The notes under the pieces are model-generated. The model ran no database searches and was not told where the DNA came from. It worked only from the letters and a program-made list of their open reading frames with translations. Below, piece by piece: positions 1 through 27,928 of a stretch of 27,928 bases of DNA. Source of the stretch: a virus; the IMG/VR virus record IMGVR_UViG_3300021963_009370, positions 1 to 27,928 of that record; one strand, given 5' to 3'. The first letter of the stretch is position 1. Each line of letters begins with the position of its first letter. A program made the position numbers and the translations under genes.

Positions 1-93
1 TTTTTTGAAAAGTATCCTGCGCTTTCAGGTGTATGGGAAACAGATAAGCTACGTTGGACATTAATAAAACTTTCACCTAAAATTCCAGAGTAA
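1..93 (+). CDS. C-terminal end of an unidentified protein (partial)
   Basis: Frame 1 is open from the first base and stops with TAA at 91-93, giving a 30-residue tail that ends KLSPKIPE. The beginning lies outside the window. It is too short to assign a family. The next small gene starts 4 bases after the stop, so it is probably the upstream member of the same operon. Confidence 0.5.
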   Translation, partial: FFEKYPALSGVWETDKLRWTLIKLSPKIPE

Positions 94-97
94 TTAT

Positions 98-229
98 ATG
101 ATCTTACATCCAAACGAAATTAAGATTACTGATGAAAATCGTGACGCTTTAATGGCAGAAGCTGAAGCATTGGGCAAGGCATATGTATTCGCATTAAAGG
201 ATCAGATAAAGCGTCAATCAGGCAAATAA
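98..229 (+). CDS. small hypothetical protein, 43 aa
   Basis: ATG at 98-100 to TAA at 227-229. The product begins MILHPNEIKITDENRD and continues as a charged, Ala- and Glu-rich helix ending IKRQSGK. There is no recognisable family and no good Shine-Dalgarno sequence. Support comes from tight packing: 4 bases after the upstream stop and 1 base before the next ATG, as expected in a phage operon. Confidence 0.5.
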   Translation: MILHPNEIKITDENRDALMAEAEALGKAYVFALKDQIKRQSGK

Positions 230-230
230 T

Positions 231-383
231 ATGGGAATGTTTTCCTATATTAAAGAACACTTTCGTACCATAAAAAACAAAAAGAAAGGAACGACTAAAA
301 AAGTACGTGTGAAATCATCATATAAACCAAAAAAGGTTACAAAAAAAGTTACAAAAAAGAAAAAGTAGTTGACAGTATGTGAT
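231..383 (+). CDS. small lysine-rich basic protein, 50 aa
   Basis: ATG at 231 to TGA at 381-383. The product starts MGMFSYIKEHF and is then almost entirely basic, with KKVTKK-type repeats in its second half. Such a charge pattern fits nucleic-acid or acidic-surface binding, but that is inference. The 3' end overlaps the -35 box of the promoter that drives the next gene. Confidence is limited by low complexity (the A-rich DNA alone encodes Lys). Confidence 0.45.
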
Positions 384-398
384 GTGTATGTTATATTA
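370..398 (+). promoter_or_regulatory. sigma70-type (early) promoter for the UV endonuclease gene
   Basis: TTGACA at 370-375, a 17-bp spacer, and TATATT at 393-398. The expected start near 405 gives a leader of about 20 bases before the ATG at 428. It belongs to a set of near-identical TTGACA promoters in this window (8730, 10111, 15911, 16475, 22876). Confidence 0.8.
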
Positions 399-427
399 CA
401 TTATGACTTTTATTATGGGCGGTATCT

Positions 428-1318
428 ATGAGCTACCAAGTTGGTTATTGCTGCATCAATAATACGCTAAACAAGAAAGGCATTACGACTGGTCGCACTA
501 TGCGAAAGGCAACCTTTGAAGAAAAGGGATTGCCTTACGTATCTGAATTAGCAACAAAAAATATTGAAGACCTTATTACCATTTTGCTGTGGAATGAGCA
601 GCATGGCATTAAGGTCTTTCGTATGAGTTCAAATTTGTTTCCGTGGAATTCTGAATACAAGTTAGAACAACTCGCACAACATGAACAGCATCTTGCGCTA
701 CTCAAGCGTGCAGGCGAGATTATTCGCAGGTCAGGGCAGCGTGTTAGCGCACATCCCGATCATTTTGTCAAGCTAGGATCTACCAATGATCGGGTCGTAA
801 AAAATTCTATTCATGATCTTGAACATCATTCTGAATTGTTTGATCTCTTAGGATTATCAGTCACACACTATAATCCCTTAAATATTCATGTAGGTATGAA
901 TTATTCAAAGGAAACAGTTACGCGATGGTTGCAATCCTTTGATATGTTGTCCGATAATTGTAAAAAGCGACTCGTTGTTGAGAATGATGACAAGGCCTCA
1001 GGATTTTCTGTACAGCAATTGTTTGATGACATCTACAAGCAGATTTATATTCCTATCACCTTTGATTATTTTCATCATGAGTTTCACAGTGATGGGTTAA
1101 CAGCAAAAGAAGCAGCGGTGTTAGCTGCATTTACGTGGGATACTAAGCCCTTGTTCCATTATAGTGAATCAAAAAATTTGAATGAGCAGGTGTCAGGCAA
1201 TCCGCGTGCTCACTCAGATTATGTGTTCAAAAAGATTGATACCTTCGGATTGCATATTGATATTGATTTAGAAGCAAAAGCAAAAGAACTAGCATACTTT
1301 AAATACATGGAGATATAA
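428..1318 (+). CDS. uvsE: UV-damage DNA endonuclease, UvdE/UvsE family
   Basis: This is a 296-aa TIM-barrel, metal-dependent endonuclease that nicks DNA 5' of UV photoproducts and starts alternative excision repair. Visible family motifs in order: GYCCINNTL at the N-terminus, FRMSSNLFPW (about residues 60-70), SAHPDHFVKLGS (about 105-117), NIHVG (about 152), ENDDKASGFS (about 185-195), FDYFHHEFH (about 213-221) and LFHYSESKN (about 240-248). The His, Glu and Asp in these motifs are the usual metal ligands. Length is typical of bacterial UvsE. It has its own early promoter, so repair would be available early in infection. Its TAA overlaps the next ATG by one base (TAATG), indicating translational coupling. 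Confidence 0.93.
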   Translation: MSYQVGYCCINNTLNKKGITTGRTMRKATFEEKGLPYVSELATKNIEDLITILLWNEQHGIKVFRMSSNLFPWNSEYKLEQLAQHEQHLALLKRAGEIIRRSGQRVSAHPDHFVKLGSTNDRVVKNSIHDLEHHSELFDLLGLSVTHYNPLNIHVGMNYSKETVTRWLQSFDMLSDNCKKRLVVENDDKASGFSVQQLFDDIYKQIYIPITFDYFHHEFHSDGLTAKEAAVLAAFTWDTKPLFHYSESKNLNEQVSGNPRAHSDYVFKKIDTFGLHIDIDLEAKAKELAYFKYMEI

Positions 1319-1578
1319 TGACATTACCTACAAGCCCCGAAGATAAGTTAAAGTTACTTGATGCATTAAAGGAAATTAGTGCATCCATGTCACGTATTGA
1401 AGCTGAGCGTGATTTGTTGAAGAATATCAAAACTGATATTTGTGACGAGTTACAATTAAATCGTAAAGTATTGAACAAGCTTGCTCGCACCTATCATAAG
1501 GGTAATTTCAGCGAGGAACAGGAATTACACAAGCATTTTGAAGAACTCTACGAAACTGTGACAAAAAAGGCCTCGTAA
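1318..1578 (+). CDS. dsbA: DsbA-like double-stranded DNA-binding protein (T4 family)
   Basis: 86 aa, mostly helical and charged. The central block LLKNIKTDICDELQL, followed by VLNKLARTYHKGNF and a C-terminal ELYETV, resembles the T4 DsbA pattern (DELGV, FNRLLALYHKDN, ELYDT), remembered rather than aligned here. In T4, DsbA binds dsDNA near late promoters. The start overlaps the UvsE stop by one base and the stop is one base before the next start. The family call is moderate; the gene itself is secure from packing and codon use. Confidence 0.65.
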   Translation: MTLPTSPEDKLKLLDALKEISASMSRIEAERDLLKNIKTDICDELQLNRKVLNKLARTYHKGNFSEEQELHKHFEELYETVTKKAS

Positions 1579-1579
1579 T

Positions 1580-2599
1580 ATGGATGTGAAGTTAGACTTT
1601 GATGATGTGCTGATTGTCCCACAATTTTCAGACATCACCTCACGAAATCAAGTTGAATTAACGACAACCCTTACAGGATGTCATGGTGCAGAAATTGTTG
1701 GCGTGCCTATCATTGCCGCCAACATGGATGGGGTGGGAACATTCAGTATGCACAATTCCTTGAAAAAGTTTAATGCTTTTACTGCAATTACAAAGCATCA
1801 TACTTTGTCAGATTGGGTAAGTCAAAAAGATGTGAGTCATGCCTTTATAACAATCGGGATGAATGATGGTGAATTGAATAAAGCCGTGGACATCATTAAG
1901 GTGTGGAAAGATAGAGTACCTAACTTTACCCCTAAGATTGTGATTGATGTAGCAAATGGATATATGAATCCGTTTTATGACTTTGTTACTAAGGTTCGGT
2001 TCAACATTCCTGATGCCTTTATTATGGCAGGAACGGTCACTACCCCTGAAGCAACCTGCAGAATCATTGAATCAGGTGCAGATTTAGCACGTATTGGGAT
2101 TGGAACCGGTGCGGTTTGCACCACACGCCGCGTAGCAGGTGTTGGCTATCCATTATTTTCTGCCTTAATGGAGTGTGTTGATGCCGCAAATAGTGTTGGC
2201 GGCGGCGTACAAAGCGATGGTGGGTGTGTAAATCCCGGTGATTTTTCGAAAGCGTTCGCAGTTGGCGCTCATATGGTGATGGCAGGAAGTGTTTTTGCGG
2301 GTCATGATGAGTCAGAACAGGAAATTTTTGATGGAAAAGTCACTTTTTATGGGATGAGCAGTCATGCTGCCCAACAAAAACACAATCAAGTGAAGAATTA
2401 TCGGGCATCTGAAGGACGAGTTGTGCAAATTCCGTATAAGGGACTGGTAGAACACACAATTTCTGATATTTTAGGAGGAATTCGCTCCACCTGTGCCTAT
2501 GTAGGTGCAAAAAATCTACAAGAATTGTATGAAAAATCACAATTTATTCGTGTAAATAATCAATTGAATCGGTCACTTGAACAATATACGATACGATAA
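1580..2599 (+). CDS. guaC: GMP reductase (IMPDH/GMPR family)
   Basis: 339 aa, close to the usual 340-350 aa of GMP reductases. It converts GMP to IMP and NH3 using NADPH, feeding guanine nucleotides back toward adenine. Motifs: LDFDDVLIVP at the N-terminus, the catalytic-loop motif GIGTGAVCTTR with the active-site Cys near residue 180, GVGYP, SDGGCVNPGDFSKAF, GMSSHAAQ, YRASEGR and the C-terminal ILGGIRSTCAYVGA. The YGMSS...YRASEG region and the absence of CBS domains favour GMP reductase over IMP dehydrogenase. It is packed head to tail with dsbA and the methyltransferase-like gene. Confidence 0.92.
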   Translation: MDVKLDFDDVLIVPQFSDITSRNQVELTTTLTGCHGAEIVGVPIIAANMDGVGTFSMHNSLKKFNAFTAITKHHTLSDWVSQKDVSHAFITIGMNDGELNKAVDIIKVWKDRVPNFTPKIVIDVANGYMNPFYDFVTKVRFNIPDAFIMAGTVTTPEATCRIIESGADLARIGIGTGAVCTTRRVAGVGYPLFSALMECVDAANSVGGGVQSDGGCVNPGDFSKAFAVGAHMVMAGSVFAGHDESEQEIFDGKVTFYGMSSHAAQQKHNQVKNYRASEGRVVQIPYKGLVEHTISDILGGIRSTCAYVGAKNLQELYEKSQFIRVNNQLNRSLEQYTIR

Positions 2600-3205
2600 A
2601 TGATTACACACGAGCGGGTGATACAATGGATGAATGTTGTTCGGGAGGAAATAAACTCTCCCGAACAATTTCGCATTTTAGAGAATTTTTGGGCGAGTCA
2701 GCTAAATAGTAAAATGTGGTTGATTGAAAAAATCAACGAATATTGTTTATTATTTCCTGGATCGCACATTTACATTTTTGGTGGGTGGTATGGCATTCTT
2801 GCACAGCTACTTATTCAAGCCATTCCTGACGTTCATGTAACTTCTATTGACATTGATGACAGATGTAAAATATTAGGTGAACGATTAAAACTACCTGATG
2901 ATAACATTACCTTTGTCACCACGAACATGCAAGATTTCACACAATACGATGAACACACCGCATTGGTAATTAATACCTCAACTGAACACATTTCACAGGA
3001 AACATTTGATAATTGGTTACATCATATCCCTGAACACACAAATATTGTGTTACAGGGAAATAATTTTTTTGCGTGCTCAGAGCATATACGGTGTACTTCA
3101 TCATTAAGTGAATTTCAACAAATAAATAAGATGACCAAGATAAAATTTGCAGGTGAATTTGATTGTGTGCAATTCAAACGATATATGACTATAGGAAGAA
3201 AATAA
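2600..3205 (+). CDS. SAM methyltransferase-like protein
   Basis: 201 aa. The segment IYIFGGWYGILAQLLIQ (about residues 57-73) looks like a class I methyltransferase motif I, followed by VTSIDIDDRC (motif II acid) and NTSTEHIS (motif IV position). Relatives with this GGWYG...IDID...NTSxEHI pattern occur in T4-like aquatic phages, often next to sugar genes; the substrate is unknown. The start abuts the guaC stop and the TAA overlaps the next ATG. Confidence 0.75.
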   Translation: MITHERVIQWMNVVREEINSPEQFRILENFWASQLNSKMWLIEKINEYCLLFPGSHIYIFGGWYGILAQLLIQAIPDVHVTSIDIDDRCKILGERLKLPDDNITFVTTNMQDFTQYDEHTALVINTSTEHISQETFDNWLHHIPEHTNIVLQGNNFFACSEHIRCTSSLSEFQQINKMTKIKFAGEFDCVQFKRYMTIGRK

Positions 3206-4392
3206 TGACAATAGTTTATGTACCTGAAATACCTTCAATACGGGTAAAAAATGGAAAAATATATGAATACTATAATACTATTATACCACATTTATCAAAG
3301 GAATTTAATCAACACGATGGCAACATTGTATGTGTTTGGGCGTTTCCTACTTTTCCCGATACTGTACATTCTGAAAAAACTATTTGCGATTATATACAAA
3401 AAAATATCAAAAATGAGAACACCTTACTCTTTTTCGATAATACACAGGAAGGACATATACTTGGATCATTATATGGTATATATGAAATTCTTGATAAGAT
3501 CAATTTTGATACCACGAAATGCTATTTTTTTAGTTCATCGGCTGATGCATTTCAACTACATGATGCCTTTTGCGTCGAAAATGATGTAAAAAATAAAATC
3601 AATATACGTGTGCTCAACGTTTGGGAACGACATATTGCTAAACATTTTCCCAGAAATAGCAACTTTGATTATGATGTATCACAATTAAGGAAAAAATTGT
3701 TTTTATCTTTTAATAGAATGTCTCGTCATCACAGAATCGCGTTGTTGGGTTTGTTATATCAGCATAATTTAGTAGATAAAGGATATATATCTTTTTTCAC
3801 TGATTTGTATGGAAAATCATTGAAAAAGGTAGCAGATGGTCTTCTATCTTTTGTGAGCGAGGAGACATACAATACAATATTAAATCAAATACTGGCGAAC
3901 TACCATAAATTCCCATTAAAATTAAATACAGACTCAGTTGTTGATAATGTAAATTATGTAAAATCTGATGATGATATTTTTTATAGAAATAGTTATTTTT
4001 CTGTTGTAACTGAGACTTTCTTTTTCGAATCAAAGCGATGGGGGGGTAAAAAGATGTTTGATGAAGATGGTATTTTCTTTTCTGAAAAGACGTATAAGCC
4101 TATAGCATGCAAACATCCATTCGTGTTACTTAATCGACCACATGCTTTGAAATTTTTGAAAAATCAAGGGTATAAAACTTTTCATCCTTTTATTGATGAA
4201 AGTTATGATTCTATTCTTGATGATGAAGCTCGACTGTTAGCGATTGTTAATGAAATTAAGCGGTTATCTACCTTTTCAGACGAACAATGGTATGACTGGA
4301 TGAAAAATATTCATCCTATTATTGAACATAATCACCACACATTGTTATCAAAAGATAAAATGTCACACGAATTATTCAGATTTGATATATGA
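3205..4392 (+). CDS. putative glycosyltransferase-like protein
   Basis: Start chosen at ATG 3205 (TAATG overlap with the preceding stop), giving 395 aa beginning MTIVYVPEIPS; an in-frame start further upstream would overlap the previous gene. I do not recognise a named Pfam family with certainty. Two blocks are diagnostic within the window: LRKKLFLSFNRMSRHHR followed by GYISFFTD, and FFSEKTYKPIACKHPF with LKNQGYKTF and YDSIL downstream. The same two blocks recur in weaker form in the 5048-6022 protein, so the two are paralogues. The SEKTxKPI/GHPF pattern is typical of unassigned phage and bacterial proteins in polysaccharide clusters. Very AT-rich. The role as a sugar transferase is inferred from context. 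Confidence 0.6.
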   Translation: MTIVYVPEIPSIRVKNGKIYEYYNTIIPHLSKEFNQHDGNIVCVWAFPTFPDTVHSEKTICDYIQKNIKNENTLLFFDNTQEGHILGSLYGIYEILDKINFDTTKCYFFSSSADAFQLHDAFCVENDVKNKINIRVLNVWERHIAKHFPRNSNFDYDVSQLRKKLFLSFNRMSRHHRIALLGLLYQHNLVDKGYISFFTDLYGKSLKKVADGLLSFVSEETYNTILNQILANYHKFPLKLNTDSVVDNVNYVKSDDDIFYRNSYFSVVTETFFFESKRWGGKKMFDEDGIFFSEKTYKPIACKHPFVLLNRPHALKFLKNQGYKTFHPFIDESYDSILDDEARLLAIVNEIKRLSTFSDEQWYDWMKNIHPIIEHNHHTLLSKDKMSHELFRFDI

Positions 4393-5045
4393 ATTACAAT
4401 CATTTTTCTAACGAAATAAAGCAAAAATTAGATTCTATGTATCTTTCTGAAGATCAAATGGGCAAGGACAGCAAAATATATCCAATTGACGGGAGTACAA
4501 GAATTAATATACCCTGCGGTCTTGACATTTATAATTTGTGCATGAAAGTGCAACCAAAACATACATTAGAAATTGGTCTTGCGTATGGATTTAGTACTTT
4601 GTATTTTTTAGAAGCGCAAAAAACACATAAATTCACGCACACAGCCACTGATCCTGCTCAGTTTTATTCATATAATGGAATAGGATTTACAAGCGCAAAA
4701 AAGTACACTGAAGAAGGAAAATTCTTTTTTCATGAAAAGTTATCGTTTGATTGTTTAAATATGCTTTACAACGAAAATAGATCATATGATATTATTTTTA
4801 TTGACGGTGGTCATAGATTCGATGATGTGCTGTGTGATTTTACATTAGCCGCACAGATATGCCCCGTCGGCGGATATATTATTTTAGATGATTTGCTTTT
4901 GCCATCTATAACAAAGGTAAGAGATTTTATTGTAAACAACAGGAACGACTTTATTTTTGAGCAATATGTTTCACGTAACCTTGGGTTCTTCAAAAAGGTT
5001 TCAAATTACGATGATAGAGCCTGGGATCATTTTAAAGAATTTTAA
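4389..5045 (+). CDS. class I SAM-dependent methyltransferase (Methyltransf_24-like)
   Basis: 218 aa. SAM-binding motif LEIGLAYGFSTLYFLEA (about residues 58-74), a central DIIFIDGGHRFDDV (about 137-150) with the acidic pair typical of CmcI/TylF-type O-methyltransferases, then GGYIILDDL (about 162-170). Such enzymes usually methylate hydroxyls on sugars or small molecules. It overlaps the preceding gene by 4 bases (ATGA) and sits between the two paralogous glycosyltransferase-like genes. Confidence 0.85.
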   Translation: MNYNHFSNEIKQKLDSMYLSEDQMGKDSKIYPIDGSTRINIPCGLDIYNLCMKVQPKHTLEIGLAYGFSTLYFLEAQKTHKFTHTATDPAQFYSYNGIGFTSAKKYTEEGKFFFHEKLSFDCLNMLYNENRSYDIIFIDGGHRFDDVLCDFTLAAQICPVGGYIILDDLLLPSITKVRDFIVNNRNDFIFEQYVSRNLGFFKKVSNYDDRAWDHFKEF

Positions 5046-5047
5046 TC

Positions 5048-6022
5048 ATGATTATCAAAGAGAGTGTATGTTGTTTTGGCTATCAAAAAAATCAAACATT
5101 TTTTAATTTTCAGAACGTAGTTACTGAAATATCTAAAGCTGAATTACTTTTTATAAATCATTATTCATTATATAAGAGTGTAGGGTTTATTGATGAGGTA
5201 TATTTTCATAAATTAAAAGATTTAAACAAACACATTTACATAGATTCAACGTTTGAACTTATTGAAGAGGAGATTCTTGTTTTTTTAAACAAATTTGATG
5301 ATTTATCAAATATTTTTTATTTTTGTATTCCGAGAAACAATGATTATGCGACGGAGCTAAAAAAACTCACAGTACAGAAAGGATTAAAAATAGTTGAGAA
5401 GCAATTTTTTATTGAGCATTCTAACTATTATATTCCTATCAATGAATTACCTAGAAAAAAATTTCTATTCATGACAGGTAAATCAAGGCCCGAGAGAACG
5501 TGTTTAGTGTCTTACTTGAGTTATTATGATTTAATAAAAGACGGATATATTAGTTATTTTGGTGAAAGTCATGTAGATAAAAATTTTGATATACATTCAA
5601 TTAATGATGTGTTTAATCTTAGTTTAACACCTGAGCAACAAGAAAAAATTCAAATAGGATTAAGTAAAATAAAATTACCGTTAATTCTTGATGAACAATT
5701 TCTAACTAAAGACGTGTCACATTCTTTTTTTTATCCTGGGTATTATTATAACCTTGTTGATTTCGTGCTGGTTTGTGAGACGAATCAATATCCGAGAGAC
5801 GACATTTTTTTTGTCACTGAAAAAACAACAAAGGCAATAGATTTAAACAAAAGAATATTAGTACAAGGAACTAAAAATTTTATAAACAACTTAAAAAGTT
5901 ATTATTTTACACACATGAATAAAGATATTTCTCATTTGACTGATTGGTGTGACATTTCATATGATAAAGCTACCGGAGTTGAGAGAATAGAATTTATAAC
6001 AAATATAATAAAAAATGTCTAA
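5048..6022 (+). CDS. putative glycosyltransferase-like protein, paralogue of 3205-4392
   Basis: 324 aa. Shares with the 395-aa protein the block RKKFLFMTGKSRPER, then GYISYFGES, and the later block LVCETN...FFVTEKTTKAI. It has no signal peptide or membrane segment. The coding sequence is among the most AT-rich in the window (many poly-T and poly-A tracts), suggesting separate acquisition. The function is inferred only from the paralogue and from its position in a methyltransferase/nucleotide-sugar cluster. Confidence 0.55.
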   Translation: MIIKESVCCFGYQKNQTFFNFQNVVTEISKAELLFINHYSLYKSVGFIDEVYFHKLKDLNKHIYIDSTFELIEEEILVFLNKFDDLSNIFYFCIPRNNDYATELKKLTVQKGLKIVEKQFFIEHSNYYIPINELPRKKFLFMTGKSRPERTCLVSYLSYYDLIKDGYISYFGESHVDKNFDIHSINDVFNLSLTPEQQEKIQIGLSKIKLPLILDEQFLTKDVSHSFFYPGYYYNLVDFVLVCETNQYPRDDIFFVTEKTTKAIDLNKRILVQGTKNFINNLKSYYFTHMNKDISHLTDWCDISYDKATGVERIEFITNIIKNV

Positions 6023-6041
6023 AAAAGACATTAATATTTTT
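6014..6041 (+). terminator. possible weak intrinsic terminator
   Basis: AATGTC at 6014-6019 can pair with GACATT at 6027-6032 around a 7-base A-rich loop, followed by a T-rich stretch. It overlaps the stop codon of the upstream gene and precedes the only sizeable gap in this cassette. The stem is AT-rich, so terminator strength is doubtful. Confidence 0.35.
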
Positions 6042-6109
6042 AATTATAATCGTAATATCTGATATATGATGATCTATATAAAAACTCAAACCTTTATGAA
6101 TAAGTAAAA

Positions 6110-6763
6110 ATGGGTGCAAATAAACATGGTCTTTTAGAAAATTGCATATATCATGAAAATGGAGCAATTGTAGAAATTGGGTCAGGGGGTTCATCAACAG
6201 CAACATTACAAGCAATCGCTTATGAAAAAAATTTAAGTTTTTTTTGTGTTGATGTTATACCATATCGTCATGAAGTTTGTGATTATTCAAATTATTATCA
6301 AATGACGGGTGAAGACTTTTTTAGAGACATTTTTCCATCATTCAATAAGAAAATCGTCGCAGCTTATTTAGACAATTTTGATTGGACATGGGACCCAATC
6401 AAAATGATGCAAGAAAAGGAAATCCACCCTGCATATAACCAATATGTAGAATATGCAAATAATGGTGTATTTCTTTCAAATGTGAACAGTGCAATTGCAC
6501 ATTTAAAACAAACCGAAGCAGTTGAAAAATATTGTGTTTCAGGTACTTTGTTATTATATGATGATACGTGGTTTAATTTAAATGATGAAGTATTTTCAGG
6601 GAAAGGATGCGCTGGAATTTATTATTTGCTCTCTAGAGGATGGGAATTGTGCGACCCATTAACACAAGAGCAAATTTTTACTGATATGAGAGAGAATATA
6701 TATAATCACTACACACGATTTCTCAATAAAGAAATTAGTCACATATTATTAAGGAAGCTATAG
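6110..6763 (+). CDS. methyltransferase-like protein
   Basis: 217 aa. AIVEIGSGGSSTATLQ near residues 19-34 is a SAM-binding glycine motif, followed by FFCVDVIPYRHEV and later a LLLYDDTWF stretch at the motif IV position. An in-frame stop at 6101-6103 fixes the start at 6110, so the domain begins almost at the N-terminus. It is preceded by an 87-base AT-rich gap and followed after one base by the nucleotide-sugar dehydrogenase. The substrate is unknown; a sugar is likely from context. Confidence 0.65.
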   Translation: MGANKHGLLENCIYHENGAIVEIGSGGSSTATLQAIAYEKNLSFFCVDVIPYRHEVCDYSNYYQMTGEDFFRDIFPSFNKKIVAAYLDNFDWTWDPIKMMQEKEIHPAYNQYVEYANNGVFLSNVNSAIAHLKQTEAVEKYCVSGTLLLYDDTWFNLNDEVFSGKGCAGIYYLLSRGWELCDPLTQEQIFTDMRENIYNHYTRFLNKEISHILLRKL

Positions 6764-6764
6764 T

Positions 6765-8006
6765 ATGAAAATAGCAATGATCGGTTGCGGGAAACTCGGC
6801 GCCCCGTGCGCTAATCAAATGTTGTATGCGGGACATGACGTTATTGGATATGATGTAATAGACATAGGATTGGCAAAGTTCCCACTTAAGGAAACTATTG
6901 AAGAAGTAGTCAAAGGACGAGAATTAATTTTTATTGCTGTACCTACGCCTCATGACAAGTCATACGGAGGCGAGACACCCACTGCACATTTAGACCCGAA
7001 AGATTTCGATTATTCTATTGTCACATCTGTCTTACAAGAAGTCAATAAACATTGCACTAAAGATCAATTAGTCGTTTTAATTAGCACGGTATTACCCGGA
7101 ACAGTGCGTCGGGAATTCATTCAGCACACCACAAATTATCGGTTCATTTATAATCCCTTTTTGATTGCGATGGGTTCAGTGAATTGGGACATGGTGAATC
7201 CTGAAATGGTGATCATCGGAACAGAAGATGGGTCAACAACAGGTGATGCGAAACTCCTTATTGATTTTTATAACACTATGATGCAGAATAATCCTCGCTA
7301 TGTTGTGGGCACCTGGGATGAAGCCGAATGTATTAAAATTTTCTATAATACGTTTATTTCTGCTAAAATTGGATTAGTCAATATGATTCAAGATGTCGCT
7401 GAAACATCAGGTAACATCAATGTAGATGTGGTAACAACGGCATTAGCACAAAGTACGAAACGAATTATGGGACCTGCCTATATGCGTGCTGGGATGGGTG
7501 ATGCGGGAGCATGCCATCCTCGTGATAACATTGCCTTGCGCTGGCTATCAGATAATTTAGAGTTAGGATATGATTTGTTTGGCGCGATCATGGAAAGCCG
7601 TGAATTGCAAGCTAAGCGTGTCGCTAAAAAGTTATGTGATTTAGCAGTTCAACATGATTTACCCATTTACATTCACGGGAAGGCATATAAACCAGGTGTT
7701 GCATATGTTGAAGGTAGTTATAGTTTGTTAATCGGTCATTACATCAATGAATTTGGATTTGATGTTACTTACCTTGATCCATTAACCGAACAACATACTT
7801 TATACAACGTGAAGGGTGTGATACTGATGGCGCACCATGCACCGACATCATATAGCCACAGTCGAGTTATTGGCAGTGAAACGCAAAAATTCTATTGTAC
7901 CATTTCACCAGGTAGTGTGATCGTGGATATGTGGCGAACTTTAACTGCTGATGATGTACCTAATTGCACATTAATTCATTATGGAAACACACGAAAAAAT
8001 AGTTAA
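6765..8006 (+). CDS. UDP-glucose/GDP-mannose dehydrogenase family protein
   Basis: 413 aa. It oxidises a nucleotide sugar at C6 to the uronic acid with two NAD+. Visible: N-terminal NAD-binding Rossmann motif MKIAMIGCGKLGAPCA, LIFIAVPTP, LISTVLPGTV, YNPFLIAMG, the catalytic-lysine region CIKIFYNTFISAKI (about residues 191-204), and the catalytic-Cys loop GMGDAGACHPRDN with the Cys near residue 249. The C-terminal nucleotide-sugar domain follows. All key residues are present. It provides a likely activated sugar for the upstream glycosyltransferase-like genes, and its last 26 bases overlap nadE. The exact sugar cannot be told. Confidence 0.88.
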   Translation: MKIAMIGCGKLGAPCANQMLYAGHDVIGYDVIDIGLAKFPLKETIEEVVKGRELIFIAVPTPHDKSYGGETPTAHLDPKDFDYSIVTSVLQEVNKHCTKDQLVVLISTVLPGTVRREFIQHTTNYRFIYNPFLIAMGSVNWDMVNPEMVIIGTEDGSTTGDAKLLIDFYNTMMQNNPRYVVGTWDEAECIKIFYNTFISAKIGLVNMIQDVAETSGNINVDVVTTALAQSTKRIMGPAYMRAGMGDAGACHPRDNIALRWLSDNLELGYDLFGAIMESRELQAKRVAKKLCDLAVQHDLPIYIHGKAYKPGVAYVEGSYSLLIGHYINEFGFDVTYLDPLTEQHTLYNVKGVILMAHHAPTSYSHSRVIGSETQKFYCTISPGSVIVDMWRTLTADDVPNCTLIHYGNTRKNS

Positions 8007-8733
8007 CTGGATACAATCCTATACCCAAACAAATAATATTAAAAGTTTGGTTATAGGTGTTTCCGGAGGCATTGATTCAGCTGTAACGTCTACATTATGT
8101 GCGTTGACAGGATTACCGACTTATACAATAAATCTTCCAATACATCAAAATCCTACCCTTGATTGTTTTTCAGATATTCATATAGAATGGCTAAAAAAGT
8201 TTTCTAATATTGTGCCATTAAAATTAAATTTATCAGGGATGTTTGATTCATTTGTTGCAGCTATTTCCCGTGATATTGGAACTGAATTTTATAACGATTT
8301 GGCATTTGCTAATACAAAATCACGATTACGCATGATTGCGTTATATCAAATCGCGCAAGCTAAAAATGGTATTGTTGTAGGAACAGGAAATAAAGTCGAA
8401 GATTTTGGGGTAGGATTTTTTACAAAGTATGGCGACGGCGGTGTAGATATTTCTCCTATTGCAGGACTACTAAAAAGCGAAGTATATCGTTTAGGTAATA
8501 TATTAGAAATAGATAAGAGAATTATGCAAGCTCCGCCGACTGATGGGTTGTGGGATGATAGTAGAAATGACGAAGATCAACTTGGAGCAACCTATGATGA
8601 ACTTGAATGGGCTATGAGTGCATCTATTAATGATATCACAACAGAACGAGAACAAGAAGTGTACGATCTATACCAAAAATTTCATATTAAGAATAAGCAT
8701 AAAATGATTCCTATCCCCATGTATATTCCTTGA
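7981..8733 (+). CDS. nadE: NH3-dependent NAD+ synthetase
   Basis: 250 aa, full-length for the ammonia-dependent enzyme (no glutaminase domain). It makes NAD+ from nicotinate adenine dinucleotide, ATP and NH3. Motifs: PP-loop SGGIDSA (about residues 28-34), NTKSRLRM, GTGNKVEDFGVGFFTKYGDG, ISPIAGLLKSEVYRLG, PPTDGLW and DEDQLGATYDELEWAM; together they are diagnostic. It overlaps the NAD-consuming sugar dehydrogenase by 26 bases, implying coupled translation. Phage NadE could offset NAD depletion by host defence or simply raise NAD supply; both are inferences. Confidence 0.95.
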   Translation: METHEKIVNWIQSYTQTNNIKSLVIGVSGGIDSAVTSTLCALTGLPTYTINLPIHQNPTLDCFSDIHIEWLKKFSNIVPLKLNLSGMFDSFVAAISRDIGTEFYNDLAFANTKSRLRMIALYQIAQAKNGIVVGTGNKVEDFGVGFFTKYGDGGVDISPIAGLLKSEVYRLGNILEIDKRIMQAPPTDGLWDDSRNDEDQLGATYDELEWAMSASINDITTEREQEVYDLYQKFHIKNKHKMIPIPMYIP

Positions 8734-8765
8734 CAAATACTAATCTGTCATATATATTATAAATA
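8730..8765 (+). promoter_or_regulatory. tandem sigma70-type and T4-type late promoter
   Basis: TTGACA at 8730-8735, a 17-bp spacer and TATATT at 8753-8758. A T4 late-type TATAAATA box at 8758-8765 shares one base with the -10. The next gene could thus be expressed both early and late. The TTGACA overlaps the nadE stop. Confidence 0.75.
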
Positions 8766-8783
8766 GTATTGAAAGGAGATATT

Positions 8784-8981
8784 ATGACTGAAAAACATGT
8801 TGAATATAATATTGCATTAGATGAGTATACACAAGGCATAGTCGATGATATTTTTCATGAAATTCATGATGAACTTGATCATCTAGAACAAAATGTAGGT
8901 CATTCTGAGTTATCTCTCGTTATCCTTGCATGGGTTCGTGACCGTGTAGAAATGGTGTCTGAAAACTATAAAAATAAATAA
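8784..8981 (+). CDS. small hypothetical protein, 65 aa
   Basis: The start at ATG 8784 is set by a strong AAAGGAG Shine-Dalgarno 7 bases upstream; a TTG 15 bases earlier lies within the ribosome-binding region and is unlikely. The product begins MTEKHVEYNIALDEYTQ and is acidic and helical, with the C-terminal half SLVILAWVRDRVEMVSENYKN. No family recognised. Expression from both an early and a late promoter sets it apart. Confidence 0.75.
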   Translation: MTEKHVEYNIALDEYTQGIVDDIFHEIHDELDHLEQNVGHSELSLVILAWVRDRVEMVSENYKNK

Positions 8982-8992
8982 TAAGGTATAGT

Positions 8993-9259
8993 ATGCCAAC
9001 CTATGAATATCAATGTGAGAAATGTGAACATTATTATACGAAGTATCTTAGTATCTCACGTATGCATGAACCCGAGGAGGAACCTTGCCCGAACTGCGCT
9101 GAACAAGCAGTAAAAAAGGTGATGATGACAGCACCTGCTTTTGGAGATCCTGTTCGTCTCGGCATCCGGCGCCCCGATGGGGGCTTTAAAGAGGTAATGC
9201 AAAAGATACATGCAGCTAATCGTGGATCAAAACTTAATACCGATAGTAGTTACATCTAA
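8993..9259 (+). CDS. FmdB-type zinc-ribbon protein
   Basis: 88 aa. MPTYEYQCEKCEHYYTKY, then CPNCAEQAVKKVM: two CxxC pairs (about residues 8-11 and 32-35) of the FmdB/CxxC_CXXC_SSSS regulatory family. A G- and R-rich tail follows. Family members are widespread in bacteria and aquatic T4-like phages, and their function is not well established. It is followed by an intrinsic terminator, so it ends the transcription unit. Confidence 0.85.
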   Translation: MPTYEYQCEKCEHYYTKYLSISRMHEPEEEPCPNCAEQAVKKVMMTAPAFGDPVRLGIRRPDGGFKEVMQKIHAANRGSKLNTDSSYI

Positions 9260-9282
9260 GTTCACAGATTTTGTGTACAACC

Positions 9283-9318
9283 ATCCCGCTAGGGCGTAAG
9301 CTCTGACGGGATTTTTTT
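9283..9318 (+). terminator. intrinsic terminator after the zinc-ribbon gene
   Basis: ATCCCG at 9283-9288 pairs with CGGGAT at 9307-9312. An inner AG-GC/GC-CT helix with GTAA loop stacks above it, and a run of seven T follows at 9312-9318. Confidence 0.85.
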
Positions 9319-9343
9319 ATCTACCTTCTACTCAATTCTTTTT

Positions 9344-10114
9344 ATGTCACGTAAAAAACAACGCCTAAAATTAATTCATGTTGATTCAAACATTCACACA
9401 AATTTTTTAGAGGATGAGTCAAAACACAAGATAAAATTTTCTGATTTAAAAGACATTTACCCCCTAACACATAATCAAGAAACATTTTTCAACTTGTATA
9501 AAAAAGGACATAAAGCCCTGTTACTTCATGGCGTTGCAGGAACAGGAAAAACATATATCGCAATGTATCAAGCGTTACATGAAATTTTAGATAGTGATAG
9601 TAGCTATAAAAAAATCTATATTGTACGGTCAGCCGTCCCTTCTCGTGATATTGGACACTTACCTGGCAATGAAAAAGAAAAAACAGAAGTATATGTTCAA
9701 CCATATCGTGAAATTGCGAATGAATTGTTACCACGATTTGGTGAAAGAGCATACAACAAGTTAAAAGAACAGAATTTAATTGACTTTATGGTTACTTCAT
9801 ATATTCGTGGCTTAACGCTTGATAACTGCATTGTAATTGTTGATGAATGTCAAAACATGACAGACATGGAATTGAATAGTATTATCACTCGTGTTGGTAA
9901 CAATAGTAAGATTGTATTTTGTGGAGATTTTAGACAAACCGATCTAAACAAAAAGCATGATATGTCAGGGTTGAAAAAGTTCATTGCGATTACTAATCAT
10001 ATGCCATCATTTCGCCAGGTAGAATTTGGTGTTGAAGATATTGTTCGTAGTAATTTAGTGAAAGAATATATTATTGCACGTATGCAATTGGAGGATATTG
10101 CGTTAGTATCTTGA
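9344..10114 (+). CDS. phoH: PhoH-like ATPase
   Basis: 256 aa. Walker A GVAGTGKT (about residues 63-70), the PhoH signature VRSAVPSRDIGHLPGN (about 94-109), Walker B CIVIVDECQNM (about 162-172) and CGDFRQTDL. PhoH-like genes are very common in marine and freshwater T4-like phages. The biochemical role is uncertain; helicase or RNA-linked ATPase activity is known for some members. It follows a terminator and has no clear Shine-Dalgarno (the 5' side is T-rich), so it may be transcribed from an unrecognised promoter. Confidence 0.93.
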   Translation: MSRKKQRLKLIHVDSNIHTNFLEDESKHKIKFSDLKDIYPLTHNQETFFNLYKKGHKALLLHGVAGTGKTYIAMYQALHEILDSDSSYKKIYIVRSAVPSRDIGHLPGNEKEKTEVYVQPYREIANELLPRFGERAYNKLKEQNLIDFMVTSYIRGLTLDNCIVIVDECQNMTDMELNSIITRVGNNSKIVFCGDFRQTDLNKKHDMSGLKKFIAITNHMPSFRQVEFGVEDIVRSNLVKEYIIARMQLEDIALVS

Positions 10115-10138
10115 CAAGGTATATTATGATGTTATATT
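10111..10138 (+). promoter_or_regulatory. sigma70-type promoter for the PD-(D/E)XK nuclease gene
   Basis: TTGACA at 10111-10116, a 16-bp spacer and TATATT at 10133-10138. The nuclease ATG at 10145 is only 7 bases after the -10, so the message would be leaderless or start further inside the gene. A later in-frame start is possible, but the N-terminal sequence looks genuine. Confidence 0.6.
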
Positions 10139-10144
10139 TCATGC

Positions 10145-10801
10145 ATGAAAACATTTACGCATAATCCTATACAATTAGTTGACCTTGATTCTGTTACGAC
10201 ACATAAAGGTCGCTATTACACAACTCCTACTGGAGTACGTTACCCATCGGTCACGACCATTCTTTCTGCCCACACACAAGCAGGGATAAAAGAATGGCGT
10301 GACCGAATTGGGCATGACGCTGCTGATAAAATCACACGGCAAGCCGCTACCCGAGGCACCAAGTTTCATAATCTGGCAGAAAAATATTTAAATAATGCAT
10401 ACAAACCCGAAAAGATGGGATTGTTAGATTTAGAATTATTTGATGTCGCCGTGCCTGAGCTAGAAAAAATTGACAATATTCACGCTCAAGAAATTGCGTT
10501 GTATTCTGATTATTTACGATTAGCAGGTCGTGTTGATTGTATTGCAGAATATGAAGGAAAGCTTAGCATTATTGACTTCAAAACAGCACGTAAAGAAAAA
10601 GAGCCGGCGCATGTTGAACATTACTTCATGCAAGCTGCGGCGTATGCTATCATGTTTGAAGAACGCACAAGTATCCCTATTAATCGGCTCGTATTACTCA
10701 TAGCCGTTGAAGATGGGTATATGCAGGTAATGAAAGGTAAACGTAACGATTATGCAAAACAATTGTTACACTACCGTGACTTATATGAATCTCAGGTATA
10801 A
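10145..10801 (+). CDS. PD-(D/E)XK family exonuclease (RecB/Cas4-like nuclease fold)
   Basis: 218 aa. Catalytic core LAGRVDCIAEYEG...LSIIDFKTARK (about residues 125-150): the GRVD aspartate, then the DFK Asp-x-Lys pair on the next strand. Upstream, RGTKFHNLAEKYL (about 75-88) supplies the conserved His/Glu helix, and downstream YFMQAAAYAIMF gives the QxxxY motif typical of RecB-type nucleases. Similar genes in T4-like aquatic phages are annotated as exonucleases. Probably involved in DNA recombination or degradation. Confidence 0.85.
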   Translation: MKTFTHNPIQLVDLDSVTTHKGRYYTTPTGVRYPSVTTILSAHTQAGIKEWRDRIGHDAADKITRQAATRGTKFHNLAEKYLNNAYKPEKMGLLDLELFDVAVPELEKIDNIHAQEIALYSDYLRLAGRVDCIAEYEGKLSIIDFKTARKEKEPAHVEHYFMQAAAYAIMFEERTSIPINRLVLLIAVEDGYMQVMKGKRNDYAKQLLHYRDLYESQV

Positions 10802-10841
10802 AAAAATAAATATTTGAGCAACATCAACATTAATAAAAATT

Positions 10842-13526
10842 ATGAAAAAAATTCTGTTACTCTTGTTTGTCCCGTTTTCGTCAGTATTTGCCCAAACGGG
10901 ACAAATTGTTGGTAGAGTGTTAGATGAATCAGGGCAAGGTTTACCCAGTGTAGGAATTCAAGTTGTCGGAACAACCACCGGAGTTATGTCAGGGGTTGAC
11001 GGACGGTATCGTTTACGAGTTACCGCCGGTACAACTACGATACAAGTTCGTCGTATTGGATACACGCCAAAAACAATTACAGGAATTATTGTTCCTAATA
11101 ATGGCATCATTGAACAAGATATTATTATGAGTGTTGCGAAAGTCCAACTTTCTGCAATAAATGTGACTGCGGTTAAGGAAAATGGTAGTATTAGCGGATC
11201 CTTAAACGCACAAAAAAATGCGACCAATGTAACTAATGCTATCACATCAGAACAAATTTCACGCAGCCCTGATAGCGATGCGGCACAAGCCGCACAACGT
11301 ATTAGCGGTGTCGCTGTGCAAGATGGCAAATATTTACAAGTGCGTGGCTTAAATGAACGTTACACAACTGCAAGTTTAAATGGGGTTCGACTTCCTAGTC
11401 CTGAACCTGAACGTAAAGTCGTTCCTTTAGATTTATTTCCATCTAGCTTACTACAGGAAATTAATACCAGTAAAACGTTTACCCCTGATCAACCTGGCGA
11501 TTTTGCAGGTGCCACGGTTAACATAAAAACAAAAGAATTTCCTGCACGAAAACAACTCAACTATAGTATGAGTGTTGGAGCAAACAATCGGGTGCTTTCT
11601 AATACACTACCTTTTGCCCCACGTGCCGGCGGCGAACTTTTTGCTTTATCAGGTTCAGCGCGAAACATGCCGACAGATTTGGCAAATGCAAATTTCCTAG
11701 GAAATGTTACGCAATCACAAATGAATAGTATCATTCGTTCACAACGTAATGTATGGGCACCACAATATCGTGATGGTCGAGGAAATAGTTCCTTTGGTGT
11801 CTCAGCAGGTGGTAATACGATATTAGGAAAAAACATTGGTTATGTCTTAAGTAGTAATTACGGATATTCAGAAGAAGTTCGGAGTAATGAACAACTTGCT
11901 GTTGGTAATCAAGGTGCAAACAATACTGTAGTGCCTTTAACATCACTTCGCGGTCAAACTGCCCGGGTAGGAGTGCAATGGGGCGGGATTGTTAATCTTT
12001 CAACTATGATAGGGCAATCCTCGCGGGTATCATTAAATAGCACATTCACACGAAACGCAGATAATGAAGCGCGTGTTGACGGGGGGTTTGATGAAAATCT
12101 CGCTGATAGTATTAGTCGTACTACATTACGATATGTAGAACGTGGCGTTGTCGCTGTTACAGGACAAGGTGATCATCAATTATCGACTAATAATAAAACA
12201 TCATGGTCACTTACAACATCCAATACCACACGAAAGGAACCTGATCGGTCAGATGTGGTATACGCACGAAATGGCACGAATGGTTATTCATTACTTACAT
12301 CGTTAGACGGCGCCCGGCGTCTATATTTCAATCTACAAGAACACAATGTCGTAGGTCAACTTGATCACACACTTACTGTAGGAAATCAAAATAATATTAA
12401 AGTAGGAACTTATTATCGTACCACAGAACGTAACACTCAAGCTCCTATCTATGCGTTTATTAGTCGTGCGAACGAAAATGTAACTACACAACCTGCCAAT
12501 GTCATTTTTAGTAAAGAGCAAGCATGTGAAACCTGTAATATAATTAACATTCAACCTATAGGTCAAGCAGGATCATACACCGCTAATGATGTAAACATGG
12601 CTGGCTATGTGATGACTGAATGGCAACTGTTAGATTATATGCGGATGATTGTTGGTGGACGTGTTGAAGGAGCGAATATTCAGGTAAATACCTCAACTCA
12701 AGGAGGATTTACGGTCGGTTCTGCTTTGCAAAATGTTGATGTATTACCTGCATTTTTACTCAATACGAAAATGTCTGATAATACTAATTTGCGTTTTGCG
12801 ATATCCCGAACCGTCACGCGCCCTGAATATCGTGAGTTAGCGCCGGTAACATTTCGTGATGTATTAGGTGGCGTAAGTGTAACGGGTAACAGTAAACTTC
12901 GTCGTGGATTAATTAACAACATTGACATTCGCTACGAACATTTTCCTACCCCGAATGAAATATTCAGTATTGGATTATTTGCAAAGCAATTCATTGATCC
13001 TATTGAACGTGTGGAACAAGCTACATCTGGGGCATATCAAGCAAACTTTCAAAATGCTTTAACCGCTGATAACATCGGTATTGAAGTTGAATTAAGAAAA
13101 CAGTTGCTTACGTCTTTATCTGTGTTTAGCAATATTACGGTGATGAGTTCAACCGTACAATTAGATGTCTCACGCGGATTAACAGTTACTGATAGTGAAC
13201 GTGCATTAGTTGGGCAGGCACCCTATGTTATTAATGCAGGGGTAACATATTCATCTCTAAGTGGGCGCACGAATGCCACGCTATTGTATAATACTGTAGG
13301 TGATAGAATCTTTGCTGCGGGGGTAATCCCATTACCAAACATTGTTGAAAAATCTCGTCATATGTTAGATTTAACCTTGAAGGTGCCTATCGGCAATCGT
13401 GCAAATGTAAAACTAGACATTCGAAACATTTTAGATGCACGCTTCAGATTTATGCAAGGTAACCTGGAACGCGAAGGATATAACGTAGGTCGAGCAATAT
13501 CATTAGGGATGTCTGTCGTTAAATAA
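10842..13526 (+). CDS. TonB-dependent outer-membrane receptor with carboxypeptidase-like regulatory domain
   Basis: 894 aa, full-length. Signal peptide MKKILLLLFVPFSSVFA (cleavage about residue 17-18). Carboxypeptidase regulatory-like domain at about 20-105 (GQIVGRVLDESGQGLPSV...GVDGRYRL...RRIGYTPKTITG). Plug domain at about 110-230, with ITSEQISRSPDSDAAQA, ISGVAVQDGKYLQVRGL and FTPDQPGDFAGATVNI. The rest forms a beta-barrel with alternating polar/apolar strands. From memory, the SPEPERKVVPLDLFPS and RRIGYTPK wording is close to Gemmatimonadota receptors. Oddities: the last residues GMSVVK lack the usual C-terminal aromatic of barrel proteins; CETC near residue 561 may be a loop disulfide; no Shine-Dalgarno. 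Codon use is somewhat GC-richer than the glycan cassette but still phage-like, so it is an adapted gene, not a recent host fragment. A TonB receptor on a phage genome is very unusual. Confidence 0.93.
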   Translation: MKKILLLLFVPFSSVFAQTGQIVGRVLDESGQGLPSVGIQVVGTTTGVMSGVDGRYRLRVTAGTTTIQVRRIGYTPKTITGIIVPNNGIIEQDIIMSVAKVQLSAINVTAVKENGSISGSLNAQKNATNVTNAITSEQISRSPDSDAAQAAQRISGVAVQDGKYLQVRGLNERYTTASLNGVRLPSPEPERKVVPLDLFPSSLLQEINTSKTFTPDQPGDFAGATVNIKTKEFPARKQLNYSMSVGANNRVLSNTLPFAPRAGGELFALSGSARNMPTDLANANFLGNVTQSQMNSIIRSQRNVWAPQYRDGRGNSSFGVSAGGNTILGKNIGYVLSSNYGYSEEVRSNEQLAVGNQGANNTVVPLTSLRGQTARVGVQWGGIVNLSTMIGQSSRVSLNSTFTRNADNEARVDGGFDENLADSISRTTLRYVERGVVAVTGQGDHQLSTNNKTSWSLTTSNTTRKEPDRSDVVYARNGTNGYSLLTSLDGARRLYFNLQEHNVVGQLDHTLTVGNQNNIKVGTYYRTTERNTQAPIYAFISRANENVTTQPANVIFSKEQACETCNIINIQPIGQAGSYTANDVNMAGYVMTEWQLLDYMRMIVGGRVEGANIQVNTSTQGGFTVGSALQNVDVLPAFLLNTKMSDNTNLRFAISRTVTRPEYRELAPVTFRDVLGGVSVTGNSKLRRGLINNIDIRYEHFPTPNEIFSIGLFAKQFIDPIERVEQATSGAYQANFQNALTADNIGIEVELRKQLLTSLSVFSNITVMSSTVQLDVSRGLTVTDSERALVGQAPYVINAGVTYSSLSGRTNATLLYNTVGDRIFAAGVIPLPNIVEKSRHMLDLTLKVPIGNRANVKLDIRNILDARFRFMQGNLEREGYNVGRAISLGMSVVK

Positions 13527-13548
13527 ATACAATAGATGGTAGTATAAT
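13519..13548 (+). promoter_or_regulatory. putative promoter of the permuted tmRNA
   Basis: A consensus TATAAT lies at 13543-13548. The best -35 candidate is a weak TTAAAT at 13519-13524 (18-bp spacer). Initiation near 13555 would start the RNA just before the predicted acceptor piece. An AATAAATA-like late box overlaps at about 13521-13528. Confidence 0.5.
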
Positions 13549-13554
13549 GTCTTG

Positions 13555-13597
13555 ATGAAATATGTCTTGGACGCGGGTTCGATTCCCGCCATCTCCA
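13555..13597 (+). ncRNA. tmRNA acceptor piece (T arm and 3' acceptor strand)
   Basis: The upstream piece contains the 3' strand of P2 (13561-13569), the T arm with TTCGATT loop (13578-13584), the acceptor strand (13590-13596) and the discriminator A at 13597. The 5' end is estimated from the TATAAT at 13543. It would carry the alanine after CCA addition. It is shorter than acceptor pieces I remember from bacteria. Confidence 0.85.
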
Positions 13598-13691
13598 TAC
13601 TGGGGGGATGACATGGCTTCGACAGGGTATAAAGTAACCCAGGAACGCTACCCGATAGGCGACTGCCGTAAGCAGAGCACAATCATTAAAG

Positions 13692-13727
13692 GGCACATAT
13701 AACGCGCCTCTCGCATTAGCTGCTTAA
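13692..13727 (+). other. tmRNA proteolysis-tag reading frame (GTYNAPLALAA)
   Basis: Resume codon proposed as GGC at 13692, because the upstream bases supply the U at -5 and A at -4 seen before resume codons. The stop is TAA at 13725-13727. The tag would be GTYNAPLALAA, and the last four residues match the ClpXP-type ALAA degron. The resume codon is less certain than the 3' end; a GCA at 13677 would give a longer tag, but lacks the A at -4. Confidence 0.75.
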
Positions 13728-13742
13728 TTAAGTAGCTTTGCC

Positions 13743-13775
13743 GGGTTCGGGGTTACCCTGGGAACAGAAAACCCC
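13743..13775 (+). other. H-type pseudoknot downstream of the tag
   Basis: GGGT (13743-13746) pairs with ACCC (13755-13758), and GGGGTT (13749-13754) pairs with AACCCC (13770-13775). The order of the four strands is interleaved, which is the pseudoknot topology expected after a tmRNA tag. Confidence 0.7.
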
Positions 13776-13790
13776 ACCCCTTTAATTTCT

Positions 13791-14363
13791 ATGCAAATAC
13801 ATATACCTGACAAGTGCCCACAAATTAATGTGTTATTTTCAGGTGGTGTTGATAGCTCATTACTATTATATCTACTCACCACACAAAACACACGCAATAT
13901 CCCCATACATGTATTTGGGATGTTAAAAAACAAACGTGAACAACATTTTCATGCTGTTTTATCGTGGCTTGAAACTCACCTGCATACACAATACATAAAG
14001 CAGTTAACACCACGGTTTTTCTTTATTCGCGATTTCGTAAAAAATACGTTAGATATCTCACCTGAAAACGCGATAACATATAGCGCGTGTAATAAAGTGA
14101 TTACGGATGTATTTACTCCTACAAAATTTATCCCCGGTGATACGCCCCCGGTTCGTGGGCCTGCTTTAAGTGAACACCACTTTCGCCCATTTATTAACTT
14201 TGACAAAGTATATCTTTGTAACTTATATAAACAATATGGGTTACAGGATCTATTCTTATTGACACATTCTTGTGGTATAGATATTACTAATCATTGTGGT
14301 GAATGTTATTTTTGCATGGAAAGAGACTGGGGAATAAGAGAAAGTAATCTATTTAACTTATAA
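13791..14363 (+). CDS. PP-loop ATPase, QueC-like (7-cyano-7-deazaguanine synthase-like)
   Basis: 190 aa. N-terminal PP-loop INVLFSGGVDSS (about residues 12-23), which binds and adenylates with ATP. The C-terminal zinc-type cluster HSCGIDITNHCGECYFCMERDWG has Cys-x7-Cys-x2-Cys-x2-Cys, the arrangement of QueC. It is shorter and more diverged than typical QueC (about 220-230 aa). No FolE, QueD or QueE is in the window, so a role in DNA or tRNA deazaguanine modification is only a possibility. The ATG follows the tmRNA pseudoknot within 16 bases with no Shine-Dalgarno, so it may be read from the same transcript. The stop overlaps a late promoter. Confidence 0.7.
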   Translation: MQIHIPDKCPQINVLFSGGVDSSLLLYLLTTQNTRNIPIHVFGMLKNKREQHFHAVLSWLETHLHTQYIKQLTPRFFFIRDFVKNTLDISPENAITYSACNKVITDVFTPTKFIPGDTPPVRGPALSEHHFRPFINFDKVYLCNLYKQYGLQDLFLLTHSCGIDITNHCGECYFCMERDWGIRESNLFNL

Positions 14364-14366
14364 ATA
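14359..14366 (+). promoter_or_regulatory. T4-type late promoter for the subtilase gene
   Basis: TATAAATA overlapping the preceding stop codon, within the longer motif TATAAATATATAAAA that is repeated exactly at 23399 before gp48. A good Shine-Dalgarno (AGGAG at 14387-14391) follows 21 bases downstream. Confidence 0.8.
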
Positions 14367-14396
14367 TATAAAAACATTTACTGTTTAGGAGAATCT

Positions 14397-15905
14397 ATGG
14401 CACATTTTAACATTGTATATCAAAAGGATACTGCTGCACAAGTTATTGCGGCACTTCCATCTGATATACAAATTATTTCACATTTAGAAAAGTTACGAGT
14501 CCTTACAGTTGAAGCACCTGCTGATACAGGATTATTAGAAATTTCTGGGGTAGTCAGTGTGGCTATAGATGAGCAAGTAATTGCAGAAACAGCTACAACA
14601 CCTTGGCACAAGTTACGTATTTGTTCGGCAGAATTACCTATGCGTGATCAATACCTGCCAAAAAATACAGGTGCAAATACAACAGTATATCTTGTTGACT
14701 CAGGTATAAATGTTGTAGGAGATTTAGCAAATGCCACGATTGAAAATCTGTATAGTTTTGACGGAACTTTTTCTGATACCCTAAATCACGGTACAGGAAT
14801 CGCATCATTAATTGTTGGCGAAACACTCGGTGTGTCAAAAGATGCAAAACTAAAGGTAGTTAAAATTCCGATGAACGTCGCTGTAAATGTTAGTGCATTG
14901 CTAAGTGCGTTTGACGCGGTTTTAACAGATCACACACTCACATCTGACGTTAAGATTGTGAATTGTTCATGGGTAGTACCAAAAAATCAAATCTTAGATT
15001 TAAAAATTCAAGAATTACAAAGTGAAGGATTACTTGTTGTTGCGGCAGCAGGTAATAATGTATCAAACGCGGATAACTTTTCGCCTGTGGGATTGGATAC
15101 TGTATTAGGTGTTGCTGCATCAGACGCATTTGATCGGGTTATTAATTGGGGAACGAATACAGGAAGTAACTGGGGTACAGAAGTTGATATTACCGCACCT
15201 GGGATTGATATTGAAGTCTTATCAAGTGATGGCACAATCGTTACGACATCAGGTACTTCATTAGCGGCAGCTATCGTATCAGGTGCCGCAGCACAATTTA
15301 TTGTTGAAAATCCTGCTAAGACAGCACAAGAAATACAAGATCTTATCATTGCTACATCATCACAAGATTTATTATTCCGAAATGAAGCCGTGTATGGCAC
15401 GACTCCTAATATGCTATTACGTGTTCCTCAATATCAGTTTGTGTTTGAAGGTACACCAACAACAGTTAATGTACAAAAAGGTACATCAGTAAATGTTCAA
15501 CTAGTGACACAACCTGTAGTAAATAGTGTGTCAATTGATAATATTATTATTGCAGGGAAACCCTCTCCTGCTTTTTCCTGGGTTGCATTAGACACACAAA
15601 CTAATCAATTAACGTTGACACCGCCGACTGATATTACATCAGCAAAATATGTAATTCGTGTCTCGGCAAAAAATGTAAATAATGAACTCATCATGAATTT
15701 TGGTATTATTGCGTCGGTATTTACTGATTCAGTAACTGAAGTTACAGGAACCGAAACATACTTTTTAACAGAAGAAAATGGTGTTGTTACCGTTCGCCCA
15801 TCTTTTTGTGTGAGTGAAGGAGCATTTTGCTTCGGGTCGTGTACTGATGATGGTAAAGGCGGTGGGTGTGCTTGTGTTGACGGAAATTGTCAATCACAAT
15901 TCTAA
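14397..15905 (+). CDS. subtilisin-like serine protease (peptidase S8) with Ig-like and Cys-rich C-terminal regions
   Basis: 502 aa. Residues 1-70 look like an inhibitor I9-type prodomain (HFNIVYQKDTAAQVIAAL...VVSVAIDEQ). The catalytic triad is intact: Asp in VYLVDSGIN (about 99), His in LNHGTGIASLIVG (about 130) and Ser in TSGTSLAAAIVSG (about 287), with the oxyanion Asn in AAAGNN (about 217). An Ig-like beta domain spans about 340-440. The last 35 residues contain six cysteines and a Gly-rich stretch (FCFGSC...GGGCACVDGNC). There is no signal peptide. The late promoter suggests a virion or lysis-time role (prohead maturation, tail-bound surface degradation). Cys spacing suggests a small disulfide-rich knob. 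Confidence 0.9.
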   Translation: MAHFNIVYQKDTAAQVIAALPSDIQIISHLEKLRVLTVEAPADTGLLEISGVVSVAIDEQVIAETATTPWHKLRICSAELPMRDQYLPKNTGANTTVYLVDSGINVVGDLANATIENLYSFDGTFSDTLNHGTGIASLIVGETLGVSKDAKLKVVKIPMNVAVNVSALLSAFDAVLTDHTLTSDVKIVNCSWVVPKNQILDLKIQELQSEGLLVVAAAGNNVSNADNFSPVGLDTVLGVAASDAFDRVINWGTNTGSNWGTEVDITAPGIDIEVLSSDGTIVTTSGTSLAAAIVSGAAAQFIVENPAKTAQEIQDLIIATSSQDLLFRNEAVYGTTPNMLLRVPQYQFVFEGTPTTVNVQKGTSVNVQLVTQPVVNSVSIDNIIIAGKPSPAFSWVALDTQTNQLTLTPPTDITSAKYVIRVSAKNVNNELIMNFGIIASVFTDSVTEVTGTETYFLTEENGVVTVRPSFCVSEGAFCFGSCTDDGKGGGCACVDGNCQSQF

Positions 15906-15910
15906 TGTAG

Positions 15911-15939
15911 TTGACAATTAGTTTGTTTTGTGTTATACT
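15911..15939 (+). promoter_or_regulatory. sigma70-type promoter for the cell-wall hydrolase gene
   Basis: TTGACA at 15911-15916, exactly 17 bp, then TATACT at 15934-15939. It begins 5 bases after the protease stop. The predicted start (about 15946) falls inside the terminator stem at 15941-15964. Confidence 0.85.
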
Positions 15940-15940
15940 T

Positions 15941-15970
15941 ATATAGTGCCTCCGGGCACTATATTTTTTT
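15941..15970 (+). terminator. intrinsic terminator overlapping a promoter start site
   Basis: A perfect 10-bp stem, ATATAGTGCC (15941-15950) with GGCACTATAT (15955-15964), loop TCCG, and T run 15964-15970. It ends the protease transcript. Transcripts starting at the local promoter would keep only the GTGCC/GGCAC part as a 5' hairpin. Confidence 0.85.
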
Positions 15971-15982
15971 CAGGAGGTAGAT

Positions 15983-16495
15983 ATGAAAAAATTGATCGTT
16001 TTGCTTGCTGTCATCTTGGCAGTGTTTCCGAATAGAATTACACACCAACATCGTCCAATAGGAAATCCTGTAAAGATTGTTTCTGAGAAAGAATTAACTT
16101 GTTTAGCAAAAAATATTTTCTATGAAGCACCTGATGAATCCTATGAAGGAAAATTAGCGGTTGCAACAGTCACTATGAATCGTGTTCGCAGTAAATCATT
16201 CCCCAAAACAGTGTGTGGGGTAGTGTATCAGCGTAATACACGCGGGTGTCAATTCTCGTGGACATGTGGTGGTAAGACAAAGTTTGATCGTGCTAAATAT
16301 GTTGAATCAAAAAAAATTGCGTATAAGGTGTTGGCACAAAATTTACGACTCCGAACAATTAAAAACGCCTTATACTTTCATAACACATCTGTATCACCTC
16401 AATGGGATTTTGCTCGCCCTATCAAAAAAATTGGCAATCATATTTTCTATGTTGTTGTGAGTAAAAAGTCTCGGTTGACAAATAACAATAGTTAA
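15983..16495 (+). CDS. SleB-type cell wall hydrolase (Hydrolase_2), endolysin candidate
   Basis: 170 aa. N-terminal hydrophobic segment KKLIVLLAVILAVF (residues 2-15) acts as a signal peptide or signal-anchor. The Hydrolase_2 domain follows: CLAKNIFYEAPDESYEGKL (about 35-53, with the catalytic Glu in YEA), VTMNRVRSKSFPKTVCGVVYQ, CQFSWTC and ALYFHN. It cuts peptidoglycan glycan strands. Strong AGGAGG at 15972-15977. It sits between the late protease and the replication genes and has its own sigma70-type promoter. Export by the host Sec system would make it independent of a holin for transfer, but no holin is visible here. Confidence 0.9.
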   Translation: MKKLIVLLAVILAVFPNRITHQHRPIGNPVKIVSEKELTCLAKNIFYEAPDESYEGKLAVATVTMNRVRSKSFPKTVCGVVYQRNTRGCQFSWTCGGKTKFDRAKYVESKKIAYKVLAQNLRLRTIKNALYFHNTSVSPQWDFARPIKKIGNHIFYVVVSKKSRLTNNNS

Positions 16496-16502
16496 ATATA
16501 TT
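16475..16502 (+). promoter_or_regulatory. sigma70-type promoter for the gp33-gp59-gp32 unit
   Basis: TTGACA at 16475-16480 (inside the end of the hydrolase gene), a 16-bp spacer and TATATT at 16497-16502. The start near 16509 leaves a short leader with GGAG at 16521-16524. Confidence 0.75.
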
Positions 16503-16532
16503 TCATTATACGCATCAATAGGAGATATTGTG

Positions 16533-16802
16533 ATGGAAAACGAACCCACGGTTGAATTAACTATAGAATATTTGCTCACAAAGGGTGAGTTTACCACACC
16601 TGAAGAATTTTCAGTGAACATTGAGAAAATGGCAAAGACCCGTAAAATTGGCTATCTTGAAGCTTTGCTTGAATATTGTGAAATGCGTGATATTGAACCC
16701 GCGTCTGTAGCAAAGTCAATCACTACGTCATTAAAGCAAAAGTTACAAGCAGAAGCAGAAGATTTAAACTTGTTGAAAACGAAATCAGGTAAGTTGCCAT
16801 AA
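16533..16802 (+). CDS. 33: T4 gp33-like late promoter transcription coactivator
   Basis: 89 aa from ATG 16533 (AGGAG 8 bases upstream; a GTG at 16530 is an alternative). The core KMAKTRKIGYLEALLEYCEM, then VAKSITTSLKQKLQAEAEDLN, LL, matches the T4 gp33 pattern (MSYLEATTAFLEE, FIPSGIIEKIQSEAIDENLL). gp33 bridges RNA polymerase and the sliding clamp so that late TATAAATA promoters are used; such promoters are present in this window. It is first in a gp33-gp59-gp32 order as in T4. Confidence 0.85.
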   Translation: MENEPTVELTIEYLLTKGEFTTPEEFSVNIEKMAKTRKIGYLEALLEYCEMRDIEPASVAKSITTSLKQKLQAEAEDLNLLKTKSGKLP

Positions 16803-16803
16803 C

Positions 16804-17397
16804 ATGACGACATTTGAAGCGTATAAGTTATATCTAGCTTTACGGTTGCATTTTACATCTGATAATTACGATATTCGCAAGACAAAGGGACGCATAAAAG
16901 CGTCACAAAAAGCATTAGAAAAAAATGTAAAGTTACAATTTGAATTAAACAAAGTAAAGAAAAAGTACAGCCAAGATGATTTTATCAATTACTTTGTTGC
17001 CAATTTCATTACAGGTGATAAGTGGGGTGGGATCTATAATACGCAAGCAGAAGATGTTTATCTCTCATGGAAGCGTATTAATGAAAGCCTTAGTTATCAA
17101 TATAAACAAGATCTTGATATTTTAGCACAAGAAAATATAAATAGTTTAATTGAAGATTTGTGGGATTGTCATGATGGACATCCTATCATTCTCAAACGCT
17201 ATTTAGGAAAAACTGTTACATTAGAAACACTTGTAATTTTGAATAAACTGTTTAAATTTATTGAACAGGTTGATGAACAGCTTATATTTGATCCTATTTG
17301 GCACACCGTTTCAAAACTCATTTCAAAATATTCACCATTTATAAAAATCGACAAGGACAGATATTACACTATGACATATCAGGTTTTTTCAGAATGA
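16804..17397 (+). CDS. 59: T4 gp59-like loader of replicative helicase
   Basis: 197 aa (T4: 217). Begins TTFEAYKLYLALRLHFT, comparable to SVYKLYLMIKQHM of T4 gp59. It later contains FINYFVANFITGDKWGG, matching the FISNLVANQDAW region, and a helical C-terminal half with LETLVILNKLFKFIEQVDEQ. gp59 loads the gp41 helicase on forks coated by gp32, the product encoded two genes downstream. It overlaps the next ORF by 4 bases (ATGA). Confidence 0.85.
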   Translation: MTTFEAYKLYLALRLHFTSDNYDIRKTKGRIKASQKALEKNVKLQFELNKVKKKYSQDDFINYFVANFITGDKWGGIYNTQAEDVYLSWKRINESLSYQYKQDLDILAQENINSLIEDLWDCHDGHPIILKRYLGKTVTLETLVILNKLFKFIEQVDEQLIFDPIWHTVSKLISKYSPFIKIDKDRYYTMTYQVFSE

Positions 17398-17567
17398 AAC
17401 ATACTCGGTATTGGGACGAAGATGATGACTCGCAAAGAGGGCGCAGAGAAGAACGCGATTATCTAACAAAGTATCGTCATAAAATCTATGACTATACCGA
17501 TGATGACGACGAATATGTTGATGATGAAGGATATAGTAATCTTGATGATTATGAGGAAGAACAATAA
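17394..17567 (+). CDS. small very acidic protein between gp59 and gp32, 57 aa
   Basis: ATG at 17394 overlaps the gp59 stop (ATGA). The N-terminal half is basic and charged (RRGREERDYLTKYRHK-like); the C-terminal half is nearly all Asp, Glu and Tyr (YTDDDDEYVDDEGYSNLDDYEEE). No family recognised. The acidic tail recalls the gp32 C-terminal acidic tail (DDDDDDD), which contacts partner proteins in T4; mimicry is an inference. Translational coupling to gp59 supports that it is real. Confidence 0.7.
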   Translation: MKHTRYWDEDDDSQRGRREERDYLTKYRHKIYDYTDDDDEYVDDEGYSNLDDYEEEQ

Positions 17568-17589
17568 GATGGCAGGACCCGTAGTACAA

Positions 17590-17609
17590 TTTCATACACT
17601 TTCATACAC
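17590..17609 (+). promoter_or_regulatory. tandem 10-bp repeat in the gp32 leader
   Basis: TTTCATACAC occurs twice head to tail (17590-17599, 17600-17609) directly before the AAGGAG and ATG of gp32. An unstructured repetitive leader is the kind of site used by T4 gp32 to repress its own translation, so this is a candidate autogenous operator. Confidence 0.4.
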
Positions 17610-17629
17610 CGTTATACAAGGAGAATACA

Positions 17630-18541
17630 ATGTCATTCAGTAGCCTATCCGATTTACGTAAGTCCCGTGGTAACTTTGACTCCCTCATGAAGGAAGTCGA
17701 AAAGATTTCTAAGCCAGCCGTTGATTCCGGCAATGATGATCGCTTTTGGCAACCTGCTGTTGATAAGGCAGGTAACGGCTATGCCGTCATTCGTTTGCTC
17801 CCGCCGCCGAAGGGCGAGGAACTTCCGTGGGCTCGCGTGTGGAATCATGGATTTCAGGGTCCCACTGGTAAGTGGTATATTGAAAATTCATTGACCACGT
17901 TGAACCAACCCGATCCTGTTTCTGAATTGAACAGCGAGCTGTGGAATTCAGGCGTTGAATCCAACAAGGATATCGCCCGTAAGCAGAAGCGTCGGTTGAC
18001 GTACATTTCAAATATCCTGGTCATCAAGGATCCTGCGAACCCGCAGAACGAAGGAAAGGTCTTCCTGTACAAGTATGGCAAGAAGATTTTCGATAAGATC
18101 AAGGATGTTATGCAGCCACAGTTTGCAGATGAAGAAGCCATCAATCCGTTTGACTTCTGGAAGGGTGCAAATCTCAAGCTCAAGATTCGTAATGTTGAAG
18201 GATATCGTAATTACGATAAGAGCGAGTTCGAACCCCTCAGTGCCGTGGCTGAATCTGATGCAGAAATTGAATCCGTGTGGAATCAGCAAAGCTCCTTGAA
18301 GGAGTTCACAGATGCGAAGAACTTTAAGAGCTATGACGAACTAAAGCGTAAGCTGGCGTCTGTGCTAGGTACCACGAGTTCACCGATGCGTTCAGCAGAA
18401 AAGATTGCTGAAAGTCGTATGGAGTCAGAACCTACGATGTCTGCTCCCGTGATGAAAACGGCTGCACCAAAGGCATCGTCTGCTGATGACGATGATGACG
18501 ATGATGCACTCAGTTACTTTTCAAAGCTAGCTGAAGATTAA
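17630..18541 (+). CDS. 32: T4 gp32-like single-stranded DNA-binding protein
   Basis: 303 aa (T4: 301). The basic N-terminal domain ends near residue 25. The OB-fold core includes YAVIRLLPPPKGEELPWARVW, WYIENSLTTLNQPDPV, ARKQKRRLTYISNILVI and FDFWKGANLKLKI. The C-terminal acidic tail is DDDDDDDALSYFSKLAED. The Cys residues of the T4 zinc site are missing, as I recall also for cyanophage gp32. Codons are richer in G and C than in neighbours (AAG, CGT, GAA preferred), as expected for an abundant protein. Shine-Dalgarno AAGGAG lies 8 bases upstream. Confidence 0.95.
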   Translation: MSFSSLSDLRKSRGNFDSLMKEVEKISKPAVDSGNDDRFWQPAVDKAGNGYAVIRLLPPPKGEELPWARVWNHGFQGPTGKWYIENSLTTLNQPDPVSELNSELWNSGVESNKDIARKQKRRLTYISNILVIKDPANPQNEGKVFLYKYGKKIFDKIKDVMQPQFADEEAINPFDFWKGANLKLKIRNVEGYRNYDKSEFEPLSAVAESDAEIESVWNQQSSLKEFTDAKNFKSYDELKRKLASVLGTTSSPMRSAEKIAESRMESEPTMSAPVMKTAAPKASSADDDDDDDALSYFSKLAED

Positions 18542-18546
18542 GCAAC

Positions 18547-18574
18547 AAAAAAAAGGGCCTTCGGGCCCTTTTTT
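18547..18574. terminator. bidirectional terminator between convergent gene blocks
   Basis: A-run 18547-18554, GGGCC (18555-18559), loop TTCG, GGCCC (18564-18568), T-run 18569-18574. The A and T runs let it work on both strands, separating gp32 from the minus-strand baseplate genes whose first stop is 18577. Confidence 0.9.
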
Positions 18575-18576
18575 CG

Positions 18577-20397
18577 TTATACACCTAATATCCCAGCACG
18601 TAAATGTTTGTTTGCGTTTGCCATGATACTATTATCTGTATTTCTAAATACTGACATTTGAATAGCTGATCCTGAACTACCTCCACCTGATGCAACTGTA
18701 GGTGCGTTGATATTATTAATAACAACTGGCTGTGTATTTTGAGCAGTATTTGTTACGCTTGGCGCGCTTTTCAAAATTTGTGAAGTCATTTCGATATTAC
18801 GTCCTGTTGCTTGTGTGGGTGTGCTTAATGAACCTGCCGATGATTGAGGTTTTATCTTCATCTTTGTAGCTGGTTTTAGATTTTTAGGATTTATAGTGTC
18901 TTGTATAAACATTAGACCTTCTTCTTTTCTTCTTTCAACTAAACCAGTATCAATTTTTCCTCTTGCTGTACGAATTCCCTTTTCTGCAATAATATTGCCC
19001 GCGGCAGTGGTATCACCTTTCATAATAGCTTCTGTCAACCCGTGCTCCTTAAGACTTTTTGTGCTTCCTGTGTTATAGGAATATGATGTTAATACAGCTT
19101 GCTGATTTCCTGTTAACTTATTCCACGCTTGTTCACCTATGTATTTTTTAGCAGATGACATATATTTCGGTAAATCAATACTTAATAATTTTCCTGCCCT
19201 TATTTCAGCTTCTTCCTTTGTTCCAGGTATTATTGTATCTTTGCCACCCTCACCTTTTACGGGAATTTTTTCATCACCTAGATTAATAAAACCTTGAGCT
19301 ATTTCATCTTGTCTAATTTGATGACCAAAACCTATTGAATAGGTATAGGGTAAGGGCGGTTTACCTTCTTTTTTTCTCTCTGCATTTTTCTCATCCTGTC
19401 TTTTCTTAGATGGATCAGGGTATGCTTTTGCGCTAAATCCTTCTTTTCCTGTAATTAATTCTTTAGCAGCTTCACTGGTTGATTTTTTAATTGTTGAAGG
19501 TGTAACACTAGAAACTGCGGCAATTGATCCCATATTTCCTGTGATAATAGGCATCGCACTATCCGTAGTTTTAGCTGTGCCTAACGTAGGCGCACCAAAA
19601 AATCCTGAGGGCGCGGCATATGTTGATTTAGGTGATGTAGGTGTTGTTGGTGTTACGGCCGGCGTGTAGCCAGTAGCTACTGGCGCAGGTGATACAGCGG
19701 GTGTTGTTGCTGTCGCTGCTTCAGAGGGTTGTGTTGTTGTGGGTGCTGGTGGTGGAGTAGTTTCTTTTTGTATTTCTTCATCTATTTTATCTGCTCTTCC
19801 AGAAAATCCTAAAAATCTTAAAATAGTTGATAAGGATTTCATGAAGGCAATTTTTATTGTTGCGAATACGCCTGTTATTTTTTCAAAAATTGTATCGAAT
19901 ACTTTATACAATAGTTTACCTAATATAAACCCACCGGTAGCTACTGTGTCCGATGATGGACTAAATTTTTTCAGTAAGTCACCTAAACTCGTGCCGGTCG
20001 TTCCACTTGCTCGCTCTATATTTTCTGGCGCGGCGGGCATAGCAGATTCCATAATTGCTTGTGATGTTCGAAGAAACACATTATCAGCTGATATGATTAA
20101 TGTTTGTTTCTTTGTGTTATTTTGTGACTGTGATGTTTCTTGTGTAGAACTATCCACAGTTCCTGATTCTTGTTGATTATCAGCGCTTTTAGAAAATGTG
20201 TACGGGTTTTTAAAAGCTGAGCCTTTACCACGCGGTGATGTGCCAATTCTAGCCATTTGTCGTGCACTTCTTCCCGCATTAGAAATATATCCTCGTGCTT
20301 TTAATACAGATGTAATATTTTTTGCTTTTGATGCTGTTGACATTACTCGCCCAGAGGCTAACGCCGTTCTTCCAGCTGCTAATAATAGAGGAATCAT
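18577..20397 (-). CDS. tail/baseplate structural protein with GH24 lysozyme domain
   Basis: 606 aa. N-terminal Ala/Arg-rich helices (1-60), a low-complexity Gln/Ser stretch (70-95), an amphipathic, hydrophobic region ILGKLLYKVFDTIFEKITG to about residue 200, and a Pro/Thr-rich linker (about 210-260). The GH24 lysozyme-like domain spans about 310-510: the Glu in ITGKEGF (about 319), AYPDPS, then YSIGFGH and the C-terminal QQAVLTSYSYNTGS. About 20 charged residues are inserted between AYPDPS and YSIGFGH. C-terminal tail VFRNTDNSIMANANKHLRAG. In T4 the baseplate lysozyme is inside gp5; here gp5 lacks it, so this protein probably supplies the cell-puncture lysozyme. It lies in the tail chaperone-tape region. 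Confidence 0.85.
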   Translation of the reverse strand: MIPLLLAAGRTALASGRVMSTASKAKNITSVLKARGYISNAGRSARQMARIGTSPRGKGSAFKNPYTFSKSADNQQESGTVDSSTQETSQSQNNTKKQTLIISADNVFLRTSQAIMESAMPAAPENIERASGTTGTSLGDLLKKFSPSSDTVATGGFILGKLLYKVFDTIFEKITGVFATIKIAFMKSLSTILRFLGFSGRADKIDEEIQKETTPPPAPTTTQPSEAATATTPAVSPAPVATGYTPAVTPTTPTSPKSTYAAPSGFFGAPTLGTAKTTDSAMPIITGNMGSIAAVSSVTPSTIKKSTSEAAKELITGKEGFSAKAYPDPSKKRQDEKNAERKKEGKPPLPYTYSIGFGHQIRQDEIAQGFINLGDEKIPVKGEGGKDTIIPGTKEEAEIRAGKLLSIDLPKYMSSAKKYIGEQAWNKLTGNQQAVLTSYSYNTGSTKSLKEHGLTEAIMKGDTTAAGNIIAEKGIRTARGKIDTGLVERRKEEGLMFIQDTINPKNLKPATKMKIKPQSSAGSLSTPTQATGRNIEMTSQILKSAPSVTNTAQNTQPVVINNINAPTVASGGGSSGSAIQMSVFRNTDNSIMANANKHLRAGILGV

Positions 20398-20400
20398 TGC

Positions 20401-20550
20401 TTATCTCGCGTTTTGTGCTTGTTGTTTGTCGTGTTGTTCTTTTAAATGTTTTGCTAACAAATTGACGTAAATATCTCTTTCCCACGGCATCATATTTTCA
20501 AGATCTGCTAATGATAGCTTATGTACATACATTAACAGAAAATTAGTCAT
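20401..20550 (-). CDS. small tail-chaperone-like ORF, probably read as a -1 frameshift extension of gp26
   Basis: An ORF of 49 aa from ATG (20550), MTNFLLMYVHKLSLADLENM and MPWERDIYVNLLAKHLKEQ. The MPWERDxY motif is typical of the downstream frame of tail-assembly-chaperone (lambda gpGT-like) pairs. The reading frame is open upstream past its ATG and overlaps the gp26 end; reading backward it passes the slip site at 20589-20595 to a stop at 20614-20616. There is no clear Shine-Dalgarno before its ATG, whereas the frameshift route is well formed. It ends 3 bases before the lysozyme gene start. Confidence 0.65.
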   Translation of the reverse strand: MTNFLLMYVHKLSLADLENMMPWERDIYVNLLAKHLKEQHDKQQAQNAR

Positions 20551-20582
20551 ATAAAGGTTTTGCAGCGTCTCATGGGAAAGAT

Positions 20583-21281
20583 TTATAAGAAAAAATTGTA
20601 TATTCCCGTTACATCAATGTGGTTATCTGTACTGCACTTTTCACAGGTAAAATTGATTGTATGCACTAATGCTGGTGCATTATTAAAGAAATTCTGTACT
20701 TGCATGAATTGTTCAGGAACCATCATTTCAAGAACTTCACGTATTGAGTCTCGTGTATCTTTTGTATTTTCAATCATTTCTTCGTCAGTATATATTTTTT
20801 TAACACAAGAAACAATCATATTAAAAATTTTTTCTACATCATTATCCTCGCTTATTTCTGAAAGATTTGATAAGTTAGGATAGCGCATTTCAATCTTAAA
20901 ATCACCAAAATCAAGTATATTTTTTGATTCAGTTTTGAACACTACGTTAATAGTATCTAAATTAATAAAATGACGATGTGTATCTTGGCAATTGGTACAC
21001 GTGAGAATCACTTCTGATACTTCTCCGACTGACTTACAGCGAAGCTTTAAAAATACATACTGTATATCAAACATAGGATTTTGATCAATATCAACTTTGT
21101 CAAACGTACAGGATTTGACAATATCTCCCATCGCACGTTTGATTTCTTCATTATCATTACTTTGCATTGCTAACACTAGAATTTTTTCTTCGCGCACCGT
21201 ATAAGGACGATAACGAATAGATTCTTGCGTTGAGGGTAAAATCAATTCATATGAGGGCAATTTAATCATAGGTATAGTCAT
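20583..21281 (-). CDS. 26: T4 gp26-like baseplate hub subunit
   Basis: 232 aa. PF12322-type family by the sequence pattern IKLPSYELILPSTQESIRYRPYT followed by the helical EEKILVLAMQ segment and DFKIEMRYPNL in the middle. Four Cys in two CxxC-type pairs (TCTNCQD at about 120, TCEKCS at about 215) suggest zinc. The last codons lie on the slippery sequence TTTTTTC (20595 to 20589), so a minority of ribosomes may continue in the -1 frame. Strong Shine-Dalgarno AAGGAG 7 bases before ATG. Confidence 0.85.
   Translation of the reverse strand: MTIPMIKLPSYELILPSTQESIRYRPYTVREEKILVLAMQSNDNEEIKRAMGDIVKSCTFDKVDIDQNPMFDIQYVFLKLRCKSVGEVSEVILTCTNCQDTHRHFINLDTINVVFKTESKNILDFGDFKIEMRYPNLSNLSEISEDNDVEKIFNMIVSCVKKIYTDEEMIENTKDTRDSIREVLEMMVPEQFMQVQNFFNNAPALVHTINFTCEKCSTDNHIDVTGIYNFFL
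20589..20595 (-). other. -1 frameshift slippery heptamer at the end of gp26
   Basis: On the minus strand TTTTTTC is in the X-XXY-YYZ register of the gp26 frame (Asn, Phe, Phe, Leu, stop). After slipping, the frame reads CTT ATA AAT and runs 62 codons to the stop at 20401-20403, giving a 293-aa fusion. No strong downstream stem was recognised. Confidence 0.7.
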
Positions 21282-21290
21282 AAGTTCTCC

Positions 21291-22292
21291 TTAAAGTTTG
21301 CTTAACACACCACGTGCTAATGCTGATTTGCTTGTTGGGATTCCAACTTTTCTTAAAAAATTAAATGTTTTTCCTAATAAATCTTTTTCATCGCGGACAA
21401 TTTTACTATCTACATCGTATGTTTTAAATGAAAATTCAACCGTTATTTTAAATACATCACTACTACCTTGTGAAAGAGGTGTTGTAACAATTGATCGGGG
21501 AAATACTTCATTAAATTTCATAGTGTAAACTGTTACATCTGAAGGTCTATTAATTTCCTCATTTAAAATATCAACAATACCGGTAGCTTTTTTTATTTTG
21601 TTATACACTCCTAACTGTCTACCTAAAATAGTGTTCTTCTTTTTTTCAATTGTTTCACTTAAGCTACGTTTTAATTTAGATACTTGCTGTGTTGCATAAT
21701 TAGTAGCTCTTTCCTTTGCTCTCTCAACCAATCTTGAACCGAACTTTGTATTAAAGTTTTGTGTGAAAGGTTCCCATTGTTCACCTGGATAATTAGGTCT
21801 AAGAAAATGTAAATAGGCGTTAGCTACATAGGAATCATATTCACCGATTTCTCTCGTTTCATGTGATACCATAAGCTTTGTCCAATCTTCAAAAAATGTT
21901 TGTAAATCATGCGTTGTATCAATTAAAAATGTCACAGTAAATCCTTGTGTTCCTCCATAATCAACCGTATGAGCACGTTGTTCATTTAATCCTGTTAACC
22001 GCAATGTTCTCGTTTGAATTGTTTTAGCGGGTAAACTAACATCTTCACAAGCAAGCAAATGATCATTTCTAGTATTTCCGTAAGATTGTATGGATCCGCC
22101 TAATCCTTTTGGTGTATCTACGCTAAACAAAAATCTGTTTGTTTTTTGTAACCCATTGCCTCGTACCCATGCAATAAAATTTTGCAGATCTGGTATAGAT
22201 GTGTTTGCTGTTTTAGTAATTAGTGGAAGATCTTGAGATTTGTTTAAACGATCACCCACATTTTTAATTTTTTGTAAAAACTGATTTGTCAT
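21291..22292 (-). CDS. 54: T4 gp54-like baseplate tail-tube initiator
   Basis: 333 aa (T4 gp54: 320). FIAWVRGNGLQKTNRFLFSV near residue 40, then ARTxRxTGLNEQ-like TIQTRTLRLTGLNEQ (about 93-107) and FTVTFLIDTTHD; the C-terminal part has the tube-initiator pattern VYTMKFNEVFPRSI and FKITVEFSFKTY. gp54 sits on the baseplate hub and starts tail-tube polymerisation together with gp48, whose gene is nearby on the other strand. The start overlaps the upstream gene by 4 bases. Confidence 0.75.
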   Translation of the reverse strand: MTNQFLQKIKNVGDRLNKSQDLPLITKTANTSIPDLQNFIAWVRGNGLQKTNRFLFSVDTPKGLGGSIQSYGNTRNDHLLACEDVSLPAKTIQTRTLRLTGLNEQRAHTVDYGGTQGFTVTFLIDTTHDLQTFFEDWTKLMVSHETREIGEYDSYVANAYLHFLRPNYPGEQWEPFTQNFNTKFGSRLVERAKERATNYATQQVSKLKRSLSETIEKKKNTILGRQLGVYNKIKKATGIVDILNEEINRPSDVTVYTMKFNEVFPRSIVTTPLSQGSSDVFKITVEFSFKTYDVDSKIVRDEKDLLGKTFNFLRKVGIPTSKSALARGVLSKL

Positions 22293-22861
22293 AGTTTATC
22301 TCGACTATCTTTAAAGACTTTAGTACGTGATGCTTTTTCAAAATTATCTACCGGCAACATGATTGCCTTTTTCCAATCTTTCGGATGAATCTGCATGATT
22401 CGTGAGTTTATTTGTGAGTACAGATAGTGTTTAACACAAGCATGAACACCCGGAAATTTTGCAGCATTATTTAACAGATTCCATTGTAACCGAAAGCGTG
22501 ATTTATCCGATAGCGTTGTATCAGATACATAAGATAGCATTTTTTCAAGCAACCGCATCCGCAACAATGGCGGTAAGTAATGAAAATTTAACCCGTAAAA
22601 TCCACCGGGAACCTTTCGAAAGGGCATAACTAATGGGAACGTATCATAGTATGGTAATGTATCTTTCGTTTTTGGTTCATATACAAACAGCAACATGGTT
22701 CCAACATTTATTGTTGTGACAAATTCACCAATATCGCTACGTAATACCTTTGCAGGTTGTACAGAAGCTAACCCCAATGCTCTGATAATATCTTGGTACC
22801 ACTTATACGACTTATCGGGAGTTTCTTTTTGGCGAATCTTATCAAAAATAGAAGCTGGCAT
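22289..22861 (-). CDS. conserved T4-like head/neck protein, possibly gp2 (DNA end protector)
   Basis: 190 aa. Patterns such as LLFVYEPKTKDTLPYYDTFP, FYGLNFHYLPPLLRMRLLEKM and KDWKKAIMLPVDNF are conserved in T4-like aquatic phages, where I recall this gene next to gp4 and sometimes annotated as gp2, but the identity is not certain. ATG at 22861; no clear Shine-Dalgarno; a late-type CATAAATA lies 75 bases upstream. It overlaps gp54 by 4 bases. Confidence 0.55.
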   Translation of the reverse strand: MPASIFDKIRQKETPDKSYKWYQDIIRALGLASVQPAKVLRSDIGEFVTTINVGTMLLFVYEPKTKDTLPYYDTFPLVMPFRKVPGGFYGLNFHYLPPLLRMRLLEKMLSYVSDTTLSDKSRFRLQWNLLNNAAKFPGVHACVKHYLYSQINSRIMQIHPKDWKKAIMLPVDNFEKASRTKVFKDSRDKL

Positions 22862-22870
22862 TTAAAAATT

Positions 22871-22904
22871 AACGGTTGACAACGGTTGACAAGTGTGTTA
22901 AAAT
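22871..22904 (+). promoter_or_regulatory. plus-strand sigma70-type promoter with duplicated -35, antisense to gp4
   Basis: The unit AACGGTTGAC is repeated twice in tandem (22871-22890). The first TTGACA (22876-22881) has 17 bp to TAAAAT at 22899-22904; the second TTGACA (22886) has no good -10. Initiation near 22911 would run opposite to gp4 and into gp48. Confidence 0.5.
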
Positions 22905-22935
22905 TACTATGTTGTGAATGATATGCTTAATCATA

Positions 22936-22943
22936 TATTTATG
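22936..22943 (-). promoter_or_regulatory. late-type promoter (CATAAATA) for the 22289-22861 gene and gp54
   Basis: On the minus strand CATAAATA, one mismatch from TATAAATA, lies immediately beyond the gp4 stop and 75 bases upstream of the next minus-strand ATG. The same 9 bases (CATAAATAT) occur at 23426-23434 before gp4. Confidence 0.5.
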
Positions 22944-23399
22944 TTACTTTGTTAACCCTAAGTCACGCTCTGTGACTAGCATGAATTCCCATCCCTGCTG
23001 CTTAGCAAAAGCTGATGCTGCTTTCCACTTCGCTTGATTCACCCCCCACTGCATCACTTCATTTAAAAATTGTCTTGATCGTCTTTTAGGCGGCTGAGGT
23101 TCTTGTGTAAATCTGAAAGGTTTTACTTCAATCAGATACACTTTAATCTCGCCGGTTTTTGTTTTTATCTTTATGGTAAAATCAACAAAATAGCGATGGG
23201 GTTTATTGTCCATGGGGCTAATGTATGGCACCACAATTTCCTCGCTGTTCCAGCAAATAATACTGTCGTTCAAATCACACCACTTCATAAATCTAAGTTC
23301 ATAGCTTGACCGATAGATAATATTCGAGCTATCCCCGACGTATTTGCTGGGATTTGTTGGGGTAAATTTTCCTTTGTATGTATCTTTTGTATAAGCCAT
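22944..23399 (-). CDS. 4: T4 gp4-like head completion nuclease
   Basis: 151 aa from ATG 23399 (MAYTKDTYKGKF). A TTG at 23423 would add 8 residues but lies upstream of the expected late transcript start. TnsA-like PD-(D/E)XK fold: Glu in YRSSYELRFMKWCD (about 30-43), Asp in YFVDFTI and the LIEVKP Glu-x-Lys (about 95). The family completes head filling before tail attachment in T4 (150 aa). Confidence 0.85.
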   Translation of the reverse strand: MAYTKDTYKGKFTPTNPSKYVGDSSNIIYRSSYELRFMKWCDLNDSIICWNSEEIVVPYISPMDNKPHRYFVDFTIKIKTKTGEIKVYLIEVKPFRFTQEPQPPKRRSRQFLNEVMQWGVNQAKWKAASAFAKQQGWEFMLVTERDLGLTK

Positions 23400-23434
23400 A
23401 TAAATATATAAAACTTTAGTCAAGGATATTTATG
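23399..23434. promoter_or_regulatory. interlocked, face-to-face late promoters of gp4 and gp48
   Basis: Plus strand: TATAAATA at 23399-23406, overlapping the gp4 start codon. Minus strand: CATAAATA at 23434-23427, overlapping the gp48 start codon. Expected starts (about 23413 plus, about 23420 minus) leave leaders of about 20 bases. The plus box is part of TATAAATATATAAAA, repeated at 14359. Confidence 0.65.
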
Positions 23435-24628
23435 GCTGACGGTCCTATTATTTTCAGTAATGAAACAGAAGATATAGCAGGTATACTAGAAAAAAATGTT
23501 AGAAGTGATGTTTTAGAAAGGTTTGAATCTGACAACTGGCGAGTGTTACGATATCCGCAAGAATTAGGATCTTCACCTGATCTTAAAAATTACGTAGTGT
23601 TTTATATCAATATACGTGACCGTGATGCATCTGCTGAATATGAAAGAAAAATAGGGACAAATACTATACCAAGAAAACAGCTTAATAAACAAAATCGTAC
23701 AATAACTACAGAAGCAAAAGATTTAGCTCCTATTGCAGTGATCGCAGGTACATCTGCGATTTTAGGATTTTTGCCGCCTGCAGTACAAGCCATAACATCT
23801 ATCGGCGCAGGTTATGCTACAACGGCTATACAGAAAAATGAGGCCGCATCTAATTTTGCGGGAAAAGTTTTTAATAGTATAACAAAAGCTGCTACAGGAT
23901 CGTCATCTAATATACAATTAGTTCAATTAAAAAAGGTTATTGCATTACACATGAACAATAAACCTTCAGCTTCTTATCAAGCTACATATGAAGAAGTTGA
24001 TATGGGTATATTATCAGGTATGCTCAGACAAACGAGTCAAAACAGTGATGTATTAACAAAAATAGATAATATGAATCTAACCGATATTAAATCGGTAGGA
24101 GATGCCTTTGCATCTGGTGTAGCTCCCCTCGCAGCAATGGGTCATAAAAATATTCGTGAAGCTCAAATTTTAGGAACAGGTAGTATTGGTGAAAATCTTT
24201 CTCGTTCAATGGCGATTACGACTAATCCCTTTAAGGAACAGTTATTCAGAAATATGGGATTTCGTACCTTTGCATTTGATTATGTGTTTCTGCCTAAGTC
24301 AAAAAAGGAAGCATTAATGGTGCGTGATATCGTGAACACATTTAAATATTATATGCATCCGGGTATGAATCCTGCAAACCCCTATTGGTTAACCTATCCA
24401 GCTGAATTCGACATTGAATTTCATAGTTATGGACAACCTAATGAATATCTGCATAAAATTTCGTCATGTGTATTAACAAATTTAGATGTTGACTTTGGTA
24501 GCGATAATGATTTTATGACATTTAAACCTGACTTAAAAAATAAAGGGGTTCCTACAGAAATCACACTCAAATTGCAGTTCACAGAACTTGAAGTGCTTAC
24601 ACGCAACCGCGTAGGAGATGGCTACTAA
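23432..24628 (+). CDS. 48: T4 gp48-like baseplate tail-tube cap
   Basis: 398 aa (T4: 364). Begins MADGPIIFSNETEDIAGI. A hydrophobic Ala/Gly-rich segment (about 105-140, LAPIAVIAGTSAILGFLPPA) precedes the cap fold, with NPFKEQLFRNMGFRTFAFDYVF (about 268-290), KYYMHPGMN and PAEFDIEFH as in T4 gp48 and its phage relatives. It caps the baseplate and starts the tail tube with gp54. AAGGA is 7 bases before ATG, and a late promoter is just upstream. Confidence 0.88.
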   Translation: MADGPIIFSNETEDIAGILEKNVRSDVLERFESDNWRVLRYPQELGSSPDLKNYVVFYINIRDRDASAEYERKIGTNTIPRKQLNKQNRTITTEAKDLAPIAVIAGTSAILGFLPPAVQAITSIGAGYATTAIQKNEAASNFAGKVFNSITKAATGSSSNIQLVQLKKVIALHMNNKPSASYQATYEEVDMGILSGMLRQTSQNSDVLTKIDNMNLTDIKSVGDAFASGVAPLAAMGHKNIREAQILGTGSIGENLSRSMAITTNPFKEQLFRNMGFRTFAFDYVFLPKSKKEALMVRDIVNTFKYYMHPGMNPANPYWLTYPAEFDIEFHSYGQPNEYLHKISSCVLTNLDVDFGSDNDFMTFKPDLKNKGVPTEITLKLQFTELEVLTRNRVGDGY

Positions 24629-25380
24629 TGTATTTTTCTAAATTTCCTACCTACGAAACAAATATCAACAATAAACAAGTCACGATTGAGGATATTTTTA
24701 CCCGTGTAGCTGTAGGTAAAACTTATGCAGAAATTTCTTCTATTTTATTGCCGTATCTTGTAAAAGATGGACAAAAAATTGAAGATGTTGCGAATGAGTA
24801 TTATGGTAGTCCCTTTTATCATTGGGTACTTGTTTTAATTAACAATATTACAGATATTCGTGCAGAATGGCCTATTACTGAAAAATCACTACTTGAAAAA
24901 ATTTACGACATTTATGATTATACAGTAACGGTTTCATCAACGTCAGGATTTTCAGTAGGTGACACAGTATATTCTAATACTAATGCAAAATTTTTAGTTA
25001 CAGCTGTTACAGAAACCACAATGAATTTAAGATATCAATCTGGGTCAGTATATTTAGTTGCACAGACATTATTGAAAAAAGTTAATAGCGCTACTTCAAC
25101 AACTATTATTAATGTGATTGATCCAACTGAAGCGACGCATCATTATGAAGAAGTAGCTACAGGTTATGAAGTATCGTATGATTCTACGATAGTTGGATCA
25201 ATTATAGAACTTAATCCTATAGATTCTTTACAAAATAGATTAGGATTAGGGGAAGTCGTTGCTATTTCTAATTTAATATATGAGCAACGTACAAATGACG
25301 CAAAACGTACAATTAAACTATTGAATAATCAATATCTACAACAATTTGTAAGAAACTTTGACGGCGAAATAGGTGTATGA
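24628..25380 (+). CDS. 53: T4 gp53-like baseplate wedge protein
   Basis: 250 aa (T4: 196). N-terminal YFSKFPTYE, then VKDGQKIEDVANEYYGSPFYHWVLVLINNITD (about 46-77), the LysM-like core of gp53. A beta-rich insertion of about 60 residues (about 98-165, TVTVSSTSGFSVGDTVYSN onward) explains the extra length. C-terminal NDAKRTIKLLNNQYL. gp53 links baseplate wedges. It overlaps gp48 (ATG shares the stop base) and the next gene by 4 bases. Confidence 0.88.
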   Translation: MYFSKFPTYETNINNKQVTIEDIFTRVAVGKTYAEISSILLPYLVKDGQKIEDVANEYYGSPFYHWVLVLINNITDIRAEWPITEKSLLEKIYDIYDYTVTVSSTSGFSVGDTVYSNTNAKFLVTAVTETTMNLRYQSGSVYLVAQTLLKKVNSATSTTIINVIDPTEATHHYEEVATGYEVSYDSTIVGSIIELNPIDSLQNRLGLGEVVAISNLIYEQRTNDAKRTIKLLNNQYLQQFVRNFDGEIGV

Positions 25381-26777
25381 CGTATATTGAAACTCCTTCA
25401 TTAATTGATACACAAGACGTACATCAAGAAATAATAAGTAAGCCAGGTGACGTTGTTATAGATGAATTGTATATAACAAAAAATGATGAGAATATGAATA
25501 TTAAAAATTTCTCACCACGGTTTGTATTATACGAGGATATGTTTAATAATTTTTTAAGTGGCGAATTAACTATTACTGATGCAGGAGAATTAGTCCGTAT
25601 ATTAAATTTTAATGGGGCTGAATATTTAACTATCTCATTTCGTACACCACAATCAAAAACTAATATAAAAAAATCATTTGCTATTTACGCACTAAAGGAT
25701 AGATTTTTATCATCTACAAATCGTGAAGAAACATATGTATTGTTGTTCACTTCAATAGAAAATATTACGAATAATGTAACTCATATAAGTAAAAAATTTT
25801 CAGGGAGAACTGATAATCTCATAAAAAACGTATTTGAAACTTATTTAAAGATACCACGAATTGTTGATGGAAATAAAATGTCAGGTGTAACATCATTAGT
25901 TTTACCTGATACTCCTCATAGAACTAATACAACATTTATTAGCACCTATTGGTCTCCTGTGCGTATTATGAGTTGGCTTGCATCACGTAGTATAGGTAAA
26001 GAATATAAAGCACCTAATATGTTATTTTTTGAAACAAACAAATTGTTTGTATTTTCAAGTATTGAAAATTTGATCACAACACAATTAAAACAAAAAGAGA
26101 TCCTCACTGCGTATGTATACTCACCTACGGGGAAGATGGCCTTTGATACAACAAAAACAACATATGGATTGCCCGATATTATTAGACAATATAGTTTAGT
26201 AAAAAATATTGCTCCCTTCACATATTTTGATGTTTTACAGGGACAACATAATGGGTTTTATGGTAATTTTCTTTATACTCATGATATTCTTTTAAAAGAA
26301 TGTAGACAATTTAGTTATAATCATTTTGAAGGATATCAAGATTATTATTTTATGGAAGATTATAAAGCTTCAGGTGATCAAATTACGCAATCAAAGGAAA
26401 AAAATACACGTACATTTTCAGGAAGTACAATATCATCAAATAGAAATATTGTTCACTTTAAGCCTAAGCAATATAAGATGTTTCCTGAACAAATAGATCC
26501 GCAGTATCAAACTTGGGTGCCACAACGTACAAGTTTGTTAATGCAGATGAGTAATTTTAAATTACACATTACAGTTTCAGGTAGAAGTGATCTTGAAGTA
26601 GGACGTTTGATTTACTTTGTATATCCACAGGCACACAGTGGTGATGATGCTGAGTTTAAGGCAGATCAAAAATTGACTGGCATATATATGATCACGGCGA
26701 TTAAACATATTGTATCACCCGCCGGGTATGATTGTATTCTTGAAATTACAAAAGATTCGTTCTTTGAGGCCTTATGA
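25377..26777 (+). CDS. baseplate hub protein, probable gp27 counterpart
   Basis: 466 aa. In T4-like phages the gene between gp53 and gp5 encodes a hub protein on which the spike sits; here the C-terminal part (FKLHITVSGRSDLEVGRLIYF, TGIYMITAIKHIVSPAGYDCIL) has the Dx-x-VG, beta-hairpin pattern of hub/GpD-like domains. Identity to T4 gp27 is not obvious in the sequence, so the call rests mostly on position and on these hub-like hairpins. It overlaps gp5 by 4 bases (ATGA). Confidence 0.6.
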   Translation: MTYIETPSLIDTQDVHQEIISKPGDVVIDELYITKNDENMNIKNFSPRFVLYEDMFNNFLSGELTITDAGELVRILNFNGAEYLTISFRTPQSKTNIKKSFAIYALKDRFLSSTNREETYVLLFTSIENITNNVTHISKKFSGRTDNLIKNVFETYLKIPRIVDGNKMSGVTSLVLPDTPHRTNTTFISTYWSPVRIMSWLASRSIGKEYKAPNMLFFETNKLFVFSSIENLITTQLKQKEILTAYVYSPTGKMAFDTTKTTYGLPDIIRQYSLVKNIAPFTYFDVLQGQHNGFYGNFLYTHDILLKECRQFSYNHFEGYQDYYFMEDYKASGDQITQSKEKNTRTFSGSTISSNRNIVHFKPKQYKMFPEQIDPQYQTWVPQRTSLLMQMSNFKLHITVSGRSDLEVGRLIYFVYPQAHSGDDAEFKADQKLTGIYMITAIKHIVSPAGYDCILEITKDSFFEAL

Positions 26778-27928
26778 TAGATAATTTATATAATCCGAAG
26801 GGATTTTTTCTGTGGGTTGGTGTTGTTGAAGATCGCATGGATCCTTTATTTGTTGGTCGGTGCCGTGTCAGAATTTCAGGATATCATAATCCTGATCCTG
26901 TTGAAATGCCGGTTGAAGATTTGCCATGGGCCTACCCCATGCAACCAATTACATCTGCTGCGATAAGTGGTGTAGGTCAAACACCAACAGGTCCCGTTGA
27001 AGGTACCTGGGTTGTAGGATTTTTTCGTGACGGTGAAGAATGTCAGGATCCGGTCATGTTAGGAACCGTTGGCGGGATTCCTATTCGCATGCCACCTAAA
27101 ATGGCAGGATTTCGTGATCCAGAAAAAACATTATCAACCCGCCCCAACCCAGGACAAGCATACCCTCGTCAAACACAATTAAAAGAATCAGATTTAAGTC
27201 GGTTAGCGCGTCATCAAAAAATCAACGATACTATTGTGGGACAAAAAGATACAGCGCGTGATAAGAATGTACCTATTGCTTTTGGCGGCACGTGGGATCA
27301 ACCTCAAGTTCCATATAATGCAAAATATCCATTTAATCATGTGTTTGAATCAGAAAGTGGGCACGTACTAGAATTCGATGATACAAAAAATAACGAGCGA
27401 GTACACATTTATCATAGAAAGGGCACATTCGAAGAAATTGATGTGAATGGAACCCGAGTGAATCGTATTGTCGGAGATGGATTTGAAATCTTCGAAAGAA
27501 ATAGTCATGTGCATATTAAGGGCAAGTGTAATGTTACAATTGACGGCGATTCAAATATCTACGTAAAAAATAACTGTAGCTTGCAAGTAGATGGAAACTT
27601 AAAAGCACACGCGCACGGTAATATAGAAATGAAAGCGGGTAAGAAAATGATGTTAACCGCGAAGGAAAATATAGAAATAAAGACGGATGAGGACTTTAAT
27701 ACGGACGCATTGAATGTTATTAATATGCGTTCTTTAAAGGGAATGAAGTTGACTGGAACGATTAAAACAACTATTGCAAGTCCTATTACAGAAGTAGCAC
27801 TGTTGAAAATGAACGCCTTCTCTATAACACCGGTTCCTCCCACGCCGCCGATATTCACATCACCCAGTACTATCAATAGTAAATCACCATCAAGTCCTTC
27901 ATTTGGTACCTTAAGTATTCCTGCACGA
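26774..27928 (+). CDS. 5: T4 gp5-like baseplate spike (partial, runs off the window)
   Basis: ATG at 26774 (overlap ATGA with the preceding stop) and open to the last base, 385 codons. OB-fold at residues 5-115 (FFLWVGVVEDRMDPLFVGRCRVRI...GPVEGTWVVGFFRDGEECQDPVMLG). A linker with RPNPGQAYPRQ follows, then a VgrG-like beta-helix from about 195 (FESESGHVLEFDDT...NERVHIYHRKGTFEEI... repeated Asn/Gly/Ile strands to about 340), then a Pro/Ser-rich stretch. The lysozyme domain of T4 gp5 is absent. The C-terminal end is not in the window. Confidence 0.9.
   Translation, partial: MIDNLYNPKGFFLWVGVVEDRMDPLFVGRCRVRISGYHNPDPVEMPVEDLPWAYPMQPITSAAISGVGQTPTGPVEGTWVVGFFRDGEECQDPVMLGTVGGIPIRMPPKMAGFRDPEKTLSTRPNPGQAYPRQTQLKESDLSRLARHQKINDTIVGQKDTARDKNVPIAFGGTWDQPQVPYNAKYPFNHVFESESGHVLEFDDTKNNERVHIYHRKGTFEEIDVNGTRVNRIVGDGFEIFERNSHVHIKGKCNVTIDGDSNIYVKNNCSLQVDGNLKAHAHGNIEMKAGKKMMLTAKENIEIKTDEDFNTDALNVINMRSLKGMKLTGTIKTTIASPITEVALLKMNAFSITPVPPTPPIFTSPSTINSKSPSSPSFGTLSIPAR

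What the first reader, a model, noticed from the sequence alone, without database searches (positions are those of the whole stretch)
13555..13785. Phage-encoded circularly permuted (two-piece) tmRNA
The tRNA-like 3' half (T arm, CATCTCC acceptor, discriminator A) lies upstream of the 5' half (GGGGATG, D loop), separated by only six bases. Seven acceptor base pairs, a 9-bp P2, a tag ending ALAA-stop and a downstream H-type pseudoknot agree with one RNA. Permuted tmRNA is known in alphaproteobacteria, betaproteobacteria and cyanobacteria. Linear tmRNAs are known in some phages. I do not recall a described T4-like phage with this arrangement. A phage would gain its own ribosome-rescue RNA with a custom tag.
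Basis: partly seen in the sequence, partly recalled or inferred. Interest (0 to 1): 0.92.

Follow-up and report, generated by a model that had tools for sequence, protein, structure and literature searches.

The report
Phage two-piece (permuted) ribosome-rescue RNA
A T4-like phage from a metagenome carries a genuine circularly permuted tmRNA gene, an RNA that rescues stalled ribosomes and tags the unfinished protein; such genes are already known in other phages, so this is a well-supported new example rather than a new kind of system.

Summary
Rfam's permuted-tmRNA model matches 13538-13727 at 119 bits (E 5e-23), the beta-tmRNA model matches too, and ARAGORN calls a permuted tmRNA with tag GTYNAPLALAA. 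Orthologous genes lie at the same place in related phage contigs, directly downstream of a TonB-dependent-receptor gene. Across them the halves keep pairing through compensatory changes and the tag is conserved, while the spacer between the halves varies from 6 to 34 nt, as expected if it is removed. It is most likely a working two-piece tmRNA that uses host processing enzymes and host SmpB; none was found on the fragment. Expression and cleavage were not testable. The novelty claim fails. Two-piece tmRNAs in phages were published in 2022 (PMC9004378), and the described T4-like Stenotrophomonas phage Mendera and cyanophages S-CAM1 and S-SSM7 carry them (found here by Rfam). The six-base spacer is also ordinary: Prochlorococcus and Rhodocyclaceae show 6-9. 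Mildly new points are the conserved receptor-tmRNA neighbourhood, the orthologue series with different spacer lengths, and a different phage with a 69%-identical receptor that carries a one-piece tmRNA. Verdict: new member of a known kind.

The parts
13538..13597 (+). acceptor (3') piece of permuted tmRNA: P2 3' strands, T arm, acceptor 3' strand CATCTCC, discriminator A13597; CCA not encoded
   Evidence: RF04321 alignment; compensatory changes in orthologues
13598..13603 (+). intervening sequence TACTGG, 6 nt, expected to be removed
   Evidence: orthologues have 27 and 34 nt here
13604..13691 (+). 5' part of the coding piece: acceptor 5' strand GGGGATG, D-like loop, P2 5' strands, upstream stem region
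13692..13727 (+). tag reading frame GTYNAPLALAA-stop (GGC resume codon, TAA stop)
   Evidence: ARAGORN, translation; conserved in orthologues
13740..13775 (+). probable downstream H-type pseudoknot (CCGGGU/ACCC-GG and GGGGUU/AACCCC)
   Evidence: read from the sequence; conserved in orthologues; beta_tmRNA model match extends to 13784
10842..13526 (+). TonB-dependent receptor gene, conserved upstream neighbour (894 aa)
   Evidence: Pfam Plug and CarboxypepD_reg; conserved with the tmRNA in L245, L246, L249, L253, L254

Best explanation
It is a permuted tmRNA (ssrA) gene in a T4-like phage. One precursor transcript folds so that the acceptor stem closes over a short spacer loop. Host RNase P and 3' tRNA-processing nucleases remove the spacer, the host enzyme adds CCA, and host alanyl-tRNA synthetase charges the acceptor piece by way of G3-U70. 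The two base-paired pieces, with host SmpB, enter stalled ribosomes, switch translation to the tag frame and release the ribosome with an (A)GTYNAPLALAA tag for host proteases. Shown: gene anatomy, conserved structure, conserved tag, conserved position. Inferred: transcription, cleavage, charging, SmpB use and benefit to the phage.
For: Rfam matches far above threshold; ARAGORN; orthologues in four other non-identical contigs next to the same receptor gene; compensatory changes at acceptor pair 5, T-stem pairs 1 and 2, P2 pair 13538-13652 (G-C to A-U between the near-identical window and L246) and P2 pairs 13563/13564, several of them joining sequence across the spacer; tag conserved apart from Y-to-F and A-to-S, while spacer length varies 6, 27, 34 nt; phage context on both sides: PhoH and nuclease-like genes upstream, gp32-like SSB and T4-like baseplate genes downstream.
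Against: No RNA-seq or end mapping. No SmpB on the fragment or on seven related contigs, all of unknown completeness, so host SmpB is assumed. The pseudoknot does not beat shuffled sequence in simple folding. Some related contigs with the receptor lack a permuted tmRNA at this place (L247, L248, L250, L251), so it is not essential to the locus.
Confidence: 0.9

Rival explanations
1. A decaying or decoy tmRNA: the tRNA-like domain is retained but acts to titrate host SmpB or host tmRNA rather than to tag.
For: A phage tmRNA-like domain (DS6A) is reported to inhibit host tmRNA when expressed in E. coli (PMC11915505; PMC4131195).
Against: The tag frame is intact and conserved in orthologues with only conservative changes, which a decoy would not need.
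Confidence: 0.06
2. A passive fragment of host tmRNA captured by imprecise excision or an integration-site duplication.
For: Prophages often use tmRNA genes as integration sites (stated in PMC9004378, and PMC11915505).
Against: Both halves and the tag are complete; the gene is kept with structure-preserving changes across diverged phages of T4-like type; no integrase was recognised among the window genes that were searched.
Confidence: 0.03
3. Chance resemblance, or a tRNA-like element only.
For: None beyond the weakness of single-strand folding z-scores.
Against: E-value 4.8e-23 and covariation across the spacer.
Confidence: 0.01

Closest known systems
Betaproteobacterial permuted tmRNA (Rfam RF01850), e.g. 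Rhodocyclaceae and Accumulibacter
   Same: Same gene order, G3-U70 acceptor, short spacer (7 nt in these genomes), downstream pseudoknot; nearest bacterial sequences at 76% over about 119 nt
   Different: Tag starts with Gly and reads GTYNAPLALAA rather than ANDERFALAA; CCA is not encoded; lies in a phage
Two-piece tmRNA of methylophage Melnitz and related marine myophages (PMC9004378)
   Same: Permuted tmRNA in a T4-type myophage
   Different: Melnitz's is alphaproteobacterial in type and is associated with a glutamine riboswitch; here the beta-type model fits best and Rfam reports no riboswitch
Permuted tmRNA of T4-like phages Mendera (Stenotrophomonas), S-CAM1 and S-SSM7 (Synechococcus)
   Same: Permuted tmRNA in described T4-like phages, RF04321 118.5, 99.1 and 78.5 bits
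   Different: S-CAM1 and S-SSM7 are of cyano type; Mendera has a spacer of about 59 nt and tag VAANDDSYTVRIAA; no TonB receptor is annotated beside them
One-piece tmRNA of IMGVR_UViG_3300031857_000028 (G001)
   Same: Phage contig with a 69%-identical TonB receptor; tag GNYNLALAA begins with Gly and ends LALAA as here
   Different: Linear gene, RF00023 128 bits, not permuted; far from its receptor gene

Membership tests
Permuted tmRNA (RF04321) | acceptor piece upstream of coding piece, covariance score above gathering | tested here: met
   119.2 bits against 47
Permuted tmRNA (RF04321) | tRNA-like domain pairs conserved by covariation | tested here: met
   compensatory changes in acceptor, T stem and P2
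Permuted tmRNA (RF04321) | G3-U70 alanine identity pair | tested here: met
   13606-13594 G-U in all orthologues
Permuted tmRNA (RF04321) | open tag frame ending in a hydrophobic AA-stop | tested here: met
   GTYNAPLALAA-stop
Permuted tmRNA (RF04321) | precursor cleaved to two pieces, spacer lost | not testable with these tools
   indirect only: spacer length varies 6-34 nt in orthologues
Permuted tmRNA (RF04321) | partner protein SmpB | tested here: inconclusive
   absent from the fragment and from seven related contigs of unknown completeness; the host is unknown
Betaproteobacterial subtype (RF01850) | best match of the clan, above gathering | tested here: met
   97.8 bits against 84 and best of its clan; grouping with beta sequences in a short-sequence tree is weakly supported, 0.61-0.79

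The most novel reading that the evidence does not exclude
The phage infects a host phylum that uses one-piece tmRNA (the receptor has a domain make-up common in Bacteroidota- or Gemmatimonadota-type receptors) and supplies a two-piece tmRNA of betaproteobacterial type with a host-tuned, Gly-first tag, making it an RNA of foreign architecture working in a new host; phages with related receptors carry either form.
Probability: 0.25. Interest if true: 0.45.

Novelty: new member of a known kind. Interest (0 to 1): 0.3.

Why it matters
It adds a well-supported phage ssrA gene with an orthologue series in which spacer length changes while structure and tag are kept, useful for studying how short a spacer the processing enzymes tolerate. 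It also shows that permuted tmRNAs are common in viral contigs and can be missed or annotated as hypothetical proteins in cyanophage records.

Tried and rejected
Six-base spacer as an oddity: rejected, since many Prochlorococcus, marine Synechococcus and Rhodocyclaceae genomes have 5-14 nt and 80 of 119 viral matches have 4-15 nt. Phage SmpB: none found. Host assignment: the receptor's best hits are weak (about 23-30% identity) to Bacteroidota, Pseudoalteromonas and Sphingomonas plasmids; searching the Gemmatimonadota phylum was not possible because no genome handle was available; Shine-Dalgarno use was not informative. Class and order surveys of permuted tmRNA around two genomes gave few members and were not used for proportions. 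A sigma-70 promoter scan around the gene was no better than shuffles. No T4-type late promoter TATAAAT lies directly upstream. Sharkady and Williams 2004 was not held.

Full report
Observation. At 13538-13727 the window matches Rfam RF04321 (tmRNA_permuted) with 119.2 bits, E 4.8e-23, and at 13490-13784 RF01850 (beta_tmRNA) with 97.8 bits, E 7.7e-29. ARAGORN independently calls a permuted tmRNA with tag GTYNAPLALAA. The 3' half ends in CATCTCC plus A13597, the spacer is TACTGG, and the 5' half starts GGGGATG at 13604.

Is it in a phage? Neighbouring genes include PhoH and a nuclease-like gene upstream, and a gp32-type single-strand binding protein, a phage lysozyme, baseplate hub, tail tube, DNA end protector and tail-tube cap downstream. 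A baseplate-region protein finds mainly T4-like cyanophages and also Sinorhizobium, Caulobacter and Methylophilales phages, all below 60% identity. The record is a 27,928-base virus contig.

Comparative evidence. The TonB receptor gene directly upstream finds ten viral loci. In the non-identical contigs L246, L249, L253 and L254 a permuted tmRNA follows it directly; L245 is essentially the same phage as the window (99-100% identical proteins). In G007 and G004 the order PhoH, receptor, tmRNA, QueC-like gene, S8 protease, hydrolase, gp32 is kept, at 67-97% and 40-84% protein identity. Between orthologues, acceptor pair 5 changes A-U to G-C, T-stem pair 1 G-C to A-U, T-stem pair 2 C-G to G-C, P2 pair 13538-13652 G-C to A-U in L246, and P2 pairs at 13563 and 13564 switch type. 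The acceptor and P2 changes pair sequence from one side of the spacer with sequence from the other, so the two halves evolve as one structure. Spacers are 6, 6, 34, 34 and 27 nt; tags are GTYNAPLALAA or GTFNSPLALAA. This is what removal of the spacer and use of the tag predict, though it does not prove either.

How it works (inferred from established tmRNA biology). Host nucleases free the two ends, CCA is added, AlaRS recognises G3-U70, and the paired pieces act with host SmpB. No SmpB was found on the fragment or on seven related contigs, whose completeness is unknown. The benefit to the phage may be to keep ribosomes free during infection; this was not tested.

What is known. Buchholz et al. 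2022 (PMC9004378) described a two-piece tmRNA in methylophage Melnitz and counted 53 two-piece structures among 133 unique phage tmRNA structures, 50 of them from marine or aquatic phages. The 2025 tmRNA database lists 79 unique bacteriophage tmRNAs (PMC11915505). Here the described T4-like phages Mendera, S-CAM1 and S-SSM7 match RF04321, though the features overlapping the match in the S-CAM1 and S-SSM7 records are hypothetical proteins and Mendera's record lists no tmRNA there. Spacers of 4-15 nt make up 80 of those 119, and short spacers are normal in Prochlorococcus and Rhodocyclaceae. So neither the phage location, nor the T4-like context, nor the short spacer is new.

What is less usual. 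The closest clan model is the betaproteobacterial one and the nearest bacterial sequences are Rhodocyclaceae (tree support weak), but the tag begins with Gly, unlike the ANDERFALAA and ANDEQFAVAA tags of those bacteria. A 145,753-base phage contig with a 69%-identical receptor, but few other shared genes, carries a one-piece tmRNA with tag GNYNLALAA. The receptor's domain make-up suggests, from general knowledge and not from a test here, a host in Bacteroidota or Gemmatimonadota; if so the phage would bring a tmRNA of foreign architecture. The host could not be determined.

Verdict. A real, probably functional permuted tmRNA; a new member of a known kind; modest interest.

Noticed in passing
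window 10842-13526: Full-length TonB-dependent receptor gene (894 aa) inside a T4-like phage; homologues 69-100% identical in other viral contigs, the six compared all open, dN/dS about 0.03-0.07 between copies, with dS near saturation. A possible receptor-exchange, uptake or superinfection role is untested.
   Followed up: partly
L258 1279-1617 minus strand (G001, IMGVR_UViG_3300031857_000028): One-piece tmRNA with tag GNYNLALAA in a different phage that shares the receptor gene.
   Followed up: partly
L120 (S-SSM7) 2958-3260 and L121 (S-CAM1) 2961-3229: Permuted cyano-type tmRNAs in cyanophage records where the overlapping annotation is 'hypothetical protein'.
   Followed up: partly
L122 (Mendera) 2898-3274: Permuted tmRNA with a spacer of about 59 nt in a T4-like Stenotrophomonas phage, not annotated as tmRNA in this record although annotated in the relative Marzo.
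   Followed up: partly
window 13791-14363 and 14397-15905: QueC-like and subtilase (S8) genes directly downstream, conserved with the tmRNA in relatives; T4-type late-promoter motif TATAAAT at 14359 just before the subtilase gene.
   Followed up: no
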